The notes under the pieces: model-generated | Databases searched by the model: none | What the model was told of the DNA's origin: nothing | What the model saw: the letters and a program-made list of their open reading frames with translations, nothing else | Origin: Ensifer adhaerens | Lineage (GTDB): Bacteria; Pseudomonadota; Alphaproteobacteria; Rhizobiales; Rhizobiaceae | Assembly: GCF_002007205.1 (NCBI RefSeq) | Contig: NZ_LAZS01000005.1 | Span: 1,116,001 to 1,180,000 of the forward strand | Direction: 5' to 3' | DNA: 64,000 nucleotides | Made by a program: the position numbers and the translations under genes | Shown: in pieces, positions 1 through 64,000 of the stretch | How the letters are laid out: every line of letters begins with the position of its first letter | Position numbering within the stretch: position 1 is the first letter of the stretch

Positions 1-942
1 GAAACGGTGAGCTACAAGGAACTGACGCTGGCTGTGGTGGACGAACAGCATCGCTTCGGCGTCCACCAGCGCCTGCGCCTGACTGCCAAGGGGATCTCGC
101 CGCATATGCTTGTGATGACGGCAACGCCCATTCCGCGCACGCTGGTGCTTGCCGCCTTCGGCGACATGGACGTGTCGAAGCTCACGGAGAAGCCCGCCGG
201 GCGCAAGCCGATCCAGACCGTGACGATCCCGACGGAACGCGTTGACGACATCGTCGATCGCTTGGACGCGGCCCTTCGCGAAGGCAAGAAGGCGTACTGG
301 ATCTGCCCGCTCGTCGAGGAATCGGAAGCCGTCGATGTCATGTCGGCGGAAGAACGATACGAAGGCCTCGCCAAGCGCTTCGGCGACAATGTCGGCCTCG
401 TGCACGGCCGCATGAACGGGGCGGAAAAGGACGCCGTGATGCTCGCCTTCAAGAGCGGCGAGATCCGCCTGCTGGTCGCCACCACCGTTGTCGAAGTCGG
501 CGTCGACGTGCCTGATGCGACGATCATGGTGATCGAACATGCGGAACGCTTCGGCCTCGCCCAGCTCCACCAGTTGCGCGGCCGTGTCGGCCGTGGCGAC
601 GAGGCCTCGACCTGCATCCTGCTCTACAAGGGGCCGCTCGGTGAGACCGGCCGGGCGCGGCTCTCGATCCTGCGCGACAGCGAAGACGGCTTTCTCATCG
701 CCGAGGAAGACCTGAAGCTGCGCGGCGAAGGCGAATTGCTCGGCACCCGGCAATCGGGCACGCCGGGCTTCCGCATCGCCAGCCTGGAAGCCCACGGCGA
801 TCTGCTCGAGATTGCGCGAAAGGACGCCGCCTATGTGATCGAGCGCGATCCGGATCTTACCTCGGAGCGCGGCGAAGCGCTGCGCACGCTGCTCTATCTC
901 TACCGCCGCGACGAGGCGATCCGCTTCCTGCGCGCCGGCTGA
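1..942 (+). CDS. recG: ATP-dependent DNA helicase RecG, C-terminal part (5' end outside window)
   Basis: The frame is open from base 1, so this is the 3' part of a longer gene (about 313 codons; RecG is usually near 700 residues). It opens just before the Walker B-like DEQH box, followed by the TATPIPRTL motif. The helicase C domain carries VVEVGVDVPDA and the QLRGRVGRG motif VI. RecG unwinds and remodels stalled replication forks and Holliday junctions in the cytoplasm. The N-terminal wedge domain and Walker A lie upstream of the window. The first ATG-like codons in the window are internal and are not the real start. Confidence 0.95.
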   Translation, partial: ETVSYKELTLAVVDEQHRFGVHQRLRLTAKGISPHMLVMTATPIPRTLVLAAFGDMDVSKLTEKPAGRKPIQTVTIPTERVDDIVDRLDAALREGKKAYWICPLVEESEAVDVMSAEERYEGLAKRFGDNVGLVHGRMNGAEKDAVMLAFKSGEIRLLVATTVVEVGVDVPDATIMVIEHAERFGLAQLHQLRGRVGRGDEASTCILLYKGPLGETGRARLSILRDSEDGFLIAEEDLKLRGEGELLGTRQSGTPGFRIASLEAHGDLLEIARKDAAYVIERDPDLTSERGEALRTLLYLYRRDEAIRFLRAG

Positions 943-985
943 CCTTCCGCCGGCCCGCAAAGGCGACGTTCGCGGCAGCCTGGCA

Positions 986-1690
986 TCAAGTGACGGGAAG
1001 CTCAGGCGTCTTTTGCTGGCCGATCTTCAAGGGGACGTTGGCGATCGGCTTTTGATCGGGCGTCACGAGCCCCCCCGAAATCAGGAGCTTGGCCGCGTCC
1101 TCCGCGCTCATCTCGAGCGGGATGATCTTGTCACGCGGGATGAACAGCAGGAAACCCGCCGTCGGGATCGGGGTCGGCGGCAGGAAGACCGCCACCATGT
1201 CCATGCCACGCTCGTTGAACTTCGAGGCGATCTCGCCTTTCACATCCGTTGCGATGAAGACCAGCGACCAGATACCCGGGCTCGGATATTCGATCAGCCC
1301 CGCCTTCTTGAAGGAGGACGACTGCTCCTGCAGCACCGTCTGGAATATCTGCTTGGTGGACTTGTAGATCGTGCGGACGAGCGGCGTGCGATTGAGGAGC
1401 GACTCGGCAAAATTCACGATCGACCGACCGACGAGGTTTGCTGTCATGAAGCCGACGAAGGTGATCACGAAAATCGCGACGAGCAGGCCGAAGCCGGGGA
1501 TGGCGACAGGCGAATAGGTGTCCGGGTTGTAGAAGTTGGGCAGGTACGGCTTCACCCAACCGTCGGCCCAATCGATGAACGTGCGCACGAGCCAGACGGT
1601 GATCGCCACCGGTGCGCAGATGATCAAACCGGTCAGGAAGTAGTTGCGCAGCCGGGTGCCGATATAGCCGCGTTTTGAGTGTTCCGTCAT
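986..1690 (-). CDS. DUF502 family membrane protein
   Basis: A 234-residue protein with two hydrophobic segments, near residues 15-37 and 62-86, then a soluble region containing NRTPLVRTIYKSTKQ and the FLPPTPIPTAGF stretch that I associate with the DUF502 family. Its biochemical role is unknown. It converges on recG with a gap of 43 bases, and lies downstream of and on the same strand as the acetyltransferase and glmS. The length is normal for the family. The call rests on motif recognition by eye. Confidence 0.85.
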   Translation of the reverse strand: MTEHSKRGYIGTRLRNYFLTGLIICAPVAITVWLVRTFIDWADGWVKPYLPNFYNPDTYSPVAIPGFGLLVAIFVITFVGFMTANLVGRSIVNFAESLLNRTPLVRTIYKSTKQIFQTVLQEQSSSFKKAGLIEYPSPGIWSLVFIATDVKGEIASKFNERGMDMVAVFLPPTPIPTAGFLLFIPRDKIIPLEMSAEDAAKLLISGGLVTPDQKPIANVPLKIGQQKTPELPVT

Positions 1691-1708
1691 GCTTCTTCCG
1701 TCTCAACC

Positions 1709-2209
1709 TCACTCGACGCCGAAGGCCGGATGATAAGCCACCGTACCGGCCGCCATCGCGCCGGAAAAAGCCAGCGCCATGAAATATTGCGGCGCACAAC
1801 CGGGGAATACAAGAGCCGATTCGTTGCGGAAACCGAACTTTTGATACAAGGCCGGATCGCCGACGACGACGCAGCCTGAGGCCCCTTCCGCCCGCAGCCA
1901 TTCGAGCCCTTCGAGGATCAGTTGCCTGCCGATGCCCTGGGCCTGAAGGTCCGGCTTGACCGAGACCGGGCCGAGCCCGAACCAGCCGGGTTCATCCGGC
2001 GTCAGAGTAACGGGCGAAAAGGCGATGTGCCCGACGATCTCCTCGTTCATGTCGGCGACGAGTGACACGCTCAGCGCACCGGCCTCGCGCAGGCGTTCGA
2101 TGATGAGGGGTTCGCTCTGATCGCTGCGCGGATGCCCTTCGAAAGCGGCCGCGGTCACGTTGCGGATCGCCTTTTCATCTCCCGGGCGCTCGTGCCGGAC
2201 ATAGATCAT
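1709..2209 (-). CDS. GNAT family N-acetyltransferase
   Basis: A 166-residue single-domain protein with the GNAT acetyl-CoA-binding motif QAQGIGRQL (about residues 93-101), preceded by a beta strand ending in VSVKPD. The start ATG overlaps the glmS stop by four bases (ATGA), so the two genes are translationally coupled. The substrate is not evident. The position right after glmS might suggest an amino-sugar link, but nothing in the protein proves it. The C-terminal half resembles small predicted acetyltransferases of the YhbS type. Confidence 0.85.
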   Translation of the reverse strand: MIYVRHERPGDEKAIRNVTAAAFEGHPRSDQSEPLIIERLREAGALSVSLVADMNEEIVGHIAFSPVTLTPDEPGWFGLGPVSVKPDLQAQGIGRQLILEGLEWLRAEGASGCVVVGDPALYQKFGFRNESALVFPGCAPQYFMALAFSGAMAAGTVAYHPAFGVE

Positions 2210-4032
2210 TCGACGGTCACCGACTTGGCGAGGTTGCGAGGCTGGTCGACGTCGGTGCCCATGAACACTGCGGTGTGGTAGGCGAGGAGCTGGATCGGCA
2301 GCGAGAAGATCATCGGCGCGATGACTTCGTCGACGTCAGGCAGCACGATCGTCGCCATCGTCTCGAGCTTCGAGGCGGCAGCGCCCTTCTCGTCGGTGAT
2401 CAGGATGATCCGGCCGCCACGCGCCGCCACTTCCTGCATGTTGGAGACGGTCTTTTCGTAGAAGCGGTCATGCGGCGCGATCACGATGACCGGCATGTTC
2501 TCGTCGATCAGCGCGATCGGCCCGTGCTTCAGCTCACCCGCGGCATAACCTTCCGCGTGGATATAGGAGATTTCCTTGAGCTTGAGTGCGCCTTCCATCG
2601 CCAGGGGGAAGCTGGTGCCGCGACCGAGGTAAAGCACGTCGCGGCACTTCGACAGTTCGCGCGACAGAAGTTCGATCTTGGGCTGAACGGCGTTCAGCAC
2701 CTGCCCCATGATGCGCGGCATCTCGGCGAGGTACCGCACCAGGGTCCGCTCGTCATCCGCGCTTACCGTGCCTCGGGCCCTGCCTGCGCCAATCGCAAGC
2801 GAAGCAAGCACGGCGAGCTGGCAGGTGAAGGCCTTGGTCGAGGCGACACCGATTTCCGGACCGGCAAGAATCGGGAAGACGGCATCGGATTCGCGGGCGA
2901 TGGTCGACTCGCGCGTGTTGACGACGGCACCGATCTTCAGGCCGAGATCCTTGCAGTAGCGCAGCGAGGCCAGCGTGTCGGCGGTTTCGCCGGATTGAGA
3001 GATGAACAGTGCGGCCGCCTCAGGCGACAGCGGGATCTCTCGGTAGCGGAACTCGGACGCGACATCGATTTCCACCGGCAGGCGGGCGTAGCGCTCGAAC
3101 CAGTACTTGCCGACAAGGCCGGCGAGATAGGCGGTGCCGCAGGCGGAAATCGCGAGGCTCGGTATTTTGGCGAAATCGATCGCGCCTGCGAGGGCCTTGA
3201 TGCGGTTGTCGGCGAAATCGATGTAGTGGCTGAGCGCATGGGCGATCACCTCCGGCTGCTCATAGATCTCCTTCTCCATGAAGTGCCGGTGGTTGCCCTT
3301 GTCGATCATGTAGGCGGCAGCCGAAGACAGCTGCTTCGGCCGGTCGACGACATTGCCGTCGAGATCGAAGATATGCACGCCGTTGGCGCCAATCACCGCC
3401 CAGTCGCCGTCGATCAAATAGGTGATCTCATTGGTGAAGGGCGCAAGCGCGATAGCGTCGGAGCCGAGGAACATCTCGCCCCGGCCATGGCCGATCGCAA
3501 GCGGCGGGCCGTTGCGCGCCGCCATGATCGTCGAAGGGTCGTCCTGGAAAAGCACGGCAAGCGCATAGGCGCCGGTGACGCGCTTCAGCATCGCGTGCAT
3601 CGCCTCGCGCCGGCCGAGGCCTTCGCGGCGGAACTTGGAGAGCAGGTGCGCCACGACCTCGGTGTCGGTGTCCGTTTCGAACTTTGCGCCACTGGCGATC
3701 AGTTCGTCCTTCAACTCGGCGAAGTTCTCAATGATACCGTTGTGGACGACGGCGACCCCGTCGGTGAAATGCGGATGCGCGTTTCGCTCGGTCGGCGCGC
3801 CATGGGTCGCCCAGCGCGTGTGGGCAATGCCGATCGTGCCGGCGAGCGGCTCTTCGCGCAGCCGGATCTCCAGATTGACGAGCTTGCCTTCGGCGCGCCG
3901 GCGCTCCAGCTTTCCGCCAATGACGGTGGCGACACCGGCGGAATCATAACCGCGGTATTCCAAGCGCTTCAGCGCATCGACCAGTCGTTCCGATACCGGC
4001 TGGTTGCCAACGATGCCTACAATACCGCACAT
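2206..4032 (-). CDS. glmS: glutamine--fructose-6-phosphate aminotransferase (isomerizing)
   Basis: Makes glucosamine-6-phosphate from fructose-6-phosphate and glutamine, the first step to UDP-GlcNAc. The start was set at the ATG giving MCGIVGIVG, because Cys2 is the catalytic nucleophile after Met removal. This yields 608 residues, normal for GlmS; an open extension further upstream is not used. An N-terminal class II glutaminase domain (about 1-220) is followed by two SIS sugar-isomerase domains, with SQSGETADT in the first. The C-terminus LAKSVTVE is the conserved active-site tail. It lies downstream of glmU on the same strand, so both cytoplasmic steps of amino-sugar supply are together. 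I see no glmS ribozyme in the 229-base leader. Confidence 0.97.
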   Translation of the reverse strand: MCGIVGIVGNQPVSERLVDALKRLEYRGYDSAGVATVIGGKLERRRAEGKLVNLEIRLREEPLAGTIGIAHTRWATHGAPTERNAHPHFTDGVAVVHNGIIENFAELKDELIASGAKFETDTDTEVVAHLLSKFRREGLGRREAMHAMLKRVTGAYALAVLFQDDPSTIMAARNGPPLAIGHGRGEMFLGSDAIALAPFTNEITYLIDGDWAVIGANGVHIFDLDGNVVDRPKQLSSAAAYMIDKGNHRHFMEKEIYEQPEVIAHALSHYIDFADNRIKALAGAIDFAKIPSLAISACGTAYLAGLVGKYWFERYARLPVEIDVASEFRYREIPLSPEAAALFISQSGETADTLASLRYCKDLGLKIGAVVNTRESTIARESDAVFPILAGPEIGVASTKAFTCQLAVLASLAIGAGRARGTVSADDERTLVRYLAEMPRIMGQVLNAVQPKIELLSRELSKCRDVLYLGRGTSFPLAMEGALKLKEISYIHAEGYAAGELKHGPIALIDENMPVIVIAPHDRFYEKTVSNMQEVAARGGRIILITDEKGAAASKLETMATIVLPDVDEVIAPMIFSLPIQLLAYHTAVFMGTDVDQPRNLAKSVTVE

Positions 4033-4261
4033 AGTCGTCTCCGAATTCGTCCCCGCGCCGCGATCGGCGCCCTGTAAACGAGGGCGGAAAATGCCGCCCG
4101 GCGCGCTGCCTTGGTAAAGCATTTGCCGATCGAGGCAATCCGCCCCGATTTCACTTTCGATTTCAATATTTAACGTCACAGCATGTTTCCTGAAATCCTG
4201 GCGGATTCAAGCGACATGCGGCAAATCCGAGGCGGCCCCGCGGACGCGCGGGCGCCACGGC

Positions 4262-5632
4262 CTAACCGGCAGCCTTCGCCGCCTTCTTGGCCGCCTTGAC
4301 CGCCTCGTAACGCTCACGCAGCAGCCGTGCCCGGCCAGGCTTGGTCTCTTGGCGTGCACGGCCGAAGGCGACAGCGTCGGCCGGCACATCCTCGGTGATG
4401 ACGCTGCCGGACGCGACCAGAGCACCGTCGCCGATCGACACCGGAGCCACGAGCGACGAATTCGAGCCGATGAAGGCATTTTCGCCGATCCGGGTCTCGT
4501 GCTTGTTCACACCGTCATAGTTGCAGGTAATCGTGCCGGCTCCAATGTTGGTGCCTGCGCCGACAAAGGCATCGCCAATGTAGGTCAGATGGTTGACCTT
4601 GGCGCCGGCGCCGATCTCCGCCTTCTTGACCTCGCAGAAATTGCCGACCTTGGACTTTTCGCCGAGATCAGCCCCCGGACGCAGGCGTGCAAACGGGCCG
4701 ACCGTCGCGCCTGCGCGGACCGTCGCACCCTCGACATGCGAGAAGGCATGAATGATCGCACCGCTCTCGACATGCACGCCCGGGCCGAAGACGACATTGG
4801 GCTCGATCAGGACATCCTGCTCCAGCATCGTATCCCAGGCCAGAAACACGGTTTCCGGCGCGATCATCGATACGCCCGCCAGCATGAGTTCGTGACGGCG
4901 GCGCTGCTGCCACAGCCGCTCGATGAAGGCGAGCTCGGCGCGTGTGTTGCAGCCGGTCAGTTCCTCCTCAGGCGCTTCGACGGCAATTGCATGACCGCCG
5001 ATCTCGCGGACGATCTCGACGAGGTCGGTCAGATAGTACTCGCCCTTGACGTTGGCATTGCCGATGCGGCCGAGAAGATCGAGCGCCTTGCGGCCGTCGA
5101 TCGCCATCAGGCCGCCGTTGCAATAGGTGATCCGGCGCTCTTCTTCCGTTGCGTCCTTATGCTCGCGAATGGCGAGCAGCGCGCCGTCCTTGACGATCAG
5201 GCGGCCGTAGCCCGACGGGTCTGCAGCCTCGAAGCCGATCACCACCACATCGTTGCCGGCCGCAAGTCCCTCGCGAGCGGCCCGAAGTGGTTCCGGCTTG
5301 ATCAGCGGCGTATCGCCGAAGACGACGAGAATGTCGTCGTACCCCTTTGCGATAGCGTCGCGGGCTGCAAGCACCGCATGACCGGTGCCGAGCCGTTCCT
5401 TCTGCAAAAAGGAGGAAACAGATACGCCGCCGATGTCGGCGGCGGCCGAAACCGCGTCCGCGTCGCGGCCGACGACGAGAGCGATGTCCGAAATGGAAGC
5501 GTTCGCCAGGGCCTCGACGACATGGGCGATCATCGGTCGGCCGGCCACCGGATGCAGGACCTTCGACATGGACGATTTCATCCGCGTGCTTTCACCCGCA
5601 GCCAGAACGATGGCCAGGCACGTCCGTTCCAT
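4262..5632 (-). CDS. glmU: bifunctional GlmU: glucosamine-1-P acetyltransferase / UDP-GlcNAc pyrophosphorylase
   Basis: Makes UDP-GlcNAc for peptidoglycan and LPS. The N-terminal pyrophosphorylase domain opens with [11 protein letters not shown] (uridyltransferase signature). The C-terminal half is a left-handed beta-helix of hexapeptide repeats with the [11 protein letters not shown] acetyl-CoA region and [11 protein letters not shown]. The start ATG was chosen because an AAGGAG ribosome site sits about seven bases upstream; this gives 456 residues, normal for the family. The lysine/alanine-rich tail is usual. It lies on the same strand as glmS, 229 bases upstream of it. Confidence 0.97.
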
Positions 5633-5875
5633 ATATCTCTCCTTGGTCTTTTCCAGGCTCGCGCCCACTGCACAATTCCTTAGATCGGAATCGGCTCAAG
5701 TACAAAATCGCCTTTCGATTCGGCGCGGTGCTAGCAGCAACATATTGCGAGAAGCATAATTCTCACAATCACGTCGCATTAACCGGCTTAAAACCGGATG
5801 ATGGCATAAGAAGGCGCGGAGCCTGTGTCAGCAAAGCCGTGCGGGTGCATCGCTCCTTCGGGGGATCAAGCCGCA

Positions 5876-7636
5876 ATGCACAGCCGCACTGACATCGACA
5901 CACCGGCAAAGTCTACCGGCGCGGTCATACCTCTCGCTCGATCTCCGCTTCTGCTGCTTGCCCTTGTGCTTGGCGTGCTCGCGGTTCTGCTCAGCTTCAC
6001 GATCCCGCAGCCGATCGGCCCGATGTTCTGGGACCATTATCTCTATCTCGATGCCGCAAATCGCATCCGCGACGGCCAGATCCCGTCGGTCGACTTCTTC
6101 ACCCCCGTCGGCGCTCTCGGCTATTATCTCTTCGCCGGCCTGCAGGGCATCTTTCCGAACGGCCAGCCGCTGCTCCTGGTGAGCTGGTGCCTGCTTCTCG
6201 TCAGCGGACCGCTGATCGCGCTCGTCGTCATCGATGTCCAGAAGCGCTCGACCGCACTCGCCTATGCGATCCTATTGCCGTTCCTGATGTTTTCGGTCCT
6301 GCCGTTCAACACCGGCGACTTCTACCCCTATCCCGGCTCAGACGGTTTCGGCATCTACAACCGTCAGGTCTGCCAGCTCCTCTATGTTCTCGCGGCGGCA
6401 CTTATCCATGTGCGCGACCCCCGGCTGCTCGTCGCCGCGGTTGCGGGCGCCATGGCTGCGCTCTTCTTTGTGAAGATCACCGGCGCGGTTGCCGGCACCC
6501 TCCTGTGCCTGACGGCTTTTGTTTCGGGACGCCTGCCATTTCGAGCGGCTGTCGCGGCGGGGCTTGTGGTGGTTGCTATCCTCGCCATCGTCGAACTCTC
6601 CTTCGGCGGCGTCTCCGCCTATCTTGCCGATATCCTGGCGCTACTTTCCGTCAACGACGGCAGCTTGCTGCCGCGCCTGCTGCAGGCAGCCTCGCTCAAC
6701 GCCGGGCTGTTGATCCCGGCCGGGCTGCTTTGCCTCGTTCTCATCGGCACCCATTTTTCATCCTTCGCGCAATCGCTGCGGCAACTTGGAACGGGCCCGT
6801 CCTTGGCGGTGGTCGGCAGGGTGTTCGATCAGCCGTTTTTCTGGTTGTCCGCCTTCGTTGTTGCCGGCATCGTTTTTGAAAGCCAGAACACCGGCAGCCA
6901 GGCTTTCATCTTCCTGCTGCCGCTGCTGCTCAAGCTCGCTATCGATGAGGCCACAGCCGCCAAGTCACGGCCCGTCGCAATCGCTGTCGCCGTACTCGCA
7001 CTCGCGACAGCCCTGCCCCCGGCCACGGCCGTCGTGCAAAAAAGTGCCCGCGCCTGGGTCGGAGCGGTCAACAATGTGGCGCTGGAAAGCCGCAACCTCA
7101 AAACGATGGGCGCGGTCAATCTCCGCCCCATCCTGGCGCTTCGCGCCCAGCGCCTGCGCGCCATCTACGCGAGCCAGCGCCCCACTTTCGACGCCTTCGC
7201 CAAGGCCGACGAATTGCCGTCGTTCCTGCTTTACAGCGACTTCGATTTTCAGGCGATATGGCTCACGAACATCGATGAGGCGATCGACGCGCTGAAGGCT
7301 TACGAGGCCAAGAACGGCGTGCGCTTCGGGACGATCTTCAACATCGACTTCACCAACCCCTTTCCGTGGCTGATGGATCGCAGCGCACCGGAGCACGTCG
7401 CGATCGGCGCCGATCCCTTCCGTGCCATTCCGCCGCCGGACGAAGGCGTTCGCGCCGCCCTCAGCGCGGTCGACATCGCGCTGGTACCGACCTGCCCGGT
7501 GACCAATGTCAACCAGACGCTGCTGTCGCTCTATTTGCCAAGCCTTGAAACCGGCCACAGCAGGATCATGCTGACAAGCTGCTACGACGCCTTCATCCGC
7601 AACGGCCTGAAGCCCGCGCCCGACGCCGGCAGCTGA
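5876..7636 (+). CDS. polytopic membrane protein of unknown function
   Basis: About 586 residues. The first 400 carry roughly ten hydrophobic segments, with a periplasmic-looking loop after the first that contains a WDHYLYLDAANRIRDG stretch. The remaining C-terminal region, about 190 residues, looks soluble. The layout resembles GT-C-type or dolichol-mannose-dependent glycosyltransferase-like membrane proteins, but I see no decisive motif. The ATG at 5876 has GGGGGA about nine bases upstream and is preferred; a GTG at 5825 would add 17 residues. It is divergent from glmU. The function should be treated as unknown. Confidence 0.75.
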   Translation: MHSRTDIDTPAKSTGAVIPLARSPLLLLALVLGVLAVLLSFTIPQPIGPMFWDHYLYLDAANRIRDGQIPSVDFFTPVGALGYYLFAGLQGIFPNGQPLLLVSWCLLLVSGPLIALVVIDVQKRSTALAYAILLPFLMFSVLPFNTGDFYPYPGSDGFGIYNRQVCQLLYVLAAALIHVRDPRLLVAAVAGAMAALFFVKITGAVAGTLLCLTAFVSGRLPFRAAVAAGLVVVAILAIVELSFGGVSAYLADILALLSVNDGSLLPRLLQAASLNAGLLIPAGLLCLVLIGTHFSSFAQSLRQLGTGPSLAVVGRVFDQPFFWLSAFVVAGIVFESQNTGSQAFIFLLPLLLKLAIDEATAAKSRPVAIAVAVLALATALPPATAVVQKSARAWVGAVNNVALESRNLKTMGAVNLRPILALRAQRLRAIYASQRPTFDAFAKADELPSFLLYSDFDFQAIWLTNIDEAIDALKAYEAKNGVRFGTIFNIDFTNPFPWLMDRSAPEHVAIGADPFRAIPPPDEGVRAALSAVDIALVPTCPVTNVNQTLLSLYLPSLETGHSRIMLTSCYDAFIRNGLKPAPDAGS

Positions 7637-7649
7637 TCGACGGCAACGA

Positions 7650-9296
7650 CTAGGCTCCCGGCCGCAACCGGCTCTCGCTCAAAAGCCCGTTTTCCTCGAG
7701 GATCGGATAGGCGACGGAAGCGATATGGGCGTTGACGCGCTTCAGGTCCCTGAGCATGTCGAGATGCAGCGAGCTCGTCTGCAGGCTCTGGACCAGCCCG
7801 TCGCGCAACCGCTCGATATGCCTCTCGGCCGAACGCTTCTCCATGTGGCGAACGCTCACCTTCACCTCGATCAGCTGGCGGGCGAGATCGGCATTGCGGC
7901 TGACGAAGATCGATTGGGCGACGCGCAGATTGTCGATCGTCAGGTTGAACAGGCTCTTCAGTTCCTGATAGCCCTCCTCGGAGAACTTCAGGCCGTTGTT
8001 GACCTTCTTGGCGATCTCCTCGCACAGCCCCTTCTCGATGATATCGCCCATATGCTCGAGGTTGATGGCGTAGTCGATGATGACGATCGAGCGCCGGCCG
8101 TCTTCCTGGCTCAAGCCGTCGCGGCCCAATCGCGACAGGAAGATCTTCACTTCCTGCTGCAGCTGATCGACCTGTTTTTCGAACTTGCCGATGTCGCGGA
8201 TATCCGAGAGGTCGTTGTTCTCGAAGGCATTGGCCGCCCGCATCAGCATCACTTCGACCAGGTCGCCGACGCGCAGCACTTCGCGGGTGGCCCCGGAGAG
8301 CGCCATGACCGGCGTGTGCAGCGACGCCTCGTCGAGATAGCGCGGACCGGTTTCCTCGGCGTCACCGTCCGGAATGAACCGGACCATCAGCTGCGACAGC
8401 AGTCCGGCAAAAGGCCAGGCAAGGATAGCAACGGCGAGGTTGAAGGCCAGGTGAATGTCGACCGGCAGATTCTGGCGCGGCAGCGGCAGGCTTTGGAGAA
8501 ACTCCACACTGATACCCGTCAGCGGCAGCGCGATCAGACAGCCGACGGCGCGAACGACGAGATTGGCGACGGTGACGCGGCGTGCCGACGGCGCAGAGCC
8601 GAGCGTCGCCATGACGGGTGGAACGGCGCCGCCGAGGTTGGCGCCAAGCACGAGTGCCACCGTCAACCCGACGCTGAGGATGCCCGTCGTCGAGAGTGAC
8701 AGCACCAGCATCACCACAGCCAGACTGGACGACGACGCAAAGGCAAGTCCCGCGGAAATGAGAAGTGCGACCGGCCAGGCGCTGTCGAGCATCGACAGGA
8801 ACGCCCCCAAGGCGGGACTGTCGCGCATCGGCTCCGTCGCCGCGCCCAAAAGATGCAGCGACAGGAGCATGAGGCCGATACCGACGAAGGCCGCGCCCAG
8901 ACCCTGGCGCGCATTCGACCGGCTGGCGCGGTGCAAGACCACGCCGATGAGGATGACGAGCGGCGACAGCCATTCGATCCCGGTCGCAACGATCCAGGCC
9001 GTCATCGCCGTGCCGAGATTGGCGCCGAGCAGCACGATCTGCGCCATGCGCGCGCGGATGAGCCCCTTCTCCACGAAGGATGCGGTCATCAGCGCGGTCG
9101 CAGTGGAACTCTGCAGGGCAAGGGTCGCGACAAGTCCGGTCGCAAAGGAGCGAAGAGACCCGTCGGTTCCTTGAGCGAGGCCGGCACGCAGCCGGGCCCC
9201 GAAGGCACGGGTCACGCCGTCCTTGACCAGGGACAGGCCGAACAGAAGCAGCGCAACTGCTCCAAACAGGTTTACCATCACGATTGTCGACTGCAT
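7650..9296 (-). CDS. Na/Pi cotransporter family protein (NptA/YjbB-like with PhoU-like tail)
   Basis: A 548-residue inner-membrane protein. The N-terminal 320 residues form two inverted Na/Pi cotransporter repeats, marked by QSSTATALMTA and by SSSSLAVVMLVLSL in the second repeat. The C-terminal 200 residues are helical and PhoU-like (for example DIGKFEKQVDQLQQEVK). The family moves phosphate with sodium, often as export under phosphate excess. It converges on the upstream membrane-protein gene with a 13-base gap. Direction and substrate are not provable from sequence. Confidence 0.88.
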   Translation of the reverse strand: MQSTIVMVNLFGAVALLLFGLSLVKDGVTRAFGARLRAGLAQGTDGSLRSFATGLVATLALQSSTATALMTASFVEKGLIRARMAQIVLLGANLGTAMTAWIVATGIEWLSPLVILIGVVLHRASRSNARQGLGAAFVGIGLMLLSLHLLGAATEPMRDSPALGAFLSMLDSAWPVALLISAGLAFASSSSLAVVMLVLSLSTTGILSVGLTVALVLGANLGGAVPPVMATLGSAPSARRVTVANLVVRAVGCLIALPLTGISVEFLQSLPLPRQNLPVDIHLAFNLAVAILAWPFAGLLSQLMVRFIPDGDAEETGPRYLDEASLHTPVMALSGATREVLRVGDLVEVMLMRAANAFENNDLSDIRDIGKFEKQVDQLQQEVKIFLSRLGRDGLSQEDGRRSIVIIDYAINLEHMGDIIEKGLCEEIAKKVNNGLKFSEEGYQELKSLFNLTIDNLRVAQSIFVSRNADLARQLIEVKVSVRHMEKRSAERHIERLRDGLVQSLQTSSLHLDMLRDLKRVNAHIASVAYPILEENGLLSESRLRPGA

Positions 9297-9645
9297 GGAC
9301 TATTCCCGCGGATGCTCGTCAGAATCGCTCCGCCCTTGCAACAGAACCACAGAACAGAGGCATGTTCGAGCCAATGTGACAGATATTTTTCGGTTGCCGG
9401 CTAACAAATTCGACATGGACTTGAGCGTCTGCGCCAGCCCGATCGGCGCGCGCCTTTCGCCCCACCCTCGCCCACGACAAACATGTCGCGGCAAGCACCG
9501 AGAGAACGGCCGCACGACCGGGATCAACGATCCCGTGAGCGCGCGCAATTTGCGGCAAACAACCCTTCATTTCCTGTTTCGTTTGTTTTAAGGAACGATT
9601 TCGTTTGGCCGATGGCCACCGCATTGCAACGAGGTTTCTGCCCCC
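9297..9645. other. intergenic region between the divergent Na/Pi gene and ppiD
   Basis: About 350 bases without a convincing gene. It must hold the promoters of two divergent genes. The open frames here lack ribosome sites and protein-like composition. The part just before ppiD is T-rich. I see no tRNA, clear hairpin terminator or repeat. Confidence 0.5.
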
Positions 9646-11535
9646 ATGCTCGAATTCCTGAGAAGCGCCGCCCAGACCTGGGTCGTCAAAGGCCTGCTAA
9701 TCGTTCTCGTTCTGTCGTTCATGGTGTGGGGCGGCTCATCGCTGACGATGACGAACCAGTCGGACGCGGTGGTGGTCGTCGGTGACGTCAAGGTCAAGCC
9801 CCCGGAATTCCGGCTCGCCTACGAGACCATGCTGGCGCAGGCTTCCCGCCAGCTCGGCACGCGGCTGACGCCGCAGCAGGCACGTGCCTTCGGCATCGAG
9901 CAGCGGGTCTACTCGCAGATCGTGGCCGGCGCGGCTCTCGACCAGCTCGCCAACGACATGAATCTCGGCCTGTCGCAGGATCGGCTCGCCAAGCTGATCG
10001 CCGACGATCCAGCGTTCCACAGCGTCAACGGCCAGTTCGACCGACTGACGTTCTCGAGCGTGCTGCGCAATGCAGGCCTGCGCGAACAGGATTACATCAA
10101 CAGCCAGAGCCAGACCGCGATCCGCTCGCAGATCGTCGACGCGCTGTCCGACGGCTACGCAGCCCCCAAGGTTCTCACCGACGCGATCGGCGCCTACCGG
10201 CACGAAAAGCGCATGATCGATTACCTGCTGCTCTCGAACGCCAATATCGACCCGGTCAAGGTGCCGGCCGACGACGTGCTTTCCCCCTGGTACGACAGCC
10301 GCAAGGCCAACTACCGTGCCCCGGAGTATCGCAAGATCAGCTACGTGAAGCTCGAGCCGTCCGACGTTGCCGATACGAGCGCTGTCACGGACGAGGAGAT
10401 CCGCACCGAGTACGACCGCCGCAAGGAGAGCTTCCGCAGCGCTGCCGCCCGGACGATCGAACAGCTCTCCTTCACGTCGCGTGCGGCTGCTGACGCAGCG
10501 TCTGCAAAGCTTACTGCCGGCACCAGCTTCGACGATCTCGTAAAGGCCGAAGGCAAATCCTCCGCCGACGTTCTTCTTGGCGAGTTCACCAGGGATCGCG
10601 TTCCCGATGCCAAGATCGGCGAAGCGGCTTTCGCGCTTCAGGCAGACGGCGTGACGCCGGTTGTCGACGGTGCCTTCGGCCCGGTCATCCTGCGCGTGAC
10701 GAACATCCGCCCGGAAACCGTCCGCAGCCTTGATGAAGTGAAGGAAGAACTGCGCAAGGACATCGCCCTTTCCACAGCGGGCGAGGAAGTCATGCGCCTG
10801 CACGACAAGATCGAAGACGAGCGCGCTTCGGGCGCTCCGATCAAGGAAGTCGCCGACCAGCTCAAGCTGAAGCTCGTGACCGTCGATGCGGTGGACGCAA
10901 CCGGCAAGGACAAGAATGGCGACGACGTTGCCGGCCTGCCCGAGCAGGCAGCCCTCCTCCAGGAAGTCTTCAAGGCCGATGTTGGCGGCGAGACCTTGCC
11001 GGTGAATGTCGGCCGCGAAGGCTATGTCTGGTTCGATCTCGATGAAGTCATCCCGGCGCGCGATCGCACGCTGGACGAGGCCCGCGACGAAATCGGCGCC
11101 GACTGGATGGCCGAACAGCAGCGTGGCGCCCTTGCCAAGAAGGCCGGCGAGCTGAAGCAGCGCGTCGAGCAGGGCGCGAAGCTCGCCGACGTCGCGACCG
11201 AACTTGGGCTCGTCGTCGAAACAAAATCGGGTCTGACGCGCTCGACAGCGGACGCAGCACTCAGCCCGGCGGCCGTCGCCGCCGCCTTCTCCGGCGCGAA
11301 CGGCCATGTCGCCAATGCCCCCGGCATCGGCGGCGAAGGGCAGATCCTCCTGCAGGTCACCTCGGTTGACAACGCCGGCCCGGCAGACGTGCTGCAGGAC
11401 GACAGCCGCCAGATCGAGGCTCTCGCCCGCGTCAGCGGCGAGGACATCCTCGACCAGATGGTCGCGACGCTGCAGGCCGCCTACGGCGTTTCGATCAACC
11501 AGACGCTCGCTGAAACCGCCATTGCGCAACGATAG
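9646..11535 (+). CDS. ppiD: PpiD-like periplasmic peptidyl-prolyl isomerase / folding chaperone
   Basis: A 629-residue protein with an N-terminal inner-membrane anchor (about residues 13-31). A SurA-N-like chaperone region with [10 protein letters not shown] follows, then a degenerate parvulin (rotamase) domain around residues 265-380 and a second helical region. This is the architecture of PpiD, which is tethered to the periplasmic face and binds outgoing polypeptides near the Sec translocon. The next gene, trpD, starts 17 bases downstream, so this probably heads a ppiD-trpD-trpC-moaC-moeA transcription unit. The isomerase activity may be weak, as in other PpiD proteins. Confidence 0.9.
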
Positions 11536-11552
11536 GCCCAAGGAAACCATCG

Positions 11553-12566
11553 ATGAGTGATCTGAAGCCATTCGTCGCCAAGGTCGCCGCCCGCGAGGCG
11601 CTGAACCGCGAAGACGCACGCGCCGCCTTCGAAATCATCATGTCGGGCGCCGCGACGCCATCGCAGATCGGCGGCTTCCTGATGGCATTGCGGGTGCGCG
11701 GCGAAACCGTCGATGAAATCGTCGGCGCAGTGGGCGCGATGCGCGCCCGCATGCTGCCGGTCGAGGCGCCGGCGGATGCGGTCGACATCGTCGGAACCGG
11801 TGGCGACGGCGCCGGCACCTACAACATCTCGACGCTGGCCTCGCTGATCGTCGCCGGTGCGGGGGTGCCTGTCGCCAAGCATGGCAACCGGGCGCTGAGC
11901 TCGAAGTCGGGCACCGCCGACGCGCTCTCCTGCCTCGGCGTCAAGCTCGACATCGGTCCGGAAGCCATCTCGCGGTGCATCCGCGAGGCCGGCGTCGGTT
12001 TCATGTTCGCCCAGCAGCACCATTCCGCCATGCGCCATGTCGGCCCGACGCGGGTGGAGCTGGGAACGCGCACGATCTTCAACCTGCTCGGCCCGCTCTC
12101 CAATCCGGCAGGCGTCAAGCGCCAGCTCGTGGGCGTCTATGCGCCGCAATGGGTGCAGCCGCTTGCCGAAGTGCTGCGCGATCTCGGCTCGGACAATGTC
12201 TGGGTCGTTCATGGCGATGGCCTCGACGAGATCACCACGACCGGCACGACCGAGGTCGCCGCGCTGAAGGACGGCAAGATTGCCACCTTCACGCTGACGC
12301 CGGCCGACTTTGGACTCCAGACTGTGACGATCGACGCGCTCAAGGGCGGCGACGGTGCGCATAATGCGGTCGCGCTCCAGGCGGTGCTTGACGGCGCCGA
12401 GAACCCCTACCGGGACATTTCCCTTGCCAATGCGGCCGCATCGCTGATGATAGCCGGACGGGCGAAGGACCTTGCCGAAGGCATGGCGCTTGCGCGTCAA
12501 TCGCTTTCAAGCGGCAGCGCGAAGACCGCGCTGCAGCGCCTGATCAGCGTTTCGAACGCGGCCTGA
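11553..12566 (+). CDS. trpD: anthranilate phosphoribosyltransferase
   Basis: Transfers phosphoribose from PRPP to anthranilate, the second step of tryptophan synthesis. It shows the glycine-rich [14 protein letters not shown] loop (residues 79-92) and [12 protein letters not shown], both part of the PRPP/anthranilate site. The 337-residue length is standard for the family. It sits 17 bases after ppiD and 16 bases before trpC. Unlike the enteric version, it is not fused to a glutamine amidotransferase. Confidence 0.97.
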
Positions 12567-12582
12567 GGAAGGATCGGCAGAC

Positions 12583-13398
12583 ATGACGGATATCCTGCGC
12601 AAGATCGAAGCCTACAAACGCGACGAGATCGCTGCCGCCAAGTCGCAAGTTTCGCTCGACGAACTCAAGGCGCGCATCGCAGACCAGTCCGCCCCGCGCG
12701 GATTTCATGCGGCGCTCGCCGCACGCAAGGAAGCCGGCACGTTCGGACTGATCGCCGAGATCAAGAAGGCAAGCCCGTCGAAGGGGCTGATCCGCCCGGA
12801 TTTCGATCCTCCGGCGCTCGCCAAGGCCTATGAAGCCGGTGGAGCGGCCTGTCTGTCGGTGCTAACGGACGCCCCGAGCTTTCAGGGTGCGCCTGCCTTT
12901 CTCGAAGCGGCGCGTGCGGCCTGCGCCCTGCCGGCGCTGCGCAAGGACTTCATGTTCGACACCTACCAGGTGTTCGAGGCGCGCGCCTGGGGCGCCGATT
13001 GCATCCTTTTGATCATGGCTTCGCTCAGCGACGACGACGCACGCCGACTTGAAGACGCAGCCTTCGAACTTGGCATGGACGTGCTGATCGAGGTGCACGA
13101 CGCCGAGGAAATGGAGCGGGCGCTGAAGCTCACCTCGCCGCTCGTCGGCATCAACAACCGCAATCTCAGGACCTTCGAGGTCGATCTCGCGGTTTCCGAG
13201 CAGCTTGCGGGCATGGTGCCCGCCGACCGTCTGCTGGTCGGCGAAAGCGGCATCTTCACCCATGCGGACTGCCAACGTCTGGAAAAGAGCGGCATCACCA
13301 CCTTCCTCGTCGGCGAGAGCCTGATGCGCCAGAGCGACGTCGAAGCCGCGACGCGCACGCTTCTGACCGGCGCCGCCACTACGCTGGCGGCCGAGTGA
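12583..13398 (+). CDS. trpC: indole-3-glycerol phosphate synthase
   Basis: Converts CdRP to indole-3-glycerol phosphate (tryptophan pathway, cytoplasm). A TIM barrel of 271 residues with [12 protein letters not shown] (catalytic Lys region), [24 protein letters not shown] and VGESGI, all in the expected order. It is a monofunctional enzyme, not fused to TrpF. Its stop overlaps the moaC start by four bases (ATGA), so tryptophan and molybdenum-cofactor genes are coupled in one unit. Confidence 0.97.
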
Positions 13399-13886
13399 TG
13401 AGCAAGCCGACGCTTACGCATATCGGTGGCAGCGGCGAAGCGAACATGGTGGATGTCGGCGACAAGGCCGAGACGGTACGCGTTGCCGTCGCCGAAGGCC
13501 ATGTGCGCATGAAGGCCGAAACGCTGACGCTCATCCTCGAGGGCGATGCCAAGAAAGGCGACGTCATCGGCACGGCGCGGCTTGCCGGCATCATGGCCGC
13601 CAAGCAGACCGCCAGCCTCATCCCGCTCTGCCATCCGCTGATGCTGACCAAAGTCGCCGTCGACATCACGCCGGATCCGGCCCTTCCCGGTCTCAGGGTC
13701 GAGGCGCTTGCCAAGCTCAAGGGGCGTACCGGCGTCGAGATGGAGGCGCTGACCGCCGTGAGCGTCGCCTGCCTGACCATCTACGACATGGCGAAGGCCG
13801 CGGATCGCGAGATGGAAATCGGCGGCATCCAGTTGGTCAGCAAATCCGGCGGGCGATCCGGCGACTACAGACGCGAAGGGAATTGA
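13395..13886 (+). CDS. moaC: cyclic pyranopterin monophosphate synthase MoaC
   Basis: Forms cPMP in molybdenum-cofactor synthesis, following MoaA. A 163-residue protein with [13 protein letters not shown] and the [17 protein letters not shown] signature; MoaC is normally near 160 residues. The start codon is embedded in the end of trpC (four-base overlap). The next gene, moeA, begins four bases after its stop, so the three are probably co-expressed. No moaA is visible in the window. Confidence 0.96.
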
Positions 13887-13890
13887 GGCC

Positions 13891-15102
13891 ATGGCGCTGG
13901 TGTCCGTCGAAGATGCGCTCGAGCGAATCCTCCACAGCGCCACGCCACCGCAATTGACAGAGCTCGTCGGCCTTCATGACGGGCTCGGCCGCGTGCTGTC
14001 TCAGGATATTCCGGCGCACGTCACCCACCCGGCCTTCGACAATTCGGCGATGGATGGCTACGCTGTGCGCCACCGAGACATCGAAACCATCGGCGCCGAA
14101 CTGACCGTGATCGGCCAGTCGGCTGCGGGCCATGGCTTTAAGGGCGAGATGAAAGCGGGCGAAGCCGTGCGCATCTTCACCGGTGCGCCGGTGCCATTGG
14201 GCGCCGATACGGTGATCATCCAGGAGGATACCGAGACGTTGCCGGGCAACCGGATCCGCACCAAGTTCGTGCCCGGCAAGGGTCGGCATATTCGAACGGC
14301 CGGCCAGGATTTTATCGCCGGCGAAGCGGCACTTTCGGCGGGCGACGTGCTCGACGCTGGACGATTGACGCTCGCTGCCGGCATGAACCATGCGAGCCTG
14401 CCGGTCTTCAAGCGCCCGCGGATCGCCATCCTCGCCACGGGCGACGAACTGGTGCCTCCGGGCAGCAAGCCGGGCGACGACCAGATCATCGCCTCCAACA
14501 GTTTCGGCGTTGCGGCGATCGCCCGCGACAACGGCGCCGAGGTCATTGATCTCGGCATCGTCCCAGACGACCGGGACGCGATCAGCGCACAGGTCGGCCG
14601 TGCGCAGGAAGCCGATGTCGACGTGATCGTCACGCTCGGCGGCGCGTCGGTCGGCGACCATGATCTGGTGCAGTCGACGCTCATTGCCTGCGGCATGACG
14701 CTCGACTTCTGGCGCATCGCCATGCGCCCGGGAAAGCCGCTCATGGTGGGACAGCTCGGAACGGCTACGGTCCTCGGCCTGCCGGGCAATCCGGTCTCAA
14801 GCCTCGTCTGCGCCCTGCTCTTCCTCAAGCCCCTGACCCGGAAGCTCGCCCGCTTGCCGTCGCGCGACCGTATGACATCCGCACGGCTTGCAAGCCCGCT
14901 TCCGGGCAACGACATCAGGCAGGACTATGTGCGCGCACGCCTTACGAGGGACAGCGACGGCACGTTGGTCGCCCATCCCTTCTCGCGGCAGGACTCGTCG
15001 ATGATGAAGGTTTTCGCGCAGTCCGATTGCCTGATCGTGCGCGCGCCGCACGCCACCGAGGCGCCCGCGGGCACGTCCTGCGACATTCTCCGGCTTCGCT
15101 GA
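13891..15102 (+). CDS. moeA: molybdopterin molybdotransferase
   Basis: Inserts molybdate into adenylylated molybdopterin. A 403-residue protein with NSAMDGYAV near residue 50, the MoCF-fold motifs TGDELVPPG and GGASVGDHD, then RPGKPLMVG and GLPGNPVSS. A beta-barrel C-terminal domain follows. This is the standard MoeA order and length. It ends the ppiD-trp-moa run, with a hairpin terminator about 37 bases after its stop. Confidence 0.96.
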   Translation: MALVSVEDALERILHSATPPQLTELVGLHDGLGRVLSQDIPAHVTHPAFDNSAMDGYAVRHRDIETIGAELTVIGQSAAGHGFKGEMKAGEAVRIFTGAPVPLGADTVIIQEDTETLPGNRIRTKFVPGKGRHIRTAGQDFIAGEAALSAGDVLDAGRLTLAAGMNHASLPVFKRPRIAILATGDELVPPGSKPGDDQIIASNSFGVAAIARDNGAEVIDLGIVPDDRDAISAQVGRAQEADVDVIVTLGGASVGDHDLVQSTLIACGMTLDFWRIAMRPGKPLMVGQLGTATVLGLPGNPVSSLVCALLFLKPLTRKLARLPSRDRMTSARLASPLPGNDIRQDYVRARLTRDSDGTLVAHPFSRQDSSMMKVFAQSDCLIVRAPHATEAPAGTSCDILRLR

Positions 15103-15138
15103 ACAACGCAGGCGCAGCAGTCCTTCCGCGCAAAGCCA

Positions 15139-15163
15139 AAAGGCCGGGCAGAACCCGACCTTT
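15139..15163 (+). terminator. hairpin terminator after moeA
   Basis: A ten-base stem (AAAGGCCGGG against CCCGACCTTT, one mismatch) with a five-base loop, ending in TTT. It lies 37 bases past the moeA stop and is the first hairpin downstream of the long unit that begins at ppiD. The short T run makes it a moderate-strength candidate. Confidence 0.55.
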
Positions 15164-15373
15164 CTCCCGTTCAGCGCGGGTGCGCTCGTTCATCCGTAGT
15201 CGGACGATTTCGGCGATGACCAAGTGGTTCCGTAAAGAGGCAACCATGTCGCCGCCGTGACACCAACCGTGAAGTCTGGTGACGATGCGCGAACGCACGC
15301 CCCGCATCGCGCGGTCGCCGCGCCTACAGCGTCAGGCCGGGCGTGAGACGCCTCCGGCCATGCAGTCACGGGA

Positions 15374-16666
15374 TCAGTTGGCCGATTCGTCCGAGCGGCT
15401 GACCAGGATCTTGTCGATGCGACGCGCATCCATGTCGATCACTTCGAACCGGTAGCCGTGGGCAAACGCGACATCGCCCTCCTCCGGCGTCTTGCGCAAT
15501 TGCTGCACGAGGAAGCCGGCAATAGTCTCGAAATTGCCGTCGGCGTCGATGCCCTCGATGCCGATCGTCAGGTGGATTTCGTCGATCGGCGTGCGGCCGT
15601 CGACAAGGTAGCTTCCGTCTTCGCGCTGGCGGATCAACGCATGCTCGATGTCGTCGTAGTTCGACGGCAGCACTCCGACGATCGCTTCGAGAATGTCGGC
15701 GATGGTGATGATGCCCTCGGTGCTTCCATACTCGTCGACGATCATTGCCATGTTGATGCTCGACGACTTGAAGGCGTCCAGCGCCTTCAGGCAGGACGCC
15801 GTTTCCGGCAGGGTATGGATCTCACGAACATACTTGCGCACGTCGAACGGACCGGAGGTTGGCGCGTTCAGGATTTCCTTGGCGAGAACTGCGCCGAGAA
15901 CGTCGCCGCTCGGGCCATCGACCACGGGATAGCGGGAATGGCCGAACTGGCCGATCTTGCGACCGACCGTCTCCAGGCTGTCGTTGATGTCGATGAAGCT
16001 CACCTCGGTCCGGTGGGTCATGATCGATTTTACGTTGCGGTCGCCAAGGCGGATGATTCGCCGGAGCATCTCATGCTCAGACTTTTCGATGGCGCCGCTT
16101 TCGACACCTTCGGCCATGATCGCGTGGACTTCTTCTTCCGTCACATGATCGGGATCATCAGGACGGATGCCGAGAAGGCGCATCGCAAGCGACGCGGCCG
16201 TCTCGAAGACATAGACGATCGGAGCAACGATCCGCGACAGGAGGTGCATCGGGCGCGCGACGAACATCGCCAGCGCCTCGGAATTCTTCAGCGCCAGCTG
16301 CTTCGGGATGAGCTCGCCGATAACCACCGACAGGAAGGTAATCAGCGTCACGACCAGCGCAACGGCGACCGTGTTGCCGTAGGGATTGATCCAGGCGATT
16401 CCGTCGAGGAAAGGAGCGAATTTCGCCGCAATGGTCGCGCCGCCGTAGGCGCCGGCCAAGGTGCCGACAAGCGTGATGCCAACCTGCACCGTGGACAGGA
16501 ACTTACCGGGATCTTCCGCAAGCCTCAGCGCCACTTCGGCGCGGGTATTTCCCTGTCTTGCCATCTGGCGAAGCATGGGCTTGCTTGCCGAGACGATTGC
16601 CATTTCCGAGAGAGCAAAAAATGCATTGATCAAAAGCAGGACGAAAATGACAAAAAACTCGGACAT
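15374..16666 (-). CDS. CNNM-domain, CBS-pair, CorC/HlyC-domain membrane protein (hemolysin family)
   Basis: A 430-residue inner-membrane protein. The N-terminal CNNM (DUF21) domain has about four hydrophobic segments, starting at residue 1. A CBS pair follows at about 200-330 (IMTHRTEVSFIDIND, AMIVDEYGSTEGIITIADILEAIVG), and a C-terminal CorC/HlyC domain contains DGRTPIDEI. The family is linked to magnesium or cobalt efflux; the old hemolysin name is historical. It converges on moeA. I see no obvious operon partner. Confidence 0.9.
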   Translation of the reverse strand: MSEFFVIFVLLLINAFFALSEMAIVSASKPMLRQMARQGNTRAEVALRLAEDPGKFLSTVQVGITLVGTLAGAYGGATIAAKFAPFLDGIAWINPYGNTVAVALVVTLITFLSVVIGELIPKQLALKNSEALAMFVARPMHLLSRIVAPIVYVFETAASLAMRLLGIRPDDPDHVTEEEVHAIMAEGVESGAIEKSEHEMLRRIIRLGDRNVKSIMTHRTEVSFIDINDSLETVGRKIGQFGHSRYPVVDGPSGDVLGAVLAKEILNAPTSGPFDVRKYVREIHTLPETASCLKALDAFKSSSINMAMIVDEYGSTEGIITIADILEAIVGVLPSNYDDIEHALIRQREDGSYLVDGRTPIDEIHLTIGIEGIDADGNFETIAGFLVQQLRKTPEEGDVAFAHGYRFEVIDMDARRIDKILVSRSDESAN

Positions 16667-16832
16667 GGTCTCCAGATCACCGTTGACGGAAGCCGCTCCC
16701 CAAGGAGCAAGCCCTCACCAGATAAGGCCAGCGCGCGATCTGAGCAAGCGCAAGCGTTGAAAACGCTGCAATCTTCTGAACATTGGAACGGTCGAGTGCT
16801 CTTTTCTTGAACAATCTCGACCGGCGGTAGAC

Positions 16833-17576
16833 TCAACCGCGACTATGCAGCGCGCTGCGTACGCGCTCACGCCCGATCTTGATCACGTTTTCCATCGCAA
16901 GCCGTGCACCGATCTCGTCACGCCTGCCGATTTCCTCGACGATACGGATGTGGTTGCGGGCAACCTCGTCTATGCCGCCCCTTTCGGCGACGGGAGAGCT
17001 CAGCTTGAAGACGCCGACCAGCGCCGCTTCGATCAATCCGCCAACCGTGCGCATGAAGGGGTTTCCGGAAGCCTCGGCGACGGCAAGATGGAACTTCAGG
17101 TCAGCACCTGCGAGGCTCTCGGCGCTATGGCCCTCCTCGCCCATGGCAACCGCGAGACGCATCATGCGGCTGATTTCGGCCTCGGAAGCGTTTCGCGCCG
17201 CAAGAGCGGCTGCGTGCGGCTCGAAGGCAAGGCGCACTTCGCTCAAGTGATACAGGAAGTCTTCATCGACACCGCACTCGAAGTGCCAGGTCAGGATATC
17301 GTTGTCGAAGAGATTCCAGTCGTTGCGCGGCGTCACCCGCGTGCCGATGCGGGCCCGCGGCACGACTAGCCCCTTGGCGGCCAGCGTCTTCATGGCTTCG
17401 CGCAGCACGGTTCGCGACACCTTGAAGCGTGCCGCAAGCTCAGGGTCACCCGGGAGAATGGAACCGACTGGAAATTCGCCTGATATGATTGCCTTGCCGA
17501 GCTGATCGACGACATGTGCGTGGCTCGTGCGCTTGCGCGAGCCGGACACAACGGTTTCCAGCAAACTCCTGTTCAA
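16833..17576 (-). CDS. FadR-subfamily GntR transcriptional regulator
   Basis: A 247-residue protein with an N-terminal winged helix (residues 20-80; FKVSRTVLREAMKTLAAKGLV is the recognition region) and an all-helical FCD ligand domain with RLAFEPHAAALAARNASEAEI. FCD regulators sense small organic acids or sugars. The start is TTG with a strong GGAGGAG site five bases upstream. It lies on the same strand as, and downstream of, the BMP-type ABC importer, separated by a terminator. A local role on that importer is possible but unproven. Confidence 0.88.
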   Translation of the reverse strand: MNRSLLETVVSGSRKRTSHAHVVDQLGKAIISGEFPVGSILPGDPELAARFKVSRTVLREAMKTLAAKGLVVPRARIGTRVTPRNDWNLFDNDILTWHFECGVDEDFLYHLSEVRLAFEPHAAALAARNASEAEISRMMRLAVAMGEEGHSAESLAGADLKFHLAVAEASGNPFMRTVGGLIEAALVGVFKLSSPVAERGGIDEVARNHIRIVEEIGRRDEIGARLAMENVIKIGRERVRSALHSRG

Positions 17577-17780
17577 TCAATCTCCTCCAGGCACTCCCCT
17601 GCCTGACTTCGAACGGCGCAGCGCGCCAACAACGCCTCCTGTGAAGCCCAGGGGTCTTCACAAAACTTGCGCAAATGAATGTAGTTTGAACCATCGATTC
17701 CGGAAAGCCCCCGGGTGCCTGCAATACCGTAAGCCGGGCGCGACCGACGAGGAAAGCAACCTTTGCGCGCCCCGAAACGA

Positions 17781-17807
17781 CAAACCCCGCCGAAACGGCG
17801 GGGTTTG
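17781..17807 (-). terminator. terminator of the BMP-type ABC importer operon
   Basis: A perfect 12-base stem (CAAACCCCGCCG and its complement) around a three-base loop, 26 bases past the stop of the substrate-binding protein gene on the minus strand. It is symmetrical, so it could work from either side. It separates the importer operon from the GntR gene. Confidence 0.75.
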
Positions 17808-17832
17808 CGTTCTGTTTCGCTGACGCTGCAGC

Positions 17833-18903
17833 TTACTTCGGCAGCTGGTCGTCCACGCCTTCGACGTAGAAGTTCATGCCGAGTAGCGTGCCGTCGTCGG
17901 ACGCTGCACCGGCTGCGAGCCATTCGCTGCCGTCCTGCTTCTTCAGCGGGCCGGTGAAGGGCTTCAGTTCGCCCGACTTGATCTTGGCTTCGGTTTCCTC
18001 GGCCAGCTTCTTCACGTCGTCAGGCATGTTGGTGTAGGGCGCCATCGTCAGGATGCCATCCTTCAGGCCGTCCCAGCTCGAAGTCGTTTCCCACTTGCCG
18101 TCGAGGAAGGCCTGGGTGCGCTTGATGTAATAGGCGCCCCAGGTATCGACGATCGCTGTCAGCTGCGTTTCCGGGCCGGCCTTGATCATGTCGGAGGCCT
18201 GGCCGAAGGCCTTGATGCCACGCTCGGCGGCAACCTGCATCGGTGCGGTCGTGTCGGTGTGCTGCGTCAGGATATCGACGCCCTGGTCGACGAGCGCCTT
18301 GGCGGCATCGGCTTCCTTGCCGGGGTCGAACCAGGTGTTTGCCCATACGACCTTGATCTTGAAGTCGGGGTTCACCGAGCGCGCGCCGATAACGAAGGCG
18401 TTGATGCCCATCACCACTTCCGGAATCGGGAAGGAGGCGATGTAGCCGGCGACGCCCTTCTGCGACATCTTGGCGGCGATCTGGCCCTGGATGTAGCGGC
18501 CTTCATAGAAGCGGCTGTTGTAGGTCGCGACGTTCGGCGCGGTCTTGTAGCCGGTGGCGTGCTCGAACTTCACGTCCGGGAACTTCTGGGCGATCTTGAT
18601 CGTCGCATCCATGAAGCCGAAGGACGTCGTGAAGATCAGGCCGCAGCCCGAACGTGCCAGGCGCTCGATCGCGCGCTCGGCATCCGGACCTTCCGGCACG
18701 CTTTCGAGATACTGGGTCTCGATCTTGTCGGCGAGCGCCGTTTCCAACTCCTGGCGACCGATGTCGTGCGCCTGGGTCCAGCCGCCATCGGTCTTGGCCC
18801 CGACGTAGACGAAGCAGATCTTCGCCTTCTCCTGGGCGCTTGCACCGGTGGCAAAGCCGATTGCGGCCGCGGAACTTGCGAGAACGAGCAGTAGTTTTTT
18901 CAT
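17833..18903 (-). CDS. BMP family ABC transporter periplasmic substrate-binding protein
   Basis: A 356-residue protein whose start was chosen at the ATG that opens a classic signal peptide (MKKLLLVLASSAAAIGF, cleavage after GASA). There is no lipobox, so the mature form is probably soluble periplasmic. The body matches the basic membrane protein (BMP/PnrA) family, with FVYVGAKTDGGWTQAHD early and a WANTWFDPGKEADAA segment. BMP proteins generally bind nucleosides; in alphaproteobacteria several serve purine-like substrates. It is the last gene of an ATPase-permease-permease-binding protein operon. Confidence 0.92.
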   Translation of the reverse strand: MKKLLLVLASSAAAIGFATGASAQEKAKICFVYVGAKTDGGWTQAHDIGRQELETALADKIETQYLESVPEGPDAERAIERLARSGCGLIFTTSFGFMDATIKIAQKFPDVKFEHATGYKTAPNVATYNSRFYEGRYIQGQIAAKMSQKGVAGYIASFPIPEVVMGINAFVIGARSVNPDFKIKVVWANTWFDPGKEADAAKALVDQGVDILTQHTDTTAPMQVAAERGIKAFGQASDMIKAGPETQLTAIVDTWGAYYIKRTQAFLDGKWETTSSWDGLKDGILTMAPYTNMPDDVKKLAEETEAKIKSGELKPFTGPLKKQDGSEWLAAGAASDDGTLLGMNFYVEGVDDQLPK

Positions 18904-18952
18904 TTTCTTGACCTCTGTCGGTTTGAGAAACGTCAGTATGAAATGGTTGAAA

Positions 18953-19873
18953 TCACCGGTCCGGCACAAACGGCTTGCCGAGCGAGGCCGGCGTATTGAT
19001 CAGGGTCATGCGCCGATTATGCGAAATGAGAATGAGCACGACGATCGTCGCGACATAGGGAAGCGATGAAAGGAGCTGCGAGGGAATGCCAAGGCCGAAG
19101 GCCTGCGCATGCAACTGGCTGATCGATACGGCACCGAAGAGATAGCCGCCGGCCACCAGCCGCCATGGGCGCCACGACGAAAAGACCACCAGCGCCAGCG
19201 CGATCCAGCCGCGTCCCGCCGACATGTTTTCCACCCATTGCGGCGTATAGACGAGCGACAGTTGCGCACCGGCAAGGCCCGCACAGGCGCCGCCGAACAT
19301 GACGGCGAGATAGCGGGTGCGGATGACGCTGACGCCGAGCGCGTGCGCGGAAGCGTGGCTGTCGCCGACGGCACGGAGCTTGAGGCCGGCGCGGCTCCTG
19401 AACAGGAACCAGTGCACGCCGGCGACGATCGCGATCGAAAGATAAAAAATGATGTCCTGGCGGAACAGGAGCGGCCCGAGATAGGGAATATCGGCCAGAA
19501 GCGGTATCGCGATCGGCTGCAGCTTGATGCCCTGCATGCCGAGGAAACTCTCGCCCATCATGCCGGAGACGCCGATCCCGAGCAGCGTCAACGCCAGACC
19601 CGTTGCTACCTGGTTCGCCACGAGCGTCAACGTCAGGAACGCGAAGAGTTGCGAAAAGAGCGCTCCGCAGGCGACGCCGGCGAGCATGCCGAGATAGGGT
19701 GAGCCGGTGATCTGGGTGATGGCGAAAGCCGACACAGCCCCCATGATCATCATGCCCTCGACGCCGAGATTGAGCACGCCGGACCGTTCGGTCACCAGTT
19801 CGCCGATTGCGGCCAGCACCAGCGGCGTCGCGGCGGTGATGACGCTCAGAAGGATCGCTTCGACGATACCCAT
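18953..19873 (-). CDS. ABC transporter permease (BMP/nucleoside type), subunit 2
   Basis: A 306-residue polytopic inner-membrane protein with about eight or nine hydrophobic segments. It has the LNLGVEGMMIMGA motif near residues 34-46 that marks branched-chain and nucleoside-type ABC permeases. It abuts the other permease with a one-base overlap (stop and start), so production of the two membrane subunits is coupled. Together they form the transmembrane channel of the importer. Confidence 0.92.
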   Translation of the reverse strand: MGIVEAILLSVITAATPLVLAAIGELVTERSGVLNLGVEGMMIMGAVSAFAITQITGSPYLGMLAGVACGALFSQLFAFLTLTLVANQVATGLALTLLGIGVSGMMGESFLGMQGIKLQPIAIPLLADIPYLGPLLFRQDIIFYLSIAIVAGVHWFLFRSRAGLKLRAVGDSHASAHALGVSVIRTRYLAVMFGGACAGLAGAQLSLVYTPQWVENMSAGRGWIALALVVFSSWRPWRLVAGGYLFGAVSISQLHAQAFGLGIPSQLLSSLPYVATIVVLILISHNRRMTLINTPASLGKPFVPDR

Positions 19874-20967
19874 CAGCGGCTCCCCTCGCTGTTTGTCGCG
19901 GTCAGCCGGTCAAAGACCAGCTTGATGCGATAGTGGATGAGCGTGTCGCAGGAGAGCACGAAGAAGAGCAAAAGGCCCTGGAAGACACGCGTCACCTTCT
20001 CGGAGACGCCGATCGAGAGCTGCGCTGCCTCGCCGCCAAGATAGGTGAGTGCCAGCACCAAGCCGGCGGCGACGATGCCAAGCGGATTGAGGCGACCGAG
20101 GAAGGCGACGATGATCGCGGTGAAGCCGTAACCGGGGGAAATTACCGGGCGCAGTTGCTGGATCGCGCCGCTGACCTCGGAAATGCCTGCAAGACCGGCA
20201 AAGGCGCCCGAAAGCAGCATCGAGAACCAGATCATCCGGCGTGACGAGAAACCGGCGAAACGCCCTGCCCGCTCGGACTGGCCGAGAACGGAAATCTCGA
20301 AGCCCTTCAGCGTATAGCGCATCATGAACCAGACGAGGACCGCCGCGATGATGGCGAAGGCGAAACCCCAGTGCGTGCGCCCCGACGCGATCATTTCCGG
20401 CAGGATCGCATCGACGGCGAAGGTGCGCGTCTCCGGGAAGTTCATGCCGCCCGGATTGCGCCAGGGCCCGCGCACCAGCCAATCGAGAAAGAGCTGGGCG
20501 ACGTAGACCAGCATCAGGCTCGTCAGGATCTCGTTGGTGTTCATATGCGCCTTGAGGAAGGCGGGGATGGCCGCGAACAACGCACCGCCGAGCATGCCCA
20601 TCAGCATCATCAGCGGCAACACCAGCGGCGACTGCCAGTCATAGAGGACCACCGGCAGGATAGAGCCGGCAATGGCACCCATGATGAACTGGCCTTCGGC
20701 GCCGATGTTCCAATTGTTGGAGCGGAAGCAGACCGAAAGGCCGACGGCGATCAGGATCAAGGGTGCGGCCTTGATCGCCAGCTCGTGCAGCGACCAGACC
20801 TCGCTCAGCGGCTCGACGAAGAAACTGTAGAGCGCCATGACCGGGTTCTTGCCGAGCAGCGCAAACATGATGCCGCCGAAGATGATCGTCAGCAGGAAGG
20901 CAATGAACGGCGACAGGATCGAAAATAGCGTCGAGACCTTGGCGCGCTTTTCGAGTTCAATGCGCAT
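19873..20967 (-). CDS. ABC transporter permease (BMP/nucleoside type), subunit 1
   Basis: A 364-residue inner-membrane protein with about ten hydrophobic segments. The NWNIGAEGQFIMGAI motif (about residues 89-103) is the counterpart of the motif in the second permease. Its ATG lies inside the 3' end of the ATPase gene (11-base overlap), indicating tight coupling. With its partner it forms the heterodimeric membrane domain of a BMP-type importer. Confidence 0.92.
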   Translation of the reverse strand: MRIELEKRAKVSTLFSILSPFIAFLLTIIFGGIMFALLGKNPVMALYSFFVEPLSEVWSLHELAIKAAPLILIAVGLSVCFRSNNWNIGAEGQFIMGAIAGSILPVVLYDWQSPLVLPLMMLMGMLGGALFAAIPAFLKAHMNTNEILTSLMLVYVAQLFLDWLVRGPWRNPGGMNFPETRTFAVDAILPEMIASGRTHWGFAFAIIAAVLVWFMMRYTLKGFEISVLGQSERAGRFAGFSSRRMIWFSMLLSGAFAGLAGISEVSGAIQQLRPVISPGYGFTAIIVAFLGRLNPLGIVAAGLVLALTYLGGEAAQLSIGVSEKVTRVFQGLLLFFVLSCDTLIHYRIKLVFDRLTATNSEGSR

Positions 20968-22531
20968 GTGCGCCCTCCGTGCCTTCCGTCTTGCCGTACA
21001 TGCCGCCCATCAGGAGACCGATCTTTTCGCGCGAGAGCTCCTGCGCCGGATAGGGATCGGACAGCCGGCCGTCGCTGATGACGGCGATTTCCGTCGCCAC
21101 CTCGAAAATCTCGTCGAGGTCCTGGCTGATGACGAGCACCGCCGAGCCGGCCTTGGCGAGATCGACAAGCGCCTGGCGGATGCGGCTCGCAGCACCGGCA
21201 TCGACACCCCAGGTCGGCTGGTTGACAACGAGCACGCTCGGCTGCCGGTCGAGCTCGCGCCCGACGATGAACTTCTGCAGGTTGCCACCCGAAAGCGAGC
21301 CCGCCGGCGGGTCTTCGCCGCTCTTGCGCACGTCCATCGCCTCGGAAATCCGCTTCGTGGCGCTCGTCACCGCATCGCGGCGGATGATCTTGAGAAAGCC
21401 GCCGCCAAGGAACGCCTTGGCGTCCGAACGGCTGCGGGCGAGCACGAGATTGTCCGATAGCGGCAGTGCCGACACGGCCGCATGACCGTGGCGCTCTTCC
21501 GGAACGAAACCGGCGCCCATCAGGCGACGGGCGTTGATGTTCCTGGTGCCGACTGGCCTTTGGCGAATCTGCACGGCACTGTCGTCTCCAACCGGATACT
21601 CGCCCGAGAGCGCATCGAAGAGCTCCCCCTGGCCATTGCCGGCGACACCAGCGATCGCCAGCACCTCGCCGGCATGCACTTTAAGACAGATGTTCTTCAG
21701 CGAAACGGCAAACGGGGTGCGGGCCGGCACGGTCAGGTGTCGCGCTTCGAGCTGAACCTCGCCCTTGGCGCTGGTGCCTTCCGCCGTTACGGCCGCGACA
21801 TCGCTTCCAACCATCATGCGCGCCAGAGACGACGGGGTTTCCGCCTTCGGGTCGCAGGCGCCGGTCACCTTGCCGTGACGCAGCACCGTTGCACGGTCGC
21901 AGATGCGCTGCACCTCCTCGAGGCGGTGGCTGATATAGAGAACCGAACGGCCCTCGGCCTTCAGTTTGTAGAGCGTTTCGAACAGCCGATCAGCTTCCTG
22001 CGGCGTCAGCACCGATGTCGGCTCGTCGAGGATGATGAGGCGCGGGTTCTGGAGCAACGCGCGCACGATCTCGATGCGCTGGCGCTCACCGACCGAAAGA
22101 TCGGCGACATGGGCTTTCGGGTCGAGCGGCAGCCCATAGGCGTGCGACAGGCGCGAAGCCTCTTCCGCAACCTTGGCCAGCGAGATGTTCGCGTCCATCG
22201 ACAGCGCGATGTTTTCGGCGACGGTCAGCGCCTCGAACAGTGAAAAATGCTGGAAAACCATGCCGATGCCGAGCTTGCGCGCGGCCGCGGGATTGGCGAT
22301 GCGCACGCTCTGGCCCTGCCAGAGGATCTCGCCGGCCGTCGGCGCCAATACGCCGAACAGCATCTTCACCAGGGTCGATTTTCCGGCACCGTTTTCGCCG
22401 AGAAGGGCGTGAATCTCGCCCTGTTCAATCTGCAGATTGATCCCATTGCAGGCCGCGAAGCTGCCAAACAATTTCGTCAGGTTGCTCACAGCCAAGAGAT
22501 GACCGTTCGCCGCTACTCCCTCAACAGGCAC
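20957..22531 (-). CDS. ABC transporter ATP-binding protein with two nucleotide-binding domains
   Basis: A 524-residue cytoplasmic ATPase with two fused NBDs. The first has Walker A GENGAGKST, signature LSVGERQRIEI and Walker B LIILDEP. The second has a degenerate P-loop (GVAGNGQGE) and LSGGNLQKFIVGREL. This is the sugar/nucleoside importer type (MglA/YufO-like). The start is GTG with GAGGG six bases upstream. It is the first gene of the importer operon, 48 bases after the quinone oxidoreductase gene. Confidence 0.94.
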   Translation of the reverse strand: MPVEGVAANGHLLAVSNLTKLFGSFAACNGINLQIEQGEIHALLGENGAGKSTLVKMLFGVLAPTAGEILWQGQSVRIANPAAARKLGIGMVFQHFSLFEALTVAENIALSMDANISLAKVAEEASRLSHAYGLPLDPKAHVADLSVGERQRIEIVRALLQNPRLIILDEPTSVLTPQEADRLFETLYKLKAEGRSVLYISHRLEEVQRICDRATVLRHGKVTGACDPKAETPSSLARMMVGSDVAAVTAEGTSAKGEVQLEARHLTVPARTPFAVSLKNICLKVHAGEVLAIAGVAGNGQGELFDALSGEYPVGDDSAVQIRQRPVGTRNINARRLMGAGFVPEERHGHAAVSALPLSDNLVLARSRSDAKAFLGGGFLKIIRRDAVTSATKRISEAMDVRKSGEDPPAGSLSGGNLQKFIVGRELDRQPSVLVVNQPTWGVDAGAASRIRQALVDLAKAGSAVLVISQDLDEIFEVATEIAVISDGRLSDPYPAQELSREKIGLLMGGMYGKTEGTEGAHAH

Positions 22532-22579
22532 GCTGCCCTCTTTCCCCTCTGTTGATCCGCGTCCGCCTTAAGGCTTCGA

Positions 22580-23557
22580 TCACGGAATCAGCAGTGTTGT
22601 TCCACTTGTTTTTCTTGTCTCGAGATCCGTATGCGCTCGCCCCGCATCGGCAAGCGGATAAGTCTGATTTATATTGATACGCACTTTGTTGCTTTGCACA
22701 ATATCAAACAGGGAATTTGCACACGCTTCCAGCGCAGGCCGCGTGGCAACATAACCAAAGAGTGTCGGGCGCGTCGCAAAAAGCGATCCCTTCTGCGCCA
22801 GGAGACCGATGCTGAAGGCCTCTACCGGACCGGACGAATTGCCGAAACTGACCCAAAGACCACGGGGCTTGATGCAGTCCAGCGACGCCGGATAGGTGTC
22901 GCGGCCGACGGAATCATAGACGACGTCGACGCCGCGGCCGTCGGTCAGTTCCTTGACCCGCGCCACGAAATTGTCGGTGCGATAGTTGATGACGTGGTCG
23001 TAGCCGTGCGCCAGCGCCAGATCGATCTTGTCCTGCGATCCGGCGGTGCCGATCACGGTCGCGCCGAGCGCCTTGGCCCATTGCCCGGCAATCAGGCCGA
23101 CGCCGCCGGCAGCGGCGTGAAACAGGATCGTCGTACCCGGGCCGACCTGGTAGGTCTGATTGAGCAGATACTGCGCCGTCATGCCCTTCAGCATCATCGC
23201 CGCCGCGGTCTCCAGGCTGATGCCATCAGGCACCTTCACCAGTTGCGCGGCATCGACGTTGCGTTCGCTCGCATAGGCGCCGTCGGCCGAGGCATAGGCG
23301 ACGCGATCGCCGACCGAAAACAGGCTGACGCCATCGCCGACCGCAGTCACGACGCCGGCGCCTTCCTTGCCCGGCACGAAGGGCAGGCCCGAGGCCGACT
23401 TGTAGAGGCCAGTGCGGAAATAGACATCGATGAAATTGAGACCGACCGCCACTTGGCGGATCTGCACCTCGCCCGGCCCCGGCGGCGAGAGTGTCACGCC
23501 TTCGAGTTTCAGGACCTCCGGTCCACCGAGTTCGCGTACCACAATCGCCTGTGCCAT
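22580..23557 (-). CDS. NADPH:quinone oxidoreductase (zinc-free MDR family)
   Basis: A 325-residue medium-chain dehydrogenase/reductase of the QOR type. It has a GroES-like N-terminal half with VGLNFIDVYFRTGLY and a Rossmann half with FHAAAGGVGLIAGQWAKALG for NADPH. The catalytic zinc ligands of alcohol dehydrogenases are absent, as expected for quinone reductases. It lies nine bases after pcs and 48 bases before the ABC importer, all on one strand. The physiological substrate is unknown. Confidence 0.92.
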   Translation of the reverse strand: MAQAIVVRELGGPEVLKLEGVTLSPPGPGEVQIRQVAVGLNFIDVYFRTGLYKSASGLPFVPGKEGAGVVTAVGDGVSLFSVGDRVAYASADGAYASERNVDAAQLVKVPDGISLETAAAMMLKGMTAQYLLNQTYQVGPGTTILFHAAAGGVGLIAGQWAKALGATVIGTAGSQDKIDLALAHGYDHVINYRTDNFVARVKELTDGRGVDVVYDSVGRDTYPASLDCIKPRGLWVSFGNSSGPVEAFSIGLLAQKGSLFATRPTLFGYVATRPALEACANSLFDIVQSNKVRININQTYPLADAGRAHTDLETRKTSGTTLLIP

Positions 23558-23566
23558 TACCTGCTC

Positions 23567-24292
23567 CTATTTCCGGCCGAGATTCGGGAAAATCTGCAGC
23601 ACGAAGCCAATCACGTAGAGATAGATGCCTGTGACGACAAAGCCGGTCACGACCCATGCCGGCGTCGCAAAATGCAAGAGCAATGCGTAGATGCCGAGCG
23701 CCGACCACAGCAGGAAGATGCCGAGGTTGAGCGGCCGCAAGCGCTGGACGCGGACCGGGTGAAGGAAGTTGATGGGAAGGAAGGTCAGGACCACCGACAC
23801 GAAGACGACGATCGACGCCGTTAGCTCACTGGCCTGGATGACGAACAGGGTGAAGACGATCATGTTCCAGACGACCGGGAAGCCGGAGAAGAAATACTCG
23901 TCCGTCTTCATGCCCATGTCGGCATAGTAGATGGCGCTCGAAACCACGATCGCTCCGGCGGCCACAAAGGACCAGGGTTCGCCGATCATGCCGCTCTGAT
24001 AGAGCGCAAAGGCCGGCAACAGCACGTAGGTCACGTAGTCGATGACGTTGTCGAGCGTATCGCCCGACCAGTTGGGCAGCACTTCCTTGACCCGGACCTT
24101 GCGGGCGATCGGCCCGTCGATGCCGTCGACCAGCAGCGCCAGCCCCAGCCACCAGAACATATCGACGAAACGGTGCTCGGCCGCGGCCACGACGCCGAGG
24201 AAGGCCAGAAACGATCCCGATGCTGTCAAGATATGCACGGAGAAGGCGCGGATCTCGGCGTAGGGAACTCGTCTGTAGTTAAAGAACTTCAT
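23567..24292 (-). CDS. pcs: phosphatidylcholine synthase (CDP-diacylglycerol--choline O-phosphatidyltransferase)
   Basis: A 241-residue inner-membrane enzyme that condenses choline with CDP-diacylglycerol to give phosphatidylcholine, a route typical of rhizobia and their relatives. About eight hydrophobic segments. The CDP-alcohol phosphotransferase signature is visible as DGPIAR, then GDTLDNVID about 15 residues later, supplying the metal-binding aspartates. The length matches rhizobial Pcs. It heads a same-strand run with the quinone reductase and the ABC importer, and is divergent from the UbiH-family gene. Confidence 0.95.
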   Translation of the reverse strand: MKFFNYRRVPYAEIRAFSVHILTASGSFLAFLGVVAAAEHRFVDMFWWLGLALLVDGIDGPIARKVRVKEVLPNWSGDTLDNVIDYVTYVLLPAFALYQSGMIGEPWSFVAAGAIVVSSAIYYADMGMKTDEYFFSGFPVVWNMIVFTLFVIQASELTASIVVFVSVVLTFLPINFLHPVRVQRLRPLNLGIFLLWSALGIYALLLHFATPAWVVTGFVVTGIYLYVIGFVLQIFPNLGRK

Positions 24293-24566
24293 ATGCGGAC
24301 GCCGCCCACCCCTGCTGTTTTTCCCCGTGCGGGCCTTGACCCGCCTCGACCGCTCTGCGGCGCATTGCCCGTAATATGCACCCTTTGCAACGCATCGCCA
24401 CTAAAATTCAAGTATTACAGCCTCCCCTCGCCCCATTGTCCTGTGGACACCTGCAAATTGCTTCTGCGCTGATTCTACCCATTTATTTCGCGCGCACCGG
24501 CGACTAGAGGTATGATCGGGTCTGGACCAAGACGCCTCAGAGCATGCGTGAAAGGTTGGTTGCATC

Positions 24567-25778
24567 ATGGATCACTACGACATCGCCATTGTCGGCGCCG
24601 GGCTCGCCGGATCGCTCGCGGCCATCGCGCTTGCCAATGCCGGCTACCGCGTTGCCTTGATCGGGCCGGAACCGGCGGTCGGCGACGGGCGCACCACGGC
24701 ACTGATGGATCAATCGATCGAGTATCTCAAGAAACTCGACCTTTGGGCAAAGGTCGAGCCGCTGACCGCACCGCTTGCGACCATGCGCATTCTCGACGGG
24801 ACCAACCGGCTGCTGCGCGCACCGCCGGTCAATTTCCGCGCCTCCGAAGTCGGGCTCGACGCCTTTGGCTACAACATCCCGAATGCGCCTTTCATCGACG
24901 TTCTCCGCCAGCGCGCCGAAGAGAGCGCGACATTGACGCGCATTACCACCTCGGCAACTGGATTCGACCTTTCGGATTCGGTCGCGACGATCGCGCTCGC
25001 CGACGGCAGCCAATGCAGCGCGCATCTGCTCGTCGGCGCCGACGGTCGGCGCTCGCCGGTACGCGAGGCGGCGAAGATCTCCGTCAGCACCTGGTCCTAT
25101 CCGCAGACGGCGGTCGTTCTGAACTTCGCGCACGAGCTGCCGCACCAGAACATCTCGACCGAATTCCACACCGAAAGCGGCCCCTTCACCCAGGTGCCCC
25201 TGCCCGGCAATCGCTCCAGCCTCGTTTGGGTGCGCAAGCCTGACGATGCGGCTGAGACGGTGACCCTTGATCTTGCCGCTCTGTCGCGCGCGGTCGAAGA
25301 CCGGATGCAATCGATCCTCGGCAAGGTGACCGTCGAGGACACGCCGCAATCCTTCCCGCTGTCCGGCATGACAGCACAACGCTTCGGCACGGGCCGCGTC
25401 GTGCTTCTCGGCGAGGCCGCGCACGCCTTTCCGCCGATCGGCGCACAAGGGCTCAACCTCAGCCTGCGCGATGTGATGACGCTCGTCGATATCATCGGTC
25501 CGGCAAACGGAGAGGCGCTTGCGGGCGATATCGGTGACCGCTTCGACAGCCGTCGCCGGCCAGACATCATCAGCCGCACAGCGAGCGTCGATCTGCTCAA
25601 CCGCTCGCTGCTGTCAGGTTTCCTGCCGGTCCAGGCGTTGCGCGCGCTCGGGCTGCATGTGCTTTCCGCCGTTGGGCCGCTGCGCAGCTTGCTGATGCGC
25701 GAAGGCGTTCACCCCGGCAGCGCGCTCAATGCCTTTAAGGAAGGCTTAAGGGAAAAGATCGGGCGGAAGAGCGCCTGA
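24567..25778 (+). CDS. UbiH/UbiF/COQ6-family FAD-dependent hydroxylase
   Basis: A 403-residue flavoprotein monooxygenase, probably hydroxylating the ubiquinone ring precursor. The dinucleotide-binding motif IVGAGLAGSLAA is at residues 8-19, followed by GADGRRSPVRE and GEAAHAFPPIGAQGLNLSLRD, the FAD-ribityl motif of this family. Which ring carbon it attacks cannot be told from sequence; alphaproteobacterial enzymes vary in regioselectivity. Its last 33 bases overlap the 3' end of the convergent transporter gene. Confidence 0.9.
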   Translation: MDHYDIAIVGAGLAGSLAAIALANAGYRVALIGPEPAVGDGRTTALMDQSIEYLKKLDLWAKVEPLTAPLATMRILDGTNRLLRAPPVNFRASEVGLDAFGYNIPNAPFIDVLRQRAEESATLTRITTSATGFDLSDSVATIALADGSQCSAHLLVGADGRRSPVREAAKISVSTWSYPQTAVVLNFAHELPHQNISTEFHTESGPFTQVPLPGNRSSLVWVRKPDDAAETVTLDLAALSRAVEDRMQSILGKVTVEDTPQSFPLSGMTAQRFGTGRVVLLGEAAHAFPPIGAQGLNLSLRDVMTLVDIIGPANGEALAGDIGDRFDSRRRPDIISRTASVDLLNRSLLSGFLPVQALRALGLHVLSAVGPLRSLLMREGVHPGSALNAFKEGLREKIGRKSA

Positions 25779-26708
25779 ACGGATCAGGTAAAGCAGGCCG
25801 GTCACGGTGGCGACCGATAGCGTCGTAGTGATCAGGATCGTCGCCGAGGCCCGCTCCTGCCAGACGCCATACTGGTGACCGATGACGAAGACATTGGTTG
25901 CCGTCGGAAGTGCTGCCAAGAGCACCGCCGTCTGCACCCAGATCGGATCATAGTTCCCCGTCAGGCTCATGGCGGTGAACATCACGAGCGGATGCAGCAG
26001 CAGCTTCGCTGGAACGATGTAGCCGATCTCGACCGGAATGCGCTTGATTGGACGCAGCGCCAGCGTCACGCCCATGGCAAAGAGCGCACAAGGGGCTGCA
26101 CACTGGGCGAGATAATCGATCAACCGCTGAACCGGCACCGGCGGCTGCACCGCGAAGAAGGCGGCAACGACGCCGGCAAGCGTCGCAAGGATGAACGGGT
26201 GAAGGATGATCTTGCGCGCGACGCTGGCGGCAAGCGCCAGCGGCTTTTCCTGCCGGCCGCCCGATATCGCCATCATTGCAGGTGCTACGGCAAAGTGGGC
26301 GGCATTCTCGAAGCTGAAGATCAGCGCCACCGGCACGGCGGCCGCATCCCCCAGGGCAAGAAGAGCCAAACCGGGGCCCATGTAGCCGATATTGCCGTAA
26401 GCGGCGCCAAAACCCTGGATCGTCGCCTCGGCAATGGAGTTGCGCCTGACATAGACGCCGATCAGGAAGATCAGCGAAAAGACGATGTAGGTCGCGCCGA
26501 CCGTGGTCAGGATGAAGTCCGCGCGCGCCAGTTGCTCGATCGGGGTGCGCGAAACGAGCTTGAAGAACAGAGCCGGCAGCGCGAGATAGATGATGAAGGT
26601 GTTGAGCCAGCCCATCGCCTCGCCCGGATGCTGGACGAAGCGCGCCGTCAGATAGCCGAGAAAGATCAGGCCGAAGAACGGCAGCACCAGGCCCGCGATT
26701 TCCGTCAT
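25746..26708 (-). CDS. AEC family transporter (auxin efflux carrier-like)
   Basis: A 320-residue inner-membrane protein with about ten hydrophobic segments in two inverted repeats, with the crossover regions GAAYGNIGYMGPGLAL and AALPTATNVFVIGHQYG typical of the AEC family. Bacterial members export or import organic acids such as malate; no substrate is evident here. The start ATG has GAGGAAC about six bases upstream. It overlaps the convergent UbiH-family gene by 33 bases. Confidence 0.9.
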   Translation of the reverse strand: MTEIAGLVLPFFGLIFLGYLTARFVQHPGEAMGWLNTFIIYLALPALFFKLVSRTPIEQLARADFILTTVGATYIVFSLIFLIGVYVRRNSIAEATIQGFGAAYGNIGYMGPGLALLALGDAAAVPVALIFSFENAAHFAVAPAMMAISGGRQEKPLALAASVARKIILHPFILATLAGVVAAFFAVQPPVPVQRLIDYLAQCAAPCALFAMGVTLALRPIKRIPVEIGYIVPAKLLLHPLVMFTAMSLTGNYDPIWVQTAVLLAALPTATNVFVIGHQYGVWQERASATILITTTLSVATVTGLLYLIRSGALPPDLFP

Positions 26709-26827
26709 CTTGTTCCTCGCATCCTTCACCTTTCCGCGCCGACGCCCGCCCGCACGCCTAACCCACGAACCGGCCTGACGATTAGGCCGGTCCCAGCGAA
26801 AGTGATTCTAAAATACGAGAATATGCC

Positions 26828-27580
26828 CTAGCCGATTTTCATCAGGATCGGGAAGGTCGTCTGGAACCAGATGGCGACGGAACTGATGAAGCCGAAGAGG
26901 AAGGCAAGGCCGGCGAGTACCAGCAGCCCGCCCATCAACTTCTCGACCAGGCCGAGATGACGGCGGAAGCGGAAGAGAAAGCGCATGAACGAGCCGGAAA
27001 ACGCAGCGGCGATCCAGAATGGCACGGCAAGGCCGAGCGAATAGATGGCAAGCAGCATGGCGCCGTCGGAAACGGTATCGCGCGCAGCGGCGACCCCAAG
27101 GATCGTGCCGAGCACCGGGCCGATGCAGGGCGTCCAGCCGAAGGCGAAGGCGAGCCCCATGATATAGGCGCCCGACAGCGTCGCCGGCTTGCCGCCCCCC
27201 TGGAAACGGGCCTCGCGCGCCAAGAGCCCGATCTTGAACACGCCGAGGAAATGCAGGCCCATGATGATGATGATCACGCCGCCGATGCGCGACAGCAGAT
27301 CCATATGCTGCCGCAGCAGCACGCCGATCGACGAGGCACCCGCCCCAAGCGCCACGAAGACGGTCGCGAAGCCGAGCGTGAACAGAAGCGCTGCCGGCAG
27401 GACGGCGCGCCGGGTACTGCCGATCGTCGCCGCATCACCGCTGCGGAACTGATCGACCGAGACACCAGCCATATAGCACAGATAGGGCGGCACCAGGGGC
27501 AGAACGCAGGGAGAGAGGAACGAAAGGGCGCCGGCAAGTACAGCGGTCCAGATGGAAATATCGGCGATCGACAACGGCAA
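26828..27580 (-). CDS. ccdA: CcdA-family cytochrome c biogenesis / disulfide reductant transporter
   Basis: A 250-residue inner-membrane protein with six hydrophobic segments. The two redox cysteines lie in SFLSPCVLPLVPPY (residue 25) and GWTPCIGPVLG. CcdA moves thiol reducing power from cytoplasmic thioredoxin to periplasmic partners for cytochrome c maturation. The start is TTG preceded by CCGGAG. No ccm genes are next to it in the window. Confidence 0.92.
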   Translation of the reverse strand: MPLSIADISIWTAVLAGALSFLSPCVLPLVPPYLCYMAGVSVDQFRSGDAATIGSTRRAVLPAALLFTLGFATVFVALGAGASSIGVLLRQHMDLLSRIGGVIIIIMGLHFLGVFKIGLLAREARFQGGGKPATLSGAYIMGLAFAFGWTPCIGPVLGTILGVAAARDTVSDGAMLLAIYSLGLAVPFWIAAAFSGSFMRFLFRFRRHLGLVEKLMGGLLVLAGLAFLFGFISSVAIWFQTTFPILMKIG

Positions 27581-27765
27581 GAACTCCGGCAGGCGGCATT
27601 TGGGGCATTCCTTAGCCGCAGGATCATGATGATACCAATCACCTTTTGGCGATCATTGCGCCATGCACGGTTTCTTCACAAAACCCGCAATTTTTCGGTT
27701 GACCGGGGGGAACCACGCGTGCATATGTCCGCCCACTTCCGCCGGGCTTCAGGGCCGCGGCCAGG

Positions 27766-27841
27766 GAGCGCGTAGCTCAGCCGGTAGAGCAACTGACTTT
27801 TAATCAGTAGGTCCAGGGTTCGAATCCCTGCGCGCTCACCA
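27766..27841 (+). tRNA. tRNA-Lys (TTT)
   Basis: A cloverleaf of 76 bases with CCA encoded. The acceptor GAGCGCG pairs with CGCGCTC. The anticodon loop CTTTTAA in an ACTGA/TCAGT stem gives TTT, and the T loop is GTTCGAATC. It marks the boundary between the core block to its left and the gene-poor accessory stretch to its right. Confidence 0.98.
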
Positions 27842-27849
27842 ACGAATTC

Positions 27850-27877
27850 AAGGGGTTAGGGTCATTCCTGACCCCTT
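27850..27877 (+). terminator. hairpin after tRNA-Lys
   Basis: An 11-base stem (AAGGGGTTAGG with CCTGACCCCTT, one G-U pair) around a six-base loop, nine bases past the tRNA CCA end. A likely transcription end for the tRNA, although the following T run is very short. Confidence 0.5.
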
Positions 27878-28165
27878 ATTCATGCGACCAAGCAGTAACA
27901 TGCTTTCCCTTATTTTCCGGGCTTTATCAGGCGCTTCCGGCCCTTCCCGGTATCAAAATGATCTCACGAAAACATGAGGGCGGAACGCCTCAGAGCCGCA
28001 GGCTCCAAGGGTCGCTTGCACGCGCCGGGAAGTTGCCACTTGGACCCGCTGACGTGTCTTTCGCTTCGCTCATTGCGGCCCGATCCTCTCTGAGCCTGAA
28101 ACGAGAAAAGGCGCCGGATGATCAGCCCAGCGCCCTCAGTTCGTTATGCCGTGTCGTCTGCTGGC

Positions 28166-28297
28166 TTAGGCGACTACCATTGCGCCACAATTGTTCACCA
28201 AGCCACGGGCTGATCGCGCCTGCATCTCGTAGGCCTCATTCATCAGCTCGTTGCTATGATAAAGCCGGGTCTTTTGTGGGTTCACCGCGCCCGCCAA
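28166..28297 (-). CDS. candidate small ORF (43 codons), unrecognised
   Basis: A short minus-strand frame beginning at a TTG (or a GTG 12 bases later, with GGCGGG just upstream). It ends at TAA and contains LYHSNELMNEAYEMQARSA, a natural-looking amphipathic helical composition. No family is recognised and the ribosome site is weak. It could also be the tail of a decayed longer gene, because an in-frame stop lies just upstream. Confidence 0.25.
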   Translation of the reverse strand: MAGAVNPQKTRLYHSNELMNEAYEMQARSARGLVNNCGAMVVA

Positions 28298-28354
28298 TGA
28301 CTACACGAAGACCGAGAACAAAGTGCGCGATCGATGCCGCCTTCACTATTCTGA

Positions 28355-28801
28355 GACGCACCCCGCGGAGCAATCTCTCTCCCGACGGGCCCGGCCGACA
28401 ATACTGCGGCGCCGGCCGGGAAACCCGAGGAGGTAACCTTCACCAATCTGCCGGAGTGGTACGAGCTTTTCTGCCTCTGCAAGCGATGTGGTCGCCAGAG
28501 GCAGCTCGATCGCCAAGCTTTGGCAAGCCGCTTCGGGAAGTCGCAATCGATCCTGGCGCTGGCGCGGCGGATGCGCTGTAGAAAGTGCGGCAACATGAGC
28601 GGCAACGTAATCAAGGTTCGGAAAGCTGAAGCGGTGAGTAAGCGCGCGCGGAGCGTTCGAAGCACGACCCGAGATGTTAAAGTGATATCCGATCGCGATT
28701 CACGCCGATTTTTACACTGCCGGACGACCTTCTCACTGGTAGTCCGGCATATGGTCGTGTGTTTCGCTTTCGTGATAGTCGATAAGCAAGAGTATCAGTA
28801 G
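28355..28801 (+). pseudogene. zinc-ribbon-like protein fragment
   Basis: A plus-strand frame open from 28355 without an ATG, GTG or TTG before the conserved part. It encodes two paired cysteine knuckles, CLCKRCGR (around 28460) and RCRKCGN (around 28580), about 40 residues apart with a basic helix between. This spacing suggests a small treble-clef or zinc-ribbon protein of the kind common as unknown short genes in rhizobia. The lack of a start and the low-complexity 3' tail suggest a 5' truncation or frameshift. A GAGGAGG at 28427 has no start codon at proper distance. Confidence 0.4.
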
Positions 28802-29314
28802 AAACACATGCGCTACCAGCGAAACAGTAACCAAAGCCTCTTGCTCGACTGCTCCAAAGAAACCTGATGTTGTCATGGGCGAGAGCGCGAGGATGTAACC
28901 AATATTAACAAGAACCCATGTTTTTTTCTTCGGTTGCTTCGCTCCAAGCAGTACCCATCCTGTAAGCACGAGAACCCCCAACGTGAACAAGACAGCCGTT
29001 GCCTGAGGCAGAAAAGAGAGAACCGCCGACACGACAAATAGGAATGACGAAACAACAAACAGCAGAAAATCCGTCAGACCTCGTAGCCCCTTAACTTCAT
29101 TCGAAAAATGCGCGTGATCATCAATCGTCACTTTGATCCTAAAGAGAAATTGGAACGCAATCCAAAGCCAAGTGTCGGCGTTTAGCCACACTTGTTCCCA
29201 TGTAATATAAGCGGAATTTCGCGCCCACTGGGATATCGATAGTTCGAATCCAAGTATTACCGCAAGCCCCATGCTCAAATTGGCCCGTTGATAGAAATTC
29301 ATCGAACTTGCCAT
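28733..29314 (-). CDS. membrane protein of unknown function
   Basis: A 193-residue protein with about five hydrophobic segments, among them GLAVILGFELSI, FLLFVVSSFLFVVSAVL and LVAHVFLLILLLIDY. It ends in a histidine/acid-rich tail (HESETHDHMPDYQ). The start ATG has GGGAGG about eight bases upstream. By eye the gene is more AT-rich than the flanking core genes, consistent with recent acquisition. No family is recognised. Its 3' end overlaps the tail of the zinc-ribbon fragment on the other strand. Confidence 0.7.
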   Translation of the reverse strand: MASSMNFYQRANLSMGLAVILGFELSISQWARNSAYITWEQVWLNADTWLWIAFQFLFRIKVTIDDHAHFSNEVKGLRGLTDFLLFVVSSFLFVVSAVLSFLPQATAVLFTLGVLVLTGWVLLGAKQPKKKTWVLVNIGYILALSPMTTSGFFGAVEQEALVTVSLVAHVFLLILLLIDYHESETHDHMPDYQ

Positions 29315-29687
29315 AGGAACACCCTCCCGCCCTGTATACTTGTATCACTACCTAGGGGTAGCCATAAATACGCCGTTCTAGTTAGGTCCGATCATCCAAA
29401 GCCGCGAATCCGGAGCATCCTGGACAGCAAGGAGGACGTTGCTCGATAGGACTTAGGTCCGACGCTCCAGCGCAAAGGTCCTACCCGCATTGCCGAATCT
29501 CATTCGCATTGCCATTCCTAGTTGAGCGTCAACCGCACTTGACGCGAGTGACCCCAGAGCGCGCCCCAGCCCCAGCAACGCTGCGCTCTGGGGGCCACGC
29601 TGCCAAATCCTCTACCCGAAATCTAGTGAACACCTATGCGCCTTTCGGGGGGCTGACCTAGCCTTGTCCCTCAATGGAGTACATGAG
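29315..29687. other. intergenic region with a long perfect inverted repeat
   Basis: About 370 bases without a convincing gene. The notable structure is CCCCAGAGCGC at 29552-29562, perfectly complementary to 29583-29593, with a 20-base loop. No T run follows, so it is not a simple terminator. The rest holds the promoter of the flanking plus-strand gene and shows no other repeat. Confidence 0.5.
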
Positions 29688-29954
29688 ATGGCCGATAAGA
29701 AGCGACGAACAATGAGCCGGAGTGAAATCCCGAATTTCGTGGCCGAGATGATCGCGGCGCACTGCGACATCACCGCAGTTGGCCACGGAATGTATGTCAT
29801 CGGAGACGTTGATGCGGGCGAGCGGGCTATGAAAGATGCCCAGCGTATCGGCGAGAAATACGGCGCCCGAGATCCCCTGAAGCTGGAGATCGTTTCCTAC
29901 CTCTGGTCGATCGGCAGATACATAGAGCTTGCCTCCGAAAGCACGCGGCACTGA
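29688..29954 (+). CDS. small hypothetical protein (88 aa)
   Basis: The ATG at 29688 has GGAG about ten bases upstream; an upstream in-frame TTG adds eight residues. The protein is mixed alpha/beta in composition, with no signal peptide and no cysteine pair beyond a single Cys. It carries a segment GHGMYVIGDVDAGERAMKDA that looks like a folded small domain. No family is recognised. It stands alone between intergenic regions. Confidence 0.55.
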   Translation: MADKKRRTMSRSEIPNFVAEMIAAHCDITAVGHGMYVIGDVDAGERAMKDAQRIGEKYGARDPLKLEIVSYLWSIGRYIELASESTRH

Positions 29955-29977
29955 AGAAGCTATGCCATACGATGGCT

Positions 29978-30034
29978 TCATTTCTTCAGCGCTATCTCCG
30001 CAAGCGTTCCGAGCGCGAGCCCGATCAGGAGCAT
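29978..30034 (-). CDS. candidate 18-residue hydrophobic micropeptide
   Basis: A minus-strand ATG preceded at seven bases by AGGGGG opens an 18-codon frame: a hydrophobic stretch LLIGLALGTLAEIAL closed by two lysines, like a single-span membrane peptide. The same frame continues open upstream but loses protein-like character there. The evidence is only the ribosome site and the composition. Confidence 0.25.
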   Translation of the reverse strand: MLLIGLALGTLAEIALKK

Positions 30035-30201
30035 GTACATCCCCCTACCGATTGCTTCCCCGGTTGACGCGCCGTTGGGGAACACCGCGCGTCGCTGCAA
30101 GCGTTCGCTGGCCCTGGAAGCAGACCAAGCACATTCAGCCCGGAGTCCGGGTGATTGATCTCGTCGACCTGTCGCCGCGGACGGCAAGTCGGGACCCGTC
30201 C

Positions 30202-30540
30202 CTAGAAATCGAAATAGACCGTGACGCCGGATCGACGGTGGTAGCGGTAGTTGTCACGGTAGCCGTAATAGCCGCGATCGCGATAGCCGCCGTAGTACCC
30301 ATAGTGGCGCGGGTAGCAGCGGCCGTAGTAGCCACACGAACGCCAGGCGTGCCGTCTATCCCACCGACGATCCCATCGGCGATCGGCGTGCCAGCGACGA
30401 TGGCTTCGATGGTTGACCTGTTCGACAGAGTTGACCTGTGCGTTTTCGGGGTTCGGTACGAAAACCGGAGCAGCGCTCAGCGGCATGGCGAAAGATGCTG
30501 ACAAGCCGATCGCTGCGAAGGCGGACAAGAGCTTTCTCAT
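30202..30540 (-). CDS. small exported Arg/Tyr/Gly-rich protein
   Basis: A 112-residue protein with a clear signal peptide (MRKLLSAFAAIGLSASFAM, cleavage after LSA). The mature part starts VFVPNPENAQVN, passes through a WDRRWDRR tandem motif, and ends in a tyrosine/glycine/arginine-rich tract (YYGYRDNYRYHRR). Similar short basic exported proteins are common and poorly characterised in rhizobia; some are grouped with BA14K-like proteins. Likely periplasmic or envelope-associated. It is divergent from the 79-residue gene to its right. Confidence 0.7.
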   Translation of the reverse strand: MRKLLSAFAAIGLSASFAMPLSAAPVFVPNPENAQVNSVEQVNHRSHRRWHADRRWDRRWDRRHAWRSCGYYGRCYPRHYGYYGGYRDRGYYGYRDNYRYHRRSGVTVYFDF

Positions 30541-30739
30541 CGTAACTCCTCCTATCTGGCAATCATTCTGGGCTTATGAGCCTGAACCTCCGATGAATAC
30601 CTAGCCCACACGGATTAAACGGCCTCGGGCCATTGGAACCGTCGCTGTGAACCACAAGTCCGGCGGGACGGGTGTGTGATGTCGGAACCCTCCCGCCGAA
30701 TCGACAGTTCCTTCCTTGAGCACCACAAGGAGATACAAA

Positions 30740-30979
30740 GTGGCGAACGATCTGAAGGCGGGCTTTACCGGAAGGCCGACTGAACCACCCTCCGGCGCCC
30801 GCAAGGTCGCAAAAGCAGCCGCCGGTGCTGTCAGCCGCGAGGCAAACGAGGTGGTCGCCGGCGCTGCGGATCACCCATACACCGCAACCGGCTTAACGCT
30901 CGCAGTCGGCTGCTTTGCCTTTGCGATTGGCTACGTCATGGGCCGATCATCGGTCGATGGCCGGCAGAGCCACTGGTAA
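30740..30979 (+). CDS. small single-span membrane protein (79 aa)
   Basis: The start is GTG, chosen because AAGGAG lies seven bases upstream. The first 45 residues are hydrophilic and alanine/lysine-rich (GARKVAKAAAGAVSREANE). A single membrane span follows (TATGLTLAVGCFAFAIGYVMG) and a short tail. The layout resembles ElaB/YqjD-type ribosome-hibernation membrane anchors, but that is only a shape similarity. Confidence 0.65.
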   Translation: MANDLKAGFTGRPTEPPSGARKVAKAAAGAVSREANEVVAGAADHPYTATGLTLAVGCFAFAIGYVMGRSSVDGRQSHW

Positions 30980-31165
30980 GCGTTCCATTGCCCAAGAGGT
31001 CTGCCGCCGGCGGCGGCTCGACCACGGAGTGCTTGTCTCGAGGAATCCGCCACTCCAGGAAACACCACACTCGACAATTCGTCGCGTTGCGTAGATGCTG
31101 GGCTTCACGCTGAGGATGCAAGGTCGCGACCTTCTGAGATTGGTATCGAGCAAAGGGGTGAACGC

Positions 31166-31420
31166 ATGAGAAAGCTTGTCATTGCGCTTGGATTGATTGG
31201 TACGCTTGCGTCCTGCACGCAAACAGAGAAAGGGACCGCGATCGGCGCCGGTACCGGCGCCATTATCGGCGGCGCGGTAAGCGACAGTTGGGGCGGCGCG
31301 GCTATCGGTGCGGTGGCCGGTGGCGTTATCGGCAACCTCATCGGACGCTCCCAGGAGCGCCAGGGCTACTGCATCTATCGTGACCGCTACGGGCGCCGGT
31401 ACGAGGCACGCTGCCGGTAA
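31166..31420 (+). CDS. glycine-zipper lipoprotein
   Basis: An 84-residue protein with a lipoprotein signal peptide ending in the lipobox LASC (Cys17). A glycine-zipper tract follows (AIGAGTGAIIGGAVSD and GAAIGAVAGGVIGNLIG), then a short basic tail with two Cys. Such proteins resemble the 17-kDa antigen / SlyB group and insert in the outer membrane. It appears to be a single-gene unit. Confidence 0.85.
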   Translation: MRKLVIALGLIGTLASCTQTEKGTAIGAGTGAIIGGAVSDSWGGAAIGAVAGGVIGNLIGRSQERQGYCIYRDRYGRRYEARCR

Positions 31421-31573
31421 GGGCATCGCCATCTGACATCGCGACAGGCGCACCTCGATCAACCCTTGCGTGGAAAAGATCGAATGCGCCTGCACGCGCG
31501 GCTGAAGCTGCAGGAATTTGGCCGACGCCGAACTTGGCGGGACGTCCTCAATCAAGCGTGTTACACTGTGAAA

Positions 31574-31837
31574 ATGACTGACGAAGAGCAGACCTACGAA
31601 TTTTCAGAATTTTCCGGCCAGTTCAGTGACGATGGCGTCGTCGTGGAGTTGCGGATCTACCGGCAGGCTGGCACCAATCGCGACTGGACCCTCGAGGTTA
31701 TCGACGAGGAAGGCTTCTCCACCACCTGGGAGGATCCCTTCCCGACGGACCGCGAAGCCTTCGAGGAATTCATGGCCACCGTCCAGCGGGACGGCATCCA
31801 GGCCTTTACCGACGAGCCGCCGCAAACGGTTCACTAG
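31574..31837 (+). CDS. small acidic hypothetical protein (87 aa)
   Basis: The start was set at the ATG giving MTDEEQTYEFSEF, since the frame upstream of it is basic and unlike a protein. It is strongly acidic, with a beta-rich middle (VVVELRIYRQ and DWTLEVIDEEG) and a helix near the C-terminus (REAFEEFMATVQRDG). There is no clear ribosome site. Family not recognised. It looks like a compact cytoplasmic domain. Confidence 0.55.
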   Translation: MTDEEQTYEFSEFSGQFSDDGVVVELRIYRQAGTNRDWTLEVIDEEGFSTTWEDPFPTDREAFEEFMATVQRDGIQAFTDEPPQTVH

Positions 31838-31902
31838 CGCCATACCATCGGGGGACTGCGGCCCGACTGGCCGCTGGCATGCTATGTCGGCCCCACCGAA
31901 CC

Positions 31903-32292
31903 TCAGCACGCGCGGCGCCTGACGGATGACGCACTACGCCGCGAACCGCTAGAAAATGCCTCAAAACACCTGGACAACCTGGATCGGTGAGGCCGAAAGG
32001 ACTTCACGGCCCCCTCGCCGCGCCCCTCCCAGTAGTCACGCGCCTGGCGGAACGGATCCAGGAAAGACATCGTCTCGTTCTCGTTCAACAGGTTCAGCGT
32101 GCCGACATGTTGCTGGGCGCCGAGTTCGACAAACTCGACGTCGTGAAGCACCAGGAGAAGATGGGGATCGTCTGCCGATTGATATCGCACTGCATCCTCG
32201 CAGGTAGAACACATGAAGTACGCATTCATCTGCGATGGGGCATGGGCAGCGTAGGCTCCGCGGGCCTGCTCGAAGTGCAGCTCACGAGCCAT
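31903..32292 (-). CDS. hypothetical protein downstream of the AraC-type regulator
   Basis: A minus-strand frame of about 129 residues from the ATG at 32292; a further ATG at 32337 is also in frame. The middle reads like a folded protein (LLLVLHDVEFVELGAQQHVG and ETMSFLDPFRQARDYW) with a CSTC pair near residue 28. The C-terminal third is serine/arginine-rich and may be run-on after a frameshift. No ribosome site is evident. It lies on the same strand as the GlxA-type regulator, 93 bases downstream of it. Unrecognised; it could be a decayed gene. Confidence 0.4.
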   Translation of the reverse strand: MARELHFEQARGAYAAHAPSQMNAYFMCSTCEDAVRYQSADDPHLLLVLHDVEFVELGAQQHVGTLNLLNENETMSFLDPFRQARDYWEGRGEGAVKSFRPHRSRLSRCFEAFSSGSRRSASSVRRRAC

Positions 32293-32385
32293 CAACAAAC
32301 CGTCGCCGAAGTGATTTGGCCGGTAACGCCTGAGCATGCGCCCGAAATTGTCGGGCTCTACGACACTGCCTTCATATTGCCTTCT

Positions 32386-33366
32386 CTACGCTTCCGCGCC
32401 TCTTCGTGCCAAGCGCATCTTCAGCGGGCTCATCCCATACTCGCGGTTATAGGCGCGCGAAAAAGCAGACAGGCTGTCAAAGCCACAGCGAAGGGCGATT
32501 TCCCGGATCGGGCTGGCGGAATCGCGCACCAGTCGGTGGGCGAACTGAAGGCGGAGGCGAAGATAGTAAGCCCCGGGGCTCGTCGACAATCCCCTGGCAA
32601 ACAGCAACTCCAGCTTGCGCTGCGAGATCGACAACCGCTTCGTCAGCGCGGCGATCGTCAAAGGCCGCTCCAGCGTGCGTTCCATCAGGCGGATAGCCTC
32701 GGCAAGCTTCGGATCACGCGTCTCGATCCGGCCGAGCGAAACATAGGGCTGCACGTCGGCGGCATTGTGCGTCTGGTCGTAGACGAAGATGCTGGCGACA
32801 TCGAGCGCCAGCGCCGAGCCCAGCCTCTGCGTGATCCAGTGCAGCATCATGTCGAAGGTCGGCGAAGCGCCGCCCGACGTCCAGAACTTACCGTCTATGA
32901 CGAACCGGTCGCCAAGCACGCGAAGCTCCGGAAAGGCCTGGCTGAAATCTTCCAGCTCTTCCCAATGTGCCGTCGCCTTGCGCCCATTGAGCAGACCGCT
33001 GCGCCCGAGCAACCAGCAGCCCGATTCGATCCCGGCAACGATGTCGAAATGGCGCGAGCACTCCTGCAGTGCGCCAATGAATTTCTTGCCGGCATGGCGA
33101 TCGAGGTTGAAGCCGCCGATCACCAGCAATGCGTCGCCGGAAAGCGGCTGGCCAAGCATGCCCTCGACCGCGATCGGCACCCCGCAGGTCAGGACCACCG
33201 GCGTGCCGTCGGCCGAAAGCAGCCGCCAGCGAAACACCTCGCGGCCCGAGATGCGGTTGGCCGCGCGCATCGGATCGAGCACCGAGGCGAGCGACATGAT
33301 CGACGACTCCGGCAGGATGACGACTGAAACTTCGATCACAGATTGTGGACGTCCATCGGCGGGCAT
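32386..33366 (-). CDS. GlxA family AraC-type transcriptional regulator
   Basis: About 326 residues. The N-terminal DJ-1/PfpI-like class I amidotransferase domain (residues 10-180, with GCWLLGRSGLLNGRKATAHW) is fused to a C-terminal AraC helix-turn-helix domain (about 215-315, LSISQRKLELLFARGLSTSP and IREIALRCGFDSLSAFSRAY). This is the architecture of regulators of carnitine, betaine, arginine or dimethylglycine catabolism. No such catabolic genes are adjacent, so the target is unknown. The ATG is preferred; an upstream TTG would add seven residues. Confidence 0.88.
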   Translation of the reverse strand: MPADGRPQSVIEVSVVILPESSIMSLASVLDPMRAANRISGREVFRWRLLSADGTPVVLTCGVPIAVEGMLGQPLSGDALLVIGGFNLDRHAGKKFIGALQECSRHFDIVAGIESGCWLLGRSGLLNGRKATAHWEELEDFSQAFPELRVLGDRFVIDGKFWTSGGASPTFDMMLHWITQRLGSALALDVASIFVYDQTHNAADVQPYVSLGRIETRDPKLAEAIRLMERTLERPLTIAALTKRLSISQRKLELLFARGLSTSPGAYYLRLRLQFAHRLVRDSASPIREIALRCGFDSLSAFSRAYNREYGMSPLKMRLARRGAEA

Positions 33367-33399
33367 GCGGGAAATGTCAAATTTCAAGCGGGATTTGTC

Positions 33400-33540
33400 A
33401 ATTCCCCTCTCACCTTTCGGGCATTATCAGACCGTATCGATCTCCCTACGCGCGGCGCTGCAGCCCCGCGCAGAGACGTTCCCCTTTCCGCCTTTGCCGG
33501 AACGGGCCGGTCGGAAACGTTCCACCGGCCCGTTTTTTTA
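33400..33540 (+). ncRNA. candidate small RNA ending in a strong intrinsic terminator
   Basis: The interval lies between the divergent start of the AraC gene and the first glycan gene, and no plus-strand coding gene precedes the terminator. It contains a small GC hairpin (33450-33455 with 33466-33471). It then ends in a perfect ten-base stem followed by a T7 run. The 5' end is a guess; a TTGTCA element around 33390 is the only promoter-like hint. Confidence 0.35.
33501..33540 (+). terminator. strong rho-independent terminator without an upstream gene
   Basis: AACGGGCCGG at 33501-33510 is perfectly complementary to 33525-33534, with a 14-base loop and seven T at the end. The T run fits only plus-strand transcription. 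The nearest plus-strand gene starts downstream, so the transcript it ends is not explained by annotated coding genes. Confidence 0.8.
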
Positions 33541-33777
33541 TGCAACGTTTCGAAGCGGCAGACTGCGCTTGCGCCACGCCTCAGCTTGCGTTCACCAGCA
33601 GGAGCGCCGGTTATGGAAGGGAGGCAGGCGACACGGTTTCCTTGGGCGCACGTGCCGCCCGTCTCAGTGCGGAAACGCACGGCGTGCCCGGCTTCGATGC
33701 TCCGAGTATCCTCATCGCCGCGGCTTGCGCTGGCAACGCATATAAGCCATTAAGCATCTCCGCAACTGAGGGAGACT

Positions 33778-34485
33778 ATGATGCTGGGGGCGATGAAGAA
33801 CTTCGTAAAGGCGACAAAGCTCATCGGCCGCATTCCAAAGATCGAGCAGAAACTTGACCTGCTTCTTTGGGAGACCCCGGATATCCCGCGCGACTTCTTC
33901 CCCAAATTCGTCGAAAGCGCGCGGCAGATGGGCTGGTTGGAGAGCGCAAAACAGCACAAGCCATTGACCGCCGATGGCGAGGCTTGCCCCTGGTACACCT
34001 ACCCGATGCTGCACTTCCTTGGCACCAGGCACCTGGCCGATTTGCGCGTATTTGAGTATGGCAGCGGCAATTCCACCCTTTGGTGGAGCCGCAAGGCGAA
34101 GTCGGTCGTCAGCGTGGAACACGACCGCGGCTGGTTCGAGCTGATCTCGAAACAGTCCCCGGCCAACGTCAGTTACAACTATCGCGAACTGGTGGAGGGT
34201 GGCGACTACTCCACCGAGGTGACGCGCCATCAAGACGTGCCGTTCGACGTTGTCGTCATTGACGGCCGTGATCGCGTAAATTGCGCCAAGGCGACGATGA
34301 GCCTGAAGCAGAAGCCATCCGCGATCATCTGGGACAACAGCGAACGCGAGAGGTATCAGGAGGGCTACGACCTCTTGATCAACAACGGTTACCGCCGCCT
34401 CGACTTCGACGGTTTCGGACCGGTCAACGGTCGCCCCTGGCGGACGTCCGTGTTCTACATGCCGGACAACTGCCTTAAAATCTGA
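33778..34485 (+). CDS. class I SAM-dependent methyltransferase-like protein
   Basis: A 235-residue protein. The SAM-binding strand and loop VFEYGSGNSTLWWS sits near residues 90-103, the acidic strand end VVSVEHD near 114, and a post-motif VVVIDGRDRVNCA near 160. These are motifs I, II and IV of a Rossmann-fold methyltransferase. The start has GAGGGAG six bases upstream. It begins a plus-strand run with an FkbM methyltransferase and a GT2 glycosyltransferase, so a glycan or lipid-glycan substrate is likely. The closest subfamily is not certain. Confidence 0.75.
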   Translation: MMLGAMKNFVKATKLIGRIPKIEQKLDLLLWETPDIPRDFFPKFVESARQMGWLESAKQHKPLTADGEACPWYTYPMLHFLGTRHLADLRVFEYGSGNSTLWWSRKAKSVVSVEHDRGWFELISKQSPANVSYNYRELVEGGDYSTEVTRHQDVPFDVVVIDGRDRVNCAKATMSLKQKPSAIIWDNSERERYQEGYDLLINNGYRRLDFDGFGPVNGRPWRTSVFYMPDNCLKI

Positions 34486-34550
34486 GGCTGAATCACGTTA
34501 ATCCTGGCCGGGCGCTTCGTCCGGAAGACACTGCCATTGCTGAGGGAACT

Positions 34551-35273
34551 ATGATCAAGGGAAAGCTGTTGAAACGGGCGCTTCGCTCAGCAGCCTCGAT
34601 GCTGACGCGACAGGGTTTCCATGTTTCCGAGGAGCGCTATTCGGCGGCGTACCTGAAGCGCTATGACTTCGAGATCAACACCTTCATCGATATCGGCGTC
34701 TATCAAGGCAGCCCGGTGTTCTACGAGCTTTTCAAGGATAAGAAGTTCATCCTGATCGACCCGCAGCCGGATACGATGGAAAAGGCGGCCGAGAGCGTAA
34801 AGGGCCTCGACTTCGACTACATCCAGTCAGGGGCAGGCGCGACGAGGGGTACGGCGACCCTGGCGCTCGAGGGCCCCTCCTCCAGCTTGATGAAGCGCAG
34901 GGACTGGAAGCGACAAGCGGAAAAAACCGTAGAAATCCAGATCGCCCCGCTTGACGAGCTGCTGGCGAACAGAGGCTATTCCGGTCCGTTTGGGCTGAAA
35001 GTCGACACGGAAGGCTTCGACCTTGATGTCCTCAAGGGCGCCGTGCAAACGCTTAAGGAAACGCACTTCGTGTTTACCGAAGCCAGTCTTCGTCGCCGGT
35101 TTGAGGGCGGTTATCGGTTTTCGGAACTTGTCGCCTTCATGGCCGAGCAAGGCTTCGAAGTTGCCGACGTCATCCCGCATAGGTCGCACAATCGCCTGGT
35201 CGACGTCCTCTTCGTGCGCGCGGGCAGCCCAGCCCTGGAACCGAACGCCGTTCCTGTGCGTACGGTCGGCTAG
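34551..35273 (+). CDS. FkbM family methyltransferase
   Basis: A 240-residue protein of the FkbM group. NTFIDIGVYQGSPVFYELF forms the SAM-binding loop (residues 43-61), LIDPQPDTMEKA the acidic position, and FGLKVDTEGFDLDVLKGA the conserved KxDxEGxE-like motif. FkbM enzymes commonly O-methylate sugars in surface polysaccharides. The start ATG has GAGGGAAC immediately upstream, a leader very like that of the preceding methyltransferase, and the two are 65 bases apart. Confidence 0.9.
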   Translation: MIKGKLLKRALRSAASMLTRQGFHVSEERYSAAYLKRYDFEINTFIDIGVYQGSPVFYELFKDKKFILIDPQPDTMEKAAESVKGLDFDYIQSGAGATRGTATLALEGPSSSLMKRRDWKRQAEKTVEIQIAPLDELLANRGYSGPFGLKVDTEGFDLDVLKGAVQTLKETHFVFTEASLRRRFEGGYRFSELVAFMAEQGFEVADVIPHRSHNRLVDVLFVRAGSPALEPNAVPVRTVG

Positions 35274-35372
35274 TAAACAGGCAGACTTAGTTTCCACCGG
35301 ATACTCAGCGCGCGCCCGGCAACGACAATTCTGCCGTTGAACGGGCGTAGACCGCAACAGGAACTGGCATCG

Positions 35373-36221
35373 ATGCGCGTAACACTTGCGATATGCTGCT
35401 ACAACGCCGAAGAGACGATCGAGCGGACTCTCGCCTCGGCCAGACAATTGGACTGGGATGATCTGGAGATCCTCGTCTGCGACGATGCATCCACGGACCG
35501 ATCCGCAGACGTCGTTCGATCCATCATTCAGCAGGATTCCCGCGTAAGGCTGGTCGTTCACAGCGCCAACAAGGGCAATGCCGGCGCACGCAACACCCTT
35601 GCGCGCGAAGCCACAGGCGAGATTCTGGCCTTCCTGGATTCGGACGACGAAAACGCTCCGGGGCGGCTAAAGGTTCAGGTGGAAAAGCTGCTGGCGGCGG
35701 AAGAACGCCATTCGGCGCCGGTCTCAGTCTATTGCACGAGGCGCGTGATCTCCGGCGGCAAGACGACGAGCCTGAGCGCCATGGGTACCCTGCATCCGGT
35801 CGGCGGCAACGCGGTTGCCCTCCATCTGCTTTGCAACGATCCCATCCCCGGCGGTGGAAGGGTCGGCACCTGCACGATGCTCACCCGGGTTTCGACGTTG
35901 CGCAAGTTTACCTTCGACGAGGATTTCCGCCGAGCAGTCGATCGTGAATGGGCCATTCGTTTCGCCTTGGGAGGCGGATTGATCGCTGGCTGTGAAGAAA
36001 GCCTGGTCACGCAGCACCTTAGCCTCACAGACGGCAAGCGGGCCCGACAGAACGATGCACGACGTCAGGTGGTCCAGAAGTTCCGGTCCTACCTGCTGGA
36101 GCGGCGCTCCTATCTCTACGCGCTGACGATCCACCGCCCCGGCCGCATGTACACCAAGGGCCACAGGCTCCTGTTCGCGCCCGTTACCGCGGTTCTCTCT
36201 TGCTTTCGGAAACGCGGGTAG
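35373..36221 (+). CDS. GT2 family glycosyltransferase
   Basis: A 282-residue GT-A fold transferase. It opens with VTLAICCYNAEETIERTLAS, followed by ILVCDDASTDRSADVV and the DXD-like motif FLDSDDENAPGRL near residue 93, which binds the metal and nucleotide-sugar. No membrane spans, so it is a cytoplasmic enzyme probably acting on a lipid-linked acceptor. The start is the ATG giving MRVTLAIC; an upstream in-frame start adds only unlikely residues. Third gene of the plus-strand glycan run. Confidence 0.9.
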   Translation: MRVTLAICCYNAEETIERTLASARQLDWDDLEILVCDDASTDRSADVVRSIIQQDSRVRLVVHSANKGNAGARNTLAREATGEILAFLDSDDENAPGRLKVQVEKLLAAEERHSAPVSVYCTRRVISGGKTTSLSAMGTLHPVGGNAVALHLLCNDPIPGGGRVGTCTMLTRVSTLRKFTFDEDFRRAVDREWAIRFALGGGLIAGCEESLVTQHLSLTDGKRARQNDARRQVVQKFRSYLLERRSYLYALTIHRPGRMYTKGHRLLFAPVTAVLSCFRKRG

Positions 36222-36565
36222 CTTCCTGCTCGTGTAGTGCGGCGCAGAGCTTCACAAATATCCCCGAGTGAAGTCTCCTCGATAAAAGCTCTGGCCTCGT
36301 CGCGCCCCCGCGACAAGGCCTTCGCCGAGGCCGGTGTCGCGGCTGCCAGCTGGGCACCCGCCTTCCGGCGGCGTCTGCGTCTTCTCGACGTCCGAGCCGC
36401 TGGCATTTGCAGCTAGGCGCAGCGCGTTGCCGATGACCCCCGGCTGATCGGCCCACTCGCCTTTGGGGTTCTTGCCGGTGACACAGATCGTCCATCCACG
36501 CCCATTCACCGGGAAACCGGTCTGCGGGGCGGTCAACGACCGCAATAGGCCAATCGAGCAGCGCA
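36222..36565. other. intergenic stretch, possibly gene debris
   Basis: About 340 bases without a credible gene. A minus-strand frame contains FPVNGRGWTICVTGKNPKG and GVIGNALRLAANASG, which look like a protein fragment, but the frame is flanked by low-quality sequence and has no start site. The HicB relic begins directly after. No terminator is seen after the glycosyltransferase. Confidence 0.4.
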
Positions 36566-36941
36566 GTGGACGCCGACAGCGATTTCGGTGCGTCCCTTCC
36601 TGATTTTCCAGGTGTTCTAACCGCAGGCACCAGCCTCGAAGATGCGCGCGCCATGGCTGACGAAGCCTTGGCGCTGAATATCTACGGCCTAGTCGCTGAT
36701 GGGGAGGCGATTCCCGAACCTTCATATTTGGATGCCGCGATGGCCGATCCTGAGAACAATGAGGGCGTTGCCATTCTAGTAGCACTCAAGACTGAGGCGA
36801 AAAAATCGGTCCGCGTAAACCTCACTTTACCTTGATGATGTTCTTCAGCAAATCGACGCCTTTGTAGAGGCTTGCGGACTGACCCGTTCAGGATTTCTGG
36901 CAAAGGCCGCCAAACGAGAGATGGAACTCGAGATGGCATGA
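36566..36941 (+). pseudogene. hicB: HicB-family antitoxin, truncated and frameshifted
   Basis: The frame from 36566 encodes DADSDFGASLPDFPGVLTAG, the core HicB motif, and runs to SVRVNLTLP, where it meets a stop at 36833-36835. Skipping a single T at 36833 restores DVLQQIDAFVEACGLTRS and a normal HicB C-terminal ribbon-helix-helix region ending at 36941. The usual first ten or so N-terminal residues are also missing, and no hicA toxin is found upstream. So this is an orphan relic with two lesions, one a simple +1 frameshift that sequencing error could also explain. Confidence 0.8.
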
Positions 36942-36950
36942 GTATCAGAA

Positions 36951-36977
36951 GCCCGGGGTTCCCCTCGGGTTTTCTTT
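36951..36977 (+). terminator. intrinsic terminator after the hicB relic
   Basis: The stem CCCGGGG/CCTCGGG has a short loop and is followed by TTTTCTTTT. It starts about ten bases past the restored HicB stop, the natural place for the end of a hicAB transcript. Confidence 0.6.
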
Positions 36978-37192
36978 TCCAGTCTGAAGCCATATCGATG
37001 CAGTTCGAATTGAGCCATATAGACCTGATGAGGTGAGGTGAGCGCTGTGCAGTCGCCGCGGCTGACCGGGTGGCGATTAGCTGTACGCCTGCTTAAGCTG
37101 AACTGTCACAGATGCGCACGCTTTGAAAGGTTTGCATCGGGACCAAACGGCTGATAAGCGTCCGTCACCCAGACGAGGAGCGATGAAGCAGG

Positions 37193-39718
37193 ATGTGGGT
37201 AGACGATGAACTTTGGCTCAATGCGGGCCGATGGGTGTTAAGGTTGGCCCCCCACTACGGCACAATCATCACCCTCAATGAGTTTGTGCCGCTGAGCCAG
37301 AACTGTCTGCCGATCGAATTCGCACATATCCTTGAGCCTGATACGTGCGCCATCGTCATTCCCATCGGAGATATTGATCGGCTGCCCCTTGCCTGGATCT
37401 CGGAACTCGACATGTTCCGCGCATTGTATGCAGACGCCTCTTTTGTCGTGCTTGCCAAGCGCATCTCCTCAGACCTCGACGAGCGAGGGACGCACGCGCC
37501 AGAGGTTCTGGCGATTCGGGAGAGAATCTTGGCCGGCGACGCGGTCAGAGCGAACCATGTCGACCATGACCTTTCGACTGCGACCAACGGTGATCAGTAT
37601 GGTTTGTTGATCACCGCCAGCATGACTGGCAACTGCGGCGACAAGCTCCTCGCAGCGGCCGCTCTGGACCTATTGCAACAGGCGAACCCTGCCTTGAAAT
37701 GGATCGTCGCCGACCCGGCTGTCGATCGGCAGCTAGTAGCGCGATCGACAATGGTGGCCCTCGGCCCTGGCGGATACCTGTACGATCTTCACAATTTCGA
37801 GGGGAACACCCTTTACTACCAAAACATAGGAAACTTTTTCCGTTTTGGCTTCGTTGCCCAAGAGTATGACAAGCCACTCATCTCTTTGGGCCTAGGCTAC
37901 CAAGGCGTAGTCAGTAAGAACACGGCGAAGTACGTCAGCCGATCATTGAGCCGCGCTCTACTCATAACGACAAGAGATGTTGAGACTGCTCGCTTCGTCG
38001 TTGATCACTTGGCGCCCTCTCCGCCTCTGATTTCCGGCGACGACTTTAGCCTTCAGTTCAGGGAAAGGCTTGCCTCACTGTCGAGCGCGCGGCCAAATGC
38101 TCCCCCTTATATCGTTTTTTGCGGCAACGCGTCTTTTAGCCAAACGGACACGGGACTGATTGCATCTGCCTGCCAGTCCAAAAGCATCGCCATCCATCTG
38201 ATCATCCAGGCCGCAGAGGATGTAACTTCTTGCGAGGATTGCCTTCATCAGCTTCAAGCCTTAGGCGCGGATGCGAAGATCGTTGACCTTCGGCAGGCCC
38301 TACACACCGAGTTTATGATGGAGATTGCTCATTCATCTGCAGTGATCACCTCGCGATTCCACGGGATGATGCTTGGCTACATGGCCAACCTCCCGGTTTT
38401 CGTCAAAGGCGAGATTGGCGACAAGCGTCATCGCTTCTACTCGACCGTCCCGTCCGAAGAGACCTTCGTCTTCGGCAATGCAGCCGGCATTGTGGACGCG
38501 ATTCTGCCATTAATTTCATGCACGCCGTCGGTCCCAGATAGACCATTGACGCGGCAACTGGCAGGGATAAGCAACATCAGGAAGCTTGTTCAAACGGCCC
38601 TGTCGCCAGCCCTTCTCGAGACTTGCCCGCCACCGGCAAAAATGCAACTAACGCCTACCAGTTTAGGCCCCATGGAGAAGACATTGGATCAGAGACAGCA
38701 ACTTGACGACATGAGCAGCAAGATCGCCGCGCTGAAGAGCCTGGTCAACGAAGAATCGCAGCCGAACATCAATGCGCTGTCCGAGGCCATCAGAAACGTA
38801 AATGTGCTGGCGCTGAACGTGAAGTTTTTCGGCTATGAGCTGGCACGTGCACTCGCCGCCGCGCTTCCCGTTCGGGCGGGCCTGTCTCCGACGTCCGTGC
38901 CGTTAAAGTCGAAGCCGAGCACCCAAGCCGATCTTGAATCCGATTGGGTCGCCTACTGGGCTTCAAAGCTGAAGGTTCCGGTCATTTTCCATCGGAAGCT
39001 CTGGGAACTTTGCTATGCGATGCAGGCGTTCCACGATGCCGGTGTGTTGGGCGAAGGGAGGCGTGGCCTCGGCTTCGGATGCGGGACGGAACCGCTGCCG
39101 TCCCTGATGGCATCATACGGCGCTGAAGTTGTTGTTACGGATCTCCATCCCGAAGCTCAAAACACCCAAGGATGGGCGAACACCAACCAGCACACGAAAA
39201 CACTGAACGAAGCCTTCAAAGATCACCTAGTGTCGAAGGACGTATTCGATCGAAAAGTATCGCTCGAATACGTCGACATGAATGCCATCCCCAGCCACCT
39301 GCGCGACTTTGATTTCTGCTGGTCTATCTGCGCCCTTGAACACCTAGGCAGCATAGAGAAGGGCTTAAATTTCATCGAGAACTCGATCGACGTTCTGAAG
39401 CCCGGCGGCGTTGCAGTCCATACGACAGAGTTCAACTTCACCCGCGACGACATCACCTTCGACCATTGGAACACAGTTCTTTTCCAGCGTAAGCACTTTG
39501 TGGAAATCAGCGAACGACTTACAGCAAAGGGCTACAAGGTCGCGCCGCTGGACTTTGACGTCGGCAACAAGCCCCTGGACAAGTTCATTGACGTTCCGCC
39601 GTTCCCCCACGACATGGGGGATTACATGCGAGACATCTGGGGGAACGACAATAACCACATCAAGGTGTCGGTCGACGGCATCCCCGCAACCTGCTTCGGC
39701 ATGGTCATTACCAAGTAA
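37193..39718 (+). CDS. polysaccharide pyruvyl transferase fused to a class I methyltransferase
   Basis: An 841-residue cytoplasmic protein with three parts. Residues 1-130 are unrecognised. Residues 135-445 form a polysaccharide pyruvyl transferase domain: MTGNCGDKLLAAAALDLL, ALGPGGYLYD and the SRFHGMMLGYMANLPVFVKG segment with the conserved His. After a linker with a helical stretch (500-550), residues 585-841 form a SAM methyltransferase (GLGFGCGTEPLPSLMA, VVVTDLHP, FDFCWSICALEHLGS, VLKPGGVAVHTTEF). Both halves keep key residues. The start is uncertain: GAGGAG lies 12 bases upstream, closer to an out-of-frame ATG at 37183. By eye it is more AT-rich than the core genes. Confidence 0.85.
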   Translation: MWVDDELWLNAGRWVLRLAPHYGTIITLNEFVPLSQNCLPIEFAHILEPDTCAIVIPIGDIDRLPLAWISELDMFRALYADASFVVLAKRISSDLDERGTHAPEVLAIRERILAGDAVRANHVDHDLSTATNGDQYGLLITASMTGNCGDKLLAAAALDLLQQANPALKWIVADPAVDRQLVARSTMVALGPGGYLYDLHNFEGNTLYYQNIGNFFRFGFVAQEYDKPLISLGLGYQGVVSKNTAKYVSRSLSRALLITTRDVETARFVVDHLAPSPPLISGDDFSLQFRERLASLSSARPNAPPYIVFCGNASFSQTDTGLIASACQSKSIAIHLIIQAAEDVTSCEDCLHQLQALGADAKIVDLRQALHTEFMMEIAHSSAVITSRFHGMMLGYMANLPVFVKGEIGDKRHRFYSTVPSEETFVFGNAAGIVDAILPLISCTPSVPDRPLTRQLAGISNIRKLVQTALSPALLETCPPPAKMQLTPTSLGPMEKTLDQRQQLDDMSSKIAALKSLVNEESQPNINALSEAIRNVNVLALNVKFFGYELARALAAALPVRAGLSPTSVPLKSKPSTQADLESDWVAYWASKLKVPVIFHRKLWELCYAMQAFHDAGVLGEGRRGLGFGCGTEPLPSLMASYGAEVVVTDLHPEAQNTQGWANTNQHTKTLNEAFKDHLVSKDVFDRKVSLEYVDMNAIPSHLRDFDFCWSICALEHLGSIEKGLNFIENSIDVLKPGGVAVHTTEFNFTRDDITFDHWNTVLFQRKHFVEISERLTAKGYKVAPLDFDVGNKPLDKFIDVPPFPHDMGDYMRDIWGNDNNHIKVSVDGIPATCFGMVITK

Positions 39719-39777
39719 CACAAGAACTACGGAGGGGAGTCTTTGACGACTGCACGTGTAGCGATCGCGTTGCGTAG

Positions 39778-40815
39778 ATGATTTACGTTTTCTGCGGACT
39801 CCCCTCCCCCCACGCCATGTTCGCGGCTCGGCTTGGAGTAGATATATTCCGGGAACGGTTCCGAGATTACCACTACATTGTCGCCAATACTCTAGACCAG
39901 CTTCGAGATGGCCTTGCACAAAGAGGCGAGCGCCATGCCTTGCTTTATTTTGACGTCCCTGACGAAAAAATATGCCAATCAATCGTGAAGCATGGCATCC
40001 CGACGGTTCTCATCGTCGAACCGGTTGAGCAAGCTGTCCTTTATTCAATGCAGGCTCGTTCACTTTCCGTGCTGGAAGCGCTTCGGTTCGTTAGTCAGTC
40101 AGCGTCAGCATTGTTTCCGATTGCGTCGTCCGAGACGATCGTTCCGCTTAGGCTGGGAACCCACTCGGCCGAGTTGGAAACCCTCATCAGCCGGATATCG
40201 TTATCGTTGGGATTCTCCCTGACCTCGCAGAATGTCCAGAATATCCTGGCGCTTTATGGCCAAGCCGAGGGAGCCAAAATCCGTCCGCTGGCTGAGATCA
40301 TCGACGAAAGGATCGAGCACGCGATCGAAGCTAGATCTAGCGCCTCGAAGCTTACGAAAGGCGAGCGAGAACTTATCAGTGCCGCGGCCAGCAACTATGA
40401 TCCTCTCATGTCGGGAGAGTCGGTTCAGCGGATCACTTGGCCGGTGGCTATGTGCTTAAGCGGCGAAAAACCACATCATGGGCTCAACGGCCCGGTAGAT
40501 ATGACAGGTCCGGCGCGGGCCATAAGTTTCGGGCCATACATGCATCTCCCGAGTGGGGTTTGGCGCGCCGAGGTCACATTCTCCGTCGAGAAGAACTTCT
40601 CCGGCAATTCGATAGTCGTGGATGTCTTGGCGGATGGAGAAATCGCAGTTCTCGGGAAAAGCCCGCTGCCCACAAGCGGATCATTCACCGTTCAGCTAGA
40701 ATTTGAAGTAACGAGGCCGCACGTGCCCTTGGAGGTTAGGACTTTCATCGGGACTGGTGCGATTGAAGGCGAGTTTGAACTTGTCGATGTAACGCTGGTT
40801 AGGCTCGATCCGTAG
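39778..40815 (+). CDS. unrecognised protein of the glycan locus
   Basis: A 345-residue protein with no signal peptide or membrane span. The N-terminal 115 residues look like a Rossmann-type alpha/beta domain (MIYVFCGLPSPHAMFAARLG, LLYFDVPDEK, VLIVEPVEQAVLYS), reminiscent of sulfotransferase or kinase-like P-loop folds but without a GxxGxGK motif. A helical middle is followed by a beta-sandwich-like C-terminus (about 240-345; SGVWRAEVTFSVEKNFSGNSIVVDVLADG), resembling a carbohydrate-binding or accessory domain. It follows the pyruvyl-transferase fusion by 59 bases. The start overlaps the stop of a 12-codon leader frame by ATGA. Confidence 0.75.
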   Translation: MIYVFCGLPSPHAMFAARLGVDIFRERFRDYHYIVANTLDQLRDGLAQRGERHALLYFDVPDEKICQSIVKHGIPTVLIVEPVEQAVLYSMQARSLSVLEALRFVSQSASALFPIASSETIVPLRLGTHSAELETLISRISLSLGFSLTSQNVQNILALYGQAEGAKIRPLAEIIDERIEHAIEARSSASKLTKGERELISAAASNYDPLMSGESVQRITWPVAMCLSGEKPHHGLNGPVDMTGPARAISFGPYMHLPSGVWRAEVTFSVEKNFSGNSIVVDVLADGEIAVLGKSPLPTSGSFTVQLEFEVTRPHVPLEVRTFIGTGAIEGEFELVDVTLVRLDP

Positions 40816-40887
40816 CCTTTGCGTCCATGTGATCAGTGCTTGGCAGCCGACGTCGCCTCGATCGCCGAGACGAATGTTCGGAACGTG

Positions 40888-41647
40888 GTAGGGCGGCAGG
40901 AACCAGAGCCGTGCGCCAGCCGCCGTAACAATCTGGCCGATAGCTGCCGATTTGTGGTTGCCGAGAGTGTCCATGATGACAATGTCGCCGGGTTTGAGGG
41001 TGGCGCGAGCTGCTGTTCAACATAGGCGCGGAAACATTGGCCATTGATCGGCCCGTCGGAGACGCAGGGTGCGGTGAGCTGGTTGCAACGCAGTGCGCCC
41101 GGGAGCGTCAGCGTGCGCCAGTGGCCGTGCGGAGCAAAGGCGCGCAAGCCTTCGAACCCAGCCACGCAGCGGCGTCATGTTGGTCTTGGTCCAGGTCTCA
41201 TCGATAAACACCTGTCGCCTGGGATCGAGAGCACCCTGCCATGCCTTCCATCGCTGACGTCGGCGGACAATGTCGGCACGGGCCTGCTCAAGGGCGAACG
41301 GCTTTTTTTTTGAAGCGCAGCCCCTCGCGCCGGATGAATTGCCACACCGCATTGTGGGAAACGGTCACACCGCGCCCCGCCAGTTCGGCCTTCAATCCGA
41401 AAAGGGTCAGTTGCGGGTTCTGGGTGAGCCGCTCGGTGATGAAGGCGCGATGCGGCTCCAGAATGCGCTTGCGATGGCCACCCATCTTGCCCGGCGCGAC
41501 CGAGCCGGTCGCCCTCTAGCGCTGCGGCCACTTCACCATCGATGAAACCGAGACACCAAGGCGCGCCGCAACCGAACGGCAGTTCTCACCCGCCAGAACC
41601 GCGGCAACAACACGTTCGCGAAGATCATTCGAAAGGGCTGGCGTCAT
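40888..41647 (-). pseudogene. IS630 family transposase, decayed
   Basis: Read on the minus strand, the frame starts MTPALSNDLRERVVAAVLAG (helix-turn-helix) and meets an in-frame TAG at 41516-41518. It resumes through GGHRKRILEPHRAFITERL and changes frame at an A9 run (41303-41311, T on the plus strand). It then continues with QVFIDETWTKTNMTPLRGW (first catalytic Asp/Glu region) and changes frame twice more, near 41150 and 41000. It ends abruptly at ARLWFLPPY, losing the C-terminal part with the last catalytic acid. Not functional. It lies next to the 3' end of the glycan locus. Confidence 0.85.
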
Positions 41648-41946
41648 CAGATACTGGCCTCCGCCCAGCCAGCATCTTGAAACACTAAACCGGCCTGCCG
41701 GCTCACGGCCTTCATAAGCCACTCGTCCAGATGATTGCCGAGAGCGGCAACAGCCGCAGCAGCAAACTAAAGGCGCAGCTCGGGTGGCGGAGCGACTCTC
41801 TGGCGAACCTTTACCCCGAACACGGACAAGAACCGGCTTGCAGTTTCGGGCGCGGAGAAACTGAACGTAAACATCCTAACCTCTCACTCTAATATTAGTG
41901 AGGGATTGAGCAGAGTTTCTTATTCGAAAACAGTTATTTAAAAAAC
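41648..41946. other. intergenic region between the IS630 relic and tRNA-Arg
   Basis: About 300 bases with no credible gene. The half nearest the transposase may still be IS-derived, but I could not identify a terminal inverted repeat. The right part is AT-rich and holds a small palindrome around 41888-41902 (CTCACTAATATTAGTGAG-like). Confidence 0.4.
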
Positions 41947-42023
41947 TGGCGACCCCTGCAGGATTCGAACCTGCGACAACCTGCTTAGAAGGCAGGTGCT
42001 CTATCCAACTGAGCTAAGGGGCC
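41947..42023 (-). tRNA. tRNA-Arg (TCT)
   Basis: A cloverleaf on the minus strand, 77 bases with encoded CCA. The acceptor GGCCCCT pairs with AGGGGTC, the anticodon stem CCTGC/GCAGG encloses CTTCTAA (anticodon TCT), and the T arm is GCAGG-TTCGAAT-CCTGC. It is a possible right boundary of the accessory block that begins after tRNA-Lys. Confidence 0.98.
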
Positions 42024-42057
42024 GTTCCGGGCGGGGCCCGGCGAATGCGGCTGGACC

Positions 42058-42363
42058 TCAGTGAGTCCAGGGCTGCATCCGGTTGAAACGGAAGTTGTCC
42101 GGATAGGACACACTCTTGCGGGTCGCTTCCTTCGGCGCGATTACGCGGTATTCGATGCCGTTGCGCTCGGCGTATGCGATCGCCTGCTCGGCGTTTTCGA
42201 AAGTCAACCGCAGCTGCTGCTTCATGTCGCCGGAGCTGGTGTAGCCCATGATCGGGTCGATGGTGCGCGGCTTTTCCTGATCGAACTCCAGCACCCACAG
42301 ATTCGTCTTGGCCTTGCCAGACTGCATGGCGGTCTTTGCTGGACGATAGATCTTTGCGGACAT
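42058..42363 (-). CDS. complex I accessory subunit, NDUFS4-like (ETC complex I subunit conserved region)
   Basis: A 101-residue protein homologous to the 18-kDa NDUFS4 subunit of mitochondrial complex I, found in alphaproteobacteria. It begins MSAKIYRPAKTAMQSGK and carries WVLEFDQEKPRTIDPIMGYT and PKEATRKSVSYPDNF, the conserved family blocks. It acts at the peripheral arm of NADH:quinone oxidoreductase. The start was chosen by family length; an upstream in-frame ATG would add 17 residues. It lies between tRNA-Arg and tRNA-Pro. Confidence 0.93.
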   Translation of the reverse strand: MSAKIYRPAKTAMQSGKAKTNLWVLEFDQEKPRTIDPIMGYTSSGDMKQQLRLTFENAEQAIAYAERNGIEYRVIAPKEATRKSVSYPDNFRFNRMQPWTH

Positions 42364-42599
42364 GGTTTCGAGCGGCTCCATACTTTTGCTGGCAACATTC
42401 TCGGGCGCCAGCATTCCGTCTTCCCATAACGCAGAATGAATTAAAACGGAATGACTTTTGGCTGGATAAATTTGGCTTTCCGCGGAGAACCGCCGATCTT
42501 TTCCGACAGCTTAAACTGGGCGTCGGCAACGCATCGCGGAACCGCACAATTATCCAAGGGAGAAGCGAGGAGACAGGCGCCGTAATCGCGCCTTAATGA

Positions 42600-42676
<77 letters not shown>

Positions 42677-42918
42677 TGCCAACGGCGCCGGAGATACACG
42701 CTTCGCCCTTGGGCTGCAACATGAAAATTCGCTGACATTGGGTGCCGGACAAGCCCGCCTCACTAAACCACGGTCCAATGCCGTACGAATTGTCCCGATC
42801 TGGAATAAAAAAGCCGGTTTGTCATTCGAATTTAGGAATCGCTCAATCCATTGCGGATAGAGCGGAAACGGCGCGCTGCCGTGCCGTGCCCGCCTCCCAA
42901 GCCCGCCCGAGCGATCCC

Positions 42919-44094
42919 ATGACTGCCCAACTCGACCTCGCCACCGTTCTGCTGCTTCACAAGTCGTCGTTCCTGGTCGGCGCCTTCTGCTTCCTCTATG
43001 CGCGCTGGCAATCGCCGCGCGACGAAGGTCTCGGCATCCTGGCGAGCGGGTTCCTCTTCCTGGCGCTGGCCTCGACGCTCGCAGGCTACGGCGAACAGAA
43101 GTTGCTGCCGCCCCATCTGTGGACGCTCTCCAGCTTCACGCTGGGGATCGGCGGATACGCGCTGTTCTGGATCGGTGTGCGTCGCCTCAGCGCCGGCCGG
43201 CGTCGTCTGGCGGATTGGCTGGCGCTTTGCGTGCCGGTCGCCGGCGCGCTCATCGGTCTCATCACGCATTTTCACGTGGTCAATTACATCCGAGCCAGCG
43301 TCTTCAACGCCGCCGCATTCCTCTTCCTCGCGGCTTCGGCCTTTGCGGTCCTCTCCGATCGCTCGCGAGAGCCGCTCCCGGCCCGCGCCATACTCTCGGC
43401 CGGCATGGCTGTCGGGGCCAGCCTTTGCCTTGCTGTGGTCATTGGCCTTCTCAGGCCCGGCACCGTCCCGATCACCACTACGTACGCCTTCTTTCTCTCG
43501 ATCATCTGCCACTTCGCCATCGCGCTCTTCGCCCTCGTGCTCGTCAAGGAGCGGGCGGAAGCCGCGCTGCGCCGGTCGGCTGACACCGATGCGCTGACCG
43601 GCGTCGGCAACCGACGCTGGTTTCTCGCGCAGTTGCCGAAATCAAGCTGGCAGGGCGATTGCCTGATCGTCATGGACCTCGACCATTTCAAGCGCATCAA
43701 TGACCGCTACGGTCACCACACGGGGGATCAGGTCCTCGTCGCCTTTGCCGAGCTCGTGAAGAAAAACCTGCGTCGGGGCGACGGCTTCGCGCGCCTCGGA
43801 GGCGAGGAGTTCGGGCTCTATCTGCCGCGAACGAGCGAGGGCCAGGCATTCGCGATTGCCGAGAGGCTGCGCCGCGCCGTGGAAGACCTGCAGGTGGTCG
43901 CCAATGGGCAATGCGTGACGGTCAGCGTCAGCATCGGGCTGACAGCCGCCAGCGGCACGGAGCGCTCCTGGGAGGACTTGTTCAACAGAGCCGATGCGGC
44001 GCTCTATGCGGCCAAACGCGGCGGTCGCAACCGCGTGGCATTCGATTCGGCACCCACCGAACCGGAAGCCTTAAGCCTCGACCGCGCCAGCTGA
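42919..44094 (+). CDS. membrane-bound diguanylate cyclase (GGDEF domain)
   Basis: About 391 residues with roughly six hydrophobic segments in the first 215. The C-terminal GGDEF domain has the active-site motif RLGGEEFGLYLPR and, just before it, RRGD, matching the RxxD inhibitory I-site. DLDHFKRINDRYGHHTGDQVL is the upstream GGDEF block. It makes c-di-GMP and is probably feedback-inhibited. No EAL domain. The start is the ATG before TAQLDLATV; the upstream frame is not protein-like. Single gene, with an unknown membrane sensor part. Confidence 0.92.
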   Translation: MTAQLDLATVLLLHKSSFLVGAFCFLYARWQSPRDEGLGILASGFLFLALASTLAGYGEQKLLPPHLWTLSSFTLGIGGYALFWIGVRRLSAGRRRLADWLALCVPVAGALIGLITHFHVVNYIRASVFNAAAFLFLAASAFAVLSDRSREPLPARAILSAGMAVGASLCLAVVIGLLRPGTVPITTTYAFFLSIICHFAIALFALVLVKERAEAALRRSADTDALTGVGNRRWFLAQLPKSSWQGDCLIVMDLDHFKRINDRYGHHTGDQVLVAFAELVKKNLRRGDGFARLGGEEFGLYLPRTSEGQAFAIAERLRRAVEDLQVVANGQCVTVSVSIGLTAASGTERSWEDLFNRADAALYAAKRGGRNRVAFDSAPTEPEALSLDRAS

Positions 44095-44598
44095 TCCAGG
44101 CTCGCGCTTCACCGCAAAACCATCATCAAAAAAAAGGAAGCGGACCCAAGCATTTCCGATCCGCTTCAGATGGAGGTATGAGGTGCATTTTACCGCAATG
44201 CGCCTCGATCCACGTGTGGCCAAATCTTGCCTAGGCCGCCGGAGATTGCCACCTTGGCGCGAGCCTGTGGCTTTGCTGCACTTTTCAACTGGCGCGCAAG
44301 GCTATAGGACGACCGGGCAGCCACAATCGCGCTGTCTCTCCTGGAGTCTCGCCTTGCCTTTGTAAAGTCCGGTCTCGCTAGTTTCACTCCGTACGCCCGA
44401 TAGCGCTCAAGCTGTCGGATTGAATTTTCATGCGTTCGTTGAGGTGGCGGTTCGAGACCGGAATGGCATTGCCGATCTCAAGCCCGACGTAATTTCGTCA
44501 GGCGGAACCATCACCTCCAAACGCTGCCAGACCGCGTCCCCGGAACGGGTACTCAAACCGTCGTCTCGATGGACTTCCAATTGGAAGAACCAGACGAC
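44095..44598. other. intergenic region holding a minus-strand terminator
   Basis: About 500 bases between two plus-strand genes. It contains a minus-strand terminator at its left end and a basic 65-codon minus-strand frame with a GTG start at 44387 and no good ribosome site. The right part serves as the leader of the DUF1062 gene. A small RNA on the minus strand is possible. Confidence 0.45.
44128..44167 (-). terminator. orphan minus-strand intrinsic terminator
   Basis: On the minus strand, GAAGCGGA pairs with TCCGCTTC across a loop of about 15 bases, followed by C and eight T. The plus-strand side has no T run. Both neighbouring genes are on the plus strand, so the transcript it ends is not accounted for. 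Confidence 0.65.
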
Positions 44599-45228
44599 AT
44601 GTCTCACACATTGACGGTCCAGTGGACCATCGAACCACAAACAGCACCCCGCCCCCTTCTTGCCTGCAGCCGCTGCGGCGGCCACCGCCCTTTCCTATGC
44701 AGCGACAAGACACGGCTTAACGCCAATGGCTGTCGGCTCGATGCCTGGCTGATCTATCGCTGCGCGGTCTGCGAAGACACCTGGAACCGACCGATCTTCG
44801 AGCGGCGGAATGTCGCCAATGTCGATCCCGACGCACTCGCAGCGCTTCAAGGCAACGATCCGGCGTGGATCCGCCAGGTGGCATTCGACATTGAAGGCCT
44901 TCGCCAATACACGGACCGGATCGAGGACTTTGCCGATTGCCATGTGGAAAGGCGCGTATTGAGCGGGACCACGGACTGCGCGCGGCTCGAGATCCTCCTT
45001 GTTGCGACCGGCGCGAGCAGCCTGCGTGTCGACCGCCTGCTGTCGACGGAACTCGCGGTTTCGCGGGCCAGGCTGACCAGGTTCGAAGCGGATGGGCTGC
45101 TCACGCTGTTGCCCGAAGCGCGAAAAGGTCTGCAACGCCCGATCAGGCATGGCAGCCGCATCGTCCTCGATCTTGCGGCGGAGGATGACCGAGCCGAAAT
45201 CGCCGAGCGTGCCCGTGGGGCCTCCTAA
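44599..45228 (+). CDS. DUF1062 domain-containing protein
   Basis: A 209-residue cytoplasmic protein from the ATG giving MSHTLTVQWTIEP. An earlier in-frame ATG at 44569 adds ten residues. It has CSRCGG and CAVCEDTWNRPIFERR, two CxxC pairs that form a probable zinc ribbon, followed by an S4-like region near residue 150 (SSLRVDRLLSTELAVSRARL). This matches DUF1062 as I know it; the function is unknown, and the S4-like part suggests RNA binding. It is convergent with the porin gene. Confidence 0.85.
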   Translation: MSHTLTVQWTIEPQTAPRPLLACSRCGGHRPFLCSDKTRLNANGCRLDAWLIYRCAVCEDTWNRPIFERRNVANVDPDALAALQGNDPAWIRQVAFDIEGLRQYTDRIEDFADCHVERRVLSGTTDCARLEILLVATGASSLRVDRLLSTELAVSRARLTRFEADGLLTLLPEARKGLQRPIRHGSRIVLDLAAEDDRAEIAERARGAS

Positions 45229-45238
45229 CCCAGCGGGA

Positions 45239-45276
45239 ATCACGGAGCGCCGGGCATCGCGCCGGCGCTCCGTGAT
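45239..45276. terminator. long hairpin between convergent genes
   Basis: A perfect 15-base stem (ATCACGGAGCGCCGG) with an eight-base loop, between the stops of the DUF1062 and porin genes. Lacking T runs, it may act as a bidirectional transcript end or as an RNA-stabilising 3' hairpin. Confidence 0.6.
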
Positions 45277-45293
45277 CCGAATATGGTTGCATA

Positions 45294-45950
45294 TCAGAAC
45301 TTTACGCCGACACCGACTGTGAACTGGTGCTGGTCGATGTCGACATTGACGCCGCCGAAGTCCTTGTCACCATAGTCGTTGTAGCGATACTCGGCGCGGC
45401 CGAATGTCCTGTCGGTGAAGGAGTAGTCGACGCCGGCACCGATCGTCCAACCGTTGAAGGTTTCCTTTTCCTTCGACGCACCGGGCACATCGACGAAGCC
45501 TCGGGTCACGGCCCAGCCACCAGCGCCGTAAAGCAACGCCTTGTCATTCAGCACATAGCCGACGCGGCCGCGTATTGCACCGGAAACGTCGGTACCGACC
45601 TCAGTCGAGGTTCCGCCGATGTCGAACGTCTTGTCGTTCCAATTGTAGTTGACGTCACCCTCGATGCCGTAAACCCAGTCGCCCTGCTGATAGTTGAAAC
45701 CGGCAAAGGCACCGAGCAGACCGCCATTAAAGTCTTCGGAAGCGCTGCCGCCAGGCGCACTGAAATCCCCATTGAGCCAGCCACCGCCCCCCTGGAGGCC
45801 GACGTAACCGCCGGTCCACACGAATCCAGGCGATGTCTGCACGACCGGGGCCGGCGGCTGGATTAGATCAGCCGCCAGATCCGCCGCCATCGCCGTCTGC
45901 GCAGCGGCGGAAGCCGCCATGATTGCAACAAGCACAGTCCGGATCACCAC
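45294..45950 (-). CDS. outer membrane beta-barrel protein, RopB/Omp25-like
   Basis: A 218-residue protein with a signal peptide (MVIRTVLVAIMAASAAAQTAMA, cleaved before ADLAADL). An eight-stranded barrel pattern of alternating residues follows (FVWTGGYVGLQGGGGWLNG, FAGFNYQQGDWVYGIEGDV, LLYGAGGWAVTRGFV) and a C-terminal YxxxVGVGVKF ending in Phe, the outer-membrane insertion signal. Rhizobial and Brucella outer-membrane proteins of this group are major surface components. Single gene, ending next to the hairpin it shares with the convergent gene. Confidence 0.92.
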   Translation of the reverse strand: MVIRTVLVAIMAASAAAQTAMAADLAADLIQPPAPVVQTSPGFVWTGGYVGLQGGGGWLNGDFSAPGGSASEDFNGGLLGAFAGFNYQQGDWVYGIEGDVNYNWNDKTFDIGGTSTEVGTDVSGAIRGRVGYVLNDKALLYGAGGWAVTRGFVDVPGASKEKETFNGWTIGAGVDYSFTDRTFGRAEYRYNDYGDKDFGGVNVDIDQHQFTVGVGVKF

Positions 45951-46111
45951 GGATGCCTCCTGCTGTCATCAGAAGAACATTAGGAACTCATTAACGCGTA
46001 GTCTGCCCGAACGGCTTCACGATCTCAACCATGAAACCGGTTGGGTTCAGACACATAATTTAGGGGCGGATCCTTGGAGAACAAGGAGGGCCGCGAGGCC
46101 GCCTCGCGCGT

Positions 46112-46597
46112 CTACGGCTGCGAAGCCGGGATGCGAGGACCCTCCAACCGGTCCCCGGGGCGGATTTTCAGGCGCTTGACCGTGCCCGCGTTGAGCTCAA
46201 GCACGAAAGCCACCGGTTCGCCGGAATCAATGATCGCTTCTGAAAACGGCACGGCGTCTTCGTGGATCGTCCGCACGACGCCCCTGTTGTCGATGAACAG
46301 CATATCGAGCGGCAGATGCGTGTTTCTCATCCACATCATCACGCGGCGTGTCTCGCCGAAATCGAACAGCATGCCGTGATCCGCCGCCATGGACGTGCGA
46401 AACATCAGCCCCTGCTCGCGCTGGGCGGGATCGAGGGCCAGTTCGACCGTCAGTTCGTGCACCGCCTTGTCCGCAGTCACGAGACGCATATTGTCCTGCG
46501 TGAACTGAACGTCGGCGAACGACGAAACCGTCAGTGCAAACAACAAAAAAAGCGCCAAAAGGGCGCTTTTTCCGACAGGGTCGCGAGCGACCAACAT
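46112..46597 (-). CDS. DUF192 family exported protein
   Basis: A 161-residue protein with a signal sequence (KSALLALFLLFALTVSSFA). The DUF192 domain includes QREQGLMFRTSM, MLFDFGETRRVMMWMRNTHLPLDMLFID and the KRLKIRPGD tail. It is periplasmic or secreted, of unknown function. Its ATG overlaps the stop of the cold-shock gene by one base (TGATG). Codons 10-18 of this gene themselves form a terminator-like hairpin with a T run, which may control its expression. Confidence 0.9.
   Translation of the reverse strand: MLVARDPVGKSALLALFLLFALTVSSFADVQFTQDNMRLVTADKAVHELTVELALDPAQREQGLMFRTSMAADHGMLFDFGETRRVMMWMRNTHLPLDMLFIDNRGVVRTIHEDAVPFSEAIIDSGEPVAFVLELNAGTVKRLKIRPGDRLEGPRIPASQP
46545..46571 (-). terminator. 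intrinsic terminator inside the 5' end of the DUF192 gene
   Basis: On the minus strand, AAAAAGCGCC pairs perfectly with GGCGCTTTTT around a five-base loop and continues in a T run of seven. It begins 26 bases after the DUF192 start and 28 bases past the cold-shock stop. It is both a natural end for the cold-shock transcript and part of the signal-peptide code. Confidence 0.7.
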
Positions 46598-47175
46598 CAG
46601 TGCGACCGGCTCGTCGGCGACGGGCCGTCCGGATGAATTTCAGCGGCCATCAGGCCCTTTTCGCCATCGCCGAAACGTACGAGGACCACCTGGCCGGGCC
46701 GAAGCTCGGTGAGGCCGAAGCGCCGAAGCGTCTCCATATGAACGAAGATATCCTCCGTCCCTTCGCCGCGTGTCAGGAACCCAAAACCCTTCGTGCGGTT
46801 GAACCACTTGACCAGGACGCGCTCGAGGCCGCTGGTCGGCGTCACCTGGACGTGGGTGCGAACCGGCGGCAGCTGCGATGGATGCACCGCCGTCGACTGG
46901 TCCATGGAAAGGATGCGGAAGGCCTGGTAGCCGCGGTCGCGCTTCTGGATAAGGGCAACGACCCGCGCGCCTTCAAGAACCGTCTGGTAGCCATCGCGCC
47001 GCAGGCACGTCACATGGACCAGCACATCCTGCATGCCGTTGTCGGGCACGATGAAACCGAACCCCTTGGCGACGTCGAACCATTTGATCACGCCGGTGAT
47101 TTCGATGAGGTCGAGAGCATCGCTGCCAAAGTCGTCACCATGCATGACGTCTTTTGAAGATGTTCTATCCGCCAT
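46597..47175 (-). CDS. double cold-shock domain protein
   Basis: A 192-residue protein with two cold-shock domains joined by a linker. The first (about 27-95) has GVIKWFDVAKGFGFIVPD and VLVHVTCLRRDG; the second (about 120-185) has VLVKWFNRTKGFGFLTRG and DIFVHMETLRRFG. The RNP1 and RNP2 nucleic-acid-binding motifs are intact in both. Such double CSPs are common in rhizobia as RNA chaperones. Coupled to the downstream DUF192 gene by a one-base overlap. Confidence 0.93.
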   Translation of the reverse strand: MADRTSSKDVMHGDDFGSDALDLIEITGVIKWFDVAKGFGFIVPDNGMQDVLVHVTCLRRDGYQTVLEGARVVALIQKRDRGYQAFRILSMDQSTAVHPSQLPPVRTHVQVTPTSGLERVLVKWFNRTKGFGFLTRGEGTEDIFVHMETLRRFGLTELRPGQVVLVRFGDGEKGLMAAEIHPDGPSPTSRSH

Positions 47176-47371
47176 TCTCTCCCAGCCCCTCGTTTACGCG
47201 CGACTACCGATACGGTTAACTGATTCTTATTGACCAGAATAACATCGTCCCGCCGCGGATACGCAAGACCCTCGGCATATTTTGGCCGAGAACTAATATG
47301 GGGACGCAGCCTTGCCTCTGGCTTGCTGGCGGCCCAGTATACGCCATCTTCTGCAAAACAGGGACATTGCA

Positions 47372-47812
47372 ATGCGCTATCTGCACACGATGGTTCGCGT
47401 CAAGAATCTGGACGAGGCGTTGAACTTCTACGGCAAGATTTTCGGTTTGACGGAAATCCGCCGCTACGACAACGAAAAGGGCCGGTTTACGCTGGTGTTC
47501 CTGGCCGCGCCCGGCGACCTCGACCGCGCCCGCGGCGAACTCTCGCCCTGCCTCGAACTCACCTACAACTGGGATGCGGAAGATTATACGGGCGGGCGCA
47601 ACTTCGGGCACCTCGCCTATGAAGTCGACGACATCTACGGCTTCTGCCAGCATCTGATGGAAAACGGCGTGACCATCAACCGACCGCCGCGCGATGGCCA
47701 CATGGCGTTCGTGCGCTCGCCCGACGGCATTTCGATCGAGATTTTGCAGAAAGGCGAAAACCGTCCGCCGCAGGAGCCCTGGGCGTCGATGGCCAATACG
47801 GGCGCCTGGTAA
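47372..47812 (+). CDS. gloA: lactoylglutathione lyase (glyoxalase I)
   Basis: A 146-residue enzyme that isomerises the methylglyoxal-glutathione hemithioacetal. The start ATG gives MRYLHTMVRVKNLDEALNFYGKIFGL, with the first metal ligand His at residue 5. The remaining ligand regions are visible at CLELTYNW, FGHLAYEVDD and SIEILQKG. Normal length for a single-domain bacterial GloA. Divergent from the cold-shock gene. A hairpin follows about 95 bases after its stop. Confidence 0.94.
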   Translation: MRYLHTMVRVKNLDEALNFYGKIFGLTEIRRYDNEKGRFTLVFLAAPGDLDRARGELSPCLELTYNWDAEDYTGGRNFGHLAYEVDDIYGFCQHLMENGVTINRPPRDGHMAFVRSPDGISIEILQKGENRPPQEPWASMANTGAW

Positions 47813-48234
47813 GCTCCGCACAATTCTCGCAAACGAGGATGGCCGCGTGCTGCCGGCAAACCCGGCGCACGGCCGAGCCGTCGATCAGCAGCAGCTGTGA
47901 ATGATCCAGGGCCTGGTCTATCCGGGCCTTTGCATGTCGGAAACATGCGGGCTCAAGGTTAGCGCCGGTTTACAAATCGCGTATCGTTGAGTATTTTTTC
48001 GCGCGAAACGTTGATGCCGGGTCCTATCCGCGATGTCTCGTGGCGGCGACCCCTTTTTGTACTTGGCCTGATCTTTTCCCGGGCGCCCATTCCGGTCGCC
48101 GCGAGAAGCATGAGTTTGTTTGTTCTGAGCGATGTTTCGGAACTGAGACTTAATGCATGACAAGGCGGGGACTTCGCCGATCATGCACGGAGAGCGGGGA
48201 TAAGACGTTGCAAGATCCGGACACGAAGGGCGCA
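47813..48234. other. intergenic region between gloA and the M15 lipoprotein gene
   Basis: About 420 bases. The left part has a nine-base hairpin (47908-47930) with a weak T run that may end the gloA transcript. The right half probably carries the promoter of the lipoprotein gene. I see no credible gene. Confidence 0.5.
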
Positions 48235-49554
48235 GTGCTCGTCACCATTGCGCGGGCGGCAGCCTTATCCGTCTCGCTGCTGGCTTTGAGCGGCTGCATG
48301 TCGGCAGCCGGGGAAGGCGATGCCGCGACCGCGCTGAAAGCCGAAAATCAGGTAGCCCCTGCGCAAACCGCCGAATCGGAAGGCACGGTTCAGGATGGAC
48401 AGGTAGTTGCGCTCGGCAGCAATCCGCAGGCGCAACAGGCAGCCGGCGGTGCCGTAGCCCCTCAGGATGCCGGCCAGCCGCAATCACTGACGATGCAGGG
48501 CACCGGCCTGCGCGCCGCCTCCTCCAGCATCTATGGCCAGGCACCTGCCGCACAGGCAACGACGACCGGCCAGCCACAGACGACGGGAACTGTTCCGCTC
48601 CCCGCCGGCCAGCCCGGCATGAACGCAACCACCAACAGTCTTTTCAGCGGCACCCAGCGACAGCCGCTGCCGGTCATAGCGCCGCAGCAGGGGGCCGCCA
48701 ACACGGCCACCGACGTAGCGAAGGACGCCGCCGCTGTCGCCGCCTATGCTCCCTCTCCCGCGCAGGACGCCACCCTTCCTGTTGCCGTTCCGGTGCCGCT
48801 GAGCGCCGAGGCTGCCGCCAGCGGACAAACCTCTTCGACGCCACAGGCGGTGGCCAATGCCGAAGCGGTACCGGCAACGACCGAGGTCGCCGCCGCGCAG
48901 CAGGCAGCACCAGAAGCCACGCCGGCAGACGATAACAAGGACACCTCCAAAACCTGGACGCTCGCGGCCCTTTTTGCCGGCAAGCGCAAGGAAAAGCCGC
49001 AGCAGGCGGCACTTCGCGCAGTGCAGCCGGCGGAAAAGAAGACGATTACCACCAGCAACGCGAGCCAGCCGCAGACGGCCTCCCTCGCCTACACGCTTCC
49101 GGGCGTCAAACTGAATTCGCTCTATAATTTCGAGCACGAAGAGCATCTCGGCGATGACGACGACGGCGCGCCGGTTCAGGTCGCATCCCTTTCAGGCCTT
49201 GCGCGCTTGGCACCAAGCGGGCTCATTCTGCAGACCGAGAAAGTCGATGCCGGCTGCTTCAAGCCAGAGCTCATGCAGATGCTGAAGAAGGTGGAGACGC
49301 ATTACGGCAAGCAGGTCATGGTCACCTCGGGCCTCAGACCGATCAAGGTCAACCGCGCCAAGCAATCGCTGCATACGCGCTGCGAGGCGGCTGACATTCA
49401 GGTCCAGGGCGTCAGCAAGTGGGATCTCGCAGAATTCCTGCGCAGCGTCCCCGGCCGCGGCGGCGTCGGCACCTATTGCCATACGGAGTCGGTCCACATC
49501 GACATCGGCGCACAACGGGACTGGAACTGGCGCTGCCGGCGCGCCAAGGGATGA
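48235..49554 (+). CDS. M15-type (YcbK/VanY-like) D,D-carboxypeptidase lipoprotein
   Basis: About 439 residues. The start was set at a GTG giving a short lipoprotein signal (ARAAALSVSLLALSGC, lipobox LSGC); an ATG at 48157 and a TTG at 48208 are possible alternatives. A long low-complexity Ala/Gln/Pro/Thr-rich spacer (about 30-300) links the lipid anchor to the C-terminal peptidase M15 domain. That domain has MVTSGLRPIKVN, SLHTRCEAADIQ and ESVHIDIG, with the His/Asp/His zinc pattern. It probably trims peptidoglycan, with the spacer crossing the periplasm. Confidence 0.85.
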   Translation: MLVTIARAAALSVSLLALSGCMSAAGEGDAATALKAENQVAPAQTAESEGTVQDGQVVALGSNPQAQQAAGGAVAPQDAGQPQSLTMQGTGLRAASSSIYGQAPAAQATTTGQPQTTGTVPLPAGQPGMNATTNSLFSGTQRQPLPVIAPQQGAANTATDVAKDAAAVAAYAPSPAQDATLPVAVPVPLSAEAAASGQTSSTPQAVANAEAVPATTEVAAAQQAAPEATPADDNKDTSKTWTLAALFAGKRKEKPQQAALRAVQPAEKKTITTSNASQPQTASLAYTLPGVKLNSLYNFEHEEHLGDDDDGAPVQVASLSGLARLAPSGLILQTEKVDAGCFKPELMQMLKKVETHYGKQVMVTSGLRPIKVNRAKQSLHTRCEAADIQVQGVSKWDLAEFLRSVPGRGGVGTYCHTESVHIDIGAQRDWNWRCRRAKG

Positions 49555-49644
49555 AGGCAACCATTTGTTTCCACGAGGGATTCCGCAAAAGTCCCTCATT
49601 GTTTGGCGCTTGTGGAATTTTTACAGAAATATGAAAATACCCGC

Positions 49645-49672
49645 TTGCGGTTCTGAAATCCTCTGGCTATAA
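49645..49672 (+). promoter_or_regulatory. promoter of tRNA-Glu copy 1
   Basis: TTGCGG, a 16-base spacer and CTATAA, ending 18 bases before the tRNA. The -10 resembles the rhizobial sigma-70 consensus. The other two copies carry the same elements. Confidence 0.6.
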
Positions 49673-49690
49673 GGCGCCCACACAGCGAGT

Positions 49691-49765
49691 GCGCCCTTCG
49701 TCTATCGGTTAGGACACCAGATTTTCATTCTGGGAAGAGGGGTTCGACTCCCCTAGGGCGTGCCA
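49691..49765 (+). tRNA. tRNA-Glu (TTC), copy 1
   Basis: 75 bases with encoded CCA. The anticodon stem CCAGA/TCTGG encloses TTTTCAT (TTC). The sequence is identical by eye to the two copies that follow. Transcribed from its own promoter. Confidence 0.98.
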
Positions 49766-49918
49766 CTGTGTTGACCTTCCTCTCCCAAGAAAATCGTCGT
49801 TTTTCGTATTGAAGCGGCAACTTGCCGTCCCGGAAGCATCTTCGATTCCGGGCCTTCCGACGCCGAATTTTTCTCGCCGATTTCAACAGGAAAAGCATAA
49901 AAAAACTGAGTTTGGCGC

Positions 49919-49946
49919 TTGCGGTATCCAGAGTCGCTGGCTATAA
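49919..49946 (+). promoter_or_regulatory. promoter of tRNA-Glu copy 2
   Basis: The same TTGCGG and CTATAA elements with a 16-base spacer as copy 1, but a spacer sequence of its own, shared with copy 3. Confidence 0.6.
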
Positions 49947-49964
49947 GGCGCCCACACAGCGAGT

Positions 49965-50039
49965 GCGCCCTTCGTCTATCGGTTAGGACACCAGATTTTC
50001 ATTCTGGGAAGAGGGGTTCGACTCCCCTAGGGCGTGCCA
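49965..50039 (+). tRNA. tRNA-Glu (TTC), copy 2
   Basis: Identical by eye to copy 1, 274 bases downstream of it, with encoded CCA and anticodon TTC. Confidence 0.98.
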
Positions 50040-50192
50040 CTGTGTTGACCTTCCTCTCCCAAGAATATCGTCGTTTTTCGTATTGAAGCGATAACTTGCC
50101 GTCCCGGAAGCATCTTCGATTCCGGGCCTTCCGACGCCGAATTTTTCTCGTCGATTTCAACAGGAAAAGCATAAAAAAACTGAGTTTGGCGC

Positions 50193-50220
50193 TTGCGGTA
50201 TCCAGAGTCGCTGGCTATAA
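50193..50220 (+). promoter_or_regulatory. promoter of tRNA-Glu copy 3
   Basis: TTGCGG, a 16-base spacer and CTATAA, identical in this stretch to the promoter of copy 2, 18 bases before the third tRNA. Confidence 0.6.
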
Positions 50221-50238
50221 GGCGCCCACACAGCGAGT

Positions 50239-50313
50239 GCGCCCTTCGTCTATCGGTTAGGACACCAGATTTTCATTCTGGGAAGAGGGGTTCGACTCCC
50301 CTAGGGCGTGCCA
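50239..50313 (+). tRNA. tRNA-Glu (TTC), copy 3
   Basis: Identical by eye to copies 1 and 2; encoded CCA and anticodon TTC. The sequence diverges from the repeat unit nine bases after CCA, which marks the end of the tandem array. Confidence 0.98.
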
Positions 50314-50451
50314 CTGTGTTGAATTTCTCCCCCACATCAGCGACCATTTCACCAGCTAGCCACTGCGTATCGATTTTGCTCGTCGTTTTCGCCGGGCAAG
50401 CTTAAGATACGGGAATGTGCAGCAATCGCCTGCACTCAATCGGATACCGAG

Positions 50452-50526
50452 GCGCCCATCGTCTAGCGGTCAGGACGCCGCCCTCTCACGGCGGCAACAC
50501 GGGTTCGATTCCCGTTGGGCGTGCCA
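50452..50526 (+). tRNA. tRNA-Glu (CTC)
   Basis: 75 bases with encoded CCA. The anticodon stem CCGCC/GGCGG encloses CTCTCAC (CTC), and the acceptor GCGCCCA pairs with TGGGCGT. A different isoacceptor from the triplicated one, so it is not part of the repeat. Confidence 0.98.
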
Positions 50527-50685
50527 AGGTCAAACAAATTTAGTTGACGACAGACGCAGTTAGCCAATGCTTGCAGCGCTGTTTCCCGGACTGTGGCAAT
50601 GACGCGTACACTTACGGATGGTCAGCCGATTTTTGTCTGAGCGCGAAGCTTCGTCTCATTTACGCAATCTTGCCCGCCTAAAAGA

Positions 50686-50925
50686 ATGTTGATTCCAACT
50701 CTCTTCTTATGGAAACGGGTTACGGGCATGATCGCGAGATATCTAAGCTACCCCTTATTCATCCTATCAATGTCGCTTCTTACTGCCTTGATTTTGCCCG
50801 CATACCTTCTCCGCGACCTGTATAAGATTATCATGCGATACTTTTGGATTCGAATGCCACTGCTCATCGCTTGCGTCATCGCGGCAATTTATTGGGCGCG
50901 CGAATTACCCCAACTGCACTCGTAG
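50686..50925 (+). CDS. small membrane protein (79 aa), unrecognised
   Basis: Starts ATG-TTG and encodes two hydrophobic segments (YPLFILSMSLLTALILPAYLL and PLLIACVIAAIYWA) separated by a short basic loop with RDLYKIIMRYFW. The ribosome site is weak. The region is more AT-rich by eye than its neighbours. No family is recognised. It sits alone between the tRNA cluster and recJ. Confidence 0.5.
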   Translation: MLIPTLFLWKRVTGMIARYLSYPLFILSMSLLTALILPAYLLRDLYKIIMRYFWIRMPLLIACVIAAIYWARELPQLHS

Positions 50926-51157
50926 CGCTTGGAACTGGCGCGGAGCACCTTGGCTGGAGATGCCGCGCTGACGGATCCTTCTGGTCGCGCTTTGTGCCAA
51001 CCGTCTCGGCTCTGCAAGTCCGTGCGTATGTCCCGTGACTTGCAGCGCTGTGAGTAGAAGTGGAGGCGCGCCAGCAAGGGATTAGCTGCCAAGCTCATCG
51101 CGGCCACCCGTCGACGAAGGGCTTTGTCCCTTCGACATCCGCCGCGGCGTCGGCCCG

Positions 51158-52960
51158 TCAAACCGCCTTCGCAGCATCCGTAACGCGTAGCTGCACACGG
51201 CGCTGGCCCTGCCAGAGATCCGCGGATACGGACCCCGCCACGTGAATCGATGCGCCGCGGTTGGCGAGCAGGAAATCCCCGAGTGGCGTTTCGGTGGCCC
51301 GAAATGCGATGCCGTCGAGCCGGCTGCCGTCCTGCCCCTCAAGCGTCACCTTGACGTGGTTGGCGCCCACCTGACGGCTGTCGCGCAGCCGGTGCTGCGG
51401 GAAAGCGAAGACCGGCTGCGGATGTGCGGAGCCATAAGGCCCCGCCTGCTCCAGGAGGTCGATGAGGTCCAGCGTCGCGCCCGAGGCCGCAAGCGCACCG
51501 TCGACCTTGAGTGTCTGGATGGCGACGAGCTCGCGCACCGCTGCCTCCGCGCGCTCCTCGAAGAACTGCCGGAGCTTGCCGAGTTTCGCGCGTTCGACCG
51601 TGAGTCCGGCAGCCATGGCGTGGCCGCCGCCCTTGATCAGCAGACCGCCATCGACGGCGGCCCGGACCATCTTGCCCATGTCGAAGCCGTTGATCGAGCG
51701 GCCGGAGCCGGTGCCGCGTCCGTTCGGGTCGAAGGCGATGGCAAAGGTCGGGCGGCGGAATTTTTCCTTGATTCGGGCGGCAAGCAACCCGACGATGCCC
51801 GGGTGCCAGTTTTCGCGCGCCGTGACGATCACCGAGGCGCCCTCGCCCGTGCCGTACTCGGCCAGAACCTCAGCCTCGGCTTCGGCCAGCATGACGGCTT
51901 CCATGGCCTGCCGCTCGCGGTTGAGTTCGTCGAGTTGGGCTGCGATCTTCTCCGCCTCCCCGGCATCCTCCATCGCCAGCAGGCGGCTGCCGAGGGCAGC
52001 ATCGCCGATACGGCCACCGGCATTGATCCTCGGGCCCACGAGAAAGCCCAGATGATAGGGCGTGACCGGGCCACCGATCGCCGCCTTGCGCAAGAGGGCC
52101 GAAAGCCCGACATTGCCCATGTGCCGCGCCGCAATCAGTCCCTTGACGACATAGGCGCGGTTGAGCCCCTTGAGCGGCACGACGTCACAGACGGTCGCAA
52201 GCGCCACGAGATCGAGCTGGCCCAGCAGGTCGAAGGAGGACACACGGACATCGCCGGCACCGCGCAGAACCCGCAGCGTATTGACGAGAACCAGATAGAC
52301 GACGCCGGCGGCGCAAAGATGCCCCTGCCCCGAGAGATCGTCTTCGCGGTTGGGATTGACGAGTGCATGACAGGGCGGCAGCGCCGAGCCGACCTGATGG
52401 TGGTCGATCACCACGACATCGACGCCGCGGTTTGCTGCGACAGCAAGCGCCTCGTGGCTGGTCGAACCGCAATCGACGGTCACGATGAGCTCGGCGCCGT
52501 TGTCGATCAATTGCTCGATCGCCGTCGGGTTTGGACCATAGCCCTCGAAGATCCGATCCGGAATGTAGATCTCGGCATCGATGCCGAAATGGCGGAGAAA
52601 GCGCGCCATCAGCGCCGAGGACGCGGCACCGTCGACGTCGTAGTCGCCAAAGATCACCGTCCTTTCACCGCGCTTGATAGCATTGGTCAGACGCTCCGCG
52701 GCCTTGCGGCAGTCAGTGAGCTTGTCCGGGTCCGGCATCAGCGAGCGAAGCGTCGGATCAAGAAAGCTCGCCGCATCGTCGAGCACGACGCCGCGGCCGG
52801 CCAGAACGCGACCGAGCAGATCGGAATAGCCGTGAACCTGACTGATGGCGAGTGCCCGGTTCTGGCCCGCCTGGTCGAGGCGCGACACCCAGCGCTGGCC
52901 GCTGACCGACCGCTCGACATTCAGAAAGGCCCGCTGTACCGGATCCACCAATTCGTCCAT
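51158..52960 (-). CDS. recJ: single-stranded-DNA-specific exonuclease RecJ
   Basis: A 5'-3' ssDNA exonuclease of the DHH family used in recombination and mismatch repair. The start was chosen at the ATG giving MDELVDPVQRAF, for 600 residues, close to the family length. DHH motifs are in order: FGDYDVDGAASSALM, VDCGSTSHEALA, DHHQVGSALPPCHALVNP. The DHHA1 domain has GGGHAMAAGLTV, and a C-terminal OB-like domain follows. Located next to hom, as in many rhizobia. Confidence 0.95.
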   Translation of the reverse strand: MDELVDPVQRAFLNVERSVSGQRWVSRLDQAGQNRALAISQVHGYSDLLGRVLAGRGVVLDDAASFLDPTLRSLMPDPDKLTDCRKAAERLTNAIKRGERTVIFGDYDVDGAASSALMARFLRHFGIDAEIYIPDRIFEGYGPNPTAIEQLIDNGAELIVTVDCGSTSHEALAVAANRGVDVVVIDHHQVGSALPPCHALVNPNREDDLSGQGHLCAAGVVYLVLVNTLRVLRGAGDVRVSSFDLLGQLDLVALATVCDVVPLKGLNRAYVVKGLIAARHMGNVGLSALLRKAAIGGPVTPYHLGFLVGPRINAGGRIGDAALGSRLLAMEDAGEAEKIAAQLDELNRERQAMEAVMLAEAEAEVLAEYGTGEGASVIVTARENWHPGIVGLLAARIKEKFRRPTFAIAFDPNGRGTGSGRSINGFDMGKMVRAAVDGGLLIKGGGHAMAAGLTVERAKLGKLRQFFEERAEAAVRELVAIQTLKVDGALAASGATLDLIDLLEQAGPYGSAHPQPVFAFPQHRLRDSRQVGANHVKVTLEGQDGSRLDGIAFRATETPLGDFLLANRGASIHVAGSVSADLWQGQRRVQLRVTDAAKAV

Positions 52961-53088
52961 GCTCGTCCATCCGCTTGGCGCTTCATTCCTCTTAGCGCAT
53001 AACCCTGGAAATCGTGACCGTTTTTGGAACGGCATACACAGAGATCCACTGTTTACGGGCGTTTGCGAGCTGTAAGCGCCCAATTCTC

Positions 53089-53128
53089 AAAAAGAAGCCT
53101 CACCGGCTTGCTTGCGCGGCGAGGCTTC
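53089..53128 (-). terminator. terminator after hom
   Basis: On the minus strand, GAAGCCTC pairs with GAGGCTTC across a loop of about 19 bases, ending in five T. It lies about 66 bases past the homoserine dehydrogenase stop and also separates it from recJ. Confidence 0.7.
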
Positions 53129-53193
53129 CAATCTATCGGCGGCAAACGGCGCTGCGCGCCGTCATGCCGAGCGATCCAAGGTCCTTGTGGCCC

Positions 53194-54516
53194 TCAGTTC
53201 GCCTTCGGGCGTTCGATGCGAATAACCTGCGGCTCGCCGACGAGATAGCCTTCGCCTTTGATCGCCTTGATCGCGTCGCGAACGGAGTGCTCCGAGGTTG
53301 CATGCGTGACCAAGATGATCGTCTGCGGCTCGCCCGATTCCATCAGATGCTTGGAATGCTGCATGATCGATTCCAGCGAGATGCCGTTGTCGGCCATGCG
53401 CGTGGCGATGCTGGCGAAAACGCCGGTGCGGTCGACGACCTTCAGGCGGATGAAGTAGCCACCCTCGTGGCTCTGGATCTGCGCACGCTTGTAGGGCAGC
53501 AGCGCATTGGTCGGGCGGCCGAAGGCCGGCACATGCTGAGCGCCCGGGCGGCTCTTGGCAATGTCGGCGATGTCGCCAAGCACCGCCGATGCGGTCGCGT
53601 TGCCGCCGGCACCGGGGCCGACCATCAAAAGTTCACCGAGAATGTCGGATTCGATCGCGACGGCGTTGGTGACGCCGTCGACCTGGGCAATGACGGAATC
53701 ATAAGGCACCATCGTCGGGTGGACGCGCTGTTCGATGCCGCTCTCGGTGCGCTGGGCGACACCCAGGAGCTTGATGCGGTAACCGAGATCGGCGGCCGCA
53801 TGAATGTCGTCGATCGAGATGTTGGTGATGCCCTCGAGGTAGATGTCGTCGGCGGCAATCGCCGTGCCGAAGGCGAGGCTCGTCAGGATCGACAGCTTGT
53901 GCGCCGTGTCGTTGCCCTCGATGTCGAAGGCCGGGTCGGCTTCGGCGTAACCGAGGCGCTGCGCTTCCTTGAGGCAGGCTTCGAAGGAAAGCTCTTCCTT
54001 CTCCATCTTCGTCAGGATGTAGTTGCAGGTGCCGTTCATGATCCCGTAGACGCGCGAGATCGTGTTGCCGGTCATGGATTCGCGCAGCGCCTTGATGACC
54101 GGGATACCTCCGGCAACAGCCGCTTCGTAGTTGAGCAGCGCGCCCTTCTCCTCGGCGATCTTGGCAAGCTCGATGCCGTGGGCAGCCAGCAGCGCCTTGT
54201 TGGCGGTCACCACATGGATGCCGCGCTGCAAGGCGGCCTTGACCGCCGAATAGGCCGGATCGCCGGCACCGCCCATCAGTTCGACGAAAACGTCGATATC
54301 AGCGTCACGCGCGAGCGAAATGGCATCGTCGAACCAGGTGGTCTTCGAAAGATCGACGCCGCGATCTCGGTTGCGGTCGCGCGCCGTGACGGCCGTGGTC
54401 TCGATTGCCCGTCCGCACGTTGTCGCAAGCATCTCGTGACGATCCTGGAGGATCCGCACGAGCGAGGCACCGACGGTACCCAAGCCCGCAATGCCGATTT
54501 TGAGGGCATCTGCCAT
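53194..54516 (-). CDS. hom: homoserine dehydrogenase
   Basis: Reduces aspartate semialdehyde to homoserine (threonine and methionine branch). 440 residues with an N-terminal NAD(P) fold (KIGIAGLGTVGASLV), the catalytic region GTCNYILTKM and AQRLGYAEADPAFDIEGND, and a C-terminal ACT domain (about 360-440) for threonine feedback. It is monofunctional, not fused to aspartokinase. The second of two nearby ATGs is preferred because AGGAA lies seven bases before it. Downstream of, and on the same strand as, the aminotransferase. Confidence 0.96.
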   Translation of the reverse strand: MADALKIGIAGLGTVGASLVRILQDRHEMLATTCGRAIETTAVTARDRNRDRGVDLSKTTWFDDAISLARDADIDVFVELMGGAGDPAYSAVKAALQRGIHVVTANKALLAAHGIELAKIAEEKGALLNYEAAVAGGIPVIKALRESMTGNTISRVYGIMNGTCNYILTKMEKEELSFEACLKEAQRLGYAEADPAFDIEGNDTAHKLSILTSLAFGTAIAADDIYLEGITNISIDDIHAAADLGYRIKLLGVAQRTESGIEQRVHPTMVPYDSVIAQVDGVTNAVAIESDILGELLMVGPGAGGNATASAVLGDIADIAKSRPGAQHVPAFGRPTNALLPYKRAQIQSHEGGYFIRLKVVDRTGVFASIATRMADNGISLESIMQHSKHLMESGEPQTIILVTHATSEHSVRDAIKAIKGEGYLVGEPQVIRIERPKAN

Positions 54517-54572
54517 AGCCATTTCCTAACATGTAGAGAGCACACCGCGAGAACCGCGAGGCCGTTGTGGAA

Positions 54573-54600
54573 GGAGGCGCAACCCCAAAGGCGCGCCTCC
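54573..54600 (-). terminator. hairpin between the aminotransferase and hom genes
   Basis: An eight-base GC stem (GGAGGCGC with GCGCCTCC) around a 12-base loop in the 92-base gap. There is no long T run. It may attenuate or separate transcription of the two same-strand genes. Confidence 0.4.
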
Positions 54601-54608
54601 GGTCTTAC

Positions 54609-55826
54609 TTACCTATGGGCGTTGAGCGAGATGACGTTGTGCATCGTCTCGTCGGCGGTCGACAGGAACTTCTTGATGTTGCGCGCCGCCTGGCGGATGC
54701 GGTGCTCGTTCTCGACGAGTGCGAGACGAACGTAGTCATCCCCCTGCTCGCCGAAGCCGATGCCCGGGGCAACCGCGACATCCGCCTTTTCGACCAGAAG
54801 CTTCGAGAACTCGAGCGAACCGAGATGCCGGAATTTCTCCGGGATCTTTGCCCAGGCAAACATCGTTGCCGCCGGCGGCGGCACTTCGAAGCCGGCCTTG
54901 CCGAAGCTGTCGACCATCACGTCGCGGCGACGCTTGTAGATGTTGCGAACCTCGTGGATGTCGCTGCCGTCGCCGTTCAGCGCCTGGGTCGCGGCCACCT
55001 GGATCGGCGTGAAGGCGCCGTAGTCGAGGTAGGATTTCACCCGCGTCAACGCCGCGATCAGCCGCTCGTTGCCGACGGCAAAACCCATGCGCCAGCCCGG
55101 CATCGAGAAGGTCTTCGACATCGAGGTGAACTCGACCGTGCAGTCGATCGCGCCCGGCACTTCCAGAACCGATGGCGGCGGTGCGTCGTTGAAGTAGATT
55201 TCCGAATAGGCAAGATCCGACAGCACGATGATGTCGTGCTTCTTCGCGAACGCGATCACGTCCTTGTAGAAGTCGAGAGTCGCGACCTGCGCCGTCGGGT
55301 TCGACGGATAGTTGAGGATCAGCGCCAAAGGCTTCGGGATCGAGTGGCGAACGGCCCGTTCCAGCGGTCCGAAGAAGGTTTCGTCCGGTTCAACCGAGAT
55401 CGAGCGGATGACGCCGCCGGCCATCAGGAAGCCGAACGCGTGGATCGGATAGGTGGGGTTCGGGCACAGGATCACGTCGCCAGGTGCCGTGATCGCCTGC
55501 GCCATGTTGGCGAAGCCTTCCTTGGAGCCAAGGGTGGCGACGACCTGGGTATCCGGGTTGAGCTTGACGCCGAAGCGGCGGGCGTAATAGGCGGCCTGGG
55601 CACGACGCAGCCCGGGAATGCCCTTCGACGACGAATAACGATGCGTGCGCGGGTCCTGAACGGCCTCGCAGAGCTTGTCGACAATCGACTGTGGTGTGGG
55701 AAGATCCGGATTGCCCATGCCGAGGTCGATGATGTCAGCACCGGCCGCTCGCGCGCTTGCTTTCAAACGGTTGACCTGTTCGAAAACATAGGGCGGCAAA
55801 CGCCGGACTTTGTGAAACTCTTCCAT
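54609..55826 (-). CDS. PLP-dependent class I/II aminotransferase (alanine/LL-DAP aminotransferase-like)
   Basis: A 405-residue fold-type I PLP enzyme. The start gives MEEFHKVRRLPPYVFEQV. It has IDLGMGNPDLPTP, LILNYPSNPTAQVA and the PLP-lysine motif SMSKTFSMPGWRMGFAVGNE, plus the C-terminal RLALVENEHRIRQAARNI arginine region. The usual annotation is AlaA/AatA-like or LL-diaminopimelate aminotransferase-like; exact substrates cannot be told from sequence. It lies directly upstream of hom, in line with an amino-acid role. Confidence 0.92.
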   Translation of the reverse strand: MEEFHKVRRLPPYVFEQVNRLKASARAAGADIIDLGMGNPDLPTPQSIVDKLCEAVQDPRTHRYSSSKGIPGLRRAQAAYYARRFGVKLNPDTQVVATLGSKEGFANMAQAITAPGDVILCPNPTYPIHAFGFLMAGGVIRSISVEPDETFFGPLERAVRHSIPKPLALILNYPSNPTAQVATLDFYKDVIAFAKKHDIIVLSDLAYSEIYFNDAPPPSVLEVPGAIDCTVEFTSMSKTFSMPGWRMGFAVGNERLIAALTRVKSYLDYGAFTPIQVAATQALNGDGSDIHEVRNIYKRRRDVMVDSFGKAGFEVPPPAATMFAWAKIPEKFRHLGSLEFSKLLVEKADVAVAPGIGFGEQGDDYVRLALVENEHRIRQAARNIKKFLSTADETMHNVISLNAHR

Positions 55827-55952
55827 CTCCAAACCTCGTTTGGCGCACGCTCCCGCCAGCGGCTCTAGCCTTTGCGAAACCGTGCGCTGTGGTGAACGGC
55901 CGTCCATGCGGCCATTGAACGCTTTGCGTCCAAATCACCGGAAAGGCAAGCG

Positions 55953-56261
55953 CTAATTCTGGATCTCTTTGAGCGTGTCGGCGCCGTGCTGTTCGGCGAG
56001 CGCGCGCATCTCCTTCAGACGACGCTGATATTCGGCTTCGGAGATCGCACCGGACTTGCGGGCAGCGCCGAGCGAGGCCAGCCGCGCCTGCATGTTGGCC
56101 GCCTCTTCGTTGGTCATCTGCGTCGTTGCAGCCGGCTTCTGGCCGTAGACCGAAGGGTAGTTCTCGAAGTTGGTCCCCTGGCTGTTGCAGCCAGCAAGCG
56201 TGCCTAGCAGAACGATCCCGGCAACCCAGGTGATGGAACGCTGTTTTCCGACGGCAAGCAT
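55953..56261 (-). CDS. small lipoprotein with SHOCT-like tail
   Basis: A 102-residue protein with a lipoprotein signal (TWVAGIVLLGTLAGC, lipobox LAGC at Cys25). The C-terminal helix region KSGAISEAEYQRRLKEMRAL resembles a SHOCT motif. Lipid-anchored, probably outer membrane. Single gene, divergent from phaC. Confidence 0.8.
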   Translation of the reverse strand: MLAVGKQRSITWVAGIVLLGTLAGCNSQGTNFENYPSVYGQKPAATTQMTNEEAANMQARLASLGAARKSGAISEAEYQRRLKEMRALAEQHGADTLKEIQN

Positions 56262-56366
56262 ACTGGAGACGACCTCTATTTTGATGGCGCGACGATGCGC
56301 TAGCCCTTGTAATCATTTTCGGGCAGAATGTAAAAATACAAAACAAGATGCTGTGGAGGACGCCGG

Positions 56367-58208
56367 GTGACAGCAGAGAGGAATGCGGAAGGCAAGGACG
56401 GCTACGCAGGCTTCGACCCCAAATCCGTCGAGCCTTACATCGTCAAGGATCCGGAAAGCCTCGCCGTCAACCTCGCCCGCGCCATGGAACAGCTTGGCAA
56501 GGCGGCTTCGGCCTGGCTGGCGCCGCGTGAATCGGGCCAGAAGTCCGATACCTTCGCCGAACCCGTCACCGATATGGTGAAGACGCTGTCCAAGGTCTCG
56601 GAGTACTGGCTCTCCGATCCCCGTCGCACGCTCGAAGCGCAGACTCACCTGATGGGCAGCTTCTTCGAGATCTGGTCGCGAACGCTTCATCGCATGTCCA
56701 GCGACGCTGCGGCGGCGGAACCACCCGCACTTTTGCGCAATGACAAGCGCTTCACCGACGAGGATTGGGTGAAGAACCCGTTCTTCGACTTCATTCGCCA
56801 GGCCTATTTCGTGACGTCCGACTGGGCCGAGCGCATGGTCGAGGACGCCGAAGGCCTCGACGACCACACGAAACACAAGGCGGCCTTCTACGTCCGGCAG
56901 GTTTCGAGTGCGCTTTCCCCGACGAACTTCGTCACCACCAATCCGCAGCTCTACCGCGAGACGGTTGCCTCAAGCGGCGCCAACCTGGTCAAGGGCATGC
57001 AGATGTTTGCCGAGGACATCGCCGCCGGCCGCGGCGACCTCAAGCTCAGGCAGACCGATACCAGCAAGTTTGCGATCGGCGAGAATATCGCGATCACGCC
57101 CGGCAAGGTCATCGCTCAGAGCGACGTCTGCCAGGTGCTGCAATATGAGGCGACGACAGAAACGGTGCTGAAACGGCCGCTCCTGATCTGCCCGCCGTGG
57201 ATCAACAAGTTCTACGTGCTCGATCTCAACCCGCAGAAATCCTTCATCAAATGGGCGGTCGACCAGGGGCATACGGTTTTCGTCATTTCCTGGGTCAACC
57301 CGGACGAGCGGCATGCGACGAAGGACTGGGAATCCTATGCCCGAGAAGGTATCGGCTTTGCACTTGATATCGTCGAGCAGGCGACGGGCGAACGCGAAGT
57401 CAACGCCATCGGCTATTGCGTCGGCGGCACTCTGCTTGCCGCAACGCTCGCTTTGCATGCGGCCGAGGGCGACGACCGCATCCGCTCGGCAACGCTCTTC
57501 ACGACGCAGGTCGATTTCACCCATGCGGGTGACCTCAAGGTCTTCGTCGACGAGGATCAGATCCGCCAGATCGAACAGAACATGAGCGCGACCGGCTATC
57601 TCGACGGATCGAAGATGGCGACCGCCTTCAACATGCTACGCGCCTCGGAACTGATCTGGCCCTATTTCGTCAACAACTACCTCAAGGGCCAGGAACCCCT
57701 GCCCTTCGACCTGCTCTACTGGAACTCCGATTCGACGCGGATGCCCGCCGCCAACCACTCCTTCTACCTGCGCAACTGCTACCTCGAGAACAAGCTCTCG
57801 AAGGGCGAAATGATGCTCGCCGGGAAGAAGGTATCGCTCGGCGACGTCAACATCCCGATCTACAACCTCGCGACCAAGGAAGATCACATCGCCCCGCCGC
57901 GATCCGTCTTCCTCGGCAGCGCATCCTTCGGCGGCAAGGTCACTTATGTGCTTTCGGGCTCGGGCCACATTGCCGGTGTCGTCAACCCGCCGGACAAGGG
58001 CAAGTATCAGTTCTGGACCGGCGGGGCGCCCAAGGGCGACTTCGACGACTGGTTCAAGGCCGCCAAGGAAACGCCGGGGTCCTGGTGGCCGCATTGGCAT
58101 CAATGGATCGAGAAGCTCGACAAGAAGCGCGTCCCCGCCCGCAAACCCGGCGGCCCGCTGAACACGCTCGAAGAAGCGCCGGGCTCCTACGTGCGCGCCC
58201 GCGCTTAA
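56367..58208 (+). CDS. phaC: class I poly(3-hydroxyalkanoate) synthase
   Basis: Polymerises 3-hydroxyacyl-CoA into PHB granules. 613 residues with the lipase-box-like GYCVGG (the Cys nucleophile replaces Ser) near residue 352, and catalytic Asp and His in KEDHIAPP and SGSGHIAGVVNPP. The N-terminal domain (1-210) is the usual PhaC_N region. The start is GTG, with GGAGG eight bases upstream. The 58-kb neighbourhood (lipoprotein, aminotransferase, then sfsA and map) is unrelated metabolically. No phaB or phaA is nearby. Confidence 0.96.
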   Translation: MTAERNAEGKDGYAGFDPKSVEPYIVKDPESLAVNLARAMEQLGKAASAWLAPRESGQKSDTFAEPVTDMVKTLSKVSEYWLSDPRRTLEAQTHLMGSFFEIWSRTLHRMSSDAAAAEPPALLRNDKRFTDEDWVKNPFFDFIRQAYFVTSDWAERMVEDAEGLDDHTKHKAAFYVRQVSSALSPTNFVTTNPQLYRETVASSGANLVKGMQMFAEDIAAGRGDLKLRQTDTSKFAIGENIAITPGKVIAQSDVCQVLQYEATTETVLKRPLLICPPWINKFYVLDLNPQKSFIKWAVDQGHTVFVISWVNPDERHATKDWESYAREGIGFALDIVEQATGEREVNAIGYCVGGTLLAATLALHAAEGDDRIRSATLFTTQVDFTHAGDLKVFVDEDQIRQIEQNMSATGYLDGSKMATAFNMLRASELIWPYFVNNYLKGQEPLPFDLLYWNSDSTRMPAANHSFYLRNCYLENKLSKGEMMLAGKKVSLGDVNIPIYNLATKEDHIAPPRSVFLGSASFGGKVTYVLSGSGHIAGVVNPPDKGKYQFWTGGAPKGDFDDWFKAAKETPGSWWPHWHQWIEKLDKKRVPARKPGGPLNTLEEAPGSYVRARA

Positions 58209-58228
58209 AGCCAGTTGCAGGACCCGTC

Positions 58229-58948
58229 TTGATCTTCGATCCACCGCTCGCACAGGCGACCCTCGTGCAGCGCTACAAGCGCTTTCTCTTTGATGCGATC
58301 CTGCCCGATGGCACGGCCATGACCGGGTGCTGCCCAAACACGGGTTCGATGCGCGGGCTCACGACACCCGGCTCGCGCATCTGGATGTCGGAACATGACA
58401 GCCCGACGCGAAAGTACCGGCACATGCTCGAGATCGTCGAGGCTGACGGGACCATGGTCGGCATCAACACCGGCCTGCCCAACCGACTTGCAGAAGAGGC
58501 CATCCAGCTGGGGCTCGTGTCCGATCTTCATAGCTATGCGCACAGCGCGCGCGAGCAGCGATACGGACGCAACTCGCGCATCGACATTCTCCTCAGCGAC
58601 CCCGAACGCGGCCTTGCCTATGTCGAGGTCAAGAACGTGCATTTCAGCCGCACGCCCGGCCTCGCCGAATTTCCTGACAGCCCGACGACCAGGGGCGCCA
58701 AACACCTCGACGAGCTCGGCGACATGGTCGAGGCCGGTCACCGTGCCATCATGATCTATCTCGTGCAGCGGGATGACTGCGCCACTTTAAGGATCTGCCG
58801 CGAGTTCGATCCCGCCTATGCTCGTGCCTTTGATCGGGCAATGATGCGCGGGGTCGAGGCCTATGCGATCAAATGTCAGGTTTCGCCAACGCAAATCCGC
58901 CCGACCGGACTGATGGCAGTGGACGAAGCGGCCCTCGCTGCTCTATGA
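58229..58948 (+). CDS. sfsA: SfsA family DNA/RNA nuclease (sugar fermentation stimulation protein homologue)
   Basis: A 240-residue protein beginning at a TTG giving MIFDPPLAQATLVQRYKRF-like residues, with AGGA seven bases upstream. It has CPNTGSMRGL and the PD-(D/E)XK-like LAYVEVKNVHF near residue 133, plus FPDSPTTRGAKHLDEL, which are conserved in SfsA. The family binds DNA and shows nuclease activity. It is 21 bases past the phaC stop, on the same strand, so it may be co-transcribed. Confidence 0.92.
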   Translation: MIFDPPLAQATLVQRYKRFLFDAILPDGTAMTGCCPNTGSMRGLTTPGSRIWMSEHDSPTRKYRHMLEIVEADGTMVGINTGLPNRLAEEAIQLGLVSDLHSYAHSAREQRYGRNSRIDILLSDPERGLAYVEVKNVHFSRTPGLAEFPDSPTTRGAKHLDELGDMVEAGHRAIMIYLVQRDDCATLRICREFDPAYARAFDRAMMRGVEAYAIKCQVSPTQIRPTGLMAVDEAALAAL

Positions 58949-58978
58949 AATCCGACTGGAACAACTGAAAGCTTTGGA

Positions 58979-59818
58979 ATGGTGACTTACATCGAGGCAG
59001 GGTCTGCGCCCTACAAGAACACTGGCGTTATCCGGCTGTACGGACCGGAAGGCTTTGAGGGCATGCGAAAGGCCTGCCAGGTGACTGCGCGCTGTCTGGA
59101 CGAGCTCGTCTCACGGGTACAGCCGGGCGTCACCACCGACGAGATCGACCGCTTCGTCTTCGAGTTCGGCATGGACAATGGCGCGCTGCCGGCCACGCTC
59201 AACTATCGCGGCTATACGAAGTCGTCCTGCACCTCGATCAACCACGTCGTCTGCCACGGCATCCCGAACGACAAGCCGCTGCGCGAGGGCGACATTGTCA
59301 ACATCGACGTCACCTATGTCGTCGATGGCTGGCATGGCGATTCGAGCCGGATGTATCCGGTCGGCGAGATCAAACGGGCGGCCGAACGACTGCTCGACGT
59401 CACCCATGAGAGCCTGATGCGCGGCATTGCCGCCGTGCGCCCCGGTGCCCGTACCGGTGCGATCGGCGAGGCGATCCAGGCCTATGCCGAAGCGGAACGC
59501 TGCTCCGTCGTGCGCGACTTCTGCGGCCACGGCGTCGGCAAGCTCTTCCACGACGCGCCGAACATCCTGCACTATGGCCGCGCCAATGAGGGGCCTGAGC
59601 TGCGCGAAGGCATGATCTTCACCATCGAGCCGATGATCAATATCGGCCGCCCGCATGTGAAGGTGCTTTCCGACGGCTGGACCGCCGTTACCCGCGACCG
59701 CTCGCTGTCAGCGCAATACGAGCACACGGTCGGTGTGACCGCCGATGGCTGCGAAATCTTCACGCTTTCGCCCGCCGGCCTGTTCAAGCCCGGCGTCAGC
59801 ACGCTTGGCGCCGCATGA
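58979..59818 (+). CDS. map: methionine aminopeptidase, type I
   Basis: Removes N-terminal Met from new proteins. A 279-residue pita-bread fold. The metal ligands are in [16 protein letters not shown] (two Asp), [10 protein letters not shown] (His), FTIEPMIN (Glu) and the closing EHTVGVT (Glu). The conserved His of [13 protein letters not shown] is also present. The stop overlaps the radC start by four bases (ATGA), so the two are coupled. Confidence 0.96.
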
Positions 59819-60603
59819 CGAAGCGTCCGATCTCCCCTGACGGCGACATGGCGCCATCGGCGGACGAGAGGACGTTTTTCCCACAATTGCAGCTCGATGG
59901 CGCGCCGGCGGCCAAGAAGGCACCGGCGCCCGAGGCGCACTATCACGGCCATCGCGATCGCCTGAGGGCGCGCTACCGCGAAAGCGGCGATGCGGCGCTC
60001 GCCGACTACGAAATCCTGGAAATGCTGTTGTTTCGGCTGATTCCGCGCAAGGATACCAAGCCGATCGCAAAAGCCTTGCTTGCCCGCTTCGGCACGCTTG
60101 CCGGCGTCTTCGGCGCGCCGATGGCGCTGCTGCAGGAAGTCAACGGTATCGGCGAGACCGTCGCCCTCGACCTCAAGTTGATTTCCACGATCGGTCACCG
60201 CACGCTGAAAAGCGAGCTTCGCCAGAAGCAGCTTCTCTCGTCCTGGAGCGCCGTTATCGACTATTGCCACGCGGCGATGGCCTACGAGACCAAAGAGCAG
60301 TTCCGAATCCTGTTTCTCGACAAGCGCAACACGCTGATTGCCGACGAGGTGCAGCAACAGGGCACCATCGACCACACGCCCGTCTACCCGCGTGAAGTGG
60401 TCAAAAGGGCACTCGAACTCTCCGCCACCGCGATCATCCTCGTCCACAATCATCCATCCGGCGATCCGACCCCGTCGCGCGCGGATATCGACATGACGAA
60501 GCTGATCGTCGAAACGGCAAAACCGCTGGGGATCGCCGTGCACGATCACATCATCATCGGTAAGGATGGACACGTCAGCCTGAAAGGCTTGCGGCTCTTC
60601 TGA
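59815..60603 (+). CDS. radC: RadC family protein (JAB/MPN domain)
   Basis: A 262-residue protein with an N-terminal helix-hairpin-helix region ([32 protein letters not shown]). A C-terminal JAB/MPN domain carries the metalloprotease-like motif [17 protein letters not shown] (HxHx7SxxD). Once linked to DNA repair, its true role is unsettled. The ATG lies within the end of map (ATGA). Standard length. Confidence 0.94.
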
Positions 60604-60687
60604 TCACGCTGGCACCCAGCCGTTTCGCGCGGCGGAGGTACCAGCCCGGTGGTGAAGCCGCCCTGCCGCAAACAGTCGCGACGGCGA

Positions 60688-61869
60688 TCACCCCAAAAAG
60701 CCGGCTTCGACAGACTCCGTCCCCACCGAACGAGAAGCCTCGACGACCATATGCACGAACTGCAGTTTCGCCACTGACGGTTTCGACATCACGAAGGGGT
60801 AGAAGTCCGGCTGGCCCATGCTGCGCGCCAGTTCGTTGAGCACCATCGTCATTTCGATCCAGGAGTTCAACAGCGACAGAAACCCGTCGGCGCCGGTGTC
60901 GTCGGGCGCATACAAGGCGTCGCGCTCAAACGGCTCGATCATCGCTTCAAGATCCTCTGCATCGAGCCCAAACCCGAGTGCCGTGCCAAGGCTATCGATC
61001 ATATGCAGATAGTGTGCCCAGGTTTCCGCCCAGTCTTCCCAAGGATGTGTTGAAGCATAGGCGCTGATGTATCGGTCGGCCCAGTCTACGGGAGGGCCAT
61101 TCTCATAGTTCGCCTTCAATGCCGCCGCATAATCGGCTCGCTCATCGCCGAAGAGCGTGCGAAACGGCTCCAGCCAGGGACCGTTGAAAACGAGCCGGTT
61201 CCAGTAGTAGTGACCGACCTCGTGCCTAATATGGCCAAGGAGCGTGCGATAGGGCTCATGCAGTTCAAGCCGCATCTTCTCGCGCTGGACCGAATCCGCC
61301 TCCTCGATGTTGACCGTAATCAGACCGTCGGCGTGCCCGGTCAGCACGCGCGGCCCATGTTCCGGCGAACGCAGAAAATCGAACATCAGACCGTGTTTCT
61401 CGTCCTCGTCGACCTTGGACTTTACGGGCAAGCCGAGCGCCAGCAACTGCGATACGAGCCGTCGCTTCGCGACCTCGATCTGCCCCCAATAGCGGGCATT
61501 GTCCTCGCGATCGAGGTTCGGAATCGTCCGGTTCAACCGGCAGGCGATGCAAAGGTCTCCCGGTTCGCTGGCCGTGAGCATCCAGTTGCACTGCGCCGGC
61601 GCGTCGCGGTTGCCGCAATACTTCAGCAACGGCCGTGTCTCGCCGGCGTCCCAGATGCCTGGCTGCGGCCCGGGGTCGAGCGGCAGCAGCGCATCTTCAC
61701 CTGGCAGATATCCGAGCGGCGCCTGGCAGTTGTTACAAAGCATGTTGCCGAAAAACACGTGGCTGCCACAGCGACACACAAAGGTGCGCGAGTACCGCTT
61801 GGCCACGTCGCGGCGCTTCCAGTTCGTACCGATCAGGTCGCCGAGCGTTTGCAGAAGGCTTGCCACCAC
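60688..61869 (-). CDS. putative zinc-binding metallopeptidase (N-terminal zinc ribbon)
   Basis: A 393-residue protein. An N-terminal zinc ribbon (FVCRCGSHVFFGNMLCNNCQ, about 31-50) is followed by further CxxC-containing segments (CNWMLTA, CIACRLNR). The catalytic HExxH motif is GHIRHEVGHYYWNRL near residue 236, and EDWAETWAHYLH supplies the third ligand. This matches the putative zinc-binding metallopeptidase family; its substrate is unknown. It converges on radC. Confidence 0.88.
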   Translation of the reverse strand: MVASLLQTLGDLIGTNWKRRDVAKRYSRTFVCRCGSHVFFGNMLCNNCQAPLGYLPGEDALLPLDPGPQPGIWDAGETRPLLKYCGNRDAPAQCNWMLTASEPGDLCIACRLNRTIPNLDREDNARYWGQIEVAKRRLVSQLLALGLPVKSKVDEDEKHGLMFDFLRSPEHGPRVLTGHADGLITVNIEEADSVQREKMRLELHEPYRTLLGHIRHEVGHYYWNRLVFNGPWLEPFRTLFGDERADYAAALKANYENGPPVDWADRYISAYASTHPWEDWAETWAHYLHMIDSLGTALGFGLDAEDLEAMIEPFERDALYAPDDTGADGFLSLLNSWIEMTMVLNELARSMGQPDFYPFVMSKPSVAKLQFVHMVVEASRSVGTESVEAGFLG

Positions 61870-61918
61870 ATCCTCCGGTCTTCGGGAATTGGAAATGTCG
61901 GCCGGTCAATGCTTCGGC

Positions 61919-62956
61919 CTAAAGCCATTTCGCGCGGCGGAAGAACCGGTAGAGCGTCCCGCACAGCCCGATGATGACAGCCAGCACGACGAAGTAGCCG
62001 TATCGGAATTTGAGTTCCGGCATGTCGTCGAAGTTCATGCCGTAGATGCCGGCAATCGCCGTCGGCACGGCGAGGATCGCGGCCCAGGACGCCAGCTTGC
62101 GGGAAATCTCCGTCTGCTCCGATTGCCCGACCATCAGGCTCGCCTCGAAGGTGAAGGCCAGGACCTCGCGCAAGGCGTCGATATCCTCCTGCACGCGACG
62201 CACGTGGTCCGTCACGTCGCGGAAGAGCGGCTGCAGGGCCGCATCCATGCCGGGCAGATCGATATGCTCATGCCGTCGGCAGACGTCGACGAGCGGCACG
62301 ACCGCGTTGCGCAGCCTGAGCAGATTGCGCCGCATCAGATAGAGGCGTTCGATGTCGCCCTTGACCAGCCGCTCCCTGAGCAGCCGGTCCTCCAGCTCCT
62401 CGACTTCCTCATGGATCGCCTCGATCACCGGCATGTAGTTGTCGACGATGAAGTCGAGGATCGAATAGAGGATGTAGTTCTCGCCATGAGCAAGGGCCGT
62501 CGGCGAAGCCTCGCAGCGCTGGCGAACGGCCATGTAGGAGGTCGAGGCGCCGTGCCTGACGGAGACGACGTAGCCGCGACCGACGAACAGATGGGTCTCG
62601 CCAAAGGCGATCTCGTCGCCGACCATGTGGGCGGTGCGGGCAACGACGAAGATCGAGTCGCCGTAGATTTCCAGTTTCGGCCGCTGGTGCGCCTTGCAGG
62701 CGTCCTCGATCGCCAGGTCGTGCAGGTCGAATTCCTGCTGTATCTGCCTCAGCAGATCCGCATCGGGCTCATGCAGGCCAATCCAGATCACCGTGCCCGG
62801 GCGTTCCCGCCACTTGCCGGAGTCTTCGATGCGAATGTCGCGCACGCGCACGCCGTTCTCGTAGACGGCCGCGGCAACGACGCCTGGTCTCTGCTCCGAT
62901 TGCGGCACGTCTCCGTCGGACTGCGGCACAACCCTGTTCGTCAGCTCCAGTCCCAT
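61919..62956 (-). CDS. corA: CorA family magnesium/metal ion transporter
   Basis: A 345-residue protein: a long cytoplasmic funnel with a helical stalk, then two C-terminal membrane spans with the pore motif IAGIYGMNFDDMPEL. A basic C-terminal tail FRRAKWL follows. The start ATG has GGGAGG eight bases upstream; an in-frame upstream ATG adds 14 residues. It forms a pentameric Mg/Co channel in the inner membrane. Lies 49 bases upstream of the metallopeptidase gene. Confidence 0.93.
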   Translation of the reverse strand: MGLELTNRVVPQSDGDVPQSEQRPGVVAAAVYENGVRVRDIRIEDSGKWRERPGTVIWIGLHEPDADLLRQIQQEFDLHDLAIEDACKAHQRPKLEIYGDSIFVVARTAHMVGDEIAFGETHLFVGRGYVVSVRHGASTSYMAVRQRCEASPTALAHGENYILYSILDFIVDNYMPVIEAIHEEVEELEDRLLRERLVKGDIERLYLMRRNLLRLRNAVVPLVDVCRRHEHIDLPGMDAALQPLFRDVTDHVRRVQEDIDALREVLAFTFEASLMVGQSEQTEISRKLASWAAILAVPTAIAGIYGMNFDDMPELKFRYGYFVVLAVIIGLCGTLYRFFRRAKWL

Positions 62957-63158
62957 CGCGACCCTCCCAGGCGAATACGACACCGATGGGCTCGGCATGT
63001 CGTAACGAAGCCAAGCTTACGCGCATTCCCTTATATATTCTCATCTGGCTGTTTCGGCTATGAAAACCACTTCATCAAATCGTGCCATTGACGGTATAGA
63101 GGCTTGCAAGCGAGAGTTTTCGCGGCGCACAAGATTCCACCTTCTAACGGAAACGCAC

Positions 63159-64000
63159 ATGAACCAGTTCGATCTCATCGTTGTCGGAAGCGGACCTGCC
63201 GGCCGCCGCGGCGCCATCCAGGCGGCCAAGCTCGGCAAGAAGGTTCTCGTCATCGAACAGGGAAAACGTGTCGGTGGCGTTTCGGTTCATACCGGCACGA
63301 TCCCCTCCAAGACCTTGCGCGAGACGGCGCTCAATCTTTCGGGCTGGCGCGAGCGCGGTTTCTACGGACGCTCCTATCGCGTCAAGCAGGAGATCAGCGC
63401 CGACGATCTCAGACAACGGCTGATCATCACCCTCAATCACGAGGTCGAGGTTCTCGAACATCAGTTCGCGCGCAACCGCGTGCAGCAGATGCGCGGCAAG
63501 GCAAGCTTCGTCGACCCGACCACGCTTGAGGTCGTCAAGGACGACGGCGAGACCATGCTCGTCTCCGGCACCAGCATCATGCTCGCCGTCGGGACCAAAC
63601 CCTTCCGCCCGGACTACATGCCGTTCGACGGCAAGACCGTGCTCGACAGCGACGAACTCCTCGATATCGCGACCCTGCCGCGCTCGCTGGTGGTGATCGG
63701 CGCCGGCGTCGTCGGCATCGAATACGCGACGATCTTCAGCGCGCTCGACACGCAAGTGACGGTCATCGATCCGAAGACGACGATGCTCGACTTCATCGAC
63801 AAGGAAATCGTCGAGGACTTCATCTATCAGCTGCGCGACCGCAACATGAAGCTGCACCTTGGCCAGAAGGCCGACACGGTCGAGCGGCTCGACGACGGTA
63901 AGGTGCTACTAACGCTAGACAACGGCCGCAAGATCACAACCGACATGGTGCTTTTCGCCGCCGGTCGCATGGGCGCGACCGATACGCTGAACCTTCCGGC
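63159..64000 (+). CDS. sthA: soluble pyridine nucleotide transhydrogenase (Si-specific), 5' part
   Basis: Starts at 63159 and runs off the window, giving about 280 codons of a protein usually near 465 residues. The FAD motif IVVGSGPAGRRGAIQAA is at residues 7-23. GGVSVHTGTIPSKTLRE replaces the redox-active disulfide of lipoamide dehydrogenases with a Thr-containing loop, the hallmark of SthA. The NAD(P) motif VVIGAGVVGIEYATIF follows. It transfers hydride between NADPH and NAD+. Divergent from corA. Confidence 0.95.
   Translation, partial: MNQFDLIVVGSGPAGRRGAIQAAKLGKKVLVIEQGKRVGGVSVHTGTIPSKTLRETALNLSGWRERGFYGRSYRVKQEISADDLRQRLIITLNHEVEVLEHQFARNRVQQMRGKASFVDPTTLEVVKDDGETMLVSGTSIMLAVGTKPFRPDYMPFDGKTVLDSDELLDIATLPRSLVVIGAGVVGIEYATIFSALDTQVTVIDPKTTMLDFIDKEIVEDFIYQLRDRNMKLHLGQKADTVERLDDGKVLLTLDNGRKITTDMVLFAAGRMGATDTLNLP

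Follow-up and report, generated by a model that had tools for sequence, protein, structure and literature searches.

A single open reading frame (ORF) of Ensifer adhaerens encodes an 841-residue protein in which a polysaccharide pyruvyl transferase (PST) is joined to a class I S-adenosylmethionine (SAM) methyltransferase. Judged by its sequence, the fusion is real and rare and unites two known enzyme families; it is not a new kind of system. The protein is most likely an end-to-end fusion of two enzymes with predicted surface-glycan-modifying activities. The account that we favor, with moderate confidence, is that a PST was inserted at a phage-borne methyltransferase gene, became fused to it, and would have been retained as dual glycan-modifying cargo. 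Positions here and in Table 1 are those of the window, the whole 64,000-nucleotide stretch of contig NZ_LAZS01000005.1 that was analyzed.

Table 1. Features of the fused gene and its surroundings in the window
Feature	Position	Strand	Basis
Region without counterpart in G216, proposed prophage remnant	36246..41946	.	Genome comparison
Endolysin gene fragment, 255 bp, 82% to L012 7273-7528	36322..36576	-	DNA match
46-bp leader, like the sequence ahead of the ST2 stand-alone methyltransferase, 87%	37132..37177	+	DNA match
~1.49 kb (N-terminal domain and PST), lacking in ST2 between leader and methyltransferase ATG	37178..38666	+	DNA match
Fused ORF: N-terminal domain, pyruvyl transferase, and methyltransferase, 841 aa	37193..39718	+	ORF calls, Pfam
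N-terminal accessory domain, residues 1-134	37193..37594	+	Weak relatives in L018, L133
Polysaccharide pyruvyl transferase (PST), residues 135-493	37595..38671	+	Pfam, published motifs
AAAAA run upstream of methyltransferase ATG	38638..38642	+	Sequence, frames
Class I SAM methyltransferase, residues 494-841, from Met494 with its own helical N-terminus	38672..39715	+	Pfam, homologues, motifs
345-aa companion, no Pfam family above cut-off	39778..40815	+	ORF, ST2 match, predicted structure
tRNA-Arg(tct), proposed attachment site	41947..42023	-	tRNA call, genome comparisons

The 841-residue frame contains no internal stops, and a search of its own genome (G000; 22 contigs totaling 6.87 Mb) recovered it once, with the same frame open. 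Pfam scans placed PS_pyruv_trans at residues 147 to 404 (71.1 bits; cut-off, 25.3) and Methyltransf_23 at residues 619 to 769 (32 bits; cut-off, 27), with Methyltransf_11 also matched (29 bits; cut-off, 21.2). None of 2,000 base shuffles reached the 493 open codons that lie ahead of the methyltransferase, and the longest open run in the five other frames over this stretch was 112, which argues that the openness is beyond chance. GC content by codon position was gene-like in both the PST half and the methyltransferase half.

Both halves carry the sequence marks of their families. The WbbZ study names three conserved features of the PST family, NxGD, R-x-x-x-S/T, and a conserved histidine (PMC10629545); the fused protein has N147xG149D150 (GNCGD starts at residue 146), R261xxxT265, and H390 (SRFHG at 387). 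In CsaB, activity was lost with both substitutions tried at R148, while H308A and H308R were inactive and H308K and H308S partly active (PMC10435577). The SAM loop GFGCG of the methyltransferase spans residues 627 to 631 (GFGCGTE from 627) and is followed by the acidic D650; in an alignment of ten methyltransferases, G631 and D650 were invariant and the first two glycines of GFGCG variable. By these marks, neither active site looks degenerate. A first-pass annotation had described a complete PST domain and a methyltransferase with an intact SAM loop within one 841-residue protein and had named a degenerate active site as grounds for doubt; the uninterrupted frame, the Pfam scores, and the motifs uphold that description.

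The PST half is remote from characterized proteins. Its best sequenced relative is only 27 to 28% identical, and it falls outside the CsaB equivalog TIGR03609 (35 bits; 213.1 required). A single-sequence search of the PDB with the fused protein gave no match at an E value of 0.1. With a profile of three PST sequences, the top PDB entries were WbbZ (E value of 0.61) and Pvg1p (E value of 0.67). A single stretch scored above zero in each alignment, the NxGD region with WbbZ (9.3 bits) and the H region with Pvg1p (9.4 bits); the other PST motifs were in register but in negative-scoring stretches, and the WbbZ arginine was unaligned. A predicted model of residues 1 to 490, built from two rows, had a pLDDT of 32.9, too low for judging whether this half adopts the GT-B-like two-Rossmann fold of PSTs.

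The first-pass annotation also noted an unrecognized N-terminal domain of ~130 residues. The extra domain is present, and it is not without relatives, weak as these are. It aligned with the N terminus of a 507-aa PST in L018 (Smith-Waterman score of 71; shuffled mean, 26; 0 of 1,000 shuffles as good) and with a region near the C-terminal end of a 1,012-aa protein (L133 588-3626; E value of 7.1e-7), the start of which resembles a glycosyltransferase by eye. Similarity to the double PST of Polaromonas was not significant (89 of 1,000 shuffles as good), and a profile of the domain found nothing at an E value of 1 among the retrieved proteins beyond its own three rows.

The boundary between the halves is set by stand-alone relatives of the methyltransferase. 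In E. adhaerens ST2, a separate gene (L012 8058-9104) encodes a 348-aa methyltransferase with 92% protein identity, and the same gene is found on viral contig IMGVR_UViG_2896377244_000002. Other stand-alone homologues have 338 aa (Azorhizobium doebereinerae) and 344 aa (Aquabacter). The start of the stand-alone methyltransferases aligns with Met494 of the fused protein, and most of the closer viral relatives open with a similar stretch in which, by eye, a PN...FG(Y/H)E pattern is conserved. The stretch first read as a helical linker is thus the N terminus of the methyltransferase itself, as seen in the stand-alone homologues. Since the methyltransferase starts at Met494 and the alignable PST homologue in L018 stops ~7 residues short of that position, the two enzymes appear to be fused end to end, almost without a linker. 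The methyltransferase profile had no match in the PDB at an E value of 0.01, and the window methyltransferase had none in PHROGs at the same threshold.

Comparison with ST2 suggests how the fusion arose. Window positions 37132-37177 match L012 8008-8053 (87% DNA identity), and matching resumes at 38667-40886 with L012 8053-10229 (84.6%); the extra ~1.49 kb of the window is thus flanked directly by the leader on one side and the methyltransferase ATG on the other. Because distant methyltransferase relatives are also stand-alone, a gain in the window lineage seems simpler than a loss in ST2. The locus, at what seems to be a hot spot for prophages, provides a base-level example of how a glycan-modifying fusion can originate: one can see the unfused gene, its leader, and both edges of the PST addition.

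The junction lies close to a short homopolymer, the AAAAA run 29 bases ahead of the methyltransferase ATG, and this is the chief reason to question whether a fused protein is made at all. With one A fewer in the run, the PST frame would stop 20 bases before that ATG, leaving two adjacent genes, PST and methyltransferase; on this view, their joining would reflect either a sequence error of one base or slippage in the run at the level of the strain. The shortened PST would end about where the L018 homologue ends, and the methyltransferase, which the examined relatives encode separately, retains an ATG of its own. A frame change, however, brings an early stop in any sequence, a run of five bases is not a hard case for short-read sequencing, and the completeness of the assembly (22 contigs) is put at 99.99%. 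We consider the two-gene explanation unlikely, and our confidence in the fused reading as a whole is moderate because one sequence cannot tell whether the run is right.

The fusion appears to be confined to one genome in the samples searched, which were overlapping, held one genome per species, and were screened with strict cut-offs. The whole protein matched 9 of 297 family genomes at an E value of 1e-10, with a full-length match only in its own genome; G172 was the sole other family genome matched over the PST. Two of 16 genus genomes matched, the second being ST2, over the methyltransferase only. The PST half was found in 1 of 397 order genomes (E value of 1e-8) and the PST profile in 1 of 329 phylum genomes (E value of 1e-20), in each case its own; the methyltransferase profile was found in 4 of the 329, and the three besides its own have it in frames of 327 to 400 aa. 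Seven plasmid records matched, and both parts occurred together in none of them. The search for the same domain order that the first-pass annotation had proposed thus recovered the arrangement only in its own genome across the family, genus, order, and phylum samples.

Fusions of PSTs in general are another matter. PF04230 occurs at 76 places in 55 of 337 class genomes. We scanned 18 PST proteins with Pfam, which account for 20 of these places and were chosen chiefly because their frames are long; in seven, a further Pfam family scores above cut-off (TPR, SDR, and glycosyltransferase among them), and two contain two PST stretches. One of the seven, a 580-aa protein of another alphaproteobacterium (L069 12148-13887), has Methyltransf_23 followed by PST. 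The earlier premise that PSTs normally stand alone is not supported by these counts: by domain content, PST fusions are not rare, and the methyltransferase-PST pairing exists elsewhere in the opposite order. A literature search for a bifunctional pyruvyl transferase/methyltransferase led to a paper on giant viruses, the passages of which show no such fusion. No literature was found joining PF04230 with a methyltransferase or joining polysaccharide pyruvyl transferase, methyltransferase, and prophage.

The fused gene and its companion lie in a region that looks like a prophage remnant carrying cargo; this reading draws on a single fragment of an endolysin gene, the neighboring tRNA, and comparison with ST2 and G216. 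In the related genome G216, the flanks at 36245 and 41932 are only ~200 bp apart, as in an empty site. Alignments of this place with 15 other genomes of the genus begin, in 11 cases, precisely at 41947, where the tRNA ends. The same tRNA-Arg in G303 is occupied by a 16-kb element (L121 1334-17347) that has a phage integrase and lies between 49-bp repeats of tRNA-Arg sequence; by reading, proteins of that element resemble an AAA+ ATPase and a helicase. Elsewhere in the window, four tandem tRNA-Glu genes (three ttc and one ctc) occupy 49691-50526.

The endolysin fragment corresponds to DNA within a 274-aa endolysin gene of ST2 (phrog_315; E value of 4.5e-49). There, in a predicted prophage, the methyltransferase and 345-aa genes lie between the endolysin gene and large opposite-strand genes, and DNA of this prophage also occurs on a viral-collection contig, exact across the 300 bases tested. 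At its copy of the tRNA-Arg, ST2 has another remnant (L119 8942-13968), which encodes a Methyltransf_11 protein, an FkbM methyltransferase, and a second homologue of the 345-aa protein; the prophage copy of the methyltransferase is on a different contig from this remnant. The genes at 33778-36221 are common to G216 and ST2 and are therefore placed outside the element; G154 lacks them at this place, and the stretches of G071 and G300 show no match to them. Within the element, no integrase, structural gene, or other intact phage gene was recognized, only the endolysin fragment (two element proteins were searched in PHROGs), which is why we use the term remnant rather than prophage. By eye, short broken frames at 36590-36940 resemble a HicB-type antitoxin.

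Decay of this kind raises the question of whether the fusion is itself an accident, a recent PST insertion that is idle or decaying next to a methyltransferase that alone works, perhaps from its internal ATG. Consistent with this, the arrangement occurs in one genome only and the neighboring endolysin gene is reduced to a fragment. The dN/dS ratio between the window and ST2 was 0.069 for the methyltransferase and 0.089 for the 345-aa gene, which marks strong purifying selection on both genes; selection is demonstrable just for these two, for which the ratio was measured, the PST half being without a close sequenced relative. Against an accident, the PST region keeps its 493 open codons, gene-like codon use, and all three published active-site motifs, and we regard this explanation as quite improbable.

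Relatives in viral contigs support a phage origin of the methyltransferase. Of 67 candidate stretches from the viral collection, 34 (L082 to L115) contained relatives according to a profile of ten methyltransferases, namely, ST2's own at 92% identity and 33 others at 32 to 55%. Their ORFs are 150 to 434 aa long; L099, L104, and L114 run off the contig end, and L106 has two stops within the match. In at least two cases (L085 and L087), the relative lies at one end of a ~34-kb contig. ORFs were listed around 8 of the 34 loci, and 10 neighboring proteins from 7 loci were scanned against PHROGs. Seven of the 10 had a named phage function (tape measure, two; exonuclease, two; terminase; head/portal; endolysin), two matched families of unknown function only, and one had no match. 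The methyltransferase thereby has the hallmark of phage cargo (a moron), with relatives within phage or prophage contigs beside phage genes. A tblastn search of phage records gave no match. Against viral contigs, the whole fused protein matched 1 of 4 candidate stretches and a profile of the 345-aa protein 1 of 26, in both cases that of ST2, and the PST profile matched 0 of 50. These data point to a phage-carried family of methyltransferases, predicted to act on glycans, in 34 viral-collection contigs.

The companion is present in 4 of 121 related genomes, its own included. Its best model (pLDDT of 80.1) pairs an alpha/beta first half with a beta-sandwich second half; the five models disagree, with mean pLDDT falling from 80.1 to 46.2. 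Weak fold matches include sulfotransferases and carbohydrate-binding modules (TM-score by query length of ≤0.40 among the best 50 rows), and we infer that the sulfotransferase-like and carbohydrate-binding-like matches may belong to its two predicted halves.

Gene neighborhoods suggest the substrate. In G003, a relative of the companion lies within an exporter cluster (gene identities by reading). Relatives of the methyltransferase have glycosyltransferases and an ABC exporter nearby in Azorhizobium (gene names by reading) and lie within 10 kb of annotated gmd, rmd, ctrC, and ctrD on a Sphingobium plasmid and beside an annotated ABC transporter and glycosyltransferase on a Phyllobacterium plasmid. 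Given these glycosyltransferases and exporters, a surface polysaccharide is the most likely predicted target. They also make it highly improbable that the halves serve different acceptors or roles, such as methylation of the pyruvate carboxyl or of a sugar nucleotide, even though class I methyltransferases take many substrates and no relative of this subfamily had a solved structure at an E value of 0.01.

In the account that we favor, of an inserted PST fused to a phage-borne methyltransferase, the methyltransferase and its 345-aa partner would have arrived with a temperate phage, as cargo that modifies surface glycans. Next, a PST gene would have landed directly ahead of the methyltransferase start, the two merging into one frame, and the phage genes would have decayed while selection retained the cargo. 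The fused enzyme would most likely form a pyruvate ketal from phosphoenolpyruvate and transfer a methyl group from S-adenosylmethionine, the acceptor would be a polysaccharide that reaches the cell surface through an ABC transporter, and the outcome would be altered surface charge and altered sites recognized by phages or plant partners. Both groups can occur on one sugar: one source describes 4,6Pyr-3-O-Me-Glc in Mycobacterium smegmatis glycolipids (PMC6801904). A more specific version is doubtful, namely, that the protein is a lysogenic-conversion enzyme that arose by PST insertion at the start codon of the phage-borne methyltransferase and that would pyruvylate and methylate the same end of an ABC-exported polysaccharide, finishing the chain and masking a phage receptor. 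The same source reports that Rhizobium leguminosarum with exopolysaccharide lacking pyruvate is impaired in symbiosis (PMC6801904); a comparable surface change, if delivered by a phage, could therefore matter for plant recognition and also for phage sensitivity.

Several known proteins resemble parts of the fused protein. The ketal-pyruvyltransferases WbbZ (6X1L), Pvg1p (5AX7), and CsaB have PF04230 and the NxGD, RxxxS/T, and H motifs in common with it, while the window protein adds an N-terminal domain and a C-terminal methyltransferase. WbdD adds methyl caps to O-antigen ends. WbbZ places a pyruvyl modification at O-antigen ends (PMC10629545). In the WbdD and WbbZ systems, separate enzymes decorate exported polysaccharides with terminal methyl or pyruvate groups, and that the window protein might cap a chain is, by this analogy, only a guess. 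The double PST on the plasmid of Polaromonas JS666 (L025 7557-10076; 839 aa) is near the window protein in length, and its first PST is related to the window PST (25.9% identity over residues 138 to 469), but its second half is another PST where the window protein has a methyltransferase. The L069 protein likewise unites a member of each enzyme family, in reversed order, and, unlike in the window protein, the N-terminal accessory domain was not found in it by profile search. The ST2 locus shares the methyltransferase (identity extending over 348 residues), the same 345-aa neighbor (91%), and a matching leader with the window; unlike its counterpart there, the ST2 methyltransferase is unfused, with no PST ahead of it.
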